Below, one piece after another: positions 1 to 64,000 of a stretch of 64,000 nucleotides of DNA; the stretch's first letter is position 1; every line of letters starts with the position of its first letter. The DNA is taken from the NCBI RefSeq assembly GCF_000761485.1, contig NZ_JPMX01000058.1, forward strand, positions 17,064-81,063, given 5' to 3'. The position numbers were made by a program, and so were the translations under genes. The stretch is from Modestobacter caceresii. GTDB taxonomy: Bacteria > Actinomycetota > Actinomycetes > Mycobacteriales > Geodermatophilaceae. The notes below the pieces were generated by a model that worked only from the letters and a program-made list of their open reading frames with translations, did no database searches and was not told the DNA's origin.

Positions 1-1497
1 ACCTGCGGTCACCACCCCGGCCGCCGAGCGCAGCTCGACGCGCACCGCCTCCGCTGCCACGCCGGCGGCGATGTCGGGCAGGCAGACGACGACCCGGCCG
101 TCGTGCAGACCGGCGAGCCCGCCGCGGACGGCGGCCAGGTGCCCGGCGGCGGCGGCGGCCCGGGTGCGCGCGCCGTCAGCGACCTGGACGACCACCACGG
201 CGTGCGGCCGGTCCAGGTCGGCGCCGAGTCGCCGGGCCCGCTCGCGCAGGCCGTCGGGGTCACGGCCCGGCGTGGTCAGCAACTCGCCGAGCAGCTCTCC
301 GCGCACCCGGTGCTCGGCCTCGCCCGCGGAGCGCCGGATCAGCAGCAGCAGCGCGGTGACCAGCGCGGCGCGCTCGAGGATGCGCTGGTCGGAGTCCGAG
401 AGCTCTTCCTCGCGGCACAGCACGAGGCCGCCGATCAGCTCGTTGTCGACCGTGACGGCGGCGGTCCACCAGTCGCTGTCCCGCACGGTGCGGCCGGTGG
501 CGCGGGCCAGGCTGAGCGCGCCGGCGGGGTCGGGTGGCCCCGGATCGCCCCCGCTGGGGGTCGCCCGGCCGTCCTGGTCCAGCACGGTCAGCCGCCCGCC
601 GAGCACCTCGGTGACCGCCACGGCGACCTCCTCCACGCCGCCGCCCCGCAGCACCAGGTCGATGAACCGGTCGTGCGCGCCGGCGGCGCGCTCGACCGAG
701 GCGCTGTGCGCCCGCAGCTCGCGACTGGTGACCGAGAGCTCCTCGAGCGCCGCCCGCGTCTCCTCCAGCAGCCGGGCGTTGTCCAGGGCGATGGCCGCGT
801 GCGCGGCGAGCGAGCCCAGAAGTGCGACCTCGGAGCGCTCGAAGGTGCGCTCGGTGCGGTCGGCGGCGTACAGCACCCCGATGACCTGCGACCCGCGGAG
901 CAGTGGCACCCCGAGGATCGCGACCAGTCCCTCCTCGGCGACCCCGCCGTTGATGTCCTCGGTGTGCCGGAAACGGGTGTCGGTGAAGTAGCTGGCCGTC
1001 GCGTACGGGGCGGCGGTCTGGGCGACCAGGCCGCCGAGTCCTGCGCCCATCGGCAGCCGCAGCCCCTGGAACCAGGCCGAGACCGTCCCGTCGGTGACCC
1101 GCATGTAGGTGTCCCCGCGGGCGTCGTCGTTCAGCGTCAGGTACGCGGTGTCGGTGCCCAGCAGCTGGCGCGCCCGGTGGACGATCGCGGTCAGCACCGA
1201 GTCGACGCTGCGCAGCCGGGCCAGGTCGCCGGCGGTGTCGAACAGCGCCGACAGCTCCGCCTCTCGGCGACGGCGCGCCTGGAATGCCTCCCGCACCTGC
1301 AGGGCCAGCACCTTGGCCCGCTCCAGCTCGGCGATCTCGGCGGCCTGGGCTCCGGCGGCCCGGGCCTGCACCAGTGGTCGCTCGTACTCGATGGCCGCCG
1401 CGTCGCCGAGGAGCAGCTCCAGGAACTCGGCGGTGCCGCCGAGAGCCGGGCCGGGGATGACCGACGGGGAGTCGGGCGACGTCGTCACGACCGGCAT
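1..1497 (-). CDS. GAF domain / PucR-type transcriptional regulator, 3' end outside the window
   Basis: The reading frame stays open from an ATG at 1497 to the left edge, giving about 499 residues with no stop. The first ~100 residues are helical and rich in Ala, Glu and Arg. They are followed by a GAF-like sensor domain (residues about 85-235) containing LLGTDTAYLTLND, GVPLLRGSQVIGVLYAADR and AAIALDNARLLEE. The remaining visible part resembles the CdaR/GGDEF-like middle domain of PucR regulators (RARRLGADLDRPHAVVVVQVAD). In this family a helix-turn-helix follows at the C-terminus, which would lie beyond the window, so DNA binding is inferred. The gene starts 17 bp past the stop of the 3-hydroxybutyrate dehydrogenase and runs in the same direction, so the two may be co-transcribed. 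Confidence 0.75.
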   Translation of the reverse strand, partial: MPVVTTSPDSPSVIPGPALGGTAEFLELLLGDAAAIEYERPLVQARAAGAQAAEIAELERAKVLALQVREAFQARRRREAELSALFDTAGDLARLRSVDSVLTAIVHRARQLLGTDTAYLTLNDDARGDTYMRVTDGTVSAWFQGLRLPMGAGLGGLVAQTAAPYATASYFTDTRFRHTEDINGGVAEEGLVAILGVPLLRGSQVIGVLYAADRTERTFERSEVALLGSLAAHAAIALDNARLLEETRAALEELSVTSRELRAHSASVERAAGAHDRFIDLVLRGGGVEEVAVAVTEVLGGRLTVLDQDGRATPSGGDPGPPDPAGALSLARATGRTVRDSDWWTAAVTVDNELIGGLVLCREEELSDSDQRILERAALVTALLLLIRRSAGEAEHRVRGELLGELLTTPGRDPDGLRERARRLGADLDRPHAVVVVQVADGARTRAAAAAGHLAAVRGGLAGLHDGRVVVCLPDIAAGVAAEAVRVELRSAAGVVTAG

Positions 1498-1514
1498 TCT
1501 CACCGGTCGGACGG

Positions 1515-2270
1515 TCAGTGGGCGGTCCACCCGCCGTCCATCACCAGGGAGCTGCCGGTCACCGACGTCGCGGCCGGTGAGCAGAGCCAGGCCACCGCGT
1601 CGGCCACCTCCTCGGGCTCGATCAGCCGCTTCAGGGCGGCCGGGGCGAGCATCACCTGCTCGACCACGTCGGCCTCGGTGAGCCCGTGGGCCCGGGCCTG
1701 GTCGGCGATCTGCCCCTCCACCAGCGGCGTCCGTACGTAGGCCGGGTTGACGCAGTTCGAGGTGACCCCGTGCTCGGCGCCCTCCAGGGCGATGACCTTG
1801 GACAACCCCTCGAGCCCGTGCTTGGCGGTCACGTAGGCCGACTTGAACGGCGAGGCCCGCAGCCCGTGCACGGAACTGATGTTGACCACCCGGCCCCAGC
1901 CCCGCTCGTACATCGACGGCAGCGCACCCCGGACCAGCCGGAAGGGGGCCTCGACCATCAGCCGCAGGATGTAGCTGAACTGGTCGACCGGGAACTCGTG
2001 CAGCGGGGCGACGTGCTGCATGCCGGCGTTGTTCACCAGCACGTCGACGGCCAGGTCCAGTCGGTCGATCGCCGTCAGGTCGGAGAGATCGACGGCGACG
2101 GCGGTGCCGCCGACCTCGTCGGCCACCTGCTGTGCCGGCTCCCCGTCGCGGTCGACGACGACGACGTCCGCGCCCGCTGCGGACAGTCGCACGGCACACG
2201 CCCGCCCGATCCCCGAGGCGCCCCCGGTCACCATCGCGCGACGTCCGGACAGGGGCTCGGAGGAGGCCAT
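1515..2270 (-). CDS. bdhA: 3-hydroxybutyrate dehydrogenase (SDR family)
   Basis: This 251-residue short-chain dehydrogenase has the Rossmann motif TGGASGIG (15-22), VNNAG (79-83) and a catalytic set S133, Y146, K150 in the usual YxxxK spacing. The segment PAYVRTPLVEGQI is typical of bacterial D-3-hydroxybutyrate dehydrogenases, which oxidise 3-hydroxybutyrate to acetoacetate with NAD+ in the cytosol. Length and C-terminus (VMDGGWTAH) match the family. The gene is probably leaderless: a TAGCCT -10 box lies on the minus strand at 2278-2283, seven bases before the ATG. Another SDR substrate cannot be excluded. Confidence 0.88.
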   Translation of the reverse strand: MASSEPLSGRRAMVTGGASGIGRACAVRLSAAGADVVVVDRDGEPAQQVADEVGGTAVAVDLSDLTAIDRLDLAVDVLVNNAGMQHVAPLHEFPVDQFSYILRLMVEAPFRLVRGALPSMYERGWGRVVNISSVHGLRASPFKSAYVTAKHGLEGLSKVIALEGAEHGVTSNCVNPAYVRTPLVEGQIADQARAHGLTEADVVEQVMLAPAALKRLIEPEEVADAVAWLCSPAATSVTGSSLVMDGGWTAH

Positions 2271-2277
2271 GGCGGCG

Positions 2278-2283
2278 AGGCTA
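2278..2283 (-). promoter_or_regulatory. -10 box of a leaderless bdhA transcript
   Basis: On the minus strand TAGCCT is followed by seven bases and then the bdhA ATG, with no ribosome binding site in between. This is the usual layout of actinobacterial leaderless genes. No convincing -35 box is seen. Confidence 0.5.
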
Positions 2284-2757
2284 GGACGCCGACCGGTGCA
2301 CGCCCATGGCCGCCCCGCACACAGTCGACTCCCAGGGCGTGGTGTGGCGGTACATGCGACGTCCCTGTCCTCTGTGGTCCTGGAAGGGTGCGGCTATGTC
2401 GGCTGCCCACATGAGCCAGGTCACTTTCTTCGGTCCTGAGCACATGGTGGGCATCGGGAGCCGGCCCTAGCGTCCACTGCGCCCGCTGACCGTCGGCGTC
2501 GACCGAGGAGTCCACATGTCCGCTCCACCGCTGGTGGCGGCGCCCGCCGTGCGCGGGGCAGGCGTGCCGACCACGTGCTCCCACCACGGGTCGTGGTGGT
2601 CACGGTTCCGTCGTGGACCCATGGCACGCCGCGACATGGATCACAGTCCGCCGTCGACTGCGCAGCGCCCGGTGAAGTGCCCTGTCGCCGACCGGCACGA
2701 CCCGACGCCCGACCTCGGTCACGGGCTCCGGTCGGCCCACCCAGAGAGGAGCTGTCC
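2284..2757. other. Divergent intergenic region between bdhA and the ABC importer operon
   Basis: This stretch of about 470 bp holds no convincing gene; the reading frames here have relaxed third-position GC. It contains two palindromes that could be operators for the importer: CCACC-gct-GGTGG at 2525-2537 and CCACCACG-ggt-CGTGGTGG at 2581-2599. A ribosome binding site (GAGAGGAG) sits at 2744-2751, just before the GTG start at 2758. Confidence 0.5.
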
Positions 2758-3546
2758 GTGCTGAGCATCGACGCTCTCCACGTGACCTATGGCGGTGCCG
2801 TGCAGGCCCTCCGCGGTGTGTCGATGGAGATCCCCGACGGCGAGGTCGTTGCCGTCCTGGGCAGCAACGGGGCCGGCAAGAGCACGTTGCTCCGCGCCAT
2901 CTCGGGCACCCTGCGCCTGCACCGGGGCCGGGTCGACTCCGGGTCGGTCCGCTTCGGTGACGACCAGCTCAGCGGTCGCGACCCGGCGCAGACGGTGCGG
3001 ATGGGGCTGGTCCAGGTGCCGGAGGGGCGGCGCATCTTCGGCCGGCTGACCGTCGAGGAGAACCTCCGGGCCGGCGGGATGGGCAACCGGGACAAGGCGG
3101 CCAAGGCCCGGGCGCGGGACCGGGTGTACGAGCTGTTCCCGGTGCTGCAGGAGCGCAGCGGCCAGCGCGGCGCCCTGCTGTCCGGCGGCGAGCAGCAGAT
3201 GCTCGCCATCGGCCGGGCACTGATGGCCAGCCCGAAGGTGCTCCTGCTCGACGAGCCGTCGCTGGGGCTGGCCCCGCGCATCATCGGGCAGATCGGCGAG
3301 GTCATCGCCGAGATCAACCGGCAGGGCACCTCGGTGCTGCTCGTCGAGCAGAACGCCACCATGGCGCTGGGGGTCGCCGATCGGGCCTACGTCCTCGACG
3401 TGGGCGAGGTGTCGCTGTCCGGCCCGGCCGCGGAGCTGTCCCGCTCCGACGAGGTGCAGCGGCTCTACCTCGGGCACGGCAGCGACGAGACGGCCGCCGT
3501 CACCGCCTCGGCTCCGCGCCGCACCCTCTCCCGGTGGACCGCGTGA
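2758..3546 (+). CDS. livF: ABC transporter ATP-binding protein, LivF type
   Basis: This 262-residue ATPase has Walker A GSNGAGKST, signature LLSGGEQQMLAIGRAL and Walker B VLLLDEPSLGLAP, the pattern of LivF, the second ATPase of branched-chain amino acid type (HAAT) importers. I chose GTG 2758 because GGAG ends six bases upstream and LSIDALHVTYGG is the normal LivF N-terminus. It heads a five-gene operon (two ATPases, two permeases, one binding protein). The substrate is unknown; HAAT systems also carry amides, urea and aromatic acids. Confidence 0.88.
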   Translation: MLSIDALHVTYGGAVQALRGVSMEIPDGEVVAVLGSNGAGKSTLLRAISGTLRLHRGRVDSGSVRFGDDQLSGRDPAQTVRMGLVQVPEGRRIFGRLTVEENLRAGGMGNRDKAAKARARDRVYELFPVLQERSGQRGALLSGGEQQMLAIGRALMASPKVLLLDEPSLGLAPRIIGQIGEVIAEINRQGTSVLLVEQNATMALGVADRAYVLDVGEVSLSGPAAELSRSDEVQRLYLGHGSDETAAVTASAPRRTLSRWTA

Positions 3547-4424
3547 CCGCGCCGGCCGACGCCGGGCGGGGCACCTCGACCGACGTCCCGCCGGTGGAGG
3601 TGGAGAACGTCACCGTCCGGTTCGGGGCCATCACCGCGCTGTCCGACGTCTCCTTCACCGTCGCCCCCGGCGCCATCCACGCCGTCATCGGGCCCAACGG
3701 TGCAGGCAAGTCGACGATGTTCAACGTCCTGTCCGGGGTGTACCAGGCAGATGAGGGCCAGGTCCGGTTCGGCGAGCACCGGCTGGACCAGATGCGGCCG
3801 TTCCGGATCGCCGGCATCGGCGTCGCCCGGGCGTTCCAGAACATCGCCCTGTCCGCCACGCAGTCGGTCGCGGAGAACCTGATGCTCGGCCGGCACCACC
3901 TCACCAAAGCCGGGTTCATCGCCGCCGGCCTGCGGCTGCCGCGAGCCACCCGGGAGGGGAGGCGACACGGTGAGCGGGTGGCGGAGATCGCCGAGTTCCT
4001 CGAGCTGGGCGACAAGCTGCACACGCCGGTCGGGGTGCTGTCCTACGGCGACCAGAAGCGGGTGGAGGTGGCCCGGGCGCTGTGCACCGAGCCGCGGTTG
4101 CTGCTGCTCGACGAGCCGGTGGCCGGCATGAACGCGGAGGAGACCGGCCGCATGGCCGAGTCGATCCGCGAGATCCGGACAGCGCTGGGCATCTCGATCA
4201 TCCTCGTCGAACACGACATGGGCATGGTCATGTCCTTGGCCGACCGGATCACCGTGCTCGACTTCGGCCGCCGGATCGCCGACGGCACACCGGCCGAGGT
4301 ACAGGCCGACCCGGAGGTCATCCGGGCGTACCTGGGCTCCGGCGACGAGATCGACCCCTCGGACGCCGCTGCCGCCCACGGTGCCAGCAGCCACCCCTCC
4401 GACACGTCAGGGACCCGCTCGTGA
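3543..4424 (+). CDS. livG: ABC transporter ATP-binding protein, LivG type
   Basis: This is the partner ATPase, with Walker A GPNGAGKST, signature LSYGDQKRVEVARAL and Walker B LLLLDEPVAGMN, as in LivG proteins. I took GTG 3543 as the start because it overlaps the stop of the previous gene in GTGA, implying translational coupling; GTG 3534 is an in-frame alternative. A tail of about 25 residues rich in Ala and Ser follows the conserved core. It would form a heterodimeric motor with LivF on the cytoplasmic face of the membrane. Confidence 0.87.
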   Translation: MTAPADAGRGTSTDVPPVEVENVTVRFGAITALSDVSFTVAPGAIHAVIGPNGAGKSTMFNVLSGVYQADEGQVRFGEHRLDQMRPFRIAGIGVARAFQNIALSATQSVAENLMLGRHHLTKAGFIAAGLRLPRATREGRRHGERVAEIAEFLELGDKLHTPVGVLSYGDQKRVEVARALCTEPRLLLLDEPVAGMNAEETGRMAESIREIRTALGISIILVEHDMGMVMSLADRITVLDFGRRIADGTPAEVQADPEVIRAYLGSGDEIDPSDAAAAHGASSHPSDTSGTRS

Positions 4425-5311
4425 CTCAATTCCTGTCGCTGCTGCTCAACGGCATCTCGCTGGGCGTGCTGTACGCCCTCATCGCCATGGGGTTCGTGAT
4501 CATCTTCAAGGCCAGCGAGGTCGTGAGCTTCATGCACGGCTCCCTGCTGCTCCTGGGGGCCTACTCCATCGCGAGGCTGTCCGGGCCGCTCGGCTTCTTC
4601 CCCGCCATCCTCGTCGGGATGCTGATCACCGCGACCGCGGCGTTCATCGTGGAGCGGCTGATCATCAACCGGTTGCGGGGAGCGCCGGTGATCAGCCTGG
4701 CCATCGTCACCATCGGCGTCGACATCATCCTGCTCACCGAGCTGATCCGGCGGCTGGGCTCGGACATCCTCAACGTCCCGCACCCGTGGGGTGGGGAGTC
4801 CTTCCGGATCGGCAACGTCGGCCTCAGTCAGAACCGGCTGATCGCGATCCTCGTCGCGGCGGTGCTCATCGCACTGTTCTTCGCGGCCTTCAAGTACTCC
4901 AACTGGGGCATCGCGATGCGCGCGTCGGCGGAGGACGGCGAGACCGCGGCGCTGATGGGGATCCGGCAGGGCCAGGTGTCCGCGCTGGCGTGGGTCGTCG
5001 CCGGTGTGCTGGCCGCCGTCGCGGCGTTGTTCCTCGTCGGATCACCCACCCCCGGCGTCACCCCCGCGGCGTACGCGGTGGCGCTGCGGGCCTTCCCGGC
5101 TGCCATCCTCGGCGGGCTGGACTCCGTCGGCGGTGCGCTGGTCGGCGGGCTGCTGATCGGGATCGCCGAGGCGCTGGCCGCCGGGTACCAGGACCAGCTG
5201 CTGTTCCTCGGCCGCGGCTTCAGCGCCGTCGTCCCCTTCATCGTGATGATCGCGGTGCTGCTCTTCCGGCCGTCCGGGCTCTTCGGGACCAGGGAGCTGA
5301 CCCGTGTCTGA
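4421..5311 (+). CDS. livH: Branched-chain amino acid-type ABC permease, LivH type
   Basis: This 296-residue membrane protein has about eight hydrophobic segments and begins TQFLSLLLNGISLGVLYALIA, as in LivH permeases. The LivH loop AMRASAEDGETAALMGI, which contacts the ATPase, is present. GTG 4421 overlaps the stop of livG in GTGA, again pointing to coupled translation. It pairs with the LivM-type permease encoded next. Confidence 0.87.
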   Translation: MTQFLSLLLNGISLGVLYALIAMGFVIIFKASEVVSFMHGSLLLLGAYSIARLSGPLGFFPAILVGMLITATAAFIVERLIINRLRGAPVISLAIVTIGVDIILLTELIRRLGSDILNVPHPWGGESFRIGNVGLSQNRLIAILVAAVLIALFFAAFKYSNWGIAMRASAEDGETAALMGIRQGQVSALAWVVAGVLAAVAALFLVGSPTPGVTPAAYAVALRAFPAAILGGLDSVGGALVGGLLIGIAEALAAGYQDQLLFLGRGFSAVVPFIVMIAVLLFRPSGLFGTRELTRV

Positions 5312-6539
5312 ATCGACCGCCACGGCCGCGCGCGGATCGACCGCCAGCACGGCCAGGCCTGCTGCGGCGGGGCCGTCGCAGGGCCGCAGGCTGCTGCGGC
5401 CACTGCTGCTGGTCGCGCTGCTGGTCGTGCTGCTGCTGCTCCCGCTGTACGTCGAGGAGTTCTGGCTGCGGACCGGGTTCGCGGCGTTCGGCGCGATCGT
5501 CGGTGCCATCGGCCTGAACCTGCTGGTCGGGAACACCGGTCAGCTCTCGCTGGCCCATGCCTTCTTCCTCGCCGTCGGTGCGGTCAGCTACGTCTACGTG
5601 TCCGGCGAACCGGGCGGGCTCGGGGTCGCGGAGTTGAGCGGGCTCGGGCTGCCGCCGGTCGTCGGGATGATCGTGGGGGTCCTCCTGGCCGGACTCGCCG
5701 GGCTGGTCTTCAGCCCGCTCGCGGCCCGGCTGCGCGGCATCTACCTCGGTGTCGCATCGCTGGCCCTGGTGTTCATCGGCGTCCACGTCCTGAACGCGTG
5801 GACCTCGGTCACGGGCGGCTTCAACGGCCGTGCGGCGCCGGAGTTCGCCCTGTTCGGCTTCACGTTCGCGAGCCGGGACCCGGAGCTCTACGTCCTCGGT
5901 GTCCCGTTCCGGGAGTCCGAGCGGCTGTGGTACCTCGGGCTCGTGCTGGCCATCGCCGCCTACCTCTTCGCCCGCAACCTGCTGCGCAGCCGGCCCGGCC
6001 GAGCACTGCAGACCCTGCGGGACAGCGAGGTGGCGGCCTCGGTGATGGGCGTCAACGTCCAGGGCTACAAGGCGCGCATCTTCCTGGTCAGCTCGATGTA
6101 CGCCGGGCTGGCGGGCGTGATGTACGCGTTGTCCATCGGCAGCATCGCACCGGAGTCCTTCGGCCTCGAGGTGTCGATCCTCTACCTCGCCATGATCGTG
6201 CTCGGCGGGCTGGGCTCGGTGAACGGCGCGGTGCTCGGGGCGCTGTTCGTCAGCGCGCTGCCGCTGGTCTTCCAGCGCTACGCCGACGTCATCCCGTTCG
6301 TGGGCGGGCGAGGCGAGGGCGGGCTCGCCGCCGGCGAGGCAGCGCGCTTCCTCTTCGGCACGGCGATCGTCCTGGTCATCCTCTTCGAACCCGCCGGCCT
6401 CGCCGGGATCGCCAGACGCGTGACCGGCCGTGGCCGTCGCCGTCCCGGCGGCCGCGTCACCGAGAGCGCGCCCGACACCTCCAGCCGTTCCACCAGCCCT
6501 GTCCCGTCAGAGAAACCAGCCCAAGGGAGCACGACGTGA
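5304..6539 (+). CDS. livM: Branched-chain amino acid-type ABC permease, LivM type
   Basis: This 411-residue permease has a cytoplasmic N-terminus rich in Ala and Arg (residues 1-30), then multiple membrane segments. It carries the LivM signatures NLLVGNTGQLSLAHAFFLAVGA, RALQTLRDSEVAASVMGVN and LGGLGSVNGAVLGA. The GTG start overlaps livH by eight bases and is preceded by AGGGAG. The hydrophilic Ser/Thr/Pro-rich tail of about 35 residues is not conserved in the family. Confidence 0.86.
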   Translation: MSESTATAARGSTASTARPAAAGPSQGRRLLRPLLLVALLVVLLLLPLYVEEFWLRTGFAAFGAIVGAIGLNLLVGNTGQLSLAHAFFLAVGAVSYVYVSGEPGGLGVAELSGLGLPPVVGMIVGVLLAGLAGLVFSPLAARLRGIYLGVASLALVFIGVHVLNAWTSVTGGFNGRAAPEFALFGFTFASRDPELYVLGVPFRESERLWYLGLVLAIAAYLFARNLLRSRPGRALQTLRDSEVAASVMGVNVQGYKARIFLVSSMYAGLAGVMYALSIGSIAPESFGLEVSILYLAMIVLGGLGSVNGAVLGALFVSALPLVFQRYADVIPFVGGRGEGGLAAGEAARFLFGTAIVLVILFEPAGLAGIARRVTGRGRRRPGGRVTESAPDTSSRSTSPVPSEKPAQGSTT

Positions 6540-7789
6540 GACTGAGCAATCGTTCGACCGGTGCCACGATGCTCGCCGCCGCCCTGGCGGTGGCGGCCAG
6601 CGGCTGCAGCACCAAGGCCCCGGAGAGCTCCGGTGGCGGCGGGAGCGGCGAAGGCGGGGCGGCGGCCAGTGACGTCATCACCGACGTGGGCATCGAGGGG
6701 AACACCATCACCCTCGGCGTCCTCACCGACCTGACCGGCGTCTTCGCCGCGCTCGGCCAGGACATCACCAACGCCAACTCGCTGTTCTGGGAGAACAACC
6801 AGGTCTGCGACACCTACGACGTCGAGCTCGACGTCCAGGACACCGGCTACGTCCCGCAGCAGGGCGTCCAGCTGTACAGCGGCATGCAGGACAGCATCCT
6901 GGCGATGCAGCAGACGATCGGGTCGCCGATCAACACCGCACTGGCGCCGGAGTACGAGTCCGACCAGATCGTCAACTTCCCCTCCGCCTGGTCCAAGACC
7001 CTCACCGAGATCCCCGGCACCGGCGTCGTCGGTGCCACGTACGACGTCGAGATCGCCAACGGCTACGACTACCTGTTCCAGGAGGGCCTGCTGAAGGAGG
7101 GCGACACCGTCGGCCACATCTACTTCGAGGGCGAGTACGGCGCCAACGGGCTGGCCGGGACCCAGGCCGTCGCCGCGGAGAAGGGGCTGGAGGTGATCGA
7201 GGCGCAGATCAAGCCGACCGACCAGGACATGAGCGCCCAGATCACCCAGTTCCGCGCAGCGGGCGTGGACGCGATCGCACTGACCGTCGCCCCCGGCCAG
7301 CTCGCGTCGGTCGCCACGGTCGCTCAGGCCCAGGGCCTGGACGTGCCGATCCTGGGCAGCAACCCGGTCTTCGCGCCCGGCCTGCTGGATGGTCCCGCGG
7401 CGGCGAAGATCAAGGAGGACCTCTACATCGCCTCGCCGGTGTCGTCCTTCGACGCACACCCCGAGCTGCTCGAGGAGTACCAGGCCGCCTACCCCGACGC
7501 CGTGCCCAGTCTCGGCGTGGTCGTCGGCTTCGGCATGGCCGAGATGATGAAGCAGGTGCTCGACGCGGCCTGCGAGAACGGGGACCTCACCCGTGAGGGC
7601 GTGGTCACCGCCTTCAACGAGCTGGAGGAGGTCGACACCGGTGGCCTCGTCGTCCCGATCCGGGGATTCGAGGTGGGTCAGTCGCCGAGCCTGCAGAGCT
7701 TCATCCTCCAGCCCGCTGACGTGCCCGGCGGCGCCACGGTCCTCCAGGAGGCCTTCGAGGGCGAATTCGCCACAGCCATCGCCGGCTGA
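6536..7789 (+). CDS. ABC transporter substrate-binding lipoprotein, type 1 periplasmic fold
   Basis: This 417-residue exported protein starts at GTG 6536, overlapping livM in GTGA, with AAGGGAG upstream. A short signal peptide ends in the lipobox AASGC with Cys24 as lipidation site, followed by a Gly/Ser linker. The mature part reads as a Peripla_BP_6 (LivK-like) protein: ITLGVLTDLTGVFAALGQDI at the N-terminal lobe and ITQFRAAGVDAIALTVAPGQ further on. It should bind the ligand outside the membrane and deliver it to LivHM. The ligand cannot be read from sequence. Confidence 0.85.
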   Translation: MRLSNRSTGATMLAAALAVAASGCSTKAPESSGGGGSGEGGAAASDVITDVGIEGNTITLGVLTDLTGVFAALGQDITNANSLFWENNQVCDTYDVELDVQDTGYVPQQGVQLYSGMQDSILAMQQTIGSPINTALAPEYESDQIVNFPSAWSKTLTEIPGTGVVGATYDVEIANGYDYLFQEGLLKEGDTVGHIYFEGEYGANGLAGTQAVAAEKGLEVIEAQIKPTDQDMSAQITQFRAAGVDAIALTVAPGQLASVATVAQAQGLDVPILGSNPVFAPGLLDGPAAAKIKEDLYIASPVSSFDAHPELLEEYQAAYPDAVPSLGVVVGFGMAEMMKQVLDAACENGDLTREGVVTAFNELEEVDTGGLVVPIRGFEVGQSPSLQSFILQPADVPGGATVLQEAFEGEFATAIAG

Positions 7790-7809
7790 CCGCGTACGAC
7801 CAGCGCGCG

Positions 7810-7837
7810 GCGCCCCTCCCCCGCGGGGGAGGGGCGC
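7810..7837 (+). terminator. Strong hairpin after the ABC operon
   Basis: A perfect 13-bp stem (GCGCCCCTCCCCC pairing with 7825-7837) lies 20 bp past the stop of the binding-protein gene. There is no T-run, as is common for actinobacterial terminators. It also lies just past the 3' end of the convergent small gene. Confidence 0.65.
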
Positions 7838-7849
7838 TCGGGGATCTCC

Positions 7850-8029
7850 TCAGTCGTTGCCGGGGCGGGCGACGGAGTCGTCGCGCTGGGCGGCGTCGTC
7901 GGTGAGCAGGACCGTGTCCTTCTCGCCGCCGTCCCCGCGGTCGTGGCCGGGGGTGCCGTCGACCAGGTCGCCCTCGGGGTCCGAGGTCGCCGGGGAGTCG
8001 TGGTAGCCGCTGCTGGTGGGTTCGGTCAT
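7850..8029 (-). CDS. Small acidic hydrophilic protein, 59 aa
   Basis: An ATG at 8029 preceded by GAGAGG opens a 59-codon frame with strong GC third positions. It encodes a disordered-looking peptide rich in Asp, Gly, Ser and Thr (MTEPTSSGYHDSPATSDPEG at the N-terminus). No domain or export signal is recognised. It belongs by composition to a set of tiny hydrophilic proteins in this window (8054-8287, 10364-10519, 11930-12052, 15196-15360). Function unknown. Confidence 0.55.
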   Translation of the reverse strand: MTEPTSSGYHDSPATSDPEGDLVDGTPGHDRGDGGEKDTVLLTDDAAQRDDSVARPGND

Positions 8030-8053
8030 GGGGTGGGCCTCTCGATCAGGGGG

Positions 8054-8287
8054 TCAGGTCGGGTCGGCGCGCTGCGCCAGGGAGGGCTCGGTCGGGGTGC
8101 GCTCCGGCTGGAGGTCGTCGCTCTGCGCGTCCCGCTCCAGCGCGGCGTCCCGGGTGAGCGGGACGCCCTCCCGCGTGCCGGTCGCGTCCGTGTCCTCTGC
8201 GCCGGTGCCGAGGTCGCTGTTGTCGCCCGTCCCCGAGGCAGTGGGCAGGTCCTGCTGGATGCGGTCGCTGCCGCCGGTCTCGCTCAT
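8054..8287 (-). CDS. Small acidic hydrophilic protein, 77 aa
   Basis: I chose ATG 8287 (MSETGGSDRIQQDLPT) over an upstream in-frame ATG at 8350 because AGGAGGA precedes it at good distance and the extra N-terminus is unlike the rest. The 77-residue product is rich in Asp, Glu, Thr and Gln, with no hydrophobic segment. It lies 24 bp upstream of the 59-aa gene in the same direction, so the two probably share a transcript. Function unknown. Confidence 0.55.
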   Translation of the reverse strand: MSETGGSDRIQQDLPTASGTGDNSDLGTGAEDTDATGTREGVPLTRDAALERDAQSDDLQPERTPTEPSLAQRADPT

Positions 8288-8347
8288 CGCGGTCCTCCTC
8301 GCGTGGACGTCGTCCCCCGCCCATGCCCGCGATCCCCGGACCCCATG

Positions 8348-8391
8348 CACTGCCGGCCGCCTCCCCCGGTGCGGGGAGGCGGCCGGCAGTG
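8348..8391 (-). terminator. Terminator of the acyl-CoA dehydrogenase gene
   Basis: A perfect 19-bp stem (CACTGCCGGCCGCCTCCCC with its complement at 8373-8391) and a six-base loop lie 11 bp beyond the stop of the acyl-CoA dehydrogenase. Confidence 0.75.
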
Positions 8392-8401
8392 GGGTCCTCG
8401 T

Positions 8402-10246
8402 TCAGAACGCGGCTTCGTCGACGTCCATGAGGGCGTTGTCGGTGTGCTCGACGATGAACCGCTCGCTGGTGAGCGTCGGCAGCACCTGGGCGCAGAAGAA
8501 GCGGGTGGCGGCGAGCTTGCCCTCGTAGAAGTGCCGATCGGACTCCGACACCTCGCCGGCCAGCGCGGTCAGCGCGACCTCGGACTGACGGACGAGCAGC
8601 CAGGCGGTGATCAGGTCACCGGTGGCCAGCAGCAGCCGGGAGGTGTTCTGGCCGACCTCGTAGAGCTTGCGGACGTCGGTCTGGGCCGCGGTGAGCTGGC
8701 CGAACATCGCGGTCAGCATCCCCTGGACGTCGCCGAGCGCGGTCGCCAGCAGCGCCCGCTCCTCCTTGAGTCGCCCGTTGCCGGCCTCCGCCGTGATCGT
8801 CGCCTGGACCTGCTCGGCCAGCCAGGTCAGCGCCACCCCGCCGTCCCGCACGATCTTGCGGAAGAAGAAGTCCTGCCCCTGGATCGCCGTGGTGCCCTCG
8901 TAGAGGGTGTCGATCTTGGAGTCCCGGATGTACTGCTCGATCGGGTGGTCCTGCAGGTAGCCGGAACCGCCCAGGGTCTGCAGCGACTCGGCGGTGAGCA
9001 GCTGGGTGGCCCGCTCGGAGCCGTGGCCCTTGACGATCGGCAGCAGCAGGTCGTTGAGCTTGGCGGCGAGGACGGCGTCGGGGCTGTCGGCCGTGCCGGC
9101 GGCCTCGGCCTCCATGACCTGGTCGCGGAAGGTCGCGGTGTACAGGTACAGCGCACGCATGCCCTCGGCGTAGGCCTTCTGCAGCATCAGCGAGCGCCGG
9201 ACGTCGGGGTGGTGGGTGATGGTCACCCGCGGGGCGTCCTTGCTGGCGGCGGTGAGGTCGGCGCCCTGCACCCGCTCCTTCGCGTAGGCCAGCGCGACCT
9301 GGTAGCCGGCGGAGAGGGTCGCGATCGCCTTGGTGCCGACGAACATCCGGGCGTACTCGATCACCTTGAACATCTGGGCGATGCCGTCGTGCACGTCCCC
9401 GACCAGCCAGCCCTTCGCCGGCACCGGGCCGTCGCCGAAGCTCAGCTCGCAGGTGGTGGAGACCTTCAGGCCCATCTTCTTCTCCACGCCGGTCACGTAC
9501 ACGCCGTTGCGCTCGCCGAGCGCGCCGGTGGCCAGGTCCACGTGGTACTTCGGGACGACGAAGAGCGACAGGCCCTTGGTGCCCTGCTTGGCGCCCTCGG
9601 GCCGGGCCAGGACCAGGTGGACGATGTTGTCGCTGAGGTCGTGCTCGGCGGAGGTGATGAAGCGCTTCACCCCGGTGAGGTGCCATGAGCCGTCGGGCTG
9701 CTGCACCGCCCTGGTGCGCCCGGCGCCGACGTCGGAGCCCGCCTCGGGCTCGGTGAGCACCATGGTGGCGCCCCAGAGGTGCTCGATCATCAGCTCGGCC
9801 AGCCGCTGCTGGTCCGGGGTGCCCAGGGAGTGCAGGATGGCGGCGAAGGTGGGGCCGGAGCCGTACATGAACGCCGCGGGGTTGGCGCCGAGCATCATCT
9901 CGAAGGCGGCCCAGCGCAGGCTGAACGGTGCGCCGAACCCGCCGAGCTCGTCCGGCAGGTCGAGCCGCCACCACTCGCCGGCGTTGACCGCGCGGACCGA
10001 CGCCTTGAACGACTCGGGCAGCGTCACCGAGTGCGTCGCCGGGTCGAACACCGGCGGGTTCCGGTCGGCGTCGGTGAAGGAGGCGGCGAGCGGGCCCTCG
10101 GCGAGCCGCCGCACCTCGGCCAGCACCCCGCGGGCCGTCTCGGCGTCCATCTGCTCGAACGGCCCGGTGCCGAACCTGTCCTTGGTGCTCTGGAACTCGA
10201 ACAGGTTGAACTCGAGGTCGCGCAGGTTTGCCGTGTAGTGGCTCAT
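8402..10246 (-). CDS. Acyl-CoA dehydrogenase, long form with C-terminal domain
   Basis: This 614-residue FAD enzyme would catalyse alpha,beta-dehydrogenation of an acyl-CoA and pass electrons to ETF. Family motifs include [21 protein letters not shown] (flavin site), [13 protein letters not shown], and, near the C-terminal helical domain, [20 protein letters not shown] with [16 protein letters not shown], which contains the usual position of the catalytic Glu. About 600 residues with an extra C-terminal domain is typical of the FadE5-like group rather than the 380-residue short enzymes. The start [17 protein letters not shown] (ATG 10246) matches this group. A palindromic operator lies just upstream. 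Confidence 0.88.
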
Positions 10247-10269
10247 GGAGGGCGCTCCCGTGCTCGCTG

Positions 10270-10300
10270 TTGCCCGCGAGCAGGTCCTACTCGCGGGTAA
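10270..10300 (-). promoter_or_regulatory. Palindromic operator before the acyl-CoA dehydrogenase
   Basis: TTGCCCGCGAG and CTCGCGGGTAA are inverted half-sites (10 of 11 positions complementary) separated by nine bases. They lie 24-54 bp before the start codon. The layout suggests a TetR-type repressor site. A similar CCCGCGGGTA palindrome precedes the EtfD gene at 34580-34591. Confidence 0.55.
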
Positions 10301-10363
10301 CAAACGCTATTACCGCCCGGTCGCCAGGGGCAAGCGCCGCGCCGCGCCCGGCCCTCCGGAGGG

Positions 10364-10519
10364 TCAGCCCCTGCCGTGCGCGTCGGGCTCGGTCTCCGGC
10401 GGCGGGTAGACCGGGCCGGCCATGCCGTCGGCGTCGTCCTCGCCCTGGGTGGGGGAGACGGCGCCGCCCAGCGGCTCGACGTCCCGGTCGTCCTGCGGTC
10501 CCTGCGCTGAGCTGGTCAT
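10364..10519 (-). CDS. Small hydrophilic protein, 51 aa
   Basis: ATG 10519 opens a 51-codon frame encoding MTSSAQGPQDDRDVEPLGG at the N-terminus and a Pro/Glu-rich end. It has high third-position GC but no clear ribosome binding site or conserved domain. It lies 44 bp downstream of the 140-aa gene in the same direction. Existence is likely, function unknown. Confidence 0.45.
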   Translation of the reverse strand: MTSSAQGPQDDRDVEPLGGAVSPTQGEDDADGMAGPVYPPPETEPDAHGRG

Positions 10520-10563
10520 GTCCCGAGTCTCGACCGCGCGCGGCCGGGCGGCGAGCCGGCGGG

Positions 10564-10986
10564 TCAGTCGTCCAGGACCGGGCCGGCCTCGTGGCGAGGG
10601 TGCCCGGACGTGCGCTCGCCCTGCTTCATCCGCGCCTCGAGCACGTGGCGGTCACCGCCGGCCAGCTCGTCGCGGGCGCGCTGGTCGAAGGCGCGGTAGG
10701 TGCTCCAGTAGTTGGCGTCGTAGTCCTCGACGACCTGGAAGGTCCACCGGTCGGCGAGCACGTTGCGGCCGACGAGGTCGCGGTCGAGGTCGTCGGCGAG
10801 CTCGGTGTGCCCGGCGTCGCGGAGGCCGGCGACGGCGTCCTGCAGGAGGAGGTCGGCCTTGCCGGTGAGCTGGTGGAAGCCGTACAGCAGGCCGCGGGCC
10901 TGCTCGACGGTCTCGAGGGACTCGGAGAGCTTGCCGAGGGCGGCGATGGTGGCGTCGTCCAGGTCCGGACGCGAGCGGTCGGTCAT
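10564..10986 (-). CDS. Conserved hypothetical protein, 140 aa
   Basis: The product is soluble, mostly helical and acidic. It contains a central stretch LLYGFHQLTGKADLLLQDAVAGL and a tryptophan-containing segment WTFQVVEDYDANYWSTYRAF. I recall similar short proteins in actinobacteria but cannot name a domain with certainty. Start ATG 10986. It is preceded by the palindromic repeat at 11041-11120. Confidence 0.65.
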   Translation of the reverse strand: MTDRSRPDLDDATIAALGKLSESLETVEQARGLLYGFHQLTGKADLLLQDAVAGLRDAGHTELADDLDRDLVGRNVLADRWTFQVVEDYDANYWSTYRAFDQRARDELAGGDRHVLEARMKQGERTSGHPRHEAGPVLDD

Positions 10987-11040
10987 GGACCGATCCTGCG
11001 GGTGCCCGCGTCGTCCTGCCCGGCGGCCCCGCTCAGCAGT

Positions 11041-11120
11041 GATCAGGTGCCCTGATCACCGGCTGTCCCCCTGCACCAGCGTTGGTGCGGGAGGGCAGCG
11101 TTGGATCAGGGCACCTGATC
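11041..11120. repeat. Modular palindromic repeat, copy A
   Basis: The 17-mer GATCAGGTGCCCTGATC at 11041-11057 and its exact reverse complement at 11104-11120 bracket a second imperfect palindrome built on CTGCACCAGC/GTTGGTGCGG (about 15 of 20 positions pair). The whole 80 bp could fold as one cruciform. It lies between the TetR gene (stop at 11129) and the start of the 140-aa gene. A related copy is at 32141-32199. Confidence 0.8.
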
Positions 11121-11128
11121 GACGTCGA

Positions 11129-11791
11129 TCAGGCGGCGGGGGGCCGGGAGCCGGCGACGGCGGAGTCGATGAGCTGCTCGGCCAGCCGGCGCCCGTGCGA
11201 GGCGGGGCCGTCGGGGCCGAGGAGGCCGCCGGAGAGGTACATCCCGTCGATGATCAGGTGGACCTGCGCGGCGAGGTCGTCGCCGCCGCCGGGGATCAGC
11301 TGGTCGGCCAGGCCCTCGAGCCGGGCGTGCAGCTCGAACTTGTAGTCGGCGGCCGCGCTGCGGGCGGGGTGCTGCGGGTCGTCGTACTCGCTGCTGACGT
11401 TGGTGAACGGGCAGCCGCGGAAACCGACGCTGGTGACGTCGGAGTCGACGGCGTCGACCACCGCCAGGAGCGCGGCCCGCGGGTCGTCCCGGTGCCGGGC
11501 CAGCTCGGCGTCGATGGAGGCGAGCACGGTGGCGGCCTTGCGCGAGAGGTAGGCGCCGACCAGGTCGTCCTTGCTCTTGAAGAGCCGGTAGACCGTCATC
11601 TTGCCCAGGCCGGTCTCCCGGACGAGTTCGTCCATCCCGACGCTGCGGGAGCTGCGCGCCGAGAAGAGACGCTCGGCGGTGTCCAGGACGATCTCCTGCC
11701 GCTCCGCGCGGGAACGACGGGCCGGCACGGTGCCGTCCTCAGGTGCGTGGAGGGAGAGTGCTGCGGCGGTCACGGTCTGATCGTGCAGCAC
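11129..11791 (-). CDS. TetR/AcrR family transcriptional regulator
   Basis: This 220-residue protein has an N-terminal TetR helix-turn-helix (residues about 28-75) including RQEIVLDTAERLF and GLGKMTVYRLFKSKDDLVGAYL. The C-terminal ligand domain is of the type with a GCPF motif (GFRGCPFTNVSSEY), often annotated TetR_C with a conserved Cys. Start ATG 11791; the first ~25 residues are poorly conserved so a later start is possible. Its target is not evident; the acyl-CoA dehydrogenase operator about 0.8 kb away is one candidate. Confidence 0.82.
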   Translation of the reverse strand: MLHDQTVTAAALSLHAPEDGTVPARRSRAERQEIVLDTAERLFSARSSRSVGMDELVRETGLGKMTVYRLFKSKDDLVGAYLSRKAATVLASIDAELARHRDDPRAALLAVVDAVDSDVTSVGFRGCPFTNVSSEYDDPQHPARSAAADYKFELHARLEGLADQLIPGGGDDLAAQVHLIIDGMYLSGGLLGPDGPASHGRRLAEQLIDSAVAGSRPPAA

Positions 11792-11929
11792 ATCGTGACG
11801 GAGCGGTTCGCGGCACGCCGGGGTGCGCAGGGCCCTGACCAGGGCATCCGGGGCGGGAGGGGCATCCCGGGGCGGCGGGGGACTGTGAGGCGGGTGTGAC
11901 TCTCCGCCAGGAGAGCTGGTCGCGCCCGC

Positions 11930-12052
11930 TCAGTTGCGGCGGATCCGCCGGGGGTTGGCCAGCATCCGGATGGCCGTCGCCTGCTGCGCGGTCTGCTCCT
12001 CGTCGGGGGTGGCGGTGTCGTCCAGCTGCGGGTCGCGTTCGTCGTCGTGCAC
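11930..12052 (-). CDS. Small charged protein, 40 aa
   Basis: GTG 12052, with GGGGAGG nine bases upstream, opens a 40-codon frame. The N-terminal half is acidic (DERDPQLDDTATPDEEQ) and the C-terminal end is basic (MLANPRRIRRN). It lies 68 bp after the metal permease and may be the last gene of that transcript. No known domain. Confidence 0.45.
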   Translation of the reverse strand: MHDDERDPQLDDTATPDEEQTAQQATAIRMLANPRRIRRN

Positions 12053-12120
12053 GTGTCCCACCCTCCCCGTCGGGCCTGCGGAGGGACAGCCCCCGGACGG
12101 GTGGACGACGGAGACGTCGA

Positions 12121-13002
12121 TCACCTGGTGCGGTCGGGCACCAGGTGTGGCACGTCCAGCACCGGGGCGGGGGTCTCCCGCGGGGCGCGGGCCCGGGTGA
12201 GGGGCAGCGTGACCGCCCAGGTCAGCACGGCGAGGGTGGTGACGAAGAAGCTCGGCGGCAGGTTGACCATCGCCGAGAGCACCAGGCCGAACCAGACGCT
12301 GCCCAGGGCGATGGCCACGGCGATCGCGGCCACCAGCCCGGGCCGGGCGGTCATCCGCAGCGCCGCCGCGGCCGGGGTGACCACGAGGGCGAACAGCAGC
12401 AGCGTGCCCACCACCTGCACGGCCATCGTGATGGTCAGCGCGAGCAGGACGACGAAGGCCACGCCCAGCGCCCGCACCGGGACCCCGCGGGCCTCGGCCA
12501 CGGTCGGGTCCACCGAGGCGAACACGAGGGGCCGGGCGATGACCGCGAGCACGCCGACCACGAGCAGGGTGAACCCGCCGAAGACCCACAGCTGGTCGGT
12601 GGAGATGGCCAGCAGGTTGCCGAACAGCACGGTGGTGGTGGCGCTGGCGTTGGCCGTGGCCAGCGAGGCGAACAGCACGCCGAGGCCGGTGGCGAACGCG
12701 AGGATCGTGCCGGTGGCCACCTCGCGGTCGGCCACCCGCTTGCCGAACAGCCCGATCAACAGCCCGCCACCGACGCAGAACACCGCCAGGCCCAGCGTCA
12801 CCGGGGCGCCGACCAGGATGGCGCCGGTCGCGCCGGGGAAGCCGATGTGGGCCAGGGCGTGCGCGGCGAAGGCGTTCTGCCGGGTGACGACGAACCAGCC
12901 CATCAGCCCGGCGGCCAGCGCGACCATCGAACCGCCGAGCAGGGCGTGCTGCATGAACGTGGTCTGCAGCACCTGCAGCCAGTTCTCCTGGAAGGTGACC
13001 AC
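12121..13002 (-). CDS. Zinc/manganese ABC transporter permease (ZnuB/MntB family)
   Basis: This 293-residue protein has about eight membrane segments and matches the ABC-3 permease family: MQHALLGGSMVALAAGLMGWFVV at the N-terminus, ALAHIGFPGATGA, and the loop VDPTVAEARGVPVRALG that contacts the ATPase. It starts at GTG 13002, four bases after the stop of the ATPase gene. A Pro-rich tail of about 25 residues is not part of the family core. It forms the channel of the zinc/manganese importer encoded by the three genes. Confidence 0.87.
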   Translation of the reverse strand: MVTFQENWLQVLQTTFMQHALLGGSMVALAAGLMGWFVVTRQNAFAAHALAHIGFPGATGAILVGAPVTLGLAVFCVGGGLLIGLFGKRVADREVATGTILAFATGLGVLFASLATANASATTTVLFGNLLAISTDQLWVFGGFTLLVVGVLAVIARPLVFASVDPTVAEARGVPVRALGVAFVVLLALTITMAVQVVGTLLLFALVVTPAAAALRMTARPGLVAAIAVAIALGSVWFGLVLSAMVNLPPSFFVTTLAVLTWAVTLPLTRARAPRETPAPVLDVPHLVPDRTR

Positions 13003-13006
13003 CGGC

Positions 13007-13804
13007 TCAACCGCCCCGGGTGAAGAGATCGCCCTGCGCGGTGCGCACCACCCGGACCGGGGTGCCGTACAGGTGGGTGAGCAGGTCCTCGGTGACGACG
13101 GCGTCGATCGGGTCGTGGTGCGGGTGGCCGTCGAGCAGGTAGACGGCGTCGGTGAGCACGGGCAGCAGCGGGTTGAGGTCGTGCGCGACGACCAGCACCG
13201 TGACCCGGCGCTCGCGGGTGAGCTCGCCGAGCAGCGCGACCACCTCGTGCTGGTTGCGCAGGTCGAGGTTGGCCAGCGGCTCGTCGAGCAGCAGCAGCTC
13301 GGCGTCGTCGACGATGGCCTGGGCGATCGCGACCCGCTGCTGCTGGCCGCCGGACAGTTCGGACATCCGCCGGTCGGCGTAGCCGTCGGCGCCGACCCGG
13401 CGCAGCGCGTCGTCGACCCGGGCCCGCTCGGCGGCCGAGGCGCGGCGCAGCCCGAAGCGGCCCCCGGTGAGGCCGAGCATCACCAGGTCGCGGGCGCGCA
13501 CCGCCTCGCCCAGTGCGGCGGTGTAGTTCTGCGGCACGTAGCCGATCCGGCGGTCGCCGCGGCTGGGGGTGCGACCCAGCACCTCGACCCGCCCGCCGGC
13601 CGGGGGCAGCATGCCGAGGACCAGCTGGAACAGCGTGGTCTTCCCGGCGCCGTTGGGGCCGATGACCCCGACCACGGCGCCGGTGGGCACGGTGAGCGTG
13701 CCCTGCGACCAGACGACCCGGCCACCGCGGACGACCGAGACGTCGTCGAGGACGAGCGCCGCTGGCCGCGCGGCGGCCGGGTCAGCCGTCGGGACGTCTG
13801 TCAC
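13007..13804 (-). CDS. Zinc/manganese ABC transporter ATP-binding protein (ZnuC-like)
   Basis: The 265-residue ATPase has Walker A GPNGAGKTT, signature LSGGQQQRVAIAQAI, Walker B ELLLLDEPLANLD and the H-loop VLVVAHDLN, as in ZnuC/MntB-type proteins. GTG 13804 overlaps the stop of the binding-protein gene in GTGA, so the proper N-terminus is VTDVPTADPAAARP. It energises metal uptake at the inner face of the membrane. Confidence 0.87.
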   Translation of the reverse strand: MTDVPTADPAAARPAALVLDDVSVVRGGRVVWSQGTLTVPTGAVVGVIGPNGAGKTTLFQLVLGMLPPAGGRVEVLGRTPSRGDRRIGYVPQNYTAALGEAVRARDLVMLGLTGGRFGLRRASAAERARVDDALRRVGADGYADRRMSELSGGQQQRVAIAQAIVDDAELLLLDEPLANLDLRNQHEVVALLGELTRERRVTVLVVAHDLNPLLPVLTDAVYLLDGHPHHDPIDAVVTEDLLTHLYGTPVRVVRTAQGDLFTRGG

Positions 13805-14856
13805 TGACCCCCACCGAGTGCGTTCGACAGCTGCTGCAGCTGGTCCAGCTGCCAGGACACCAAGGACGACTCCCCGTCCGGCGCCGACTCGGTGACCTCG
13901 ACGACCGGCACGTCGGCCGCCTCCGCCGCGGCGCGCAGCTGCTCGGGGACGCTGCCCTCCGTCTGAGAGTTGTACACCAGCACGTCGACCGAGCCGGCGG
14001 TCAGCGCCGCCTCGAAGGCGGCCACGTCGCCGGGCGCGGGGTCGGTCTCGTTGCTGGCGGCGTCGCGGTAGCCCTCGGGGGTGGCGTCGGTCAGGCCGAT
14101 CGCCTCGGCGGTGTACTGGAACACGCTCTCCGTGGCGGCGTAGGAACGCCCGGCGGCCGCGGTCTCCAGCGCCGCCAGCTCGTCCAGGTAGGGCTGCAGG
14201 TCCGCCTCCCAGGCCTCCGCCTGCTCGGCGAAGTGGTCGGCGGCGTCGGGCGACAGCTCGCTGAGCTGCTCGGTCACCGCGGCGGCGACGTCCTGGACGT
14301 ACTCCGGGGAGTACCACAGGTGCGGGTTCACCCCGCCGTGCGCGTGCCCCTCCTCGCCCTCGGCGTGCTCTTCCTCGGCGTGCTCCTCGCCCTCCGCGTG
14401 CTCCTCTTCCTCGGCGTGCTCCTCGTCCTCGGCGTGCCCATCCTCCTCGATGCCGACCACCTCGGACGCATCGACGACGGCGGTGTCGGAGCCCGAGGTG
14501 GCGACGGCGTCGGCGGCCCAGTGGTCGTAGTCGGCCCCGTTGAGCACGGCCAGGTCGGCGTCGGAGAACGCCGCGATGTCGGCGGTCGTCGGCTCGTAGT
14601 CGTGCGGGTCGACCGCGGAGGAGGCGAGCACGGTGGTGACGTTCGCGCAGTCGCCGCCCAGCTGCTCGACGATGCTGCCCCACTGGCTCACCGAGACGAC
14701 GACGTCGAGCACCTCACCGGGGCAGTCCGCCTCGTCGGCCTGGGTCGTCGTGGTCCCGGCGCCGGCGCTGGAGCCGCCGCAGGCGGCGAGGGTCAGCGTG
14801 GCGGTGGCGGCCACGGCGGCGAGCGTCGGACGGCGGAACAGGTCGAGGCGGCGCAC
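13801..14856 (-). CDS. Zinc/manganese-binding lipoprotein of an ABC importer (ZnuA-like)
   Basis: A 351-residue exported protein with lipobox LAAC (Cys26). The mature part has the cluster A-I metal-binding fold: VSVSQWGSIVEQLGG, SSAVDPHDYEPT, and VNPHLWYSPEYV after the variable loop. That loop (residues about 133-167) is a tandem run of EEHAE-type units ending in GHAHGG. His/acidic loops of this kind in ZnuA proteins are thought to gather Zn2+. First gene of the operon with ATPase and permease; a Zur-like box lies 38 bp upstream. Confidence 0.87.
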   Translation of the reverse strand: MRRLDLFRRPTLAAVAATATLTLAACGGSSAGAGTTTTQADEADCPGEVLDVVVSVSQWGSIVEQLGGDCANVTTVLASSAVDPHDYEPTTADIAAFSDADLAVLNGADYDHWAADAVATSGSDTAVVDASEVVGIEEDGHAEDEEHAEEEEHAEGEEHAEEEHAEGEEGHAHGGVNPHLWYSPEYVQDVAAAVTEQLSELSPDAADHFAEQAEAWEADLQPYLDELAALETAAAGRSYAATESVFQYTAEAIGLTDATPEGYRDAASNETDPAPGDVAAFEAALTAGSVDVLVYNSQTEGSVPEQLRAAAEAADVPVVEVTESAPDGESSLVSWQLDQLQQLSNALGGGQ

Positions 14857-14893
14857 GGGAGTTCCTCACGGGGGCAGTTACTGGGAATGGTCG

Positions 14894-14908
14894 TCACAAT
14901 CAGTATCA
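14894..14908 (-). promoter_or_regulatory. Putative Zur box
   Basis: The minus strand reads TGATACTGATTGTGA, close to the actinobacterial Zur consensus TGANAATGATTNTCA (11 of 13 defined positions). It lies 38-52 bp before the zinc-binding lipoprotein gene, where a repressor would block transcription. Confidence 0.5.
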
Positions 14909-14984
14909 CCCCAGCCGTGCGCTGTGTCGATGTCGGCCCTCCCACAGTGAGCCCGCCCCGGTCCCGGCCCGCTACCGTCCGGGC

Positions 14985-15167
14985 GTGCCGATCCAGCCCG
15001 GACGTACTCCGGTCCGTCCGCCGACCGCCCCACCCCGGCGGACGCCGCGGACGCCGGACCGTCGGCCCGGGCCCGCACCGGCCCCCGCCCCGCCGGGCCG
15101 TCACCAGCCGGGCCCCGAGGAGCCGGGCCCGAAGGAGCCGGGCCCCGAGGAGCCGGGCCGGGACTGA
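14985..15167 (+). CDS. Small proline-rich protein, 60 aa
   Basis: GTG 14985 may be a leaderless start: a TACCGT box lies about nine bases upstream. The product is almost all Pro, Arg, Gly and Glu, ending in a repeat of PGPEEPGPKEPGPEEPG. Low complexity and lack of homologues that I can recall make this a tentative call. Confidence 0.35.
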   Translation: MPIQPGRTPVRPPTAPPRRTPRTPDRRPGPAPAPAPPGRHQPGPEEPGPKEPGPEEPGRD

Positions 15168-15195
15168 GCCGGTACCGGCCCGCGTCAGGCGGGCG

Positions 15196-15360
15196 TCAGG
15201 CCCCGGTCACCCGGTTCTCCGGGTCCACGCCCGCCGCCGGGTCGGCCCCCTCGGCCGGCTGCTCGGGGTGTGGCGTGCGCCCGGTGTCGTGCTGGTCGGC
15301 GCGGGCCTCGCCCTCGGCGGGCTCTTCGGGGTGCGGGGTGCGTCCGTTGCTCTCGGTCAT
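15196..15360 (-). CDS. Small hydrophilic protein with internal repeat, 54 aa
   Basis: Starting at ATG 15360 (MTESNGRTPHPEEPAEG), the 54-residue product contains a near-duplicated motif GRTPHPE(E/Q)PAEG about 21 residues apart. It is acidic, with no hydrophobic core. It is similar in character to the small proteins at 7850-8287 and 10364-10519. Function unknown. Confidence 0.45.
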   Translation of the reverse strand: MTESNGRTPHPEEPAEGEARADQHDTGRTPHPEQPAEGADPAAGVDPENRVTGA

Positions 15361-15396
15361 GTCCGCCCCGTGCCCCCGTCCGGCGCGGCGCAACCA

Positions 15397-16320
15397 TCAG
15401 CCGACCGGCGTCGCCGCGGGAGTCTGGGCCAGCAGCGCCCGGACCTCGTCGTCGTCCGGCAGCGCACCGCGTGCCCCCGGCCCGGTGGTCGACAGCGCCG
15501 CCGCCGTGACCGCGTAACGGACCGCGTCGGCCAGCGTCTCGCCCCGGTCCAGTGCGCTGCTCAGCGCACCGCAGAGGCAGTCTCCGGCGCCGGTGGTGTC
15601 GACCGGCCGGACCGGCGGTGGCCCCTGCACGAGCGCCGGGCCGTCCGCCGGCACCACCAGTGCCCCCCGCGCGCCGAGGGTGACCACCGCCGACCGCACA
15701 CCCAGCCCGCGGGCCAGCTCGGCCAGCTCGGCGGGGGAGAGGTCGCCGGGCGGCGCGCCGGCCAGCCGGCGCAGCTCGTGCTCGTTGGGCACCAGCACGT
15801 CGACCCGGGCCAGCAGGTCGGCCGGCAGTGGCTGCGACGGCGCGGGGTTCAGCACGACGGTGCCCCGGGTGGCGGCGGCCGCGGCTCGGACCGTGTCCAG
15901 CGGGGTCTCCAGCTGGAGCAGCAGCACGCCTGCGCGGTGCACCGACTCCACGTCGACGTCCGCCGGGGTGAGCTCGGCGTTGGCGCCGGGCACCACCACG
16001 ATCAGGTTCTCCCCGCCGTCCGCCTCCACCGGGATCGTCGCCGTCCCGGTGGGCACGCCCTCGGTGCGGTGCACCCGGCCCACGTTGACCCGCGCGTCGG
16101 CGAGTGCGGCGAGCTGCCGGCCGGCGGCCGGGTCGGTGCCGACCCGGCCGACCATGTGCACCCCGGTGCCCAGCCGGCCGGCCGCGGCGGCCTGGTTGGC
16201 GCCCTTGCCCCCGGGCAGGACGGCGACCGATGAGCCGATGACGGTCTCCCCGCGGCCGGGCAGCCGGTCGACGGTCACCACGACGTCCTCGTTGAGGCTC
16301 CCCACCACGGTCACGGACAC
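15397..16320 (-). CDS. rbsK: Ribokinase (PfkB family)
   Basis: This 307-residue sugar kinase has the two PfkB signatures: GGKGANQAAAAGRLG near residue 42 and the C-terminal DTTGAGDCLCGAL with the catalytic Asp. NEDVVVTVDRLPGRGET at the N-terminus is the ribose-binding region. GTG 16320 is chosen because GGGAG lies seven bases upstream. It would phosphorylate D-ribose to ribose 5-phosphate. No ribose transporter is adjacent, so a related nucleoside or sugar substrate remains possible. Confidence 0.85.
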   Translation of the reverse strand: MSVTVVGSLNEDVVVTVDRLPGRGETVIGSSVAVLPGGKGANQAAAAGRLGTGVHMVGRVGTDPAAGRQLAALADARVNVGRVHRTEGVPTGTATIPVEADGGENLIVVVPGANAELTPADVDVESVHRAGVLLLQLETPLDTVRAAAAATRGTVVLNPAPSQPLPADLLARVDVLVPNEHELRRLAGAPPGDLSPAELAELARGLGVRSAVVTLGARGALVVPADGPALVQGPPPVRPVDTTGAGDCLCGALSSALDRGETLADAVRYAVTAAALSTTGPGARGALPDDDEVRALLAQTPAATPVG

Positions 16321-16352
16321 GGCGCGCTCCCGGTGATCAGCACCCGGCCAGC

Positions 16353-16850
16353 CTAGGAGGGCCGCTCGGTCCGCCGCCGCAGCGGCAGCAGGTACCAGGT
16401 GGTCAGCCCGACGACGCCGATGGCCGCGCACACCGCGATCGCCGGCCATCGGCCGAGGACCACGTCCAGCACGAGCAGCACCGCACTGACGACGCCGACC
16501 AGGAGCAGGCCGAGGCCGATCATCAGCGACCGGTCGGCGAACTGGACGATCGCCGCCTTCTGCCGCCGCCGGAACAGCATCCGGTGGAAGGAGACCGGGG
16601 CGATGAGGACGACGGTGGCCAGGCCGGTGCTGGTCATGGTGACCGAGTAGACCGCCGTCCCGAAGACGCCCAGGTCGGCGAAGCGCGCCTGGAACGGCAG
16701 GGTCAGCAGGAAGGCGAAGAGGACCTGGACGGCGGTGATCGCCACCCGGATCTCCTGCAGCACCTCGTTGACGTTGCGGTCCAGCACCTGGTCGAGCGTC
16801 TCGCCACGAGCCAGTGCAGACCGCTGCGCGTCGAACAGTTTCTCCGCCAC
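16353..16850 (-). CDS. DUF6328 family membrane protein
   Basis: The product (about 165 residues) starts with a charged helix containing LDQVLDRNVNEVLQEIRV, followed by four hydrophobic segments beginning VQVLFAFLLTLPFQARF, which is the DUF6328 pattern. The function of this family is unknown. The start is uncertain: I chose GTG 16850 because the frame further upstream overlaps the divergent DUF3140 promoter. Divergent from the DUF3140 gene with a 48-bp gap. Confidence 0.7.
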   Translation of the reverse strand: MAEKLFDAQRSALARGETLDQVLDRNVNEVLQEIRVAITAVQVLFAFLLTLPFQARFADLGVFGTAVYSVTMTSTGLATVVLIAPVSFHRMLFRRRQKAAIVQFADRSLMIGLGLLLVGVVSAVLLVLDVVLGRWPAIAVCAAIGVVGLTTWYLLPLRRRTERPS

Positions 16851-16898
16851 CTGCCTGCGGTACCGCAGCCGCAGCCGATCGACACCCGGGAGACGCGC

Positions 16899-17252
16899 AT
16901 GCCCGAGCACCAGGCCGAGGACGCCGACAGCATCCGCCGTGAGTTCGGCGAGGCGGTGAACATGACCGCCGGCGAGCTGGAGGAGTGGCTGGCCACCGAG
17001 GAGTCGCAGTCGGTGGGGCAGAAGAGCAGCGGGTCGGCGGAGTCCACCGGCCACGAGTCGGGTCGGCGGATCGTGCAGCTGCTGCGCACGAAGAAGGCCG
17101 ACCTCACCGACGACGACCTGGCACACATGCGCAAGGTGCACGGCTACGTGCAGCGGCACCTGGCGCAGGAGCCTGCCAAGGAGGACGTCGAGACGTCGAA
17201 GTGGCGGTGGTCGCTGATGAACTGGGGCCACGACCCGCTCAAGGGCAAGTAG
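16899..17252 (+). CDS. DUF3140 family protein
   Basis: This 117-residue soluble protein carries the DUF3140 pattern: EFGEAVNMTAGELEEWLATE, then ESGRRIVQLLRTKKADLTDDD, HMRKVHGYVQRHLAQ, and the C-terminal WRWSLMNWGHDPLKG. ATG 16899 has GGGAG upstream. The family is common in actinobacteria and of unknown function; some members are annotated as DNA-binding, which the basic middle helix would allow but does not prove. Confidence 0.85.
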   Translation: MPEHQAEDADSIRREFGEAVNMTAGELEEWLATEESQSVGQKSSGSAESTGHESGRRIVQLLRTKKADLTDDDLAHMRKVHGYVQRHLAQEPAKEDVETSKWRWSLMNWGHDPLKGK

Positions 17253-17262
17253 CGTCCGCGGC

Positions 17263-18009
17263 GTGCAGCGCAACGACCCGGCGCAGTACGACCAGCTGGC
17301 CGACCAGTGGTGGGACCCGCGCGGGGGCTTCGCGATGCTCCAGTGGATCGCCGCCTCGCGGGCCGGTCACGTGCCACCGGCGTCGACACCCGGTGCGGTC
17401 CTGGTCGACCTGGCCTGCGGTGGTGGCCTGATGGCCCCGCACGTGCAGCGGCTGGGGTACCGGCACGTCGGGGTCGACATCGGCCTCGCCGGGCTGCAGG
17501 TCGCCCGCCGGCACGGGGTCGGGGTCGTGCGCGGGTCGGTGCTCGCCGTCCCGCTCGCCGACGGGTGTGCCGACGTCGTGACCGCCGGGGAGATCCTCGA
17601 GCACGTCGAGGACCCCGGGCAGGTGCTCGCCGAGAGCGCCCGGCTGCTCAAACCGGGGGGCCTGCTGGTCATCGACTCGATCGCGGCCACCCGGCTCGCC
17701 CCGCTGGTGGCCGTCCGGATCGCCGAGCGGATGCCCGGCGGGCCGCCGCCGGGCATCCACGACCCGGCGCTGTTCGTCGACCGGCGGGCGCTGCTGGCCA
17801 CCGCGGACCGGCTGGGGCTGGACCTCCGGTTGGTCGGTCTGCGCCCGTCGGTGCGCGACCTGGTCGCCTGGCGGCGGGGACGACGGGACACCGTGCGGAT
17901 GCGCACCATGCCCTGGACCGGGATCTTGTTCGCCGGCTCGGCGACCAAGCGTGCAGAGACCGGCGCCGAGCGGCGGACGCCGGGCTCCGCACGTACCGTC
18001 GGGTCATGA
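17263..18009 (+). CDS. Class I SAM-dependent methyltransferase (UbiG-like)
   Basis: This 248-residue enzyme has an N-terminus typical of UbiG O-methyltransferases (DPAQYDQLADQWWDPRGGFAML). The SAM motif I is VLVDLACGGGLMAP, motif II HVGVDIGLAGL, and EHVEDPGQVLAESARLLKPGG follows. GTG 17263 lies 10 bp after the DUF3140 gene. The gene ends 43 bp before a type III polyketide synthase in the same direction, which suggests it methylates the phenolic product of that enzyme. That substrate is inference. Confidence 0.78.
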   Translation: MQRNDPAQYDQLADQWWDPRGGFAMLQWIAASRAGHVPPASTPGAVLVDLACGGGLMAPHVQRLGYRHVGVDIGLAGLQVARRHGVGVVRGSVLAVPLADGCADVVTAGEILEHVEDPGQVLAESARLLKPGGLLVIDSIAATRLAPLVAVRIAERMPGGPPPGIHDPALFVDRRALLATADRLGLDLRLVGLRPSVRDLVAWRRGRRDTVRMRTMPWTGILFAGSATKRAETGAERRTPGSARTVGS

Positions 18010-18052
18010 GCGTCTGCGGTCCCGCCACCCCCCACGCGCCGGGAACGGCCTG

Positions 18053-19081
18053 GTGAGCGCCGCCGTCATCACCGGATCGGGTCGGGCACTGCCGGCGAGG
18101 TACGAGCAGGGCGAGGTCTGGGACGGCTACTTCGCCGAGAAGTACGCCGGGCTGCGGGCCGCCGAGCGGGTGTTCCACGCCGCCGGCGTCCGGAGCCGGC
18201 ACGCGGTGGTCAACCCCGTCGACGAGGACGTCTCGCAGTGGGGCACCGGAGCCCGCATGGAGCGTTACGTCACGGAGGGCCTGCCGCTGGGGAAGCAGGC
18301 CGTCGCCGCGGCGCTGGACGCCGCCGGGCTGGCTCCCGGGGACGTCGGGCAGTTCGCCGTCGCCACCTGCACCGGGTACGCCACCCCGGGGCTGGACATC
18401 CGGCTCTCCAGTGACCTGGGCATGCCGCTGGGGTTGCAGCGGCTGCTCGTCGGCCACATGGGCTGCTACGCGGCGCTGCCCGGGCTGGCTGCGGTCAGCG
18501 ACTTCGTCACCGCACGTTCCCGGCCGGCCGTGCTGCTGTGCCTGGAGCTGACCAGCCTGCACGTGCAGCCGGCCGTCGCCGACCTGGAGCAGGTCGTCAC
18601 CCACGCGCTGTTCAGCGACGCCGCGGCCGCGGTCGTCGTCGAACCCGCCGCGCGACGGGGCCGGCGGGTCGCCGGGATGGTGGCGCGCACCGACCACGCC
18701 ACCGCCGACCACATGACCTGGGACGTCACCGACCTCGGTTTCCGGATGGGGCTGTCGCCCCGGGTGCCCGACGTGCTCGCCCGGCACGTCGGCGGCGTGG
18801 TCGAGGAGCTGCTCACCGAGGCCGGCCTGCGGGTCGAGGACGTCGCGGGCTGGGCCGTGCACCCGGGCGGGCCGCGGATCCTGGACGTCGTCCGGGACGA
18901 GCTCGGGCTCGCCGAGGAGCAGATGACCCCCTCGCGCCGCGTGCTCGCCGAGCACGGCAACTGCTCCTCGGCGACCGTGCTCCTGGTGCTCGACGAGCTC
19001 GGGGACGTCGACGGCCCGGTGGTCGCGATGGCCTTCGGCCCCGGCCTGACCCTCTACGCCACCCTGCTGCTCCCCGCCTGA
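18053..19081 (+). CDS. Type III polyketide synthase (chalcone/stilbene synthase family)
   Basis: The 342-residue homodimeric condensing enzyme shows the full catalytic triad in family context: Cys138 in GHMGCYAALPGL, His270 in WAVHPGGPRILD and Asn303 in EHGNCSSATVL, plus the end motif FGPGLTLYATLL. Such enzymes extend acyl-CoA starters with malonyl-CoA and cyclise the chain to pyrones, resorcinols or phenols. The neighbouring UbiG-like methyltransferase would decorate the product. GTG 18053 begins at the conserved strand AVITGSG; an upstream in-frame start exists but adds an Arg/Pro-rich non-homologous stretch. Confidence 0.88.
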   Translation: MSAAVITGSGRALPARYEQGEVWDGYFAEKYAGLRAAERVFHAAGVRSRHAVVNPVDEDVSQWGTGARMERYVTEGLPLGKQAVAAALDAAGLAPGDVGQFAVATCTGYATPGLDIRLSSDLGMPLGLQRLLVGHMGCYAALPGLAAVSDFVTARSRPAVLLCLELTSLHVQPAVADLEQVVTHALFSDAAAAVVVEPAARRGRRVAGMVARTDHATADHMTWDVTDLGFRMGLSPRVPDVLARHVGGVVEELLTEAGLRVEDVAGWAVHPGGPRILDVVRDELGLAEEQMTPSRRVLAEHGNCSSATVLLVLDELGDVDGPVVAMAFGPGLTLYATLLLPA

Positions 19082-19123
19082 GGCCCGGCCGGGCCGAGTC
19101 GACCGGAGGCTCAGGCCCGTCCT

Positions 19124-19534
19124 TCAGCTCAGGTGGGCCTGCTTGGGGGCCAGGCCGCGCAGTGCCTCGGCGGCCACCCGATCCCGGTCGGCGCCGCCGG
19201 CGGCGACCACGGCCGCGCCGACCAGGCCCTCGACCAGCGGGGCAGCGCTGAGCACCACCCGCGCCCGGACGTCGTCGTCCAGCAGCTCCAGCGCCGTCTC
19301 GGCCGACATGACTGCGCTGCCCAGGTCCATCAGCACCACCACGCCGTCGCCGGTGTCCGCGGTCGTGATCGCGGTGGAGACGGCGACGGCGTCGGTGCCC
19401 AGCCCGCCGTCATCGGTCCCGGCGGCCACCTCGATGGCCAGGGTCGAGTTCGGCAGCATCTGCCGGGCCAGCTCGACCGCGGCCTCGGCCAGCGGCCGGC
19501 TGTGCGAGACGACGACGATGCCCACGGCGGCCAC
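19124..19534 (-). CDS. dhaM: Dihydroxyacetone kinase phosphotransfer subunit DhaM
   Basis: This 136-residue protein is a single EIIA-Man-like domain: GIVVVSHSRPLAEAAVELA holds the phosphorylated His10, and VVLMDLGSAVMSAE is the conserved second strand. It would take phosphate from the PTS (HPr) and pass it to ADP bound on DhaL. E. coli DhaM has extra HPr-like and EI-like domains; this short form lacks them. Third gene of dhaK-dhaL-dhaM, two bases after dhaL. Confidence 0.88.
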   Translation of the reverse strand: MAAVGIVVVSHSRPLAEAAVELARQMLPNSTLAIEVAAGTDDGGLGTDAVAVSTAITTADTGDGVVVLMDLGSAVMSAETALELLDDDVRARVVLSAAPLVEGLVGAAVVAAGGADRDRVAAEALRGLAPKQAHLS

Positions 19535-19536
19535 GG

Positions 19537-20166
19537 TCAGCTCCCCGGCAGGGTCGTCGCGGCGGCCTCGACCAGCAGCACCGCCGACGCGGCCCCCGGG
19601 TCGACGTGGCCCGCGCTGCGCTCGCCCAGGTAGCTGGCCCGGCCCTTGCGGGCGACCAGCGGCGTGACCGAGTCCCGCCCCTTCGCGGCGGCGTCGGCGG
19701 CGGCTCGCAGCGCGGTGTCCAGCTCCTGCCCGGCCTCGACCGCCTCGGTGAGGGCGTCGGCGGCCGGCAGCAGCGCGTCGACCATCGTCTTGTCCTCCAG
19801 CTCGGCCTTGCCGCGGGCGACGACGCCCTCGACCCCGGCCCGGAACGCAGCGGCGAAGGCAGCCGGGGAGCCGTCGTCCAGGGCGCCGGACATCCGGAGG
19901 AAGAACGTCCCGTACAGCGGGCCGCTGGTGCCCCCGACCTTGCTGATCATGGTCATCGCGACCGTCTTCAGCAGCGCGGCGGCGTCGGCCGGCGGGGTGG
20001 CGTCGAGGGCGGCGACGGCCGCGGTCATCCCGCGGTGCATGTTCGTGCCGTGGTCGGCGTCGCCGATGGCCGAGTCGAGCTCGGTGAGCTCCTCGCGGTG
20101 CTCGGTGACGGCGCGGGCGTACTCGCGCACCCAGGCCCCGAGGGCGTCGGTGTCCAGCGCGGCCAT
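19537..20166 (-). CDS. dhaL: Dihydroxyacetone kinase ADP-binding subunit DhaL
   Basis: The 209-residue helical protein has the metal/ADP site ELDSAIGDADHGTNMHRGM and TMISKVGGTSGPLYGTFF, both typical of DhaL. ATG 20166 is chosen because it follows the dhaK stop by two bases and begins the conserved region. DhaL carries bound ADP that is phosphorylated by DhaM and used by DhaK. Confidence 0.9.
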   Translation of the reverse strand: MAALDTDALGAWVREYARAVTEHREELTELDSAIGDADHGTNMHRGMTAAVAALDATPPADAAALLKTVAMTMISKVGGTSGPLYGTFFLRMSGALDDGSPAAFAAAFRAGVEGVVARGKAELEDKTMVDALLPAADALTEAVEAGQELDTALRAAADAAAKGRDSVTPLVARKGRASYLGERSAGHVDPGAASAVLLVEAAATTLPGS

Positions 20167-20168
20167 GG

Positions 20169-21170
20169 TCAGACCCCCCACCGCAGCGCAGGGGTGCGCA
20201 CCGGCGCGTCCCAGAGCCGGATCAGCTCGTCGTCGACCTTGAGCAGCGTCACCGAGCAACCGGCCATCTCCAGGCTGGTCATGTACGAGCCGACCAGCGA
20301 GCGGGCCACCGTCACGCCGGCCTTGGCCAGCACCGCCTGCACCTCGGCGTAGACCACGTAGAGCTCGAGCAGCGGCGTCCCGCCCATCCCGTTGACGAAG
20401 GCGAGCACCCCGTCGCCGCCGGTGAAGTCCAGGTCGGCCAGCACCGGCTCCAGCAGCATCTCGGCGACCTCCTGGGCCGGGGCCACCGGGACCCGGCGGC
20501 GGCCGGGCTCGCCGTGGATGCCCACGCCCAGCTCCATCTCCCCCGCGGGCAGGTCGAAGGTGGGCTTGCCGGCGGACGGCACGGTGCAGGAGGTCAGCGC
20601 CATGCCCATGCTGCGGCCCTGCCCGTTGACCCGGCGGGCCACCTCGGCGACCTCGGCCAGCGGGCGGCCCTCCTCGGCGGCGGCGCCGGCCAGCTTCTCC
20701 ACCAGCACGGTGACGCCCACGCCGCGCCGGCCGGCGGTGTACAGGCTGTCCTGGACGGCGACGTCGTCGTCGGTGACGACGGCGACCACCTCGGTGCCGG
20801 ACTCCGCGGCCACCAGCTCGGCGGCCATCTCGAAGTTCATGACGTCGCCGGTGTAGTTCTTCACGATGTGCAGCACGCCGGCACCCGCGTCGACGCCCTG
20901 GGTCGCGGCGACCATCTGGTCCGGGACGGGGGAGGTGAACACCTCGCCGGCGCAGGCGGCGTCGAGCATGCCGAGCCCGACGAACCCGCCGTGCAGCGGC
21001 TCGTGGCCGGAGCCGCCTCCGGAGACGAGCCCGACCTTCCCCGCCACCGGGGCGTCTCCGCGGAAGACGACCCGGTGCTCGGCGTCGATCCGCAGCTCCG
21101 GGTGGGCGGCGGCCATGCCGCGCAGGGCGTCGTCGACGACGTCGGCCGGGTCGTTGATGAGCTTCTTCAT
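20169..21170 (-). CDS. dhaK: Dihydroxyacetone kinase substrate-binding subunit DhaK
   Basis: This 333-residue subunit has the DhaK landmarks: VGLVSGGGSGHEPLHGGFVG, IVKNYTGDVMNFEMA and GIHGEPG, whose His forms the covalent hemiaminal with dihydroxyacetone. ATG 21170 has GGAG six bases upstream. With DhaL and DhaM it makes dihydroxyacetone phosphate using the PTS as phosphate source. Divergent from fdhA with about 240 bp between them. Confidence 0.92.
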   Translation of the reverse strand: MKKLINDPADVVDDALRGMAAAHPELRIDAEHRVVFRGDAPVAGKVGLVSGGGSGHEPLHGGFVGLGMLDAACAGEVFTSPVPDQMVAATQGVDAGAGVLHIVKNYTGDVMNFEMAAELVAAESGTEVVAVVTDDDVAVQDSLYTAGRRGVGVTVLVEKLAGAAAEEGRPLAEVAEVARRVNGQGRSMGMALTSCTVPSAGKPTFDLPAGEMELGVGIHGEPGRRRVPVAPAQEVAEMLLEPVLADLDFTGGDGVLAFVNGMGGTPLLELYVVYAEVQAVLAKAGVTVARSLVGSYMTSLEMAGCSVTLLKVDDELIRLWDAPVRTPALRWGV

Positions 21171-21407
21171 CGCAGGCTCCTGATCGAGAGGGGGCGAGCG
21201 AACCGTAGGAGTGGTGCTGCTCTCAGGGCAAACCCCTCCCGGTCCGCATGGTCGCACCGGCCAGGTGGGGACTGTGCACCAATTCGTGATCTGGAGCACA
21301 CTCGGGCTCACATGCTCTCCGCTGCATGCACGACGAGGAGTCGGGCGCGGGAGGGCGGCACGACCCAGGACCCGCTTCACCCCCCCCCAGGACAGAGGAG
21401 CTCCCAG
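21171..21407. promoter_or_regulatory. Divergent dhaK / fdhA promoter region
   Basis: 237 bp separate the two starts. The AT-richer part (about 21270-21330) probably holds both promoters, but I cannot fix -10/-35 boxes. A run of nine C lies at 21381-21389, just before the fdhA ribosome binding site GAGGAG (21395-21400). Confidence 0.4.
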
Positions 21408-22634
21408 ATGGCTGGCAACAGAGGCGTTGCGTACATCGAGCCCGGCAAGGTCGAGGTGCACGAGACCGACTACCCGAAGCTGGAACTGCAGGACGGTCCG
21501 GGGGTGAACCCGGCCAACGTGGGGCGCAAGCTGAACCACGGGGTGATCCTCAAGGTGGTCACCACCAACATCTGCGGCAGCGACCAGCACATGGTCCGCG
21601 GCCGGACGACGGCGCCGCCGAACCTGGTGCTCGGCCACGAGATCCTCGGCGAGGTCGTGGAGAAGGGGTCCGACGTCGAGTTCATCGAGGTCGGCGACCT
21701 CTGCTCGGTGCCGTTCAACATCGCCTGCGGGCGCTGTCGGAACTGCAAGGAGGGCAAGACCGGGATCTGTCTGAACGTCAACCCGGCACGTCCCGGTGCG
21801 GCCTACGGGTACGTGGACATGGGCGGTTGGGTCGGCGGGCAGGCCGAGTACGTGACGGTGCCCTACGCCGACTGGAACCTGCTGAAGTTCCCGGACAAGG
21901 ACCAGGCCATGGAGAAGATCCTGGACCTGACCATGCTCTCGGACATCTTCCCGACCGGCTTCCACGGGGCGGTCACCGCCGGGGTGAAGCCCGGCTCGAC
22001 CGTCTACATCGCCGGAGCCGGCCCGGTGGGGCTCGCGGCGGCCGTCGGCGCCCAGCTGCTGGGCGCGTCGGTGGTGATCGTCGCCGACCTCGTCGAGCAG
22101 CGGCTGGCCCAGGCGCGCAGCTTCGGATGCGAGACCGTCGACGTGTCCAAGGGCTCGCCGCAGGACCAGATCGAGCAGATCCTGGGCGAGCCACAGGTGG
22201 ACGCCGCCGTCGACGCGGTGGGCTTCGAGGCCCGTGGCCACGGCGAGGGAGCGGGCAAGGAGGCGCCGGCGACGGTGCTGAACTCGCTGATGGAGGTCAC
22301 TGCGGCCGGCGGCGCGATCGGCATCCCGGGGCTCTACGTCACCGGCGACCCCGGTGGCATCGACGAGGCCGCCAAGGTCGGCTCGCTGTCGCTGAGCCTG
22401 GGCACCGGCTGGGCGAAGTCGCTCTCCTTCACCACCGGTCAGTGCCCGGTGATGCGCTACAACCTCGGGCTGATGAAGGCGATCCTCCACGACAAGGTGC
22501 AGATCGCGAAGGCGGTCAACGCCACGACCATCTCCCTGGACGAGGCGCCGCAGGGGTACCAGGACTTCGACTCCGGTGCCGCCAAGAAGTACGTGATCGA
22601 CCCGCACGGGATGGTCGGCAAGCGAGCCGCCTGA
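21408..22634 (+). CDS. fdhA: Formaldehyde dehydrogenase, glutathione-independent (zinc alcohol dehydrogenase family)
   Basis: The 408-residue enzyme matches the FdhA group: catalytic zinc motif NICGSDQHMVRGR, GHEILGEVVEKG, structural zinc cluster CGRCRNCKEGKTGIC, nucleotide motif GAGPVGLAAAVGAQLLGA, and the long insert around VGFEARGHGEGAGKE seen in this group. It converts formaldehyde to formate with NAD+, or dismutates aldehydes. ATG 21408 follows GAGGAG. Not in an operon. Confidence 0.9.
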   Translation: MAGNRGVAYIEPGKVEVHETDYPKLELQDGPGVNPANVGRKLNHGVILKVVTTNICGSDQHMVRGRTTAPPNLVLGHEILGEVVEKGSDVEFIEVGDLCSVPFNIACGRCRNCKEGKTGICLNVNPARPGAAYGYVDMGGWVGGQAEYVTVPYADWNLLKFPDKDQAMEKILDLTMLSDIFPTGFHGAVTAGVKPGSTVYIAGAGPVGLAAAVGAQLLGASVVIVADLVEQRLAQARSFGCETVDVSKGSPQDQIEQILGEPQVDAAVDAVGFEARGHGEGAGKEAPATVLNSLMEVTAAGGAIGIPGLYVTGDPGGIDEAAKVGSLSLSLGTGWAKSLSFTTGQCPVMRYNLGLMKAILHDKVQIAKAVNATTISLDEAPQGYQDFDSGAAKKYVIDPHGMVGKRAA

Positions 22635-22648
22635 CGGAGGGCCCTGCT

Positions 22649-22682
22649 GTCCCCCGCCGCGAGCACCCTCGCGGCGGGGGAC
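22649..22682 (+). terminator. Terminator after fdhA
   Basis: A perfect 15-bp stem (GTCCCCCGCCGCGAG with its complement) and a four-base loop lie 15 bp past fdhA. It may serve the convergent siderophore-binding gene too. Confidence 0.75.
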
Positions 22683-22703
22683 GGTCGTGCGGCAGGGGCG
22701 TGC

Positions 22704-23642
22704 TCAGACGCAGTCGGATGCGGCCAGGGTCGACTCGACGTCCTCGAGGACGACCTCGGCGCCGAGCAGACCGATGCCGAGCATCCACTCGTCATCCTCG
22801 ACCTCGAAGGCACAGTCGGGCACGGCCTCGAGGAAGTCCCAGACGGAGGTGACCACGCCCTTGGTGGTCGCAGCCGGGTCGCCGTAGGTGGTCGAGAAGA
22901 CGACGTCGGCGTCGGCCTGGTCGATCTGCTCGGCGCTGACGTAGGCCATGGAGTACTCGTCGTACTCGAGCTCCGGCAGGGTGAACCCGACGTCGGTCAG
23001 CAGGCTGCCGGAGAACGTGTCGGGCCCGTAGACCCGTGTCTCCTCGGGCAGGAAGCGCACGATCGAGGCGGTCGCCCCCTCGGCGCCGACGGCCTCACCC
23101 ACCTCGTCGACCCGCGCGTCGTACTCCGCCAGCGCGTCCGTGCCCTCCTCGGCCCGGTTCAGGGCGTCGGCGGTCGTGGTGAACATCGACCGCCAGCCGT
23201 CCTGGTAGTCGGTGAAGACGGTGGGGGCGATCTGGCTGAGCTGGTCGTAGATGTCCTCGTGGCGGACGCTCGAGGACAGGATCAGGTCGGGTTCCAGTGC
23301 CGCGATCGTCTCGAGGTCCGGTTCCTCGATCGTCCCGACGGTGTCGATGCCCTCGGTCCGGTCGCCCAGGTACTCGGGGAAGCCCGTGTCGGTGTCGGAC
23401 TGCACCGAGCCGACCGGGGTGATGTCCAGGGCCAGTGCGGTGTCCAGGTGCGGGGTGTCGAGGATGACGACCCGCTGTGGGTCGACCGGCACCTCCGTGG
23501 TCCCCAGGACGTGTGTGACCGACCGGGTCGCCGGACCCTCACTCTCCTGACCGGGCGTCGCCGACGGGTCTCCGGCGTCGGAGCCGCAGGCGCTGAGGGC
23601 CATCGCCGCGACGATGGCGGTGGTGAGTGATCGCAGGCGCAC
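22704..23642 (-). CDS. Iron-siderophore ABC transporter binding lipoprotein
   Basis: This exported protein of about 312 residues has lipobox LSAC and the FepB/BtuF-type fold: RVVILDTPHLDTALALDITPVG, ETIAALEPDLILSS, and IDQADADVVFSTTYGD. It should capture a ferric siderophore or haem outside the membrane. GTG 23642 is preferred because AAAGGAA sits nine bases upstream; GTG 23651 directly abuts that Shine-Dalgarno. No permease or ATPase is adjacent, so it must work with a transporter encoded elsewhere. An iron box lies upstream. Confidence 0.85.
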   Translation of the reverse strand: MRLRSLTTAIVAAMALSACGSDAGDPSATPGQESEGPATRSVTHVLGTTEVPVDPQRVVILDTPHLDTALALDITPVGSVQSDTDTGFPEYLGDRTEGIDTVGTIEEPDLETIAALEPDLILSSSVRHEDIYDQLSQIAPTVFTDYQDGWRSMFTTTADALNRAEEGTDALAEYDARVDEVGEAVGAEGATASIVRFLPEETRVYGPDTFSGSLLTDVGFTLPELEYDEYSMAYVSAEQIDQADADVVFSTTYGDPAATTKGVVTSVWDFLEAVPDCAFEVEDDEWMLGIGLLGAEVVLEDVESTLAASDCV

Positions 23643-23731
23643 GGGGCGCACTTCCTTTCGGCAGGCGGCGGCACTGGCCGCAGCATGTGTCGAGCGAGCC
23701 TCGGCCGAAGGGCGCGAGCCTGTGAGTTGTA

Positions 23732-23750
23732 TTAGGTGAGCCTCGCCTAA
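23732..23750 (-). promoter_or_regulatory. Iron box (IdeR/DtxR operator)
   Basis: TTAGGTGAGCCTCGCCTAA matches the DtxR/IdeR consensus TTAGGTTAGNCTAACCTAA, with both TTAGG and CCTAA ends intact. It lies about 90 bp before the siderophore-binding gene, so Fe2+-loaded IdeR should repress it. Confidence 0.88.
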
Positions 23751-23751
23751 G

Positions 23752-24086
23752 TCAAGTCGGGAGGAGGACCCCAGGCGCCGCGGGGACGGAGGCGGGCGGG
23801 TCTCGGACGCCGACGCACGCCGGTCCCCCGACGCACGCCGGTCCCCCGACGCACGCCGGTCCCTCGACGAGGCGCACCGGCGCCGAGCGGCTGGCGCCGG
23901 GTGTCCGCGGCCGGCGCAGGAGGCCGCGCCCGGTCAGGTGAGCGGTTGTCGACCTGAGCGAGCGTCGCGTGGCCCCGGTGCACGAGGGGAGCGGCGGAAG
24001 GGGCGCTGTGGCCCTGCGCTGCGTCTCGGCGTCGGCCGAGGGGCCCAGAATGCCTGGCGTGCCACTCGGGGAGCGCGTGTACGCGG
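23752..24086. other. Intergenic region with a short tandem repeat
   Basis: No gene is supported in these 335 bp; the long frames here are low-complexity. The only clear structure is the 18-bp tandem repeat at 23811-23864. Confidence 0.5.
23811..23864. repeat. Three tandem copies of an 18-bp unit
   Basis: The unit CGACGCACGCCGGTCCCC is present three times head to tail; the third copy differs only in its last base. There are no spacers, so this is not a CRISPR array. Confidence 0.85.
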
Positions 24087-24157
24087 AGCGGGTGACGAGA
24101 ATCGAACTCGCACTGTCAGCTTGGGAAGCTGATGTTCTACCATTGAACTACACCCGC
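24087..24157 (-). tRNA. tRNA-Gly(CCC)
   Basis: A 71-nt cloverleaf is visible on the minus strand. Acceptor arms are GCGGGTG/CACCCGC and the D arm is GTTC-AATGGTA-GAAC. The anticodon stem TCAGC/GCTGA encloses the loop TTCCCAA, giving anticodon CCC, and the T loop is TTCGATT. CCA is not encoded. It reads GGG codons. Confidence 0.95.
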
Positions 24158-24176
24158 GACAGGTCAGTGACCTGTC
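24158..24176. promoter_or_regulatory. Palindrome abutting the 5' end of tRNA-Gly
   Basis: GACAGGTCA-g-TGACCTGTC is a perfect 9-bp inverted repeat directly next to the first base of the tRNA on its upstream side. It could be a processing hairpin in the 5' leader or a protein-binding site. Confidence 0.45.
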
Positions 24177-24192
24177 GGAGAGCTTAGCAAGG

Positions 24193-24229
24193 CAGTCGCC
24201 CCCGACCGGAACCCGGTCGGGGGCGACTG
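24193..24229 (-). terminator. Terminator of the S8 peptidase gene
   Basis: A perfect 16-bp stem (CAGTCGCCCCCGACCG and its complement) with a five-base loop lies 12 bp beyond the peptidase stop codon. Confidence 0.75.
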
Positions 24230-24241
24230 TGTCTCAGCGGC

Positions 24242-26929
24242 TCAGAGCAGGACGCCTCGGCAGCTGGTGCTGCAGTCCAGCGACCAGAACGAGCTGCCCA
24301 GCCGCCCGAAGGCCGCCGAGCGCACCAGCCGCTCGCCGTTCGGCCCGACCGCGGTGACCAGGGACGAGCCGCCGCCCGTGCCCGGCGTGCTGCCGGAGTC
24401 CGGCGTCGACCCGTCGTCCGTGCCCGGCGTGGTGCCGCCGCCGGCCGGGTCCTCGACGTAGGTGAGGCCGTCGGCCAGCACCGAGGACTCGGTGCCGGAC
24501 GGACCGAAGACGAAGACGTCGTACACCCCGGCCACCAGCTCCGGTGCGGTGAAGACGACCGACGTGCTGTCGGAGCTGACGACGGTGGCCTCCCGGGTGT
24601 CCCCGATCCGCACCCGTGCGCCGTCGGGGACGTTGGTCCCGGTGACCGTGACCCGCGTCCCGCCGGCGGTGCTGACGACCGCCGGGGAGATGCTGGTCAG
24701 GCCGAACGGCCCGACCTCCGGGTAGGTGACGACGGACGGCGGCGGGGTGCTGTCGCCCGGCGCAGGCTCCGTGGTCCCCGGGTCCGTCCCAGGGCCGGTG
24801 GTCCCTGGGTCGGTCGTCCCAGGGTCACTGGTGCCCGGGTCGGTCGTCCCGGGGCCGGTGGTGCCGGGGTCCGTCGTGCCCGGATCGCTCGTGCCGGGGT
24901 CCGAGTTGCCGGGGTCCGTGGTGCCGGGGTCCGTGGTGCCGGGGTCGGTGGTGCCCGGGTCGGTCGTCCCGGGGTCGGTGGTGCCGGGGTCCGTCGTGCC
25001 CGGATCGCTCGTGCCGGGGTCGGTGGTGCCCGGGTCGGTGGTGCCGGGAGTGCTCCCGCCTGTGCCGGGGTCCGTGGTGCCGGGGTCCGTCGTACCGGGC
25101 TCGCTGGTGTCCGGGTCGGTGGTGCCCGGGTCGGTGGTGCCGGGGTCGGTGGTGCCCGGGTCGGTCCCCGGCGTCGTCCCGCCGTCCGGTGCGGGAGCCG
25201 AGGTGTCGCCGACCAGCAGCGGCGCGGCGAACGTGCCGCCGAACGGCTGACCGTCCACGAGCAGCTGTGCGCTCAGCGCGTAACGGCCGGGGGCGAGGTC
25301 GGCCGACGGGGCGAGCTCCAGGCCCTCCACGGTGGTCAGCGTGCCCAGCGGGACGGTGACCTGGCCGGCGTCGTCGGTGGTCAGCGTCGTCCCGGCGACC
25401 GTGACCGGCTCACCGGACAGCGCCCAGACCTCGCCGCCGTGCTCCATGCCCAGGCCGAGCACGATCTCGTAGGTCCCGGCCAGTTCCGGGCCGGTCGCCC
25501 GGACCCGCGGCGTCGCCGGGCCCGTCGGGGCCGTCATCGAGGTGAACTGGTAGCCGACGGAGGCTGCACCGGGGTCCAGTCGGCTGACGTTCAGCCGGCC
25601 GCCGGTGACCGACTTCCCGGTGAAGGCGGCGATCGGGTCGACGTCGGCCAGCAGCGCCGCCCGCAGTTCGGCGATGGTCGCGGTCGGCATGGTGGCCCGG
25701 TGGAGCGCCAGTGCGGCGGCCACCTGGGGCGCGGCGATCGACGTCCCGCTGACCAGCTGGTAGTCGCCGTTGTTGGAGGTGGTGACCACGAGCTCGCCGG
25801 GGGCGAAGAGGTCGACGGAGGTGGCGCCGTAGGCCGAGGAGGCGGCGACGGTGTCGGCGGCGGTCGAGTTGCCGACCGTGACGACGTTCGGCTCGGTCAG
25901 GCTGGCCGGGTAGACCAGCGAGGTGTCCCGGTCGGCGGCGTCGTTGCCGGCCGCGGCGACGACCAGCACGCCCTTGGCCTCGGCGTAGGCGACGGCGGCG
26001 CGCAGGTTGTCCAGCGCCGACCCGGTCACCGGTCCGCCCCAGGAGGCGTTGACGACGGTGGCGCCGTGGTCGGCGGCGTACCGGATCGCCTGGGCGCCGA
26101 GGTTGACGTCGACGCCCTCGCCGGAGCCGATCACCAGCGGCATCAGGGTCACGTCGGGGGCGACGCCGGCCGAACCGGCCCCGTTGTCCTTGCGGGCGCC
26201 GATGACGCCGGCGACCGACGTGCCGTGCCCGCCGCCGGCGCCGTTGTCGACGTCGGGGCTGTTGGTCGTGAAGTTCCAGCCGTGACAGTCGCCGGCCAGG
26301 CCGTTGCCGTCGACGTCGACCGAGCCGCAGGACTCGGCCGGGTTGGTCCACAGCGAGCCGACCAGGTCGGGGTGGTCGGAGTCGAAGCCGGTGTCGACGA
26401 CGGCGACGATGAGCCCGGCGCCGGTGGAGGCGTCCCAGCCGACCGAGCCGTCGATGTCGGCGTCGGCCACCACCGGGGACTGGCCGTAGGCGTTGGACCC
26501 GGTGTTCTCCAGGTGCCAGGCGTACGGCGCGTAGTACGGGTCCGAGGCGGTGCCGAACACCGGCACCGAGGGGGAGAGCTCCACCGCGGCGACGCCGGGC
26601 AGGGTGCGCAGCTGGGGGAGGGTGGGGCCGTCGACGGCGACCAGGGCGGTGCCGTCGAAGAGCCGCTGCGCGGAGTCGACGCCGTCCTGCTGGTCCAGTC
26701 CGGCCAGGAACTCCGGCGTCGCGTCCCCCGCTGCTGCGGTGACCACGTAGCGGGTCAGCCCGTCCCCGGGGCCGAAGCCCTCGGCCACGGGGAGCGCCGG
26801 CGGGCCGACCAGCGCGTCCACCGCTGCGGCACCGCCGAAGCCGGTCAGCGCAGCGGCGACGACGGCGACCACGCGCACGCCCCGGCCGTGCGCGGGCAGC
26901 CGACTGCCCTGGTGGCCCACGAGATCCAT
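24242..26929 (-). CDS. Secreted subtilisin-like serine protease with PGTTD-repeat linker and IPT/TIG domain
   Basis: This 895-residue protein begins with a basic segment and a hydrophobic signal/anchor (residues 18-45), then a pro-region to about 120. The S8 catalytic domain (about 155-460) has the triad D179 (VVDTGFDSDHPDL), H235 (GGGHGTSVAGVIG) and S397 (SGTSIAAPQ), with oxyanion N329 (AAGND). A beta-rich domain (about 465-575) is followed by a PGTTD-type linker (586-722), an IPT/TIG fold (about 737-825) and a C-terminus containing CSTSC. There is no LPXTG. ATG 26929 follows GGAGG. It presumably acts outside the cell; the substrate is unknown. Confidence 0.88.
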   Translation of the reverse strand: MDLVGHQGSRLPAHGRGVRVVAVVAAALTGFGGAAAVDALVGPPALPVAEGFGPGDGLTRYVVTAAAGDATPEFLAGLDQQDGVDSAQRLFDGTALVAVDGPTLPQLRTLPGVAAVELSPSVPVFGTASDPYYAPYAWHLENTGSNAYGQSPVVADADIDGSVGWDASTGAGLIVAVVDTGFDSDHPDLVGSLWTNPAESCGSVDVDGNGLAGDCHGWNFTTNSPDVDNGAGGGHGTSVAGVIGARKDNGAGSAGVAPDVTLMPLVIGSGEGVDVNLGAQAIRYAADHGATVVNASWGGPVTGSALDNLRAAVAYAEAKGVLVVAAAGNDAADRDTSLVYPASLTEPNVVTVGNSTAADTVAASSAYGATSVDLFAPGELVVTTSNNGDYQLVSGTSIAAPQVAAALALHRATMPTATIAELRAALLADVDPIAAFTGKSVTGGRLNVSRLDPGAASVGYQFTSMTAPTGPATPRVRATGPELAGTYEIVLGLGMEHGGEVWALSGEPVTVAGTTLTTDDAGQVTVPLGTLTTVEGLELAPSADLAPGRYALSAQLLVDGQPFGGTFAAPLLVGDTSAPAPDGGTTPGTDPGTTDPGTTDPGTTDPDTSEPGTTDPGTTDPGTGGSTPGTTDPGTTDPGTSDPGTTDPGTTDPGTTDPGTTDPGTTDPGTTDPGNSDPGTSDPGTTDPGTTGPGTTDPGTSDPGTTDPGTTGPGTDPGTTEPAPGDSTPPPSVVTYPEVGPFGLTSISPAVVSTAGGTRVTVTGTNVPDGARVRIGDTREATVVSSDSTSVVFTAPELVAGVYDVFVFGPSGTESSVLADGLTYVEDPAGGGTTPGTDDGSTPDSGSTPGTGGGSSLVTAVGPNGERLVRSAAFGRLGSSFWSLDCSTSCRGVLL
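24764..25174. repeat. 15-bp tandem repeats coding for PGTTD units
   Basis: About 25 degenerate 15-bp units, mostly ggGTCSGTSGTSCCS in plus-strand reading, encode PGT(T/S)(D/G/E). Codon variation between units and two interruptions (PGTGGSTPGT and PDTSEPGT) show it is not a recent perfect expansion. Such tracts can vary in length between strains. Confidence 0.85.
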
Positions 26930-27052
26930 CCGGTCCTCCTCCGAGGTGCACCCCGTGCCGTCACGGCGGTGCTCGAAGGAGGGGCATCGGCCCGGCGGGT
27001 CCCCCGCTGGAGCGCCCCCGTCGCCGCTCCCCCCATCGGGGGACCCCGGACC

Positions 27053-28003
27053 TCAGCCCCGCATCTCGCCCAGGAAGCCGGTCATCTGCGACCGCAGCTT
27101 CTCCGCCATCTGGGACAGCCCGGTGGTGTCGCTGCCGGCCGGTCCCAGTGACGCGGAACCGTCGACCGCTGCGGCGATCCCGTCGACCAGCCCGTTCATC
27201 TCCGTCACGGTGTTCCCGACGTTGCTCATCACGGTCGCGACGTCGTCGCACGCCGCGCGCACCGACTCCACCTGGGTGGTCACCCGCTCGGTGGCCCGGG
27301 CGGTCTGGTCGGCGAGGTCCTTGACCTCGGAGGCGACGACGGCGAAGCCCTTGCCCGCCTCGCCGGCGCGAGCCGCCTCGATGGTGGCGTTCAGCGCGAG
27401 CAGCCGGGTCTGGTCGGCCACCGTGTCGATGAGCGCGATGACCTGCTGGATCTCGGTCGAGGAGCGGCCCAGCGAGGTGATCGAGTCGCGGGCGCGCTCC
27501 ACCTCGGTGCTCGCGGCGGTGGCTGCCCCGGTGAGCCCGGCGGCGGAGGCGCTGAGCTCGGTGGCCGCGGTCGCCACGCCCTCGCTCATCGCCAGCACCA
27601 CGGACTCGAACTCGTCGGCCAGCCGCAGCCGGGAGTCCCGGGCCTCCACCACTCGATCGGCACTGCACCGCATCGCGTCCCGGGCGGCGTTGATGTCCGA
27701 CGCGCTCTGCCGGTAGGCGCCGGGCAGGCCGGTGAGCAGCACCTGCCGGTGGAAACGGCCCTCGGCCGCCGAGGTCAGCGCGGCGCTGGACTCCCGGATG
27801 AAGGCATCGGAGACGTCGAGCGCGCGGTTGACGCTGTGCTGCAGCGCGACCAGCTCGGGGACGCCGTCGGACCCGGGGACCGGGCGGCTGCGCGCCTCGA
27901 GGTCGCCCCGGGCTGCGGCATCGCAGGCCTCGGTCAGCTGCTGGACGAAGGCCCGGTAGACGGCCAGCTGGGCCGCGCCGGTGGAGGAGGGACGCCGTGG
28001 CAC
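27053..28003 (-). CDS. Soluble methyl-accepting chemotaxis-type signalling protein
   Basis: This 316-residue protein has no membrane segment. The C-terminal half is an MCP signalling coiled coil with the kinase-contact hairpin [32 protein letters not shown], which binds CheA/CheW. The N-terminal ~130 residues contain a helical region with an NAARDAMR motif near the junction. GTG 28003 begins one base after the stop of the PAS-domain gene, so the two are translationally linked. It most likely serves as the output half of a two-protein Aer-like receptor. Confidence 0.82.
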
Positions 28004-28004
28004 C

Positions 28005-28571
28005 TCAGTCGCCCTTCTCGCTGATGATCGACCAGATGAAGTCCTCGTAGCTGGGTGCCCGTTCCGCGATCAGCCGGCGGAGCAGCTCGCTGGACGCCGC
28101 CACCGCGGCCCGTGCCGTGGGGTGCCGCCGCTCCTCGGTGAGCAGTTGGTCGTAGAGCGGCTTGACCGCGGCGATCCCGGCGCGGGAGGGCCGGCGCCGG
28201 TTGGAGTGGTAGCCCACCACGGAGCCGTCCGGCCCGTAGGAGGGCGTGACGTGTGCGAGCACCCAGTAGTGGGCGCCGTCGGCGGCCAGGTTGTCGATGT
28301 AGGCGAACAGCTCGTGCCGCTGGGCCAGGGTCTCCCAGAGGAGGGCGAACACCGCACGGGGCATGTCCGGGTGCCGGATCAGGTTGTGCGGCTGGCCGAT
28401 GACCTCGTCGAGGGAGTAGGCGCCGACCCGCAGGAACACGTCGTTGGCATAGGTGATCACCCCACGGGCATCGGTCTTGGAGACGATGAGCTCGTCGGGG
28501 GAGAAGGTGCGTTCGACCCCGGTCGGGCGCACGGCGCGCCGTTCGGCGCGAGGTGCACCGGGTGTCGTCAT
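28005..28571 (-). CDS. Aer-like PAS domain sensor protein
   Basis: The 188-residue soluble protein is a PAS domain of the aerotaxis (Aer) type: [41 protein letters not shown], and [19 protein letters not shown]. In Aer this domain binds FAD and senses redox state. A helical tail (about 135-188) follows, but no membrane anchor or MCP domain is present. The MCP module is encoded by the next gene. Flavin binding is inferred from family resemblance. Confidence 0.82.
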
Positions 28572-28708
28572 CGTCAGGACCACGGGCCCCTGCTTTCCGT
28601 CCACTGCCGTTCCGGCACTCTGTCGTGTCTCGCGTACATCGGCAGCTGTGCGCCGCTGTCGACCCGGGGCGGCCGGAACGGGACGAAGGTCCCGAGCACC
28701 GCTGTCCC

Positions 28709-28714
28709 TAGACT
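28709..28714 (+). promoter_or_regulatory. -10 box of a leaderless dcd transcript
   Basis: TAGACT is followed by seven bases and then the dcd ATG at 28722, with no Shine-Dalgarno sequence, as expected for a leaderless mRNA. Confidence 0.6.
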
Positions 28715-28721
28715 CCGCGCC

Positions 28722-29315
28722 ATGCTGCTGTCCGACCGCGACATCCGAGCGGCCCTGGCGACCGGCCGGCTCGGGATCGAGCCCTACGAGCCGGCGATGG
28801 TGCAGCCCTCGAGCATCGACGTCCGGCTCGACCGGTTCTTCCGGGTCTTCAACAACGCCCGGTACACCCACATCGACCCGGCCGAGCAGCAGGACGACCT
28901 GACCACCCTGGTCGAGCCCACCGGTGACGATGCCTTCGTGCTGCACCCGGGTGAGTTCGTGCTCGGGTCGACGCTGGAGGTCGTCCGCATCCCCGACGAC
29001 CTCGCCGCCCGGCTGGAGGGGAAGTCCTCCCTGGGGCGGCTCGGGCTGCTCACCCACTCGACGGCGGGGTTCGTCGACCCGGGGTTCAACGGGCACATCA
29101 CGCTGGAGCTGTCCAACGTGGCGAACCTGCCGATCACGCTGTGGCCGGGTATGAAGATCGGCCAGCTGTGCCTGTTCCAGCTGAGCTCGGCCGCCGAGCA
29201 CCCCTACGGCTCGGCGGTCTACGGCTCGCGCTACCAGGACCAGCGCGGGCCGACGCCGTCCCGGTCGTTCCGCAACTTCAACCGGGCCGAGACCCGCCGC
29301 GCCGACCCGGCCTGA
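28722..29315 (+). CDS. dcd: dCTP deaminase
   Basis: The 197-residue enzyme begins [19 protein letters not shown] and has [16 protein letters not shown], the catalytic-site segment [25 protein letters not shown], and the C-terminal [21 protein letters not shown] that closes over the nucleotide. It deaminates dCTP toward dUTP/dUMP for thymidylate synthesis. Actinobacterial members such as the M. tuberculosis enzyme are bifunctional (deaminase plus dUTPase), so this one may be too. Single gene. Confidence 0.94.
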
Positions 29316-29402
29316 CGGTCCCGCGGTGGCGGGTGACCGCCCACTCGGTGAACGGTCGGGCGTGGCTGGATGACGGACCGCCTTCCGGGGTAGGCCTGTC
29401 CC

Positions 29403-30176
29403 ATGGACCCCCGGGACACCGCTGTTCTCCTGCCCCAGCCGTCGGGCAACCACATCGTGGACGGTTCCTTCGACTGCGCCGAGGAGTCGGCTCACTACGC
29501 GTTCTCGGTGCAGCTCCTGCTGACCCAGTACGCGACGTTGGTGCCCTGGCAGACCGAGGGTGTCGCGGAGCTCGGCAGCGGTGACGCACGGGCCATCGCC
29601 CACGTCGTCCGGGCGGTGCCCGGCTTGCAGGTGCACGGCACCGACATCAGCGCGACGTCGGTCGAGCGGGCCCGGCAGACGATCAGCGGCCTCGGCGTGG
29701 CCGACCGCTACGCCGTCGAGCACGGTGACTTCTTCGCCTGGGCCGACTCCCCGAGCGGGCGGGACGTCTCCACGGTGATCGCGAACCCGCCCTACATCCC
29801 GGCACCGGATGCCGACATCCTGATGCCCGAGCTGTGGGGCGGCTGGTACGGCAACGACATGGTGCTCCGGCTGCTCAAGGCCGGTTTCGAGCACCTGTTG
29901 GTCGCGCTGCCCAGCTACTCCGACCCCGCCGGCACCCTGGCCACGGCCCGCGACCTCGGGTACCAGGTGGCCAACTTCCTGGCGATGGGCCTGGAGTTCG
30001 GTGCGTACAGCGGGGAGCCCAAGGTGCGCGAGCACATCGCCGAGCTCACCGCGGAGGGGCGCGGCTGGGCGGGCGAGGACTCCTACGTCGTCGCCGTCGC
30101 ACTGCTCACCCGGTCACCGGAGCTGCGCCGGGACCGGTCCACCGAGCTGTTGCGCGCGTTGCAGCTGCCCGTCTGA
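29403..30176 (+). CDS. HemK-like methyltransferase
   Basis: This 257-residue protein has a SAM-binding strand VAELGSGDARAIAH, motif II VHGTDISATSVERARQ and the NPPY motif (VIANPPYIPAPDAD) characteristic of N6-adenine or N5-glutamine methyltransferases. It lacks the N-terminal helical domain of PrmC/HemK, and the C-terminus GEDSYVVAVALL is unusual. The real target (protein, RNA or small molecule) is unknown. ATG 29403 may be leaderless, with TAGGCC about seven bases upstream. Confidence 0.68.
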   Translation: MDPRDTAVLLPQPSGNHIVDGSFDCAEESAHYAFSVQLLLTQYATLVPWQTEGVAELGSGDARAIAHVVRAVPGLQVHGTDISATSVERARQTISGLGVADRYAVEHGDFFAWADSPSGRDVSTVIANPPYIPAPDADILMPELWGGWYGNDMVLRLLKAGFEHLLVALPSYSDPAGTLATARDLGYQVANFLAMGLEFGAYSGEPKVREHIAELTAEGRGWAGEDSYVVAVALLTRSPELRRDRSTELLRALQLPV

Positions 30177-30178
30177 GC

Positions 30179-31489
30179 TCAGCGCTCGGGGCGCGGGAGC
30201 AGGACCGGGGGTTCGGCGCCGGCGACCTCGGTCTCCGGGAAGTCCCCCGGGCGACCGGCCGGGCCGCCGAGCGCGGGCACTTCGTCGTCGACGTACCTCG
30301 GTCGGCAGATGCTCCAGCCGGTGGCCAGCAGCAACCCGACGCCGACGTAGACCAGCACGAACATGCCGGTGTAACCGCCGGTGAGGCCCCGCAGCAGGCC
30401 GACCAGCAGCGGACCCACCCCGGCCAGTGCGTACCCCCAGCCCTGGGCGACGGTGGAGAGGGCGCTCACCGACTCCGGGGTGCGCCCGCGCAGCCCGAAG
30501 AGGGCCAGGATCATCGCGAACGTGCCCATGCCCAGCCCGAGCAGGCAGACCCACAGCCAGGTCAGCGTGAGCGGTGCCAGCAGCAGGCCGGTCCAGCCGG
30601 CCAGGTAGCAGGCGACGAAGGCCAGCAGCATCGGCCGCTGCCAGGTCGGCCGGACCGTGCCGAGCGGGACGACGGCGTTGAGCGGGATCACGATCAGCGC
30701 GTTCAGCCCGACCAGGAACCCGGCTGCCTCCGCGGACATCCCCTGGTCGCGGAGGTACTGCGCCGTCCAGCCGACGATGACGTAGGCCTGCATCGCCTGC
30801 AGGCCGAAGAAGGCCGCCATCGTCCAGGCCAGCCGGCTGCGCCCGAGCGCGCGCAGCCGCACCGCGGCGTGCCCGCCCCGGGAGGCGCCCGGCCGGACCG
30901 GGACGGCGAGCCAGGGCAGCGCCGCGACCAGGGCGAACACCGCCCAGATGCCCAGTCCCCAGCGCCAGCCCTCGGCGCCGGCCGCCTCGGCGATCGGCGC
31001 GGTGGAGACGCTGGCGACCGCCCCGCCGATCGCCAGCGCCGTGCTGTAGGCGCCCACCAGCAGACCGGTCCGGTCCGGGAACCACCGCTTGACCAGCCCG
31101 GGCAGCAGCACGTTGCCCAGCGCCCCGCCGACCATCGTGGCCACGGTGCCGAGCAGGAAGACCCACACGTTCGGCACCGACACCCGCAGCAGCAGTCCGA
31201 TCGCCATGACCAGCAGGGCCGCGGCCAGCACGTGCCCGTCGCGATACCGGGCGGCCAGCGGCGGGCCCGCGAAGCCGATCAGCGCGAAGCAGATCAACGG
31301 CATGCTGGTGATCAGGCCGGCGAGGCCGGAGGAGATGCCGAGACCGCGCTCGATCTCCTCCAGCACCGGGCCGACGCTGTTCACCGCGGTGCGCAGGTTG
31401 AACCCGGTCAGCACGATCGCCGTCCCGACCAGGACCAGCCCCTGCCGGGAGGAGGTGCGCGTCGGCGGTGGGGCGGCGGTGCGGGTCAC
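30179..31489 (-). CDS. MFS transporter, CynX/NimT-like
   Basis: This 436-residue protein has 12 predicted membrane segments. VGTAIVLTGFNLRTAVNSVGPVLEEIERGLG is the N-terminal signature of the CynX/NimT (cyanate / 2-nitroimidazole) group. The substrate is not predictable. GTG 31489 lies 12 bases after GAGGAGG, a rather long spacing. The gene ends two bases past the convergent methyltransferase. Confidence 0.8.
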   Translation of the reverse strand: MTRTAAPPPTRTSSRQGLVLVGTAIVLTGFNLRTAVNSVGPVLEEIERGLGISSGLAGLITSMPLICFALIGFAGPPLAARYRDGHVLAAALLVMAIGLLLRVSVPNVWVFLLGTVATMVGGALGNVLLPGLVKRWFPDRTGLLVGAYSTALAIGGAVASVSTAPIAEAAGAEGWRWGLGIWAVFALVAALPWLAVPVRPGASRGGHAAVRLRALGRSRLAWTMAAFFGLQAMQAYVIVGWTAQYLRDQGMSAEAAGFLVGLNALIVIPLNAVVPLGTVRPTWQRPMLLAFVACYLAGWTGLLLAPLTLTWLWVCLLGLGMGTFAMILALFGLRGRTPESVSALSTVAQGWGYALAGVGPLLVGLLRGLTGGYTGMFVLVYVGVGLLLATGWSICRPRYVDDEVPALGGPAGRPGDFPETEVAGAEPPVLLPRPER

Positions 31490-31539
31490 GTCCGCTCATC
31501 CTCCTCCCCGAGCCGCCGCCGCCCGGGAGTCGGGTGCTC

Positions 31540-32100
31540 CTACCCGGTACCGGTGACCGTGACCGGCACCGCGGCCACCTGCTCGGTCGTGCCGTCGCCG
31601 GCCACCCGCAGCATCGCCAGGTCGTGGACGCCGTCACCGGCCGGGGCGGCCAGCCGCAGGGTCGGGCTCAGGCACTGGGGCAGCCGGAACGCCGGTCCGG
31701 CAGGGGTCTCGGTGTAGCTGACGGTGGTGCCGGCGTCCCCGCGGACCGGTTCGCCGTCCAGGGTCATCACGTAGTCGACGTCCTCGGCCCCGGTCACCCG
31801 GAACCGCAGCGGCTGGCCGGCGGTGACGACGCTGCTGGCCACGGCGATCTGCGGGGCGTCGCAGTCGGCGGTGATCGGCACGTCCTCGGCGCCGCGGCCG
31901 CCGACGACGGCGAGCACCGACATCGCCACGATCGCGACGGCTAGCCAGGTCCAGTGGCGGCTGCGCCGGATCGTCGGGCGGTCGTCGGCCAGCGCGCGCT
32001 CGTCGTTGACGTCGCGGGCGTAGTGCATGCGCGTGCTGCGGGAGGCGGCGGCCCGTTCGGCCTCCCCGCGGCGACGACCGCCGCCGTACGGAGAGCTCAT
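31540..32100 (-). CDS. Single-span membrane protein with extracellular beta domain, hypothetical
   Basis: The 186-residue product has a basic cytoplasmic N-terminus (1-48), one membrane helix (WTWLAVAIVAMSVLAVVGG, about 50-68) and a Thr/Val-rich outer domain with two Cys (ADCDAP and PQCLSP) that could form a disulfide. No named family is recognised. ATG 32100 is weakly preceded by GGAGA. It lies upstream of the MFS gene in the same direction. Confidence 0.6.
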   Translation of the reverse strand: MSSPYGGGRRRGEAERAAASRSTRMHYARDVNDERALADDRPTIRRSRHWTWLAVAIVAMSVLAVVGGRGAEDVPITADCDAPQIAVASSVVTAGQPLRFRVTGAEDVDYVMTLDGEPVRGDAGTTVSYTETPAGPAFRLPQCLSPTLRLAAPAGDGVHDLAMLRVAGDGTTEQVAAVPVTVTGTG

Positions 32101-32140
32101 GGTGCCCAGTGTCCCTCCGGCTCGTCCCCCTGCACCGACG

Positions 32141-32199
32141 ACTGTCCCCCCGCACCAGCGCTGGTGCGGGGGGACGGTCGCTGATCAGGTGACCTGATC
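32141..32199. repeat. Modular palindromic repeat, copy B
   Basis: ACTGTCCCCCCGCACCAGC at 32141-32159 pairs with 32160-32178 (18 of 19). After a short spacer comes the palindrome GATCAGGTGACCTGATC at 32183-32199. The same two modules, in the same order and with the same spacing, occur in copy A at 11041-11120. It sits between the end of etfD and the start of the hypothetical membrane protein. Confidence 0.8.
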
Positions 32200-32217
32200 A
32201 CTGCTCGCGGCGGCGGC

Positions 32218-34509
32218 TCAGCTGTGCTGGGTGGCGGCGGAGCCGGTGCCGGCCGGGTCGTCGGGCTCGGTGCCCACGCCGGGGCCGGACTCCGTGCCCG
32301 GCGCACCTGCGGGGGCCATCGAGCGGAGCAGGATCTGGCTGACGTCCAGCACCTCGACGTGCGACTTCGCCTCGCCGGCCTGCTGCTTGCTGGTCACCGC
32401 GTCCGACAGCATGGTGATGCAGAACGGGCAGGCGGTGGAGATGACGTCCGGGTCCAGCTCGAGCGCCTCCTCGGTGCGCTCGACGTTGATCCGCTTGCCG
32501 ATCTTCTCCTCCATCCACATCCGCGCGCCGCCGGCGCCGCAGCAGAAGCCGCGGTCCTTGCAGCGGTGCATCTCCTGGGTGGACAGGCCCTTCACGGAGT
32601 CGAGGATCTCCCGCGGGGGTGTGTAGACCTTGTTGTGCCGGCCCAGGAAGCACGGGTCGTGGTAGGTGACCTTGCGGTCGATCGGGGTGACCGGGGTCAG
32701 CCGCCCCTCCTCGACCAGCTGGCCGAGCAGCTGGGTGTGGTGGACGACGTCGTAGTCGCCGCCCAGCTGCGGGTACTCGCGGTTGATCGAGTTGAAGCAG
32801 TGCGGGCAGGTGGCGACGATCTTCCGCCGTCCGGCCGGGCGCTCCTCGAAGACGGCGTTGAGCGTCTCCACGTTCTCCTGCGCCAGCTGCTGGAAGAGGA
32901 ACTCGTTGCCCATCCGGCGGGCCGGGTCACCCGAGCAGGTCTCCCCGTTGCCCAGGACGGCGAACTCCACGCCGGCGATGTGCAGCAGCTCGGCGACGGC
33001 CTTGGTGACCTTCTTGGCGCGGTCGTCGATGGCGCCGGCGCAGCCGACCCAGAACAGGTACTCGACGTCGTCGTCGATCGCGCCCTCGACCTGCCGGACC
33101 TCGAAGTCCAGCTCCTTCATCCACTCCTCGCGGACGTTGCCGCCCACGCCCCACGGGTTCCCGCGGTTCTCCAGGTTGCGCATCATCACGCCGGCCTCGG
33201 AGGGGAAGGAGGACTCGATCAGCACCTGGTAGCGGCGCATGTCCATGATGTGGTCGACGTGCTCGATGTCGACCGGGCACTGCTCGACGCAGGCGCCGCA
33301 GTTGGTGCAGCTCCACAGCACGTCGGGGTCGATGACCCCGCCCTCCTCGAGGGTGCCGACCAGCGGGCGGTGCGCCTGCGCGTCGTTGGTGCCCTCGATC
33401 CGGGCGTAGCCGGACGCCCAGACCTGCTCGTCGCTGGGCTTGAGGGTGGAGTAGTCGGCGAAGTCGGGGGCGTTGTCCGACGCCTTCGTCGCGCCGGTCA
33501 GGTACGGGGCCTTGGCGTACAGGTGGTCCCGCAGGTCCATGATCACCATCTTCGGCGACAGGGGCTTGCCGGTGTTCCAGGCCGGGCACTGGCTCTGGCA
33601 CCGCCCGCACTCGGTGCAGGTGGTGAAGTCCAGCATCCCCTTCCAGGTGAAGTCCTCGATCTTGCCGCGACCGAAGACGTCGTCCTCGCCGGGGTCCTCG
33701 AAGTCGATCGGCTTGCCGCCCGAGGTCATCGCCGGCAGCGGGCCCAGGGCCTGGCTGCCGTCGTCCTCACGCTTGAAGTAGATGTTGAAGAAGGCGCTGA
33801 ACCGGTGCCACGCGACGCCCATGTTGAGCACCCGGGAGATGGTGATCAGCCAGCCCAGGCTCACCACGATCTTCACGAACGCGACGACCGACAGCAGGTC
33901 GGGGCTGGCCGGGACGACGTTCGCCAGCAGGCCGGAGACCGGGTGCGACCAGGCCGGCGCGTCGGTGAGGTCGGCGGCGACCTTGATCGCGCGGATCAGC
34001 AGGATGCAGATGCCGATGGTCAGGACGACGGCCTCGACGAAGTAGCCGCGCCCCTCGTTCGACCCGGCGAACCGGCTGGCCCGGCCCTGCCGGCGCGGGT
34101 GGTCGAGCTGGCGCCGGACGATCAGGTACAGGATGCCGAGCACCGTGGCCGCGCCGATCAGGTCGACGAAGAGGTTCCACAGCGCCCACTCGCCGATCAG
34201 CGGGAGGTGCCACTCCGGGTTGAAGACCTCCCCGAACGCCTCGACGAGGGTGAGGAAGAGGCCGTAGAACCCGATGAAGACGAACCAGTGGGCGGCGCCG
34301 ATGGCCGACCACTTGAGCATCCGGGTGTGCCCCAGCGACTCGACCGCCAACGTCTTCAGCCGCGGGCCGACCGGGCCGGAGCGGGTCGGGTCGGGCTGTC
34401 CGGTGCGGAAGATCCGCAGCATCGCGCGGACGGCCTTGGTGGCGTAGACCACCGAGACGACCAGCAGGATCACGGCCAGCGTGCCGAGGACGATCTGCAA
34501 CGGGCCCAT
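32218..34509 (-). CDS. etfD: Membrane ETF oxidoreductase with Fe-S and CCG domains (EtfD type)
   Basis: This 763-residue protein starts with about five to six membrane segments (to about 235). Two [4Fe-4S] ferredoxin motifs follow: CTECGRCQSQCP (C298, C301, C304, C308) and CTNCGACVEQCP (C401, C404, C407, C411). Two CCG (cysteine-rich) domains end in CCGAGGARMW. The architecture matches mycobacterial EtfD (Rv0338c), which takes electrons from ETF during acyl-CoA dehydrogenation and feeds the quinone pool. ATG 34509 begins at the first membrane helix. An operator-like palindrome lies about 70 bp upstream. The Pro/Gly-rich tail is not conserved. Confidence 0.87.
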   Translation of the reverse strand: MGPLQIVLGTLAVILLVVSVVYATKAVRAMLRIFRTGQPDPTRSGPVGPRLKTLAVESLGHTRMLKWSAIGAAHWFVFIGFYGLFLTLVEAFGEVFNPEWHLPLIGEWALWNLFVDLIGAATVLGILYLIVRRQLDHPRRQGRASRFAGSNEGRGYFVEAVVLTIGICILLIRAIKVAADLTDAPAWSHPVSGLLANVVPASPDLLSVVAFVKIVVSLGWLITISRVLNMGVAWHRFSAFFNIYFKREDDGSQALGPLPAMTSGGKPIDFEDPGEDDVFGRGKIEDFTWKGMLDFTTCTECGRCQSQCPAWNTGKPLSPKMVIMDLRDHLYAKAPYLTGATKASDNAPDFADYSTLKPSDEQVWASGYARIEGTNDAQAHRPLVGTLEEGGVIDPDVLWSCTNCGACVEQCPVDIEHVDHIMDMRRYQVLIESSFPSEAGVMMRNLENRGNPWGVGGNVREEWMKELDFEVRQVEGAIDDDVEYLFWVGCAGAIDDRAKKVTKAVAELLHIAGVEFAVLGNGETCSGDPARRMGNEFLFQQLAQENVETLNAVFEERPAGRRKIVATCPHCFNSINREYPQLGGDYDVVHHTQLLGQLVEEGRLTPVTPIDRKVTYHDPCFLGRHNKVYTPPREILDSVKGLSTQEMHRCKDRGFCCGAGGARMWMEEKIGKRINVERTEEALELDPDVISTACPFCITMLSDAVTSKQQAGEAKSHVEVLDVSQILLRSMAPAGAPGTESGPGVGTEPDDPAGTGSAATQHS

Positions 34510-34579
34510 GAGCTCCCTCTCGTGCGTGCGCGGGCGTCGTCGCCCACCCGGCACGGACACTAACCGGGCGCCCACAGGC

Positions 34580-34591
34580 TACCCGCGGGTA
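34580..34591 (-). promoter_or_regulatory. Palindromic site before etfD
   Basis: TACCCGCGGGTA is a perfect 12-bp palindrome 71-82 bp upstream of etfD. Its half-site CGCGGGTA also forms one arm of the operator upstream of the acyl-CoA dehydrogenase (10270-10300), suggesting a common regulator. Confidence 0.5.
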
Positions 34592-34653
34592 ACCCCCAGC
34601 CCCGCCCACGACGGCGTCGCCGCGGCGCCCCGCCGGCCGAGCCCACCAGCTCT

Positions 34654-34735
34654 GGGATCAGGTCACCTGGTCACGTGGGCACCTACCGGGTGGCCGGCCG
34701 CGCGGTAGGTGCCCACCACGCGAGGTAGGACGTCG
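34654..34735 (+). repeat. Left 82-bp inverted repeat
   Basis: Modules in order: GATCAGGTCACCTGGTC (34656-34672), GTGGGCACCTACCG (34675-34688), its partner CGGTAGGTGCCCAC (34703-34716), then AGGTAGGACGTCG (34723-34735). The middle two form a hairpin with a 14-base loop. Confidence 0.85.
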
Positions 34736-34813
34736 CCGTCCACATCTCGTCCTGCCGTCCACAGCTGGACCGCGAGGCCGCCTCGGGCTCGGTCGCGGGG
34801 TGACCCTCGACGA

Positions 34814-35803
34814 GTGCTCCCGGTCCTCGACGAGATCGCCGCGCGCCAGTTCGGCGTCTTCACCTCCGCCCAGGCGCTCGCTGCCGGCCACTCCCGCGAC
34901 GAGGTGCGCACGCTGTTGCGCACGGGTGCGTGGAGCCGGCGACGTCGCGGGGTCTACTGCGCCGGCGACGTGGCGGCCCGCGCCGCAGGCGACCCACGGC
35001 TCGCCCACCTGCTCGACGTCGCCGCCGTCCTGGTCGCCCTACCGCGGCGCCCGGCGGTCAGCCACGCATCGGCGGCGGCCGTGCACGGGTTGCTCGTCCC
35101 GCGCCGGGGGCTGACCGAGGTGCGGCTCACGGACCCGTACAACTGGCGCGTGGGCCGCGGCTACCGGGTCTCCCAGGGTGGCCTGCCCGCCCGTGCGGTG
35201 GCCGACTGGGGACCCTTCTCGGTCACCGCCGTCGCCCGGACGTTGGTCGACTGTGCGCGGGAGTGGGAGCTCGTCGACGCGGTCGTCGCCCTGGACGACG
35301 CGCTCCACCGGGGTCTCACCGATCCCCTGCTCCTCCGCGAGGCGGTGGCCGGTGCGCGCCACTGGGAGGGTTCGGCCCGCGCTGCCCGGGCGGTGCGGTT
35401 GGCCGACGGTCGCGCGGAGTCGCCGCTGGAGAGCGCTGGTCGGGTCCAGATCGTCACCAGCGGGCTCCCGGTGCCCGAGCTGCAGGTCGAGCTGTGGGAC
35501 GACGAGGGCTTCATCGGCCGCGTCGACGGGTGGTACGACGACGCGGCGGTCGCTCTCGAGTTCGACGGTGCGGTCAAGTACCTGGACCCGCGCGGCGGGC
35601 GCTCGCCCGGTGAGGTGCTCTGGCAGGAGAAGCGACGAGAGGACCGGATGCGGGCCGCCGGCGCACGCCCGGTGCGGATCGCGAAGGCGGACCTCGGGGC
35701 CCCGTGGTCTGGCGTCCGCGGCCGGCTGCGGACCCTGCTGCTCACTCCGTACGTGGGACCGCGCGGGTTCCGGGTGGTGCGCCGTCCCGGCCTGACCGGC
35801 TGA
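34814..35803 (+). CDS. AbiEi-like winged-helix / DUF559-type nuclease-fold protein
   Basis: The product is 329 residues from GTG 34814, chosen because the conserved N-terminal helix (LPVLDEIAARQFGVFTSAQAL) begins here. Residues about 1-45 look like the winged helix of type IV antitoxin (AbiEi-like) proteins (AAGHSRDEVRTLLRTGAWSRRRRGVY). The middle is a YP_-type helical core. The C-terminal ~100 residues resemble DUF559/Vsr-like PD-(D/E)XK folds: ESPLESAGRV, RVDGWYDDAAVALEFDGAVKY and LWQEKRREDRMRAAG, with candidate metal ligands in RVDGWY and EFDG. No cognate toxin gene is next to it. The gene fills the space between two long inverted repeats. Function unproven. Confidence 0.68.
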   Translation: MLPVLDEIAARQFGVFTSAQALAAGHSRDEVRTLLRTGAWSRRRRGVYCAGDVAARAAGDPRLAHLLDVAAVLVALPRRPAVSHASAAAVHGLLVPRRGLTEVRLTDPYNWRVGRGYRVSQGGLPARAVADWGPFSVTAVARTLVDCAREWELVDAVVALDDALHRGLTDPLLLREAVAGARHWEGSARAARAVRLADGRAESPLESAGRVQIVTSGLPVPELQVELWDDEGFIGRVDGWYDDAAVALEFDGAVKYLDPRGGRSPGEVLWQEKRREDRMRAAGARPVRIAKADLGAPWSGVRGRLRTLLLTPYVGPRGFRVVRRPGLTG

Positions 35804-35806
35804 GGT

Positions 35807-35888
35807 CGACGTCCTACCTGACCGTGTGGGCACCTACCGAACGGTCGGCCGCGGGGTAGGTGCCCACATGACCAGGTGACCTGATCCC
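35807..35888 (-). repeat. Right 82-bp inverted repeat
   Basis: The reverse complement of this segment matches 34654-34735 in about 70 of 82 positions. All four modules are conserved; the differences fall in the hairpin loop and one six-base linker. It begins four bases after the stop of the nuclease-like gene. Confidence 0.85.
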
Positions 35889-36103
35889 GGTGCAACGGGG
35901 GCGCGACGGTGACGGCGCGGCGACGGCGCCCGGTCGATGAGGGGCGTGTCACGAGGTCGGCCCCTGGGAACACAGCCGCCACCCCTGCCGTTAGGCTGGC
36001 CAGGAAAGTTGAGCGGACCAGGCGCAAGGCCCATCGATGGACGGTGCCGGCCCTCGACTCCAGACCAGCACCATCCCGTCAGCAACGCTAGGAGAGGCCT
36101 TCC
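35889..36103 (+). promoter_or_regulatory. dnaK upstream region
   Basis: The 215 bp before dnaK hold no gene. A TTAGGCT box at 35992-35998 could be the -10 element. The HAIR-like operator lies just after it, and AGGAGAGG at 36090-36097 is the ribosome binding site. Confidence 0.45.
36008..36028 (+). promoter_or_regulatory. HAIR-like HspR operator upstream of dnaK
   Basis: Arms GTTGAGC and GCGCAAG separated by seven bases match the HAIR consensus CTTGAGT-N7-ACTCAAG at 10 of 14 positions. Position about 75-95 bp before dnaK fits HspR repression. It is more degenerate than the clpB site at 59323-59343. Confidence 0.6.
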
Positions 36104-37990
36104 ATGGCACGAGCAGTCGGAATCGACCTCGGCACCACGAACTCCGTCGTCGCGGTCCTCGAGGGCGGCGAGCCCACCGTCATCGCCAACTCCGAGGGTG
36201 CGCGCACCACTCCCTCGGTCGTCGCGTTCGCCAAGAACGGCGAGGTCCTGGTCGGCCAGTCGGCCAAGAACCAGGCGGTCACCAACGTCGACCGCACGAT
36301 CCGCAGCGTCAAGCGCGAGATCGGCACCACCTGGAAGACCGGCGACATCGACGGCAAGCAGTACACCCCGCAGGAGATCAGCGCGCGGGTGCTGCAGAAG
36401 CTCAAGCGCGACGCCGAGACCTACCTGGGCGAGCCGGTCACCGAGGCCGTCATCACCGTCCCCGCCTACTTCGAGGACGCCCAGCGCCAGGCCACCAAGG
36501 AGGCCGGTGAGATCGCCGGCCTCAACGTGCTGCGCATCGTCAACGAGCCCACCGCCGCGGCCCTGGCCTACGGCCTGGACAAGGGCGAGACCGAGCAGAC
36601 CATCCTGGTCTTCGACCTCGGCGGCGGCACCTTCGACGTCAGCCTGCTGGAGATCGGCGACGGCGTCATCGAGGTCAAGTCCACCGCCGGTGACAACAAG
36701 CTCGGTGGCGACGACTGGGACGAGCGGGTCGTCAAGCACCTCGTGCAGACCTTCAACGCCCAGTCCGGCATCGACCTGGCCAAGGACAAGCTGGCCATGC
36801 AGCGTCTGCGTGAGGCCGCTGAGAAGGCCAAGATCGAGCTGTCCGGCGCGCAGTCGACGAACGTGAACCTGCCCTACATCACGGCCGGCGCCGACGGCCC
36901 GATGCACCTGGACGTCACGATCACCCGCGCCGAGTTCCAGCGGCTGACCCAGGACCTGCTGGACCGCACCAAGGCCCCGTTCAACCAGGCGATCCGCGAC
37001 GCCGGCGTCAAGGTCGGCGACATCGACCACGTCGTCCTGGTGGGTGGCTCGACCCGGATGCCGGCCGTCACCGAGCTCGTCCGTGAGCTGACCGGCGGCA
37101 AGGAGCCCAACAAGGGCGTCAACCCCGACGAGGTCGTCGCCGTGGGTGCCGCGCTGCAGGCCGGCGTGCTCCGCGGTGAGGTCAAGGACGTCCTGCTGCT
37201 CGACGTCACCCCGCTCTCCCTGGGCATCGAGACCAAGGGCGGGATCATGACCAAGCTCATCGAGCGCAACACCACGATCCCGACGAAGCGCTCGGAGATC
37301 TTCACGACGGCCGACGACAACCAGCCGAGCGTGCAGATCCAGGTCTTCCAGGGCGAGCGCGAGATGGCGTCCTACAACAAGAAGCTCGGCATGTTCGAGC
37401 TGACCGGTCTGCCGCCGGCGCCCCGCGGCGTCCCGCAGATCGAGGTCGCCTTCGACATCGACGCCAACGGCATCGTGCACGTCCACGCGAAGGACCTCGG
37501 CACGGGCAAGGAGCAGTCGATGACCATCACCGGCGGCTCGGCCCTGCCCAAGGACGACATCGCCCGGATGATGGCCGACGCCGAGGCGCACGCCGAGGAG
37601 GACAAGAAGCGCCGCGACGAGGCCGAGACCCGCAACCTCGCCGAGTCGCTGCAGTACCAGACCGAGAAGTTCCTGGCCGAGAACGGCGACAAGATCCCGG
37701 CCGAGAAGAAGGAAGAGCTCGGCGAGGCGCTGACCGAGCTCCGGTCGTCCCTCGGTGGGTCGGACATCGCCGCGATCAAGACCGCGCAGGAGAAGGTCGC
37801 CCGCATCTCCCAGGAGGTCGGTGGGGCCCTCTACGCCCAGGCGCAGGCCGACGGGGCCACCGACGGTGCGGCAGGTGGCGCCGGCTTCGACGGCGGCACC
37901 GATGCCACCGGTGCGACCTCGACCGGGGCCACTGGGGACGACGACGTCGTCGACGCCGAGATCGTGGACGACGAGTCCGACAAGCGCTGA
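36104..37990 (+). CDS. dnaK: Chaperone DnaK (Hsp70)
   Basis: This 628-residue Hsp70 has all ATPase landmarks: [57 protein letters not shown] and [11 protein letters not shown]. The substrate-binding domain begins near [14 protein letters not shown] and is followed by a helical lid and an acidic tail ([15 protein letters not shown]). First gene of dnaK-grpE-dnaJ-hspR. A 13-bp hairpin follows its stop. Confidence 0.98.
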
Positions 37991-38010
37991 CCTCACCGTC
38001 GACGCGCAGC

Positions 38011-38040
38011 TGCACCGGCCCGGGTGACCGGGCCGGTGCA
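38011..38040 (+). terminator. Intra-operon hairpin between dnaK and grpE
   Basis: TGCACCGGCCCGG pairs perfectly with 38028-38040 around a GTGA loop, 20 bp after dnaK and just before the grpE ribosome binding site. It could be a partial terminator or an RNA-stabilising stem that keeps DnaK above GrpE. Confidence 0.55.
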
Positions 38041-38054
38041 CCGAGCGGGAGACG

Positions 38055-38807
38055 ATGAGCCAGCAGGACGAGCAGGCGCCGCGGGTCGTCATCCGTGACG
38101 AGCGGCGCATCGACCCGACCAGCGGCACGGTCCGTGTGCCGGCCGGTGACGAGCCGGCCGGTGCCACGCCGGAGCAGGGAGAACACATGAGCGAGCACGA
38201 GAACGACACGAGTGGCTCCGGGAACGGAGCGGGCCCGGTCGTCGAACCGCCGGTGACCGGCGGGATCGAGAGCGGGGCCGACGACACCGCGCGGCAGCTG
38301 GCCGAGCGGACCGAGGACCTGCAGCGGGTCACCGCCGAGTACGCCAACTACCGGCGCCGGGTTGAGCGTGACCGGGTGCTCGTCGTCGACCAGGCGGCCG
38401 AGCGCTTCGCCGGCCAGCTGTTCCCGATCGTCGACGACATCGAGCGCGCCCGGGACCACGGCGACCTCACCGGCGCCTTCAAGGTCGTCGCCGACCGGGT
38501 GCTGGGGCTGCTCGACGGCCTCGGGGTCACCTCGTTCGGCAAGCCGGGCGACCCGTTCGACCCGGCCCTCCACGAGGCGGTCCTGCACGACACCTCCCCG
38601 GAGGTGAGCGAGCCGACCGCCACCACGGTGCTGCGGCCGGGCTTCCAGCGCGGTGACCGGGTGCTGCGCACCGCGATGGTCGGCGTGAGCGAGCCGGAGG
38701 CCCCGGCCGCACCTGCTGCGGCTGCGGGACCGGAGGTCGTGGACGCCGAGGTGGTCGACACCGCCGCGGACGCCGATCAGTCGGGCTCCGGCCCGGCCGC
38801 CGGCTGA
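38055..38807 (+). CDS. grpE: Nucleotide exchange factor GrpE
   Basis: The 250-residue protein has a long disordered acidic N-terminus (1-70), the GrpE coiled coil ([20 protein letters not shown]) and the beta-wing region ([38 protein letters not shown]). It releases ADP from DnaK. The tail is Ala-rich. ATG 38055 follows GGGA; an internal ATG at 38187 would remove 44 residues and is less likely. Confidence 0.95.
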
Positions 38808-38826
38808 GCCCGACCCCCCGGCCGGT

Positions 38827-38851
38827 CCGGCCTCCGTCTCCCGGAGGCCGG
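38827..38851 (+). terminator. Intra-operon hairpin between grpE and dnaJ
   Basis: CCGGCCTCCG pairs with CGGAGGCCGG around a five-base loop, 20 bp after grpE. Probably a weak attenuator or processing stem, as dnaJ follows in the same operon. Confidence 0.45.
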
Positions 38852-38889
38852 CCCGGCCCGTCCCCCGCCCAGCAGAGAGGAGGCGCCCG

Positions 38890-40134
38890 ATGAGCAGCAC
38901 CCGGGACTTCATCGAGAAGGACTACTACGCGGCCCTGGGCGTCGCCAAGGACGCCGACGCCGCCGCCATCAAGAAGGCCTACCGACAGCTGGCCCGTGAG
39001 CTGCACCCGGACAAGAACCCGGGCAACTCGCAGGCCGAGACCCGCTTCAAGGAGGTCTCGGAGGCCTACGACGTCCTGTCGGACCCGAAGCGGCGGGCGG
39101 AGTACGACGACGCGCGCCGGCTCTTCGGTGCTGGTGGCTTCCGGCCCGGCGCCGGTGCGCCCGGCGGGTTCCCCGGTGGCTTCCCCGGCGGGGGCGGTGC
39201 CGGCGCGGGCCAGCCGTTCGACCTCGGCGACCTCTTCGGCGGCGCGTCCGGCGCCCCCGGCGCCGGCGGGCGGGCCGGTGGCCTGGGCGACATCTTCGGC
39301 GGCCTGTTCACCGGCGGCGCCACGAGCCCGGGTGGCTCCGCGCGCGGCCGCAGCCAGGCCGCATCCGGTCCGGCCCGAGGTCAGGACGTAGAGACGGAGG
39401 CCACCCTCGCCTTCGACGAGGCCGTGCTCGGCGTGACCGTGCCGCTGCGGATGCAGAGCCCGGGCACCTGCCCGACCTGCGCCGGCAGCGGTGCCCGCCC
39501 GGGCACCAGCCCGCACACCTGCCCGGTCTGCAACGGCGCGGGCGTCACCAGCCGCAGCCAGGGCGCGTTCGCCTTCTCCGAGCCGTGCAAGGAGTGCCGC
39601 GGCACCGGCTCGGTGGTCGACGACCCCTGCCCGGAGTGCAAGGGCGGCGGGGTCACCACCCAGACCCGCACCATCACCGTGCGCATCCCGGCCGGGGTCA
39701 AGGACGGGCAGCGCATCCGGTTGCCCGGCAAGGGCGCCCCCGGGCGACGCGGTGGCCCGGCGGGCGACCTGTTCGTCGTCGTCCACGTCAGCGGCTCGGA
39801 GCTCTTCGGGCGCAGCGGCAACGACCTCACCCTCACCGTGCCGGTCTCCTTCGCCGAGGCGGCGCTGGGCACCACGCTCACCGTGCCCACCCTGGACGGG
39901 TCGGTGTCGCTGAAGGTCCCGGCCGGCACCTCCAGCGGCCGCACCTTCCGGGTCCGCGGGCGCGGCGTGCCGGCCAAGGGCACGACCGGCGACCTGCTGG
40001 TCACCGTGGAGGTCGCCGTCCCCAGTCGGTTGACCCCGGGTGCCCGGGAGGCGATCGAGAAGCTCGCCGCCGAGCTGCCCGACGACCCGCGACCGGAGGT
40101 CACGGCCGCGCTGCGGAACGGAGCGGCGCGATGA
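38890..40134 (+). CDS. dnaJ: Co-chaperone DnaJ
   Basis: The 414-residue type I J-protein has the J domain with HPD ([17 protein letters not shown]), a Gly/Phe-rich linker (about 80-155), the four zinc-finger repeats [24 protein letters not shown] and CPECKGGG, and the C-terminal substrate domain. It stimulates DnaK ATPase. GAGGAG lies upstream of ATG 38890. Its stop overlaps hspR in ATGA. Confidence 0.96.
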
Positions 40135-40562
40135 CGCTCCCCGACCCCGGCCGCTCCTTCGCCGAGGACGCCCCGGTCTTCGTCATCTCCGTCGCCGCCG
40201 AGCTGGCCGGCATGCACGCCCAGACGCTGCGGCAGTACGACCGGCTCGGCCTCGTGAGCCCCGGTCGCACGGCCGGCGGGGGCCGCCGGTACAGCCCGCG
40301 GGACGTCGCGCTGCTGCGCGAGGTGCAGCGGCTGAGTCAGGAGGACGGCGTCAACCTGGCCGGGATCAAGCGGATCATCGAGCTGGAGTCCCGGGTCGAG
40401 GCGCTGCAGGCACGGGTGGCCGAGTTGCTCGACGAGCTGGAGCTCTCCGAGGCCCACCGGATCGCGGCCGAGTCCGCGGTGGCGGCGGCCTACCGCCGGG
40501 ACCTGGTGCCCCGCACGTCCAGTTCTGCCCTGGTGGTGTGGCGGCCGACAGGCCGGCAGTGA
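40131..40562 (+). CDS. hspR: Heat-shock repressor HspR (MerR family)
   Basis: This 143-residue regulator starts at ATG 40131, overlapping dnaJ by four bases. The MerR winged helix is clear: [32 protein letters not shown] and [33 protein letters not shown], followed by a coiled coil. HspR binds HAIR sites and represses dnaK and clpB operons, using DnaK as co-repressor in Streptomyces. Both kinds of target are in this window. Confidence 0.95.
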
Positions 40563-40606
40563 CGCGTTTCGGGAACGCCGAGTCCGCCTCGGACGTGGAG
40601 AACGGT

Positions 40607-41134
40607 GTGACCGTCGACAGCGCAGCTCGCGCCACCCCGGACGGAGCCGACGTGGACAGCGCCGCGCAGGACCCGCATGCCGCCTACGTCGCGCTCGAAC
40701 GCGAGGTGGCCCTGCTGCTCCGCCGAGCTCGGGCCATCTCCGGCCGGTTGGGTGGCCAGCTGCACCAGGACCTCGACGGCGCGGCGTACGGCCTGCTGGT
40801 GCTGCTGGACGACGCCGGCCCGCTGCGGGCCAGTGACGTGGTCGCGCGGCTCGGGCTGGACAAGAGCACGGTCAGCCGTCAGGTGTCCTCGCTCGTCGAC
40901 CTCGGCCTGGTCGACCGGGTCGCCGACCCCGACGACGGCCGAGCCCAGGTGCTGTCGACGTCCGAGGAGGGGCACCGGCGGCTCAGCCGGCTGCGCGATG
41001 CACGTCGGGCGCGCTGGGAGGCCGACCTCGCCGACTGGGAGACCTCCGACGTCGCGACCCTCGCCCTGCTGCTGGGCCGGCTGAACCGGCTCGGCGAGGC
41101 GCACGAGGCCGAGGTCACCGGCCAGACCGACTGA
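40607..41134 (+). CDS. MarR family transcriptional regulator
   Basis: The 175-residue protein has a MarR winged helix: AAYGLLVLLDDAGPLRASDVVARLGLDKSTVSRQVSSLVDLGLVDRVADPDDGRAQVLS. GTG 40607 is preferred since GGAG lies six bases upstream; GTG 40559, overlapping the hspR stop in GTGA, would add 16 residues and make it part of the dnaK operon. Its ligand and targets are unknown. Convergent with glcF across a bidirectional terminator. Confidence 0.82.
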   Translation: MTVDSAARATPDGADVDSAAQDPHAAYVALEREVALLLRRARAISGRLGGQLHQDLDGAAYGLLVLLDDAGPLRASDVVARLGLDKSTVSRQVSSLVDLGLVDRVADPDDGRAQVLSTSEEGHRRLSRLRDARRARWEADLADWETSDVATLALLLGRLNRLGEAHEAEVTGQTD

Positions 41135-41138
41135 ACGC

Positions 41139-41172
41139 CGAACGGCCCGCCCCAACCGGGGCGGGCCGTTCG
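41139..41172. terminator. Bidirectional terminator between marR-type gene and glcF
   Basis: A perfect 15-bp stem CGAACGGCCCGCCCC with an AACC loop fills the gap between the two convergent stops, ending at the base next to the glcF stop. Confidence 0.85.
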
Positions 41173-42576
41173 TCAGTGCTGCGGGCCGAGGGTGCTGACC
41201 GGGAGACCCCGGATCGAGGCGTCGATGACCTCGATGGTGTGGGCCAGGCCGATCCGGGTGCCCTGCCGTTCCAGCGAGGACGAGACCTGCATCAGGCACC
41301 CGGGGTTCGCGGTCACCAGCAGCTGGGCCCCCGTGCCGGCGATGTTGCGGGCCTTGCGGTCGCCCAGCTCGCGGGCGGGCTCGGGGTTCAGCACGTTCCA
41401 GATCCCGGCCGAGCCGCAGCAGACCTCGGCCTCCGCGATCTCCTTCACCTGCAGGCCGGGGATCTCCCGCAGCAGGCTGCGCGGCTGGCTCCGGATGCCC
41501 TGCGCGTGCCCGAGGTGGCAGGCGTCGTGGTAGGCCACGGTGACCTCCAGCGGGTGCCGCGGGGCGACGCTGCCGAGGTCGGCGAGGAACTCCGAGACGT
41601 CCCGGACCTTGGCGGAGAAGGCCTTCGCCCGCTCGGCGTAGTCCGGGTCGTCGGCGAGGACGTCGGCGTACTCCTTCATGCTGGAGCCGCAGCCGGCCGC
41701 GTTGACCACGACCGTGTCGACGCCGGCGGCCTCGAACGCGTCGATGGTGGAGCGGGCGAAGGACTCCGCCTCCTGCTGGCGGCCGTTGTGCACCGACAGC
41801 GCGCCGCAGCAGCCCTGCTTGCGGGGGATGATCACGTCGCAGCCCTCGGCGGCGAGGACCCGCGCGGTGGCGGCGTTCACGCCGGGGAAGAACTCGCCCT
41901 GCACGCAGCCGGTCAGCATGCCCACCACGGCCCGCCGGGTGCCGGTGGCCGGCACGCGCTCGGGCAGCTTCTCCCGCTTCTCCAGCACCGGCGCCAGGCC
42001 CTCCATGGCGGCCAGCTTCGGTGCGAGCCGGTCCAGCAGCCCGCTCTTGCGCACGACGCTCGGCAGCCCGCTGGCCTGGTAGGCCCGCAGCGGACCGCGC
42101 AGCGCCCGCAGCCGCTTCTTGTAGGGGAAGAGGGCGAAGATCGCCGCACGCATCGCCCGGTCGCCCGGGCTGCGCGTGTGGTGCCGCTCCACCTGGACGC
42201 GCGTGGCCTCGATGAGCTTGTCGTACTGGACGCCGGAGGGGCAGGCGGTCACGCAGGCCATGCAGCCCAGGCAGGCGTCGAAGTGCTGCACCATCGTGTC
42301 GCTGAGCGGCGCGCCCTGCAGCCCGGCCTTCATCAGGTCGATGCGGCCGCGCGGGGAGTCCATCTCCTCGCCCCACAGCGTGTACGTGGGGCAGGTGGGC
42401 AGGCAGAACCCGCAGTGCACGCAGTCGCTGATCAGCTCCGCCGAGGGCGGGTGGTCGTCGTCGAAGGCGGGGCGCACGGTCGGGGTGCCCACGGGCACGG
42501 GGCCGGCGGCAAGTGCGCCGGCCTTGTCCGGGTCGCTCTGCGGCTCGTCGGAACGGGCGCGGGTGGACTCGACCAT
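41173..42576 (-). CDS. glcF: Glycolate oxidase iron-sulfur subunit GlcF
   Basis: The 467-residue protein has two [4Fe-4S] motifs (CVHCGFCLPTCPTY and CLGCMACVTACPSG) followed by two CCG domains (CCGALSVHNGRQ and CCGSAGIWNVLNPE), the layout of GlcF. It passes electrons from the flavin subunits to the respiratory chain. ATG 42576 overlaps the glcE stop in TAATG. Last gene of glcD-glcE-glcF. Confidence 0.9.
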   Translation of the reverse strand: MVESTRARSDEPQSDPDKAGALAAGPVPVGTPTVRPAFDDDHPPSAELISDCVHCGFCLPTCPTYTLWGEEMDSPRGRIDLMKAGLQGAPLSDTMVQHFDACLGCMACVTACPSGVQYDKLIEATRVQVERHHTRSPGDRAMRAAIFALFPYKKRLRALRGPLRAYQASGLPSVVRKSGLLDRLAPKLAAMEGLAPVLEKREKLPERVPATGTRRAVVGMLTGCVQGEFFPGVNAATARVLAAEGCDVIIPRKQGCCGALSVHNGRQQEAESFARSTIDAFEAAGVDTVVVNAAGCGSSMKEYADVLADDPDYAERAKAFSAKVRDVSEFLADLGSVAPRHPLEVTVAYHDACHLGHAQGIRSQPRSLLREIPGLQVKEIAEAEVCCGSAGIWNVLNPEPARELGDRKARNIAGTGAQLLVTANPGCLMQVSSSLERQGTRIGLAHTIEVIDASIRGLPVSTLGPQH

Positions 42577-43838
42577 TAGATGCCTCCGACGAACCGGCCG
42601 GGCGCCAGGCGGCGCTCGGGGTCGAACTGTTCCTTCACACGGCGCATCAGGTCGATCGCCGGCACCGGGCCCCACGTGTCGACCGCCGTCTTGACCGCCG
42701 GGGGACCGTCGAGGACGACGAGCGAGCCGCCGTGCTCGGTGCAGACCGCCCGGGTCCGGGTGACCACGTCGGCCAGCGCCTCCACCGGGGCGTCGGCGCC
42801 CAGCGCGGCGTAGAGCACTCCGGCGCCGCCGGAGCCGCGCACCGTGAGGGCGATCCCGGCGTCCTCCGCGGCCCGGCGGGCGGCGGTGAGCACCGGTGCC
42901 AGCCCGGACAGCGCGCAGGTGAGCTTCAGGCCGGTCGACCCGGGCTCCTCGGTCCACGGCAGCACGCCCCAGCCGGCGGGTGCGTCCTCGGCGGCGGACG
43001 CGCCGTCGCCCAGCAGCTGCCGGGTGCTCGCCGTCCGGGCCTCGACGCCGGCCGGGGTGCCCTCCAGCAGGACGCCGACCGTGCCGGCACCGTCGACGCG
43101 CCACTCCACCTCGACGGCGGCCGGCACGACCTGCGCGTGCACCACCGACTGGACCAGCCGGGAGGCGTCCTCGGGAGTGCCGAACGGGACAGAGACGAAC
43201 CGGCGGGCGGCCGGCACGGGGTGCAGCCGGAACACCGCCCGGGTGACGACGACGAGGGTGCCGAACGAGCCGATGACCAGCTTGCCCAGGTCGTAGCCGG
43301 CCACGTTCTTGACGACCCGGCCACCGGCCTTGGCGACCACGCCGTCGGCGCGCACCACGGTCACGCCGATCAGCAGGTCGCGGGCGGTGCCGACGGCGAC
43401 CCGACCGGGACCGCTGGCGTTGGTGGCCAGCATGCCGCCGACCGTGCCGCCGGCGATCGGCTCGTCCAGGGCGAGTCGCTGCCCGGCCGAGCTCGCGGTC
43501 TGCTGGACGTCGGAGAGCAGCGCGCCGGCCTCGGTGTCGACGATGAGGTCGCCGGCGGCGTGGTCGAGCACCCGGTTCATCCGGCTGAGGTCCAGCACCA
43601 CGTCGGCGGACTCCGGCGGCCGGCCCCAGGTGAGCTTGGTGCCCTGGCCGCGCGGGACGACGGTGAGCCCGGCGGCCGCGGCGGCGCGCAGGACGGCGGC
43701 GGTCTCCTCGGTGGAGCCGGGCCGGGCGACGAGTGCGGCGGGCACCCCGTCGACGGCGTCGGCGGGCGTGGCGTCGGTGATCTCCCCGCAGGCGTCGGCG
43801 AGGGCGGTACGGGCGCTGTCGAGGTCGACGGTGGTCAT
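42576..43838 (-). CDS. glcE: Glycolate oxidase FAD-binding subunit GlcE
   Basis: This 420-residue protein has a single FAD_binding_4 domain with VVPRGQGTKLTWG, GGTVGGMLATNASGPGRVAVG and KNVAGYDLGKLVIGSFGTL, as in GlcE. ATG 43838 overlaps the glcD stop in TGATG. Its C-terminus RRVKEQFDPERRLAPGRFVGG is the usual family end. Confidence 0.9.
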   Translation of the reverse strand: MTTVDLDSARTALADACGEITDATPADAVDGVPAALVARPGSTEETAAVLRAAAAAGLTVVPRGQGTKLTWGRPPESADVVLDLSRMNRVLDHAAGDLIVDTEAGALLSDVQQTASSAGQRLALDEPIAGGTVGGMLATNASGPGRVAVGTARDLLIGVTVVRADGVVAKAGGRVVKNVAGYDLGKLVIGSFGTLVVVTRAVFRLHPVPAARRFVSVPFGTPEDASRLVQSVVHAQVVPAAVEVEWRVDGAGTVGVLLEGTPAGVEARTASTRQLLGDGASAAEDAPAGWGVLPWTEEPGSTGLKLTCALSGLAPVLTAARRAAEDAGIALTVRGSGGAGVLYAALGADAPVEALADVVTRTRAVCTEHGGSLVVLDGPPAVKTAVDTWGPVPAIDLMRRVKEQFDPERRLAPGRFVGGI

Positions 43839-45394
43839 CAGAACGCGTCCGCCAGACCGGCCTCGACCAGCGGGTGCGCCTTCTTCCGCTTGCCGGGCAC
43901 CTCGCCGCAGAGCCGCGGGGTCGGGAAGACCTTGCCCGGGTTGGAGATGTTGCCCGGGTCGAAGGCGCACCGGACCAGCTGCATGGTGTCCAGGTCGTCG
44001 TCGGTGAACATCTTCGGCATGTAGGCGGCCTTGTCCACGCCCACCCCGTGCTCGCCGGTGATCGCCCCGCCGTGGGTGATGCAGAGGTCCAGGATCGCGC
44101 CGCTGACCTTCTCCGCGGCCTCGCCGGCGCCCTCCTTCTCTCCGTCGAAGAGCACCAGCGGGTGCAGGTTGCCGTCGCCGGCGTGGAAGACGTTGGCCAC
44201 CCGGACGCCGGAGGACTCCGACAGCTCGGCGATCGCCCGGAGCACCTCGGGCAGCGCGGTCCGCGGGATCACGCCGTCCTGCACGATGTAGTCGGGGCTG
44301 ATCCGGCCCACCGCGGCGAAGGCGGACTTGCGGCCGCGCCAGATCAGCGCGCGCTCCATGGCGTCGGTGGCCAGCCGCAGCTCGAAGGAGCCGTTCTCCT
44401 GGCAGAACCGCTCGACCAGGGCGTACTCGTGCTCGACCTCGGCCGAGGCGCCGTCGAGCTCGATGACCAGCACCGCGCCGGCGCCGTCCGGGTAGTTGCA
44501 GTGCACGGCGGCCTCGGCGGCCTCGATGGCCAGCGCGTCCATCATCTCGATCGCGGCGGGCAGGACGCCCGCGCTGATGATCGCCGAGGTGGCGGCGCCG
44601 GCGTCGTCGGTGGTGTGGAACCCGACGAGCAGGGTGCGGACCTCCTCGGGCAGCCGCACCAGCCGGACGGTGGCGGTGGTGGCGATGCCGAGGGTGCCCT
44701 CGGAGCCGACGACGGTGCCGAGCAGGTCGTAGCCGGGGGAGTCCGGCGCCAGGCCGCCCAGCTGCACGACGTCGCCCTGCGGGGTGATCAGCTCGGTGCC
44801 GAGTACGTGGTTGCTGGTGAACCCGTACTTCAGGCAGTGCGCGCCGCCGGAGTTCTCGGCCAGGTTGCCGCCGATGGAGCAGATCTGCTGGCTGCTGGGG
44901 TCGGGGGCGTAGTAGTAGCCCTCCGGGGTGGCGGCCCTGGTGACGTCGAGGTTGATCACGCCGGGCTCCACGATCGCGCGCTGGTCGGCGCGGCGGACCT
45001 CGTGGATGGTGCGCATCCGGGAGGTGACCAGCAGGACGCCGTCGGCCCGGGGGAGTGCACCGCCGGACAGCCCGGTGCCCGAGCCGCGGGCGACGAACGG
45101 GACGCCGTGCTCCGAGCAGGCCTTGACCACCGCGGCCAGCTGCTCGGTCGTCTCCGGGAGGACCACCAGTGCGGGGGTGACCCGGTAGTGGGCCAGGCCG
45201 TCGCACTCGTAGGTGCGCAGCTGGGTCGGGTCGGCGATCACCCCGGTCTCGGGCATCAGCTCGCGGGCCACCCGGCCCACGGCCGCGATGCCCGCGGCGT
45301 TGTCCCCTGCCTCACCGGTGGCCGACGTGGCCTCGGGTGGGGTGTCGCCGAGGACCGGGCCGGCCGTCGTCTCGGTGCCGTGCATGCCGCTCAT
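43838..45394 (-). CDS. glcD: Glycolate oxidase catalytic subunit GlcD
   Basis: A 518-residue FAD-linked oxidase of the VAO fold: PFVARGSGTGLSGGALPR, GGNLAENSGGAHCLKYGFT, VGSEGTLGIATTATV and the C-terminal GEHGVGVDKAAYMPKMF with the active-site histidine. The family oxidises glycolate or D-lactate. With GlcE and GlcF it forms a membrane-linked dehydrogenase supplying glyoxylate to malate synthase, encoded upstream. ATG 45394; an N-terminal extension of about 35 residues is rich in Ala, Gly and Thr. Confidence 0.9.
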   Translation of the reverse strand: MSGMHGTETTAGPVLGDTPPEATSATGEAGDNAAGIAAVGRVARELMPETGVIADPTQLRTYECDGLAHYRVTPALVVLPETTEQLAAVVKACSEHGVPFVARGSGTGLSGGALPRADGVLLVTSRMRTIHEVRRADQRAIVEPGVINLDVTRAATPEGYYYAPDPSSQQICSIGGNLAENSGGAHCLKYGFTSNHVLGTELITPQGDVVQLGGLAPDSPGYDLLGTVVGSEGTLGIATTATVRLVRLPEEVRTLLVGFHTTDDAGAATSAIISAGVLPAAIEMMDALAIEAAEAAVHCNYPDGAGAVLVIELDGASAEVEHEYALVERFCQENGSFELRLATDAMERALIWRGRKSAFAAVGRISPDYIVQDGVIPRTALPEVLRAIAELSESSGVRVANVFHAGDGNLHPLVLFDGEKEGAGEAAEKVSGAILDLCITHGGAITGEHGVGVDKAAYMPKMFTDDDLDTMQLVRCAFDPGNISNPGKVFPTPRLCGEVPGKRKKAHPLVEAGLADAF

Positions 45395-45445
45395 GAGGTT
45401 CCGCCTTCGTTGCCGGACCTGCTGTGACGTGCGATCTGGTGCGGT

Positions 45446-45487
45446 CCCCGCTGACCACCGAAATGGCCATTTCGGTGGTCAGCGGGG
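45446..45487. repeat. Perfect 42-bp palindrome
   Basis: CCCCGCTGACCACCGAAATGG at 45446-45466 is exactly complementary to 45467-45487, with no loop. The centre AAATGGCCATTT is AT-rich for this genome. It lies upstream of glcD and just before a second hairpin. Confidence 0.9.
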
Positions 45488-45491
45488 GTGT

Positions 45492-45531
45492 GCCCCTGGG
45501 GGCCAAAATAGCGACTTTGGCCCCCAGGGGC
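45492..45531. terminator. 16-bp stem hairpin downstream of malate synthase
   Basis: GCCCCTGGGGGCCAAA pairs perfectly with 45516-45531 around an eight-base loop. It lies five bases beyond the aceB stop, so on the minus strand it would act as the aceB terminator. Confidence 0.75.
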
Positions 45532-45536
45532 GGAGA

Positions 45537-47138
45537 TCAGGGCATGCGCTCGTAGGCCGGGACGGTCAGGAAGTCGTTGTACTCGTCGCCCAGGGCCATC
45601 TCGGTGAAGAGCGCACGGGCATCGTCCCATCGGCCGGAGGAGTACGCATCTCCCTTGGCCTCGGCGATGGCGGCCATCTCCTCCTCGATCACCCGCTGCA
45701 CGAGCTCGGTGGTGACCTGCTGGCCGTCGTTGAGCGACACCCCGTTGTGCAGCCACTGCCAGACCTGGCTGCGGCTGATCTCGGCGGTGGCGGCGTCCTC
45801 CATCAGGCCGTTGATGCCGGCGGCACCCGAGCCGCGCAGCCAGGACTCCACGTACTGGATGCCGACGCTGACGTTGGCCCGGAGGCCCGCCTCGGTGACC
45901 TCGCCCGGGGTGGCCTTCACGTTGAGCAGGTCGGCCGCGCTGACCGACACGTCCTCACGCAGCTTGTCCAGCTGGTTCGGCCGCTCGCCGAGCACCTTGT
46001 CGAAGGCGTCCATCGCGGTCTGGACCATGCCCGGGTGGGCCACCCAGGAGCCGTCGAAGCCGTCGTTGGCCTCGCGGCTCTTGTCCTCGGTGATCTTGTT
46101 GAACGCGAACTCGTTCTTCTCCGGGTCCTTGCTCGGGATGAACGCGGACATGCCGCCCATCGCGTGCGCGCCGCGCTTGTGGCAGGTGCGCACCAGCAGC
46201 TCTGTGTAGGCCCGCATGAACGGCACGGTCATCGTGATCGAGTTCCGGTCGGGGAGGGTGAAGTCCTCACCGCGGGTGCGGAACGTCTTGATCACGCTGA
46301 AGAGGTAGTCCCAGCGGCCGGCGTTGAGGCCGGAAGAGTGCTCGCGCAGCTCGTAGAGGATCTCCTCCATCTCGAAGGCCGCCGGGTAGGTCTCGATCAG
46401 GCAGGTGGCCCGGATGGTGCCGCGCGGGATGCCCAGCTGGTCCTGCGCGAGGTTGAAGGCGTCGTTCCAGAGCCGCGCCTCGAGGTGGCTCTCCATCTTC
46501 GGCAGGTAGAAGTACGGGCCCTGACCGCGGTCGATCTGCTTCTGCCCGCAGGCGGAGAGGTAGAGCGCGAAGTCGACCAGGCTGCCCGAGGTCTGCTCAC
46601 CGTCGACGGTGATGTGCTTCTCCGGCAGGTGCCAGCCGCGGGGGCGGACGATGATCGTGGGCAGCTCGTCGTCCGGCTTGAGCTCGTAGCTCTTGCCCTG
46701 CGGGCTGGTGAAGTCGATGGTGCGGTCGATCGAGTCCATCAGGTTGAGCGGACCGTTGACGACGTTCTCCCACAGCGGGGAGTTCGCGTCCTCCTGGTCG
46801 GCCAGCCAGCACTTCGCGCCGGAGTTGAGCGCGTTGATGGTCATCTTGCGGTCGGTCGGGCCGGTCATCTCCACCCGGCGGTCGACCAGGCCGGGGGCCG
46901 GCGGGGCCACCCGCCAGGAGTCGTCCTCGCGGACCGAGGCCGTCTCCGGCAGGAAGTCCAGCGTGCCGCCGTCGGCGAGTGCCTGCACCCGCTCCGTGCG
47001 GGCCTGCAGCCGCTCCAGCCGGCGGCCGTTGAACTCGCGGTGCAGCAGCGCGATGAGCTCCAGAGCCTGAGGCGTCAGGACCTCGTCGAACCGCGGGCCC
47101 ATCGGGCCGGTGATCTCCACGCCGTCGACGGTGCTCAT
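45537..47138 (-). CDS. aceB: Malate synthase A
   Basis: The 533-residue enzyme condenses glyoxylate with acetyl-CoA to malate. Family features: NALNSGAKCWLADQEDANSPLW, PRGWHLPEKHITVDGE, ATCLIETYPAAFEMEEILYEL, and GMSAFIPSKDPE, with the C-terminal DVSVSAADLLNVKATPGEVTEAGLRANV. It is the A-type (about 530 residues), not the 730-residue G-type. Isocitrate lyase is not in the window, so glyoxylate here more likely comes from glycolate. Divergent from an IclR gene with palindromic sites between. Confidence 0.95.
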   Translation of the reverse strand: MSTVDGVEITGPMGPRFDEVLTPQALELIALLHREFNGRRLERLQARTERVQALADGGTLDFLPETASVREDDSWRVAPPAPGLVDRRVEMTGPTDRKMTINALNSGAKCWLADQEDANSPLWENVVNGPLNLMDSIDRTIDFTSPQGKSYELKPDDELPTIIVRPRGWHLPEKHITVDGEQTSGSLVDFALYLSACGQKQIDRGQGPYFYLPKMESHLEARLWNDAFNLAQDQLGIPRGTIRATCLIETYPAAFEMEEILYELREHSSGLNAGRWDYLFSVIKTFRTRGEDFTLPDRNSITMTVPFMRAYTELLVRTCHKRGAHAMGGMSAFIPSKDPEKNEFAFNKITEDKSREANDGFDGSWVAHPGMVQTAMDAFDKVLGERPNQLDKLREDVSVSAADLLNVKATPGEVTEAGLRANVSVGIQYVESWLRGSGAAGINGLMEDAATAEISRSQVWQWLHNGVSLNDGQQVTTELVQRVIEEEMAAIAEAKGDAYSSGRWDDARALFTEMALGDEYNDFLTVPAYERMP

Positions 47139-47223
47139 TGCTCTCCCTGGGGGTCGGTGCCGTCCGGCAGCGCCACCGAGGCGTTCCCCGGGCCGGCGGG
47201 ACGGGCCGTACGAGTGGTGTCAC

Positions 47224-47260
47224 CTTCCGAGAAGCGGAAGGTTCCATCTGTGATGTGGAA
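47224..47260. promoter_or_regulatory. Paired palindromes, likely IclR operators
   Basis: Site 1 is CTTCCG-agaag-CGGAAG (47224-47240). Site 2 is TTCCA-N9-TGGAA (47242-47260). They lie 86-122 bp upstream of aceB and 133-169 bp upstream of the divergent iclR gene. A third similar site is at 51829-51845. Confidence 0.65.
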
Positions 47261-47392
47261 AACGTATCCTCGGTCACCAGTGGGGTCAAGACGACCGCGG
47301 GCGCTCCGGTGCCCGGCGGCCGTGCGGCCCCGGGTTCCCGGGGAGCGAGCACGGTGGCGGGCCCCGGGTGCGCGGGACGACGGAGGAGTGGC

Positions 47393-48196
47393 ATGGCCGA
47401 GACCGGCGGCGCGATCAGCGGTTCCGACGGGGGCGTGCAGTCCCTCGAGCGGGCCTTCCTGCTCCTGGAGCTGATGGCGGAGGACGGCGGCGAGGTCGCG
47501 CTCTCCCGGCTCGCGGTGGACAGCGGCCTGCCGCTGTCCACGATCCACCGGCTGGTCCGCACGCTGGTCGCCCGCGGGTACGTACGCCAGCTCCCCTCCC
47601 GGCGGTACGTGCTGGGCCCCCGGCTGATCCACCTCGGCGAGAGCTCCTCGCGGACGCTCGGCACCTGGGCCCGGCCGCACCTGAGCGACCTGGTCGACTC
47701 CACCGGGGAGACGGCGAACCTGGCGATGCTGGACGGCGACCGGGTGGTGTACGTCGCTCAGGTGCCCTCCAAGCACTCGATGCGGATGTTCACCGAGGTC
47801 GGCCGCCGGGTGCACCTGCACTGCACCGGGGTCGGCAAGGCGCTGCTGTCCCAGCTGCCCGTCTCGACCGCCCGTGAGCTGCTGGAGCGCGGCGGCATGC
47901 CCCGCCGCACCGACAAGACGATCACCGACCCCGACGAGCTGCTGGCGTTGCTGCCGCAGATCGCCGCGCAGGGCTACGTGCTGGACGACGGTGAGCAGGA
48001 GATCGGCGTCCGCTGCGTCGCCGTCCCGGTGCCCGGCGGCCCGGCGCAGACCGCGATCTCGGTCTCCGGCCCCGAGGGGCGGGTGCCGATGGAGAGCGTG
48101 CCGGCGATCGTGGCGCTGCTGCAGCGGACCGCCGCCGGGCTGGCCGCCGAGCTGCGGGAGGACGGCGCCCGCGCGCTCAGCGGCCGGTCCAGCTGA
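47393..48196 (+). CDS. IclR family transcriptional regulator
   Basis: This 267-residue protein has an IclR winged helix (residues about 17-75: SLERAFLLLELMAEDGGEVALSRLAVDSGLPLSTIHRLVRTLV) and the effector domain with the typical RRVHLHCTGVGKALLSQLP and QGYVLDDGEQEIGVRCVAVPV. ATG 47393 follows GGAGGAG. Position divergent from aceB and near glyoxylate genes suggests it responds to glyoxylate or a related acid (as AllR and IclR do). Its 3' end overlaps the convergent crotonase gene by 20 bp. Confidence 0.9.
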   Translation: MAETGGAISGSDGGVQSLERAFLLLELMAEDGGEVALSRLAVDSGLPLSTIHRLVRTLVARGYVRQLPSRRYVLGPRLIHLGESSSRTLGTWARPHLSDLVDSTGETANLAMLDGDRVVYVAQVPSKHSMRMFTEVGRRVHLHCTGVGKALLSQLPVSTARELLERGGMPRRTDKTITDPDELLALLPQIAAQGYVLDDGEQEIGVRCVAVPVPGGPAQTAISVSGPEGRVPMESVPAIVALLQRTAAGLAAELREDGARALSGRSS

Positions 48197-48947
48197 CCTG
48201 TCCACGGTCCACGAACGCCCGCACGCCGGCCCGGAAGTCCGCACTGCCGAACACCTCCCGCACCAGGTCGTCGCCGTCGGGCAGGTCGGCCCGGCGCAGC
48301 CGCGCCACCGCCTGGCCGGCGGCCTTCATGCTCAGCGGCGCGTGCCCGAGCAGCGTCTCGACGAGCGACGCCAGCGCCGGGTCCAGCTCCCCGTCGGGCA
48401 CCACCTCACCGACGAAGCCGGCGGCGGCCGCGTCGGCGGCGGACAGCAGCTTCGCGCGCAGCAGCATGTCCAGCGTGCGACCGGGGCCCAGGTGGTGCAC
48501 CAGCAGCGAGTAGGTGTTCATCGACAGGCAGTTGCCCAGCGTGCGGGCGATCGGGACGCCGAACCGGGACGACGCCGTCGCCACCCGCAGGTCGCAGGCG
48601 GCGGCCAGGGCGAGCCCGCCGCCGACACAGGAGCCCTCGACCGCGGCGACGGTCGGCACGGTGACGTCCTCCAGGCGGTTGACCACCCGCTCGATCCGGG
48701 CCTCGTAGGCGATCCCGTCGTCCCCGCTGGTGAACTCCAGGAACTGGGCGATGTCGGTGCCGGCCACGAAGGCCCGGCCGCCGGCGCCGCGCAGCACCAG
48801 CACCCGCACCGACTCCTCGGCGTCGGCCCGGGCGCAGGCCTCCTCGAGCCCCTCGTACATCGCGAAGGTCATCGCGTTGCGGGCCTCGGGGCGGTTGAAC
48901 AGCACGGTCAGCACCGCGCCGTCCTGGGTGACCTCGAGCTCGCTCAT
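48177..48947 (-). CDS. Crotonase-fold protein (enoyl-CoA hydratase family) without the two catalytic glutamates
   Basis: This 256-residue protein has the crotonase fold: FNRPEARNAMTFAMYEGLEE, GAGGRAFVAGTDIAQFLEF and VEGSCVGGGLALAAACDLRVA. Enoyl-CoA hydratases have GGGxELA and FGxPE; here these read GGGLALA and FGVPIARTLGN, so both catalytic Glu positions appear replaced. It may be an isomerase, decarboxylase or thioesterase-like member. ATG 48947 overlaps the CoA-transferase stop in ATGA, so the two form an operon. Confidence 0.82.
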   Translation of the reverse strand: MSELEVTQDGAVLTVLFNRPEARNAMTFAMYEGLEEACARADAEESVRVLVLRGAGGRAFVAGTDIAQFLEFTSGDDGIAYEARIERVVNRLEDVTVPTVAAVEGSCVGGGLALAAACDLRVATASSRFGVPIARTLGNCLSMNTYSLLVHHLGPGRTLDMLLRAKLLSAADAAAAGFVGEVVPDGELDPALASLVETLLGHAPLSMKAAGQAVARLRRADLPDGDDLVREVFGSADFRAGVRAFVDRGQVSWTGR

Positions 48948-50158
48948 GCGTCGTCCTCTCGGCTGGATGGGGCGACGGCGTCGACGACGTCGGCGGGGAC
49001 GCCGTACCGGGTGAGCACCGCGCGGGTGTCGGCGCCCAGCGGGGGGCCGGCGACGCCGCGGACGGCGGGGGTCCGGGAGAACCGCATCGGCGAGCCGATC
49101 TGCCGCACCGGCCCGAGCGTGGGGTGCGGCGCGTCCCAGAAGAACTCCCGGGCGTTCAAGTGCTCGTCGGTGAACACCTCGCCGTAGTCGTTGATCGGGG
49201 CGCACGGCACCCCGGCCGCACCCAGCGCGGTGAGCAGGTCGGCGGTGGTGCGGGCCCGGGTGCGGCTCTCCACGACGTCCAGCAGCTCGCCGCGGCGGGC
49301 GTGCCGGCGGCTGGCGTCGGCGTAGCCGGGGTCGGCGAGCTCGTCGGCCATGTCCAGGGTGGCGCAGAGCCCGGCCCAGGTGTTGGGGGTGTTCGCGCCG
49401 ATGGTCACCCAGCCGTCGGCGGTCTGGAACGCCTGGTAGGGCGCCTGGCTCTGGTGCGCCGAGCCCAGCGGGCCGCCCACCTCGCCGGTGGCGAACCACT
49501 TGCCGGCCTCCCACACCGCGAGGCTGACCCCGGCCTCGAACAGCGAGACGTCGATCGACTGGCCGACGCCGGTGCGGTCCCGCTCGCGCAGCGCCGCGGT
49601 GACCGCGAGCGCCAGGTAGAGGCCGCAGACCAGGTCGCAGACCGGGACGCCGACCTTGACCGGCTCGCCGCCCGGCGTGCCGGTGATGCTCATGATCCCG
49701 CTGCGCGCCTGGGCCATGATGTCCAGCCCGGGGAGCGGGGCGAGCGGCCCGTCCTGCCCCCAGCCGGACCCGGAGGCGTGCACCACCCGCGGGTTGACCG
49801 CCCAGATCCCCTCGGCGTCCAGCCCCAGCCGGGCCATCGCGCCGGGCCGCAGGTTCTCGATCACCACGTCGGCGGAGGCGACCAGGTCGAGGAACGCCTG
49901 CTTGCCGGCGGGTGACTTCAGGTCCAGCGCGACGGACTCCTTGTTCCGGTTCAGCCGCAGGTACGGCGAGCTCTCGCCGTCGACGAACGGCCCGCTGGCC
50001 CGGACCGGGTCACCGGACCGGGGGTCCTCGACCTTGACCACCCGGGCGCCCAGGTCGGCCAGCTGCATCGCGGCGTACGGCGCCGCCATGAAGACGCCGA
50101 CCTCCAGCACGGTGATGCCGGTCAGGGGCGGCTGGTCGGGCGGTGCGGGTGTGCTCAC
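48944..50158 (-). CDS. Class III (CaiB/BaiF) CoA-transferase
   Basis: The 404-residue enzyme has the family features GITVLEVGVFMAAPYAAMQLADLGARVVKVEDPRSGDPVR, LRLNRNKESVALDLKSPAGK, VVIENLRPGAMARLGLD (with the usual nucleophile Asp in the segment GLDIMAQARSGIM), and SLFEAGVSLAVWE. It moves CoA between carboxylic acids. With the downstream crotonase and the MatC-like importer, it probably activates an imported carboxylic acid. The acid is not predictable. Confidence 0.87.
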   Translation of the reverse strand: MSTPAPPDQPPLTGITVLEVGVFMAAPYAAMQLADLGARVVKVEDPRSGDPVRASGPFVDGESSPYLRLNRNKESVALDLKSPAGKQAFLDLVASADVVIENLRPGAMARLGLDAEGIWAVNPRVVHASGSGWGQDGPLAPLPGLDIMAQARSGIMSITGTPGGEPVKVGVPVCDLVCGLYLALAVTAALRERDRTGVGQSIDVSLFEAGVSLAVWEAGKWFATGEVGGPLGSAHQSQAPYQAFQTADGWVTIGANTPNTWAGLCATLDMADELADPGYADASRRHARRGELLDVVESRTRARTTADLLTALGAAGVPCAPINDYGEVFTDEHLNAREFFWDAPHPTLGPVRQIGSPMRFSRTPAVRGVAGPPLGADTRAVLTRYGVPADVVDAVAPSSREDDA

Positions 50159-50216
50159 GTCTGCCTCCGCGGGTGGTGGTCTCGTCGTGGTCGGGATGTC
50201 GGGGTCCGGACGTGAC

Positions 50217-50250
50217 CGCGCCCCGGCGGCTGGGTGCCGACCGGGGCGCG
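50217..50250 (-). terminator. Terminator of the MatC-like gene
   Basis: CGCGCCCCGG pairs with CCGGGGCGCG across a 14-base loop, 18 bp after the transporter stop. Confidence 0.55.
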
Positions 50251-50267
50251 GGTGGTGCGGGTCCTGC

Positions 50268-51779
50268 TCAGAGCCAGCCGGGCACGATCAGGATCAGCCA
50301 GGTGATCGGCGGGATGAGCGCGACCATCGAGAAGCCCCAGACGGTCAGGTTCCGGAAGGTCCGGTCCCGCTCGGCCTCGGTGGCGTTGGCGACGACGAGG
50401 GCCCCGCTGGTGGAGAACGGGCTGGAGTCGACGATCGAGGAGGACATCGCCAGTGCGGTGATCAGGCCGATCGCCCCGATGGCGTTGTCGCCCTGGAGGA
50501 AGGGCACGGCCAGCGGGATCAGCGCACCGAGGATGCCGGTGGTGGAGGCGAAGGCCGAGACGACGGCACCGATGTAGCAGATCAGCAGGGCGGCGATCAG
50601 CGGGAGGCCGAGCTGGGCGACGTTGTCCCCGAGCCAGCCGGGCACGTCCTGGTCCTGCATGAGACCGACGTAGGTGACGATGCCGCAGATCAGCAGCACG
50701 GTCGGCCAGGCGATCTGGCCCACGGCGCCCTTCGCGCCACGGGGCGCGACCACCGACAGGATGACGCCCACGGTGATGGCCATCAGGCCGATGTCCAGGC
50801 CCAGGGGGAGCAGCGACCCGACGACCAGGATGACCAGCCCGATCAGCGTCAGCGTGCGGTCCCGGTCGAGCGTGGTGACCGGGTCGGGCGCGTTGTCGAC
50901 GGCCAGCGCGGTGGTCTGCAGCGCCTTCTGGTCGGCGCGGTCCTCGACGTGGGAGTGCTGGTGGCCCGGCTCGCCGTGCCGCGCCTCGGTGACCCGGCCG
51001 CCGGAGACCGCCGCACCGGCGGTGCCGGTGCTGCCGATGGCCACGCCGCGGGCAGGGCCGCCGGGGATGTCCTCGCCGGTGTCCTCGGTGGCGTCCCCGG
51101 CGACGGAGGCCGCCACGAAGTCGTCGTCGCGCCTGTCGGTCAGGTCGACCCGCCCGCCGCCGAGCAGCTTGCGGCCGCCGAACAGGAAGAAGACGGCGAT
51201 GGAGAGCAGGATGTTGATGACGATCGAGGCACCCCAGAGGAACAGCGGGCTGCCCTCCAGGCCGTTGTCGGCGACCACGGTGTTGGTGATGACACCGAAG
51301 ATCGACAGCGGCGAGAACCCGCCGGCGGTGGCGCCGTTGATGATGAACAGGCCCATCAGCACCGGGTTGATCTGGTAGCGCCGCGCGAAGGACATGCCGA
51401 CCGGGGCGATGATCGCCACCACCGCCGGCACGACGCCGCCGATGGCGGTGAGCACGCCGGTGACGGCGAACATCGCCCACGGGATGGCTGCGAGCCGGCC
51501 GCCGGATGCGGTCACCGCGGCGTGCACCAGCCAGTCGACGGTGCCGTTGTTCTTCGCGATGGCGAACAGGTACGTCACCCCGACCAGGACGATGAACAAC
51601 GACCCGGGGAAGAAGCCGAAGACCGCGTCGTCGTACGTCGGGTCGCCGTCGGTGCCGTAGATGAAGTAGCCGGCGATGAACGCCGCCACCAGCGCCAAGG
51701 CGCCCATGTGCACGGGCATCACCGTGGCGATCAGGAACACCACCAGCAGGATCGAGATCAGCACGAGCTGTACGGACAC
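50268..51779 (-). CDS. MatC-like dicarboxylate transporter
   Basis: This 503-residue protein has about 12 membrane segments in two halves. The N-terminal half (VMPVHMGALALVAAFIAGY, NGATAGGFSPLSIFGVITN) matches the MatC_N / malonate-dicarboxylate carrier family. A hydrophilic loop of about 90 residues (about 210-300) with a His-rich stretch (GHQHSHVEDR) separates the halves. It should import a dicarboxylate such as malonate, or a related acid used by the neighbouring CoA-transferase. ATG 51779. An IclR-type palindrome lies 50 bp upstream. Confidence 0.8.
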   Translation of the reverse strand: MSVQLVLISILLVVFLIATVMPVHMGALALVAAFIAGYFIYGTDGDPTYDDAVFGFFPGSLFIVLVGVTYLFAIAKNNGTVDWLVHAAVTASGGRLAAIPWAMFAVTGVLTAIGGVVPAVVAIIAPVGMSFARRYQINPVLMGLFIINGATAGGFSPLSIFGVITNTVVADNGLEGSPLFLWGASIVINILLSIAVFFLFGGRKLLGGGRVDLTDRRDDDFVAASVAGDATEDTGEDIPGGPARGVAIGSTGTAGAAVSGGRVTEARHGEPGHQHSHVEDRADQKALQTTALAVDNAPDPVTTLDRDRTLTLIGLVILVVGSLLPLGLDIGLMAITVGVILSVVAPRGAKGAVGQIAWPTVLLICGIVTYVGLMQDQDVPGWLGDNVAQLGLPLIAALLICYIGAVVSAFASTTGILGALIPLAVPFLQGDNAIGAIGLITALAMSSSIVDSSPFSTSGALVVANATEAERDRTFRNLTVWGFSMVALIPPITWLILIVPGWL

Positions 51780-51828
51780 CGGCGTCCCCAGGGTTCGGTC
51801 GAGGCGGGTGTCACCCGCCGGTCAGGCG

Positions 51829-51845
51829 CTTCCGCGATACGGAAC
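51829..51845. promoter_or_regulatory. IclR-type palindrome before the MatC-like gene
   Basis: CTTCCG-cgata-CGGAAC shares the arm sequence and five-base spacing of the site at 47224-47240 in the aceB/iclR region. It lies between the divergent transporter and aminotransferase genes. Confidence 0.6.
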
Positions 51846-52018
51846 CGCGCTTTCGCTAGCGGGGATTAGATGGCGTGGCGCGGCCAGTGTCAAGGGTCAC
51901 AGGACGTCCGAGATGTCTCTGCGCCAATCCGCCTGCCGGTAGTAGCCTCCCGCATGGTGGACTTCCGGTGTCGAGCCGGGGATCCGGACGAGAGGGCCAC
52001 ACCCATGGAGGCACGGGC

Positions 52019-53191
52019 ATGTCAGTGACGACGACGACCGGCGGGCGCCACTTCCTGCAGATCCCGGGGCCGACCAACGTGCCCGACCGGGTGCTGCGGG
52101 CGATGTCCGCCCCGACCATCGACCACCGCGGCCCGGAGTTCGCCGCTCTCGGCCTGGAGGTCCTCGAGGCCGTCAAGCCGGTCTTCGGCACCACCCAGCC
52201 GGTGGTCATCTACCCCGCCTCGGGCACCGGGGCCTGGGAGGCGGCGCTGACCAACACGCTCTCGCCCGGGGACAAGGTGCTGGCCTTCGAGACCGGCCAC
52301 TTCGCCACCCTCTGGCAGGACATGGCCAGCCGGCTGGGCCTGCAGGTCGAGTTCGTCCCCGGCGACTGGCGGCACGGCGCCGACCCGCAGGCCGCGCAGG
52401 AGCGGCTCGCCGCCGACACCGGCCACGAGATCAAGGCCGTCATGGTGGTCCACAACGAGACCTCCACCGGCGTGACCAGCCGGGTCCCCGAGGTGCGCAA
52501 GGCCATCGACGCCGCCGAGCACCCGGCCCTGCTGCTGGTCGACACGATCTCCTCGCTGGGCAGCATCGACTACCGGCACGACGAGTGGGGCGTCGACGTC
52601 ACCGTCGCCGGGTCGCAGAAGGGGCTCATGCTCCCGCCGGGGCTGAGCTTCAACGCGGTCAGCGAGAAGGCGCTGCAGGCGTCGAAGACCGCCGGGCTGC
52701 CCCGGTCGTTCTGGGACTGGCAGCCGATCCTGGCCGCCAACGAGCGCGGCTTCTTCCCGTACACGCCGGCCACGAACCTGCTGTACGCGCTGAAGGTGGC
52801 GCTGGAGATGCTGGACGACGAGGGCCTGGCCAACGTCTACGCCCGGCACACCCGGCACGCGGAGGCCACCCGGGCCGCCGTGCGCGGCTGGGGGCTGGAG
52901 GTGCTGGCCCTGGACGAGCGGGAGTACTCCGGTTCGCTGACCGCCATCTACCTGCCGGACGGCGGAGCGGACGCGATCCGCGAGGTGATCCTCCGCGAGT
53001 ACGACATGTCGCTGGGTGCCGGGCTGGGCAAGCTGGCCGACAAGGTCTTCCGGATCGGGCACCTGGGCCACTTCAACGACCTGACCCTCGTCGGCACCCT
53101 GGGTGGCGTGCAGATGGGCCTGGTCCGCAGCGGCGTGCAGATCGACCCGAACGGCATCCAGGCGGCCCTCGAGCGCCTGCAGCAGGCATGA
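52019..53191 (+). CDS. Serine/alanine-glyoxylate aminotransferase
   Basis: A 390-residue class V PLP enzyme: FLQIPGPTNVPDRVLRAMSAPTIDHRGPEF at the N-terminus, YPASGTGAWEAALTN, VDTISSLGSIDYRHDEWGVDVTVAGSQKGLMLPPG with the PLP lysine in GSQKG, and GAGLGKLADKVFRIGHLGHFND. It transfers an amino group from serine or alanine to glyoxylate, giving glycine. ATG 52019 has GGAGG seven bases upstream. Its stop overlaps the next gene in ATGA. Confidence 0.9.
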   Translation: MSVTTTTGGRHFLQIPGPTNVPDRVLRAMSAPTIDHRGPEFAALGLEVLEAVKPVFGTTQPVVIYPASGTGAWEAALTNTLSPGDKVLAFETGHFATLWQDMASRLGLQVEFVPGDWRHGADPQAAQERLAADTGHEIKAVMVVHNETSTGVTSRVPEVRKAIDAAEHPALLLVDTISSLGSIDYRHDEWGVDVTVAGSQKGLMLPPGLSFNAVSEKALQASKTAGLPRSFWDWQPILAANERGFFPYTPATNLLYALKVALEMLDDEGLANVYARHTRHAEATRAAVRGWGLEVLALDEREYSGSLTAIYLPDGGADAIREVILREYDMSLGAGLGKLADKVFRIGHLGHFNDLTLVGTLGGVQMGLVRSGVQIDPNGIQAALERLQQA

Positions 53192-56106
53192 CGGCGGCCC
53201 CGGAGCGCCCCCGCGTGGGGGTGGCGGACCTCGAGCAGGAGCTGACCCGGGCGCTGGACGGCGAGGTCGCCTTCGACGACTACACCCGGCACCTGTTCAG
53301 CCAGGACGCTTCGATGTACACGATGACCCCGGTCGGGGTCGCCTACCCGGCGCACACCGCCGACGTGGTGGCCGCGGTGCGGCTGGCCCGCGAGGCCGGC
53401 ATCCCGGTGCTCGCCCGGGGCGCGGGCACCAGCCTGGCCGGGCAGACCGTCGGCCCGGGCCTGGTGCTCGACCTCTCCCGGCACATGCACCGGATCACCG
53501 AGCTGGACCCCGAGGCCCGCACCGCCCGGGTCGAGCCGGGCGTCGTCCAGGACGACCTGAACCGGGCCGCCGCGGCCGCCGGGCTGATGTTCGGGCCGGA
53601 CACCTCGACGTCCAACCGCGCCACCATCGGCGGGATGATCGGCAACAACTCCGCCGGCAGCGGCTCGGTGCGCTTCGGCATGACGATCGACCACGTCGAG
53701 GAGGTCGACGTCGTCCTGGCCGACGGGTCGACGGCCACGTTCGGCGTCGTCGACGAGGCCGAGCGCGCCCGCCGGGCGCAGGGCGACACGCTCGAGGCGG
53801 AGATCTACCGCCGGCTGCCCGAGCTGGTCGCGGAGAACGCGGAGGCGATCGCCACCGGGTTCCCGTCCTTCTGGCGCCGGGCCGGGGGCTACCGGCTCGA
53901 CCGGCTGGCCGAGGGGCAGCCCTTCGACCTGGCCAAGTTCCTGGTCGGCTCCGAGGGCACGCTCGCGATCATCACCGCCGCCCGGGTCGGGCTGGTGCCC
54001 AAGCCGTCGAAGCAGGTCTTCGCGGTGGGCCACTTCGAGACGGTGCAGGCGGCGATCAACGCCACCGAGGACGCGCTGACGGTCGACCCCGCCCAGGTGG
54101 AGCTGCTGGACCGCACGATCCTCGACCTCTCCCGGCAGAAGATCGAGTACGCCGGGCTGGGCAAGATCCTGCAGGGCGACCCCGACGCGCTGCTGTTCGT
54201 CTCGTTCACCGGGGACGACGAGGCCCAGTTGGTCGAGTCGATGGACCGGCTGATCGAGCTGTGGGAGCGCAACGGGCACGGCTACCACACGCTGCGGGCG
54301 GTCACCCCGGCCCAGCAGGGCGCGCTGCTCAAGGTGCGCAAGTCCGCCCTGGGCCTGCTGATGGCCAACTCCGTGGGCGCCCGCCGGCCGCTGGCGTTCA
54401 TCGAGGACACCGCGGTCGACCCCAAGCACCTGGCCGAGTACACCGCCCGGTTCAAGGACGTGCTGGACCGGCACCAGCTGGAGGCGGGCTTCTACGGGCA
54501 CTGCTCGGTCGGCTGCCTGCACATCCGCCCGTTCGTCGACCTGAGCCAGCCCGGCCAGGTCGAGGTCATGCGCTCGGTGGCGGTGGAGATCAAGGACCTG
54601 GTGCGTGAGTACGGCGGGGTGAACTCCAGCGAGCACGGCGACGGCCTGGCCCGCAGCGAGTTCAACCGCGAGCTGTTCGGCGACGACCTCTACGAGGCGA
54701 TGCGGCAGGTCAAGGGCCTGTTCGACCCGCAGGGCACGCTCAACCCCGGCAAGATCGTCGACTCCCCGGCGATGACCGAGCACCTGCGGGACGCGAACCC
54801 GCCGACGCCCGGCCCGCTGCGCACCCGGCTGCAGTTCGACGTCGTCGGCGGGATGTTCGGCGCCGCCGACCGCTGCATGAACATCGGGCTGTGCCGCAAG
54901 TCCACGACCGGGGCGATGTGCCCGTCCTACATCGCCACCCGGATGGAGGAGCACTCCACCCGCGGCCGGGCCGGCGCGCTGGTCAAGGCGCTGAGCGAGG
55001 GCGACCCGCACACCGCGCTGGCCGACGAGCGGCTGCACGAGGTGCTCGACCTGTGCCTGATGTGCAAGGCCTGCAAGAGCGAGTGCCCGCTCGGCGTCGA
55101 CGTCTCGGCGATGAAGAGCGAGGCGCTGGCGGCCAAGCACGACGTGCACGGCACCCCGCTGCGGTCGCGGGCGTTCGGGGCGATCCGGACGCTGAACCGG
55201 CTGGGCTCGGCGACGGCGCCGCTGTCCAACCTGCCGCTGCGGATCAAGCCGCTGCGGGCGCTGATGGACTCCCGCCTCGGGATCGCGCGCCAGCGGGACC
55301 TGCCGGTCTTCCACCGGACGACGCTGATGCGCTGGTTCAAGCGGCACGAGGCGCCGGCGGCGCTCACCCAGCAGCCGGTCACGATGCTGGCCGACTCGTT
55401 CACCAGCTACACCGAGCCGGGCATCGGCCAGGCCGTGGTGCGGCTGCTGGAGGCCGCCGGGCACCCGGTGCGGCTGGAGAGCAAGGGCTGCTGCGGCCGC
55501 GCGAGCATCTCCAAGGGCCTGCTGGACGACGCCCGGGGCAAGGCGCAGAAGCTGGCGGCGAACCTCTGCGAGGGCTCCGAGCCGGGTTCGCCGATCGTGG
55601 GCTGCGAGCCCTCCTGCATCCTCACGCTGCGCGCCGAGCACGTGGAGCTGCTCCCCGACGACCCGAACGTCCGGGACGTCGCGGCGCGGGTGAAGCTGCC
55701 GGAGGAGCTGCTGGTCGAGGCGATCGACGACGGCCGGCTGCAGTTGCGGGCGGACAGCTGGCTGGCCGGGCGGACGGTGGTCTTCCACGGCCACTGCCAC
55801 CAGAAGGCCGAGGCCGGGACGGCGGCCACGGTGGCCCTGCTGTCGCGGATCCCCGGGGTCACCGTGCAGGAGCTGGACGCCGGCTGCTGCGGCATGGCCG
55901 GGTCGTTCGGTTTCGAGTCCGAGCACTACGACGTGTCCCTGCAGGTGGGGGAGGACCGGCTGTTCCCGGCCGTCCGGGCCGCCGCGCCCGACGCGGTCAT
56001 CGCCGCGACGGGGGTGTCCTGCCGCCAGCAGATCTTCCACGGCACGCAGCGCACCGCCTGGCACCCGGCGGAGCTGGTGCTCGAGGCGCTGCAGGTGTCG
56101 GCCTGA
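53188..56106 (+). CDS. Large FAD-linked / Fe-S D-2-hydroxyacid dehydrogenase (GlcD-GlcF fusion, YdiJ-like)
   Basis: This 972-residue protein fuses a GlcD-type flavin domain (PVLARGAGTSLAGQTVGPGLVLDLSRHM, GGMIGNNSAGSGSVRFGMT, SEHGDGLARSEFNRELFG) to an Fe-S half. The latter has CMNIGLCRKSTTGAMCPSY and CLMCKACKSECP, then CCG domains (GCCGRASISKGLLDDA, GHCHQKAE, GCCGMAGSFGFE). Such fusions oxidise D-lactate, D-2-hydroxyglutarate or similar acids and pass electrons to quinone or an unknown carrier. It starts inside the aminotransferase stop (ATGA), so the two are coupled. The substrate is open. Confidence 0.88.
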   Translation: MTAAPERPRVGVADLEQELTRALDGEVAFDDYTRHLFSQDASMYTMTPVGVAYPAHTADVVAAVRLAREAGIPVLARGAGTSLAGQTVGPGLVLDLSRHMHRITELDPEARTARVEPGVVQDDLNRAAAAAGLMFGPDTSTSNRATIGGMIGNNSAGSGSVRFGMTIDHVEEVDVVLADGSTATFGVVDEAERARRAQGDTLEAEIYRRLPELVAENAEAIATGFPSFWRRAGGYRLDRLAEGQPFDLAKFLVGSEGTLAIITAARVGLVPKPSKQVFAVGHFETVQAAINATEDALTVDPAQVELLDRTILDLSRQKIEYAGLGKILQGDPDALLFVSFTGDDEAQLVESMDRLIELWERNGHGYHTLRAVTPAQQGALLKVRKSALGLLMANSVGARRPLAFIEDTAVDPKHLAEYTARFKDVLDRHQLEAGFYGHCSVGCLHIRPFVDLSQPGQVEVMRSVAVEIKDLVREYGGVNSSEHGDGLARSEFNRELFGDDLYEAMRQVKGLFDPQGTLNPGKIVDSPAMTEHLRDANPPTPGPLRTRLQFDVVGGMFGAADRCMNIGLCRKSTTGAMCPSYIATRMEEHSTRGRAGALVKALSEGDPHTALADERLHEVLDLCLMCKACKSECPLGVDVSAMKSEALAAKHDVHGTPLRSRAFGAIRTLNRLGSATAPLSNLPLRIKPLRALMDSRLGIARQRDLPVFHRTTLMRWFKRHEAPAALTQQPVTMLADSFTSYTEPGIGQAVVRLLEAAGHPVRLESKGCCGRASISKGLLDDARGKAQKLAANLCEGSEPGSPIVGCEPSCILTLRAEHVELLPDDPNVRDVAARVKLPEELLVEAIDDGRLQLRADSWLAGRTVVFHGHCHQKAEAGTAATVALLSRIPGVTVQELDAGCCGMAGSFGFESEHYDVSLQVGEDRLFPAVRAAAPDAVIAATGVSCRQQIFHGTQRTAWHPAELVLEALQVSA

Positions 56107-56130
56107 CCCCAGGCTGAGCGAGTACCGCCG

Positions 56131-56173
56131 GACGGGCGGCGACCGGACCCCAGAGGTCCGGTCGCCGCCCGTC
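56131..56173 (+). terminator. Terminator after the aminotransferase/oxidoreductase operon
   Basis: A perfect 19-bp stem (GACGGGCGGCGACCGGACC and its complement) with a five-base loop begins 25 bp after the oxidoreductase stop. Confidence 0.85.
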
Positions 56174-56206
56174 CTGCTTCCGGGAGACGCGGCTCACCGG
56201 ACACCC

Positions 56207-56225
56207 TTGTTGCATGCTGCAACAA
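56207..56225. promoter_or_regulatory. Palindromic operator before the MFS exporter
   Basis: TTGTTGCA-tgc-TGCAACAA is an exact 8-bp inverted repeat in an AT-richer stretch, 111-129 bp upstream of the exporter. It looks like a TetR or MarR family site. Confidence 0.55.
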
Positions 56226-56335
56226 ACGGGTGCACGATGGTTGCTGTCTACATGTACCGGGTTCCCGGCGCGCGGGGCCGATCGGCCACCGGACGGCGCT
56301 CGCCCCCGTACTCGCAACGTCCAGGAGAGCCACGG

Positions 56336-58000
56336 ATGAGCAGCTCCGCACCGCCCCGGCCGGCCGCCGGGGCGACCGCCGGCTCGGCGGCGCCCGGCCC
56401 CGCCGAGCAGCAGGGCCGGATGACGCACCGGCAGATCCTCAGCGCGCTGTCGGGGATGTTGCTGGCGATGTTCGTGGCGTTCCTGTCCTCGACCGTCGTC
56501 TCCAACGCCCTGCCGACGATCATCACCGACCTGCGCGGCTCGCAGAGCCAGTACACCTGGGTGGTCACCGCCACCCTGCTGGCCTCGACCGCGTCCACGC
56601 CCATCTGGGGCAAGCTCGCCGACCTGTTCAGCAAGAAGCTGCTCATCCAGATCGCGATCGTGGTCTTCGTCGTCGGCTCGATGCTGGCCGGGCTCTCGCA
56701 GTCGCTGCCGACGCTGATCGGCTGGCGGGTGCTGCAGGGCCTGGGCCTGGGTGGGCTGCAGGCGCTGGTGCAGATCGCGATGGCGGCGATGATCAGCCCG
56801 CGGGAGCGCGGTCGGTACTCCGGCCTGCTCGGCTCGGTGATGGCGGTCGCCACCGTCGGTGGCCCGCTGATCGGTGGCCTGCTGGTCGACACCAGCTGGC
56901 TGGGCTGGCGCTGGTGCTTCTTCGTCGGCGTCCCGTTCGCCCTCGTCGCCCTGGTGCTGCTGCAGCGGACCCTGCACCTGCCGGTCACCAGGCGTGCGGT
57001 CTCCATCGACTACCTGGGTGCGACGTTCCTGACCGCCGGCGTCTCGGCGCTGCTGATCTGGGTGACCCTGGCCGGGGACAGCTTCGCCTGGGCCTCCCTG
57101 GAGACCGCGCTGTTCGTCGGGGGCGGCGTGCTCGCCCTCGTCGCGTTCGTGGTCACCGAGCTGCGTGCGGAGGAGCCGATCGTCCCGCTCCGGTTGTTCC
57201 GCGACCGGACGACGACCCTGGCGATCATCGCCAGCGTCGCCATCGGTGTCGCGATGTTCGGCTCCACGGTGTTCCTCGGCCAGTACCTGCAGATCTCCCG
57301 CGGCTACTCGCCCACGGCGGCCGGGCTGCTCACCATCCCGATGGTCGGTGGCCTGCTGGTCTCCTCGACCGTCTCCGGGATCCTGATCACCCGCACCGGG
57401 TTCTGGAAGCGCTACCTGGTCGCCGGTTCGTTGCTGGTGGCCCTCGGGTTCGGCCTGCTGGCCACGATCGACCACGCCACCAACATGGTCGTGCTGGGCG
57501 TCTTCCTCGCCGTGCTCGGCGTCGGCATCGGGATGACCATGCAGAACCTGGTGCTGGCCGTGCAGAACACCGTCGCCGCCACCGACCTGGGGGCGGCGAG
57601 CTCGGCGGTCGCGTTCTTCCGCAGCCTCGGCGGCACGATCGGCGTCTCGGTGCTCGGTGCGGTGCTCTCCAGCCGGGTGGGCACGCTGATCCGGTCCGGG
57701 CTGTCCGACGTGCCGGGCGCCTCCGCGGCGGCCGGATCACAGGAGATCGGGCTCGCCGACCTCGCCGACGCGCCGGCGCCGATCCGTGCGCTGATCCAGG
57801 TCTCCTACGGCGACGCCACCGGGCGGGTCTTCCTCATCGCGGCGCTGCTGTCGCTGATCACGATCGTGGCCGTCCTGCTGATCCGGGAGGTCGCGCTGCG
57901 CACCGAGACCGGGGACGAGCGGCTGCGCAGCGAGGACGGTGCCACCTCGGGCGGTACGACCGCCGACGTCGACGCCCAGCTCGCGGGCCGACGCGGCTGA
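56336..58000 (+). CDS. MFS multidrug exporter (DHA2, 14-TM type)
   Basis: The 554-residue protein has 14 predicted membrane segments. Its N-terminal half carries LSGMLLAMFVAFLSSTVVSNALPTI and WVVTATLLASTASTPIWGKLADLFSKK, typical of the DHA2/EmrB group. It probably exports drugs or metabolites by proton antiport. ATG 56336 follows CCAGGAGA. A palindrome in the upstream region suggests a local repressor encoded elsewhere. Confidence 0.87.
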   Translation: MSSSAPPRPAAGATAGSAAPGPAEQQGRMTHRQILSALSGMLLAMFVAFLSSTVVSNALPTIITDLRGSQSQYTWVVTATLLASTASTPIWGKLADLFSKKLLIQIAIVVFVVGSMLAGLSQSLPTLIGWRVLQGLGLGGLQALVQIAMAAMISPRERGRYSGLLGSVMAVATVGGPLIGGLLVDTSWLGWRWCFFVGVPFALVALVLLQRTLHLPVTRRAVSIDYLGATFLTAGVSALLIWVTLAGDSFAWASLETALFVGGGVLALVAFVVTELRAEEPIVPLRLFRDRTTTLAIIASVAIGVAMFGSTVFLGQYLQISRGYSPTAAGLLTIPMVGGLLVSSTVSGILITRTGFWKRYLVAGSLLVALGFGLLATIDHATNMVVLGVFLAVLGVGIGMTMQNLVLAVQNTVAATDLGAASSAVAFFRSLGGTIGVSVLGAVLSSRVGTLIRSGLSDVPGASAAAGSQEIGLADLADAPAPIRALIQVSYGDATGRVFLIAALLSLITIVAVLLIREVALRTETGDERLRSEDGATSGGTTADVDAQLAGRRG

Positions 58001-58015
58001 CCGCCAGGATGCGCA

Positions 58016-58047
58016 GAGGCCCGTCCCCCACCGGGGAGACGGGCCTC
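58016..58047 (+). terminator. Terminator after the MFS exporter
   Basis: GAGGCCCGTC pairs with GACGGGCCTC, with further G-C pairing inside, 15 bp after the stop. Confidence 0.65.
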
Positions 58048-58057
58048 CGTGCGTCAC

Positions 58058-58113
58058 GGCCCCCCTTCAGGGGCCCACCCTGAGCGTGCGAAGGGTGGGG
58101 GGAAGGGGGGTCC
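58058..58113 (-). terminator. Nested hairpin downstream of ohr
   Basis: Outer arms CCCCCCTT (58060-58067) and AAGGGGGG (58103-58110) enclose inner arms CCCACCCT (58074-58081) and AGGGTGGG (58092-58099). It lies directly after the ohr stop on the minus strand. Confidence 0.5.
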
Positions 58114-58117
58114 TTCC

Positions 58118-58552
58118 TCAGAGGAGCGCGGCGTCCAGGCTGATGTCCACGGCGGCCAGCGCCTTGCTCACCGGGCACCCGGCCTTGGCGGCCTGGGCTG
58201 CCTTGTCGAACCCGGCGGCGTCGAGCCCGTCGACCTCACCGCGCACGGTCAGCGCGATGGCGGTGATCGTCGGGGCGCCGTCCTGCTGGCCCAAGGTCAC
58301 GTCGGCGCTCACCTCGAGCGACTGCGTCGTGCCGCCGGCCTTGCCGATCTCGCTGGACAGCGCCATGGCGTAGCAGGACGAGTGCGCGGCGGCGATGAGC
58401 TCCTCGGGACTGGTGGTGCCCCCGGCCTCCTCGGCCGCCCGCTTCGGGAAGCTGACGTCGAACGTGCCGACCTTCGAGCTGGACAGCTCGACCTGGCCGG
58501 AGCCCTCCTGCAGGGAGCCGTTCCAGGCGGTGCGTGCGGTACGGGTGGGCAT
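58118..58552 (-). CDS. ohr: Organic hydroperoxide resistance protein (OsmC/Ohr family)
   Basis: This 144-residue thiol peroxidase has both redox cysteines in context: AAAHSSCYAMALSSEIG and AAKAGCPVSKALA. The N-terminus RTARTAWNGSLQEGSGQVELSS fits the OsmC-like branch. It reduces organic hydroperoxides. ATG 58552 has AGGAGG upstream. A MarR/OhrR-type gene lies just upstream in the same direction. Confidence 0.9.
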   Translation of the reverse strand: MPTRTARTAWNGSLQEGSGQVELSSSKVGTFDVSFPKRAAEEAGGTTSPEELIAAAHSSCYAMALSSEIGKAGGTTQSLEVSADVTLGQQDGAPTITAIALTVRGEVDGLDAAGFDKAAQAAKAGCPVSKALAAVDISLDAALL

Positions 58553-58746
58553 CGGACCTCCTCTTCGTCGGTGGCGGTCGCGGCGCAGGTCTGCGTCGGG
58601 ACCGGACACCGGTTCTGACGGGGTCAACCGTTCCGGGCCGCCGGTGTTCCCGCCACCGGACCGGCCCCGCAGCCGACGCGGCCGTCCGGCCCCGCTGCAG
58701 GGTCCCGCCGCGAGCTCGCGACTGGTGGGGGGCAGCGGGCCCTTCC

Positions 58747-59208
58747 TCAGGCGGAGGCGCTCGCACGGGTGTCGGCGACCCGGTCGGTGATCAGCCGCAG
58801 CTGGCTCTTCAGCTCGTCGAACTGCTGCTGGTTGAGCGCCAGGGCGTCGATCATCTCCGCGGAGATCGCGCACGCCGGGGCCTCGAGGGCCCGGCCCGCG
58901 TCGGTGAGGCGGACGGAGACGGACCGCTCGTCGTCGGCCCGGCGGTGCCGGGTCACCAGCCCCGCGGCGGTGAGCCGCTTGAGCAGGGGGGACAAGGTGC
59001 CGGAGTCCAGTGCCAGGCGGGTGCCCAACTGGCCGACGGTCTGCCCGTCCTCCTCCCACAGCAACATGAGGACCAGGTACTGGGGATAGGTGACCCCCAG
59101 CTCGTCCAGCATGGGCCGGTAGCGGGCGGTGACCGCCCGCGAGGCGGCGTAGAGCGCGAAACAGAGCTGATCGTCGAGAGCGACGCTCGGCGACGGGGTG
59201 TCTGTCAT
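58747..59208 (-). CDS. ohrR: OhrR-like MarR family regulator
   Basis: This 153-residue protein has the OhrR N-terminus LDDQLCFALYAASRAVTARYRPMLDELGVTYPQYLVLMLLWEEDG, in which the Cys is the peroxide sensor, and the winged helix LGTRLALDSGTLSPLLKRLTAAGLVTRHR. Oxidation of the Cys should release DNA and induce ohr. ATG 59208 appears leaderless: TACTCT lies at 59215-59220 on the minus strand, six bases before the start. About 190 bp separate it from ohr. Confidence 0.88.
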   Translation of the reverse strand: MTDTPSPSVALDDQLCFALYAASRAVTARYRPMLDELGVTYPQYLVLMLLWEEDGQTVGQLGTRLALDSGTLSPLLKRLTAAGLVTRHRRADDERSVSVRLTDAGRALEAPACAISAEMIDALALNQQQFDELKSQLRLITDRVADTRASASA

Positions 59209-59322
59209 GGGGCAAGAGTAGGGCGCGATCCGGCGGCAAGCAGCCATGTGGTCCTCCTCGTCGGCTTTTCTGCCAGGGGCGAAGGTCCCGGAAGGCTGCG
59301 GGGCGGCCCTGGACGTGTCCGG

Positions 59323-59343
59323 GTTGAGTGGAACAGACTCAAG
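59323..59343 (+). promoter_or_regulatory. HAIR operator (HspR site) upstream of clpB
   Basis: GTTGAGT and ACTCAAG are separated by seven bases, matching the HAIR consensus CTTGAGT-N7-ACTCAAG at 13 of 14 positions. It lies 62-82 bp before clpB. Confidence 0.88.
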
Positions 59344-59404
59344 TCCTGGTCCGTTGGACTCCACGAACCGTCCCGTGTCGCAGGAGAGGACAGACCCACC
59401 CGCC

Positions 59405-61996
<2,592 letters not shown>

Positions 61997-62021
61997 CCAC
62001 ACCCCGTCCGAGCCGAGTGTC

Positions 62022-62062
62022 GCCCGGTCGCCGTCCACTCCCCCCGAGGACGGCGACCGGGC
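62022..62062 (+). terminator. clpB terminator
   Basis: GCCCGGTCGCCGTCC pairs perfectly with 62048-62062 around an 11-base loop, 25 bp after the clpB stop. Confidence 0.8.
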
Positions 62063-62238
62063 TCGCTCGGACCGTGCCGCCTGCCGCCTGCCGCGCACCG
62101 CACGTCGTCCGCTCGGGTGACGGGGGCGGCCCGGGAGCGCCTGCGACGGGCCCGGCAGGCGGACGATGAGGTGCCGGGTGGCCTGGGTAGACCATGATCA
62201 TCCGGAATCGCAAGCCAGAGGTGACCCGAGGAGCCGTC

Positions 62239-62877
62239 ATGACGTCAGGACCGCAGGACCCGCAACAGGGCGGGTACGGGCAGCAGCCGCCGCAGGGCGG
62301 GCCGCCCCAGTACGGGCAGCAGCCGGGCTACGGGCAGCAGTCCGGCTACGGGCAGCAGTCCGGCTACGGGCAGGGCGGGCCGGAGCAGCCTGGCCAGTAC
62401 GCCTACCCCGCCGCACCCGGCGCCCAGTACGGCGGCGCCCCGGAGGCCCCGACGGAGCGACCGACCACCGTCAAGGCCGGGATCGGTGCGTTCCTGGCGA
62501 ACACGATCCTCGGGCTGATCGCCTCGATCATCACCTTCACCAGCCTCGACTCGCAGATCGACGACCTGGTCGTCGACCAGGCGCTCACCCGCGACGAGGC
62601 CTCGGCGGCGCTCACCATCGGCGCGGGCATCGGCCTCCTCCTGACGGCGGCCTACCTGCTGGTGCTGTTCTTCGCCTGGAAGGGGCGCAACTGGGCGCGC
62701 ATCGTCCTCTGGGTGCTGGGCGGCCTGAGCGTGCTGTTCAGCCTGCTGGGGGCAGGATCCCTCGGCTTCCTCGGCCTGCTCGGCCTGCTGCTCACCATCG
62801 CCGGGATCGTGCTCCTCGCGCTGAAGCCCTCCAGCGACTGGTACAAGGCGGAGACGCAGCGCCGGAACCGCCTCTGA
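62239..62877 (+). CDS. Membrane protein with a Gln/Gly/Tyr-rich N-terminal repeat, hypothetical
   Basis: The 212-residue product begins with a low-complexity cytoplasmic domain (1-75) with repeats of GYGQQ(P/S). Four hydrophobic segments follow (from VKAGIGAFLANTILGLIASIITF to the C-terminus). The loop between segments 1 and 2 is acidic (SQIDDLVVDQALTRDEAS). No named domain is certain. ATG 62239 follows GAGGAG. It resembles the convergent neighbour at 62884-63357 in layout. Confidence 0.7.
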   Translation: MTSGPQDPQQGGYGQQPPQGGPPQYGQQPGYGQQSGYGQQSGYGQGGPEQPGQYAYPAAPGAQYGGAPEAPTERPTTVKAGIGAFLANTILGLIASIITFTSLDSQIDDLVVDQALTRDEASAALTIGAGIGLLLTAAYLLVLFFAWKGRNWARIVLWVLGGLSVLFSLLGAGSLGFLGLLGLLLTIAGIVLLALKPSSDWYKAETQRRNRL

Positions 62878-62883
62878 CCCCCG

Positions 62884-63357
62884 TCAGCGGGAGGTGCGGC
62901 TGCGTGGGCCGGACGAGGCCCACGCAGCCGTCGTCCGCGCCAGCAGGCTGGTGGCGGCGGCCGCACAGAGCACGAGCACCAGCAGCGACGAGGCCGCCAC
63001 GCCCCCCGTCAGGAAGGTCGCGCCGAGGGTCAGCAGCCCCAGCGGCAGGCTGACGGCCAGCCCGGTCCACCGCGCCCACGCCCGGCCGCGGGCGAGGAAG
63101 ACCGCGGAGACGGCGGCCAGCACCCCGAAGACCACTGCCTGGACCAGGTTCAGGAGCACGGCCCGCTCGGCGTCGGAGCGCGGCGAGCCCGGCTGGGCAT
63201 CGGCGAGGGTGTCGATCACGGTGTCCCGGACGACGAACGTGAGCAGTGCGTTGAGCAGGAGCAGCAGGGCGAGCGCCGCGAGCACCCCGATGGAGACCTT
63301 GACCGAGACGGGGGTCTCCGGGCGGGCCGGACCGGAGGGCGGAGGGCTGCTGCTCAC
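62884..63357 (-). CDS. Four-segment membrane protein, hypothetical
   Basis: A 157-residue protein from GTG 63357, with a short Ser/Pro-rich N-terminus and four membrane segments starting VKVSIGVLAALALLLLLNALLTF. The pattern VK-x2-G, DTVIDTLADAQ, then RGRAWARWTGLA parallels VKAGIG, SQIDDLVVDQAL and KGRNWARIVLW of the neighbouring gene. The start is uncertain. Function unknown. Confidence 0.62.
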   Translation of the reverse strand: MSSSPPPSGPARPETPVSVKVSIGVLAALALLLLLNALLTFVVRDTVIDTLADAQPGSPRSDAERAVLLNLVQAVVFGVLAAVSAVFLARGRAWARWTGLAVSLPLGLLTLGATFLTGGVAASSLLVLVLCAAAATSLLARTTAAWASSGPRSRTSR

Positions 63358-63488
63358 CGCGACAGGGTGGCACGCCGGGACGGCAGCTCGGTCGCCCGCC
63401 GTGCCGGATGCGATGCTGGCAGCGGCCTGACCAGCGGGCCAGGACCACCGTGCATGTGGTGACCGAGACCAGGAGGACAGCCGCAGTG

Positions 63489-64000
63489 ATGGCCCCCCGG
63501 CAGACCCGAGCCGCCGTCCCGTCCCGGATCGGTGGGCTCCTCGCCGTCCCGGTCCTCCTGGCCGGGCTGGCCGGCTGCAGCGGGTCCGACGACGAACCGA
63601 CCGCGCGCGCCACCCCCAGCGCCACGGCGGCCGAGACCAGCGCCGAACCGACACCGGAGGCCGCTGCGGCGCCCACCGGTCCGATCGGACCGGGCTGCGA
63701 GCAGGTCTTCCCCGCAGCCGGCGGTGCGCCGGCGGACCTGGCCACCCAGCCGGTGAGCGCGGCGGTGGGCGCCAACGCCCAGCTGAGCACCCTCACCGCC
63801 GCCGTGGGCGCGGCCAACCTGGTCGACGTGCTCAACACCCGCGAGGAGGTCACCGTGCTGGCGCCGACCAACGCCGCCTTCGACGCGCTGGGCCCGGATG
63901 CGGTGCCCGCGCTGCTCGGGGACGTCCCGCGGTTGACCTCGCTGCTGACCCACCACGTCCTGCCCGGTCGGCTGGCGCCGGCCGACCTCGTCGGCGACCA
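63489..64000 (+). CDS. Fasciclin-domain lipoprotein, 3' end outside the window
   Basis: The visible 170 codons encode a signal peptide with lipobox LAGC (Cys30), a Thr/Ala/Pro-rich linker and the start of a fasciclin (FAS1) domain: LSTLTAAVGAANLVDVLN, VTVLAPTNAAFDALG and LTSLLTHHVLPGRL. FAS1 lipoproteins of the MPT70/83 type are surface adhesion-like proteins. ATG 63489 is adjacent to GTG 63486; AGGAGG upstream fits either. The frame is open at the right edge. Confidence 0.87.
   Translation, partial: MAPRQTRAAVPSRIGGLLAVPVLLAGLAGCSGSDDEPTARATPSATAAETSAEPTPEAAAAPTGPIGPGCEQVFPAAGGAPADLATQPVSAAVGANAQLSTLTAAVGAANLVDVLNTREEVTVLAPTNAAFDALGPDAVPALLGDVPRLTSLLTHHVLPGRLAPADLVGD

What the first reader, a model, noticed from the sequence alone, without database searches (positions are those of the whole stretch)
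34654..35888. Nuclease-like gene enclosed by 82-bp inverted repeats: possible new mobile or selfish unit
Sequence: the ends match in inverted orientation at about 70 of 82 positions, and differences are concentrated in a hairpin loop and one linker. The repeats sit about 80 bp before the start and four bases after the stop of one gene, so they fit the gene closely. The protein joins an AbiEi-like winged helix to a DUF559/Vsr-like nuclease fold (established families, but no known transposase). Inference: the gene may move or maintain these palindromic ends, similar in logic to RAYT/REP pairs but with an unrelated enzyme. Alternatively it is a defence or addiction gene carried by repeats recognised elsewhere.
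Basis: partly seen in the sequence, partly recalled or inferred. Interest (0 to 1): 0.85.

Follow-up and report, generated by a model that had tools for sequence, protein, structure and literature searches.

The report
Nuclease genes paired with hairpin repeats
In actinobacteria a family of predicted DNA-cutting enzymes sits between two copies of a hairpin-forming DNA repeat; each branch of the family has its own repeat, and the repeats are also scattered through the genome, so bacteria seem to have evolved a second, unrelated version of the REP/RAYT repeat-and-enzyme partnership.

Summary
The 82-bp inverted repeats (76/92 identical over the longer match) enclose a gene for an AbiEi-type winged helix joined to a Vsr/DUF559-like nuclease (AlphaFold pLDDT 89.6; conserved acidic site). 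The window genome has nine such paralogs and 22 of 23 genomes of the genus have the family. Of 139 family genes examined, 107 are enclosed by inverted hairpin repeats, usually ending within about 20 bp of the stop; so are 20 of 29 from distant Actinomycetota (0 of 300 mismatched pairs). Hairpin sequence follows the protein clade, not the genome (Mantel r 0.52, 0/2000 permutations). Solo copies are dispersed. The window's hairpin occurs in every near-complete genome with the gene or its relict and, one weak hit aside, in none without. Solo sites come and go between sister species. The etfD-dnaK site is occupied, inverted, decayed or empty in different species; at three loci the unit is flipped in place. 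GTCCACA, the DnaA-box core, lies upstream of 104/136 genes. This has the logic of REP/RAYT with an unrelated enzyme. Cutting or moving of hairpins is inferred, not shown; the genes are mostly inherited in place.

The parts
34654..34735 (+). left hairpin repeat (type A), whole
   Evidence: folds with z -5.0
34656..34672 (+). outer palindrome GATCAGGTCACCTGGTC, shared by type A and type B hairpins
   Evidence: sequence; same motif
34675..34716 (+). central hairpin: stems GTGGGCACCTACC / GGTAGGTGCCCAC, loop 34688-34703
   Evidence: (I4)
34722..34735 (+). third half-site GAGGTAGGACGTCG at the gene-side end of the repeat
   Evidence: sequence; same arrangement in L056, L057, L059, L062
34738..34744 (+). 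DnaA-box-like GTCCACA between hairpin and start codon
   Evidence: enriched family-wide
34757..34763 (+). second DnaA-box-like site (in CCGTCCACAG)
34814..35803 (+). gene: AbiEi-type winged helix joined to Vsr/DUF559-like nuclease, 329 aa (start chosen by homology; longest ORF starts at 34709)
   Evidence: dN/dS 0.146 against the G016 ortholog
34826..34960 (+). AbiEi_4 winged-helix domain
   Evidence: E 2.9e-10
35429..35680 (+). nuclease core with conserved E, D, ExD and K/H (E213, D245, E256, D258, K262 in A1 numbering)
   Evidence: Foldseek Vsr 1cw0 and I-Bth0305I 3r3p
35807..35888 (-). right hairpin repeat (type A), inverted
32139..32199 (.). solo type B hairpin between etfD and the next gene, polymorphic between species
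11041..11120 (.). solo type B hairpin
   Evidence: C58:28104-28183

Best explanation
The window unit is one member of a large actinobacterial family in which a DNA-binding nuclease (AbiEi-type winged helix plus Vsr/DUF559-like PD-(D/E)XK domain) is paired with its own class of palindromic hairpin repeat. Shown by comparison: the gene lies between two inverted copies of the hairpin, the same hairpin is scattered as solo copies, hairpin type changes together with the protein, solo sites turn over between species, and the gene-bearing unit can be found flipped in place. Inferred: the winged helix reads the half-sites of the hairpin, the nuclease nicks or cuts the hairpin (perhaps when it is extruded or single-stranded during replication, which the conserved DnaA-box-like site upstream would fit), and repair of that cut copies hairpins to new intergenic places and occasionally inverts the unit. 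The enzyme keeps its hairpin population going, and hairpin and enzyme co-evolve: a REP/RAYT-like partnership with a non-HUH enzyme.
For: Enclosure: 107/139 family genes score at least 35 for an inverted flank pair against 11/400 mismatched pairs (two loci are counted twice, L055/L083 and L064/L171); distant Actinomycetota 20/29 against 0/300. Cognate types: Mantel r 0.519, 0/2000; 0 of 181 same-genome gene pairs share a hairpin; most types are contiguous on the protein tree. Dispersal: type A, about 8 loci in G000, with further copies in G016 and G019 (the last with a decayed gene) and three incomplete MAGs; apart from one weak hit in G001, none in the other genomes of the genus. Type B: all 8 genomes with its gene have 9-46 matches, both strands counted. 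Other types are also dispersed. Turnover: type B solo copies of G000 are absent from G019 at the sites compared there, while other relatives keep or lack them; the same intergenic site carries a different family-linked hairpin in another species. Inversion in place at three loci with breakpoints at the hairpins. Purifying selection, dN/dS 0.146; acidic residues conserved in 130-135 of 134-137 genes. Established for a relative: AbiEi binds inverted repeats, and its winged helix is needed for repression (PMC3985639).
Against: No cleavage, binding or movement was observed. No target-site duplication could be read, because intergenic flanks are too diverged. Type B hairpins of the window genome have no type B gene. 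A Curtobacterium clade has the gene without repeats. Solo type A copies are only about 80-85% alike, so recent activity is not visible. Phylogenetic non-independence weakens the type A presence/absence match. Inversion between inverted repeats could also come from ordinary homologous recombination.
Confidence: 0.6

Rival explanations
1. Regulator with operators: the winged helix binds the hairpins, which act as operators and bidirectional terminators; the nuclease domain is a toxin or defence effector, and the dispersed hairpins are a regulon or decoys.
For: AbiEi antitoxins bind inverted repeats in their own promoter (PMC3985639); PADLOC AbiEi models match; hairpins sit just after stop codons and in intergenic gaps.
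Against: A regulon should keep its sites; here solo sites appear and vanish between sister species and are replaced by other hairpin types. A second copy just downstream of the stop is not needed for autoregulation. No AbiEii partner: the unit is a single gene.
Confidence: 0.17
2. Homing-like conversion: the nuclease cuts one class of hairpin or palindrome, and repair from its own locus replaces the hairpin at that site, so hairpin classes compete for the same intergenic places.
For: Fold match to the Vsr-like homing endonuclease I-Bth0305I; different hairpin classes at one syntenic site in different species, e.g. S5 type A in G000/G016 and type B in G019/G017/G005; types A and B share GATCAGGTCACCTGATC.
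Against: Several sites are simply empty (S4 in G017/G018), so hairpins also arrive where none is seen in relatives; conversion tracts not shown.
Confidence: 0.13
3. The hairpins are ordinary MITE-like repeats moved by an unrelated transposase, and the nuclease gene is a passenger trapped between two copies.
For: Short inverted-repeat elements in intergenic gaps.
Against: About 20 multi-member hairpin types track the phylogeny of this one protein family; the enclosure recurs across the phylum; no other gene in the window is so enclosed.
Confidence: 0.04
4. Addiction or restriction-like unit: the nuclease harms cells or sites that lack the protective hairpins, and the flanks stabilise the locus; mobility is incidental.
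For: Nuclease fold and AbiEi-type domain; long-term retention in place.
Against: Losses and decayed copies are frequent at the etfD-dnaK site, and solo hairpins persist without the gene.
Confidence: 0.06

Closest known systems
REP/REPIN with RAYT (TnpA-REP, HUH Y1 transposase)
   Same: Gene flanked by its cognate palindromes; dispersed non-autonomous copies; one distinct gene per repeat class; mostly vertical inheritance; orthologous genes with different repeat classes; repeats left behind after gene loss (PMC3116915, PMC3686654).
   Different: Enzyme is an AbiEi-type winged helix plus Vsr-like nuclease, not HUH; the hairpins are mostly 60-95 bp and share no GTAG-type tag; lower copy number; units flipped in place; DnaA-box-like site upstream.
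AbiEi antitoxin (type IV AbiE system)
   Same: Winged helix and overall N-terminal fold (6y8q); known to bind inverted repeats (PMC3985639).
   Different: No AbiEii toxin gene; fused to a nuclease domain; repeats on both sides of the gene and dispersed.
Vsr endonuclease / I-Bth0305I homing endonuclease / DUF559
   Same: C-terminal fold and acidic active site.
   Different: No mismatch-repair context or intron; tied to hairpins.
Insertion sequence with MITEs
   Same: One gene between inverted ends, short derivatives elsewhere.
   Different: No known transposase domain found; ends are hairpins; no target-site duplication seen; gene mostly fixed in place.

Membership tests
REP/RAYT | HUH/Y1 transposase | tested here: not met
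   Only AbiEi_4 in Pfam; fold matches AbiEi, Vsr and I-Bth0305I
REP/RAYT | gene flanked by cognate palindromic repeats | tested here: met
REP/RAYT | dispersed intergenic copies dependent on the cognate gene | tested here: met
   exception: orphan type B in G000, a pattern also reported for REPs after RAYT loss
REP/RAYT | conserved GTAG/CGTC tetranucleotide at one end of the palindrome | tested here: not met
   hairpin types share no common tag by inspection
AbiE type IV toxin-antitoxin | AbiEi winged helix | tested here: met
AbiE type IV toxin-antitoxin | adjacent AbiEii nucleotidyltransferase toxin | tested here: not met
   neighbours are etfD and dnaK; the unit holds a single gene
Vsr / DUF559 nuclease | PD-(D/E)XK-type fold with acidic site | tested here: met
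   DUF559 matches above cut-off in paralogs L016 and L017, not in the window protein
Vsr / DUF559 nuclease | DNA cleavage activity | not testable with these tools
   needs biochemistry
Insertion sequence / MITE | known transposase class | tested here: not met
Insertion sequence / MITE | target-site duplication | tested here: inconclusive
   flanks too diverged

The most novel reading that the evidence does not exclude
Actinomycetota carry a wide, undescribed class of hairpin-maintaining elements: winged-helix Vsr-like nucleases, each with its own palindromic repeat population, that spread hairpins and invert their own unit in step with chromosome replication (DnaA-box-controlled), evolved independently of REP/RAYT.
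Probability: 0.45. Interest if true: 0.93.

Novelty: categorically new. Interest (0 to 1): 0.85.

Why it matters
REP/RAYT has been the one well-studied case in which a bacterial enzyme is partnered with a population of palindromes (my knowledge; PMC3116915 and PMC3686654 describe it). An independent partnership with an unrelated nuclease would show that such partnerships are a repeated evolutionary solution, would explain many 'AbiEi/DUF559' genes annotated only as antitoxin or endonuclease, would offer about 20 ready-made enzyme-hairpin recognition pairs for testing specificity, and would give a new enzyme class that may cut or move DNA hairpins.

Tried and rejected
Rfam: no RNA family in the region. 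Covariation of the type A stem: pairs stay paired (88.5%) and beat slid partners, but covariation does not exceed shuffles, so no claim is made from it. Plasmids and phages: no homolog at E 1e-5. NCBIfam: none. PDB by sequence: none. Target-site duplications: not readable. Papers on DUF559 with inverted repeats: 0; none of the 14 DUF559 papers is about this by title and opening abstract; the library lacks most subscription journals. The simple reading 'a transposon that hops with its gene' was rejected as the main account, because closely related genes are syntenic.

Full report
1. What is there. The two arms at 34654-34735 and 35807-35888 are inverted copies (76/92 identical over 34649-34740 and 35802-35893). 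Each arm has three blocks: an outer palindrome GATCAGGTCACCTGGTC, a central hairpin GTGGGCACCTACC...GGTAGGTGCCCAC, and a third half-site GAGGTAGGACGTCG (AGGTAGGACGTCG in the right arm) on the gene side. Both arms fold better than all 200 shuffles. Among 32 long ORFs of the window only this one has such flanks (score 108; next 31). The gene most likely starts at GTG 34814 and ends at 35803. Pfam finds AbiEi_4, PADLOC finds AbiEi models, AlphaFold gives a confident model (pLDDT 89.6, pTM 0.86), and Foldseek finds AbiEi 6y8q (E 2.5e-4), Vsr 1cw0 (probability 0.91, E 0.32) and the homing nuclease I-Bth0305I 3r3p (0.89, E 0.56); the last two are weak by E-value and rest on the conserved active site as well. 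The acidic residues of the C-terminal domain are kept in nearly all 138 family proteins aligned, and paralogs L016 and L017 match Pfam DUF559 above its cut-off. The window gene is under purifying selection against its G016 ortholog (dN/dS 0.146).

2. It is a family. The window genome has nine such genes and 22 of 23 genomes of the genus have the family, most with five to ten matches. Of 139 genes with readable flanks, 107 reach an inverted-flank score of 35, against 11 of 400 mismatched up/down pairs, and the downstream hairpin usually starts within about 20 bp of the stop codon or overlaps it. Two loci (L055/L083, L064/L171) are the same place fetched twice, and some mismatched pairs are related, which raises the control. 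In a sample of 296 Actinomycetota genomes 95 have a match at 1e-20, and of 29 loci read, 20 are enclosed (0 of 300 mismatched pairs). A Curtobacterium clade lacks the repeats.

3. Hairpin and protein change together. Hairpins fall into many sequence types, about 20 of them with two or more members. Most types form one block on the protein tree (types 2, 4, 6, 14 and 17 span wider), although the same genome carries several. Mantel r is 0.519 with 0 of 2000 permutations as high; no pair of genes in one genome shares a type (0/181). At orthologous places the hairpin can drift: AAATGGCCATTT, CCAAAATGG-type and GGGGCCAAAATCGCGACTTTGGCCCC hairpins occur at one locus in different species. This resembles what REP/RAYT studies report, different REP classes at orthologous RAYTs (PMC3686654).

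4. Solo copies. The type A hairpin of the window occurs at about six further places in G000 without a gene. In the genus it is found in G000, in G016 (ortholog, 93%), in G019 (a decayed relict of the gene) and in three incomplete MAGs, plus one weak hit in G001; the rest have none. Type B (GATCAGGTGACCTGATC, CTGTCCCCCCGCACCAGCGTTGGTGCGGGGGGACAG, GATCAGGTCACCTGATC) is present in all eight genomes with its gene clade, in five near-complete genomes without it including G000, and absent from five near-complete ones. So a gene is not needed for old copies to persist, as reported for REPs after RAYT loss. A full type B copy folds as one 94-nt hairpin (z -11.1). Other types of G000 are also dispersed.

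5. Turnover. Comparing nine type B sites of G000 with G019, G016 and G017 shows copies present in one and missing in the next. At six type A sites the relatives hold type A, nothing, type B, or hairpins of other family clades: for example S5 has type A in G000 and G016, type B in G019, G017 and G005, and the GTTGAGCCGCGTG type in G018 and G021. I could not read target-site duplications because intergenic sequence is too diverged.

6. The etfD-dnaK site. G000 and G016 carry the type A unit in the + orientation, G019 a decayed one. G017, G018, G021, G004 and G020 have a homolog in the opposite orientation with different hairpins, and G022 only a fragment. G001, G002, G003 and G008 are empty, and G005 has only a hairpin-like remnant (the remnant was judged by eye). 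Two further loci show the same flip with both neighbours unchanged and breakpoints at the hairpins. Gene pairs of at least 80% identity are syntenic in 46 of 46 cases (44 on both flanks, 2 on one), so the gene-bearing unit is mostly inherited in place.

7. A shared upstream motif. An unbiased 8-mer count found CTGTGGAC/GTCCACAG in 99 of 136 upstream regions, 0 downstream; TGTGGAC/GTCCACA in 104/136 against 4/335 window tiles. In Blastococcus and some other genera it reads TTGTCCACAG, and TTGTCCACA is the high-affinity DnaA box of Mycobacterium and Streptomyces (PMC4285127). In G000, 8 of the 9 family genes have YYGTCCACAG in front, out of 64 in the genome. It stays the same while hairpins diverge, so a host protein such as DnaA is a likelier reader than the unit's own protein; this is inference.

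8. Mechanism. Shown: enclosure, cognate types, dispersal, turnover, inversion, conserved active site. Inferred: the winged helix reads half-sites (AbiEi is known to bind inverted repeats, PMC3985639), the nuclease opens hairpins, and repair copies them or flips the unit; homologous recombination between the arms could also cause the flips. Rivals are a regulator with operators and terminators, homing-like replacement of hairpins, a passenger gene on MITEs, and an addiction unit; turnover and clade-matched types argue most against the first and third.

9. Known or new. It works like REP/RAYT but fails its defining enzyme test and has no GTAG-type tag. No paper in the held library combines DUF559 with inverted repeats. 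I rate it categorically new as an enzyme-repeat partnership, with the caution that subscription literature was not searched and that the enzyme's action is unproven.

Noticed in passing
window 34738-34744 and 34757-34763; upstream of 104/136 family genes: Conserved GTCCACA(G), matching the core of the actinobacterial DnaA box, between hairpin and start codon, in either orientation.
   Followed up: partly
window 32139-32199 and 11041-11120: Two solo type B hairpins in the window; the first is present or absent at the same place in related species.
   Followed up: partly
G000 genome: Type B hairpins (35 matches, both strands counted) with no type B gene found in the draft assembly: orphan repeats.
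   Followed up: partly
L016, L142, L144 locus; L135, L154, L162 locus: Whole nuclease-hairpin units flipped in place between species with neighbouring genes unchanged.
   Followed up: yes
L070-L078, L080 (Curtobacterium): A clade of the family without flanking repeats that keeps a TCCACAG-like upstream motif in most loci.
   Followed up: no
L253, L275, L268, L270, L274: Flanking hairpins match better as direct than as inverted repeats in some distant relatives, as palindromic ends allow.
   Followed up: no
L171 / L064: Relict of the window gene in Modestobacter sp. VKM Ac-2977: the gene is decayed but both hairpins remain.
   Followed up: partly
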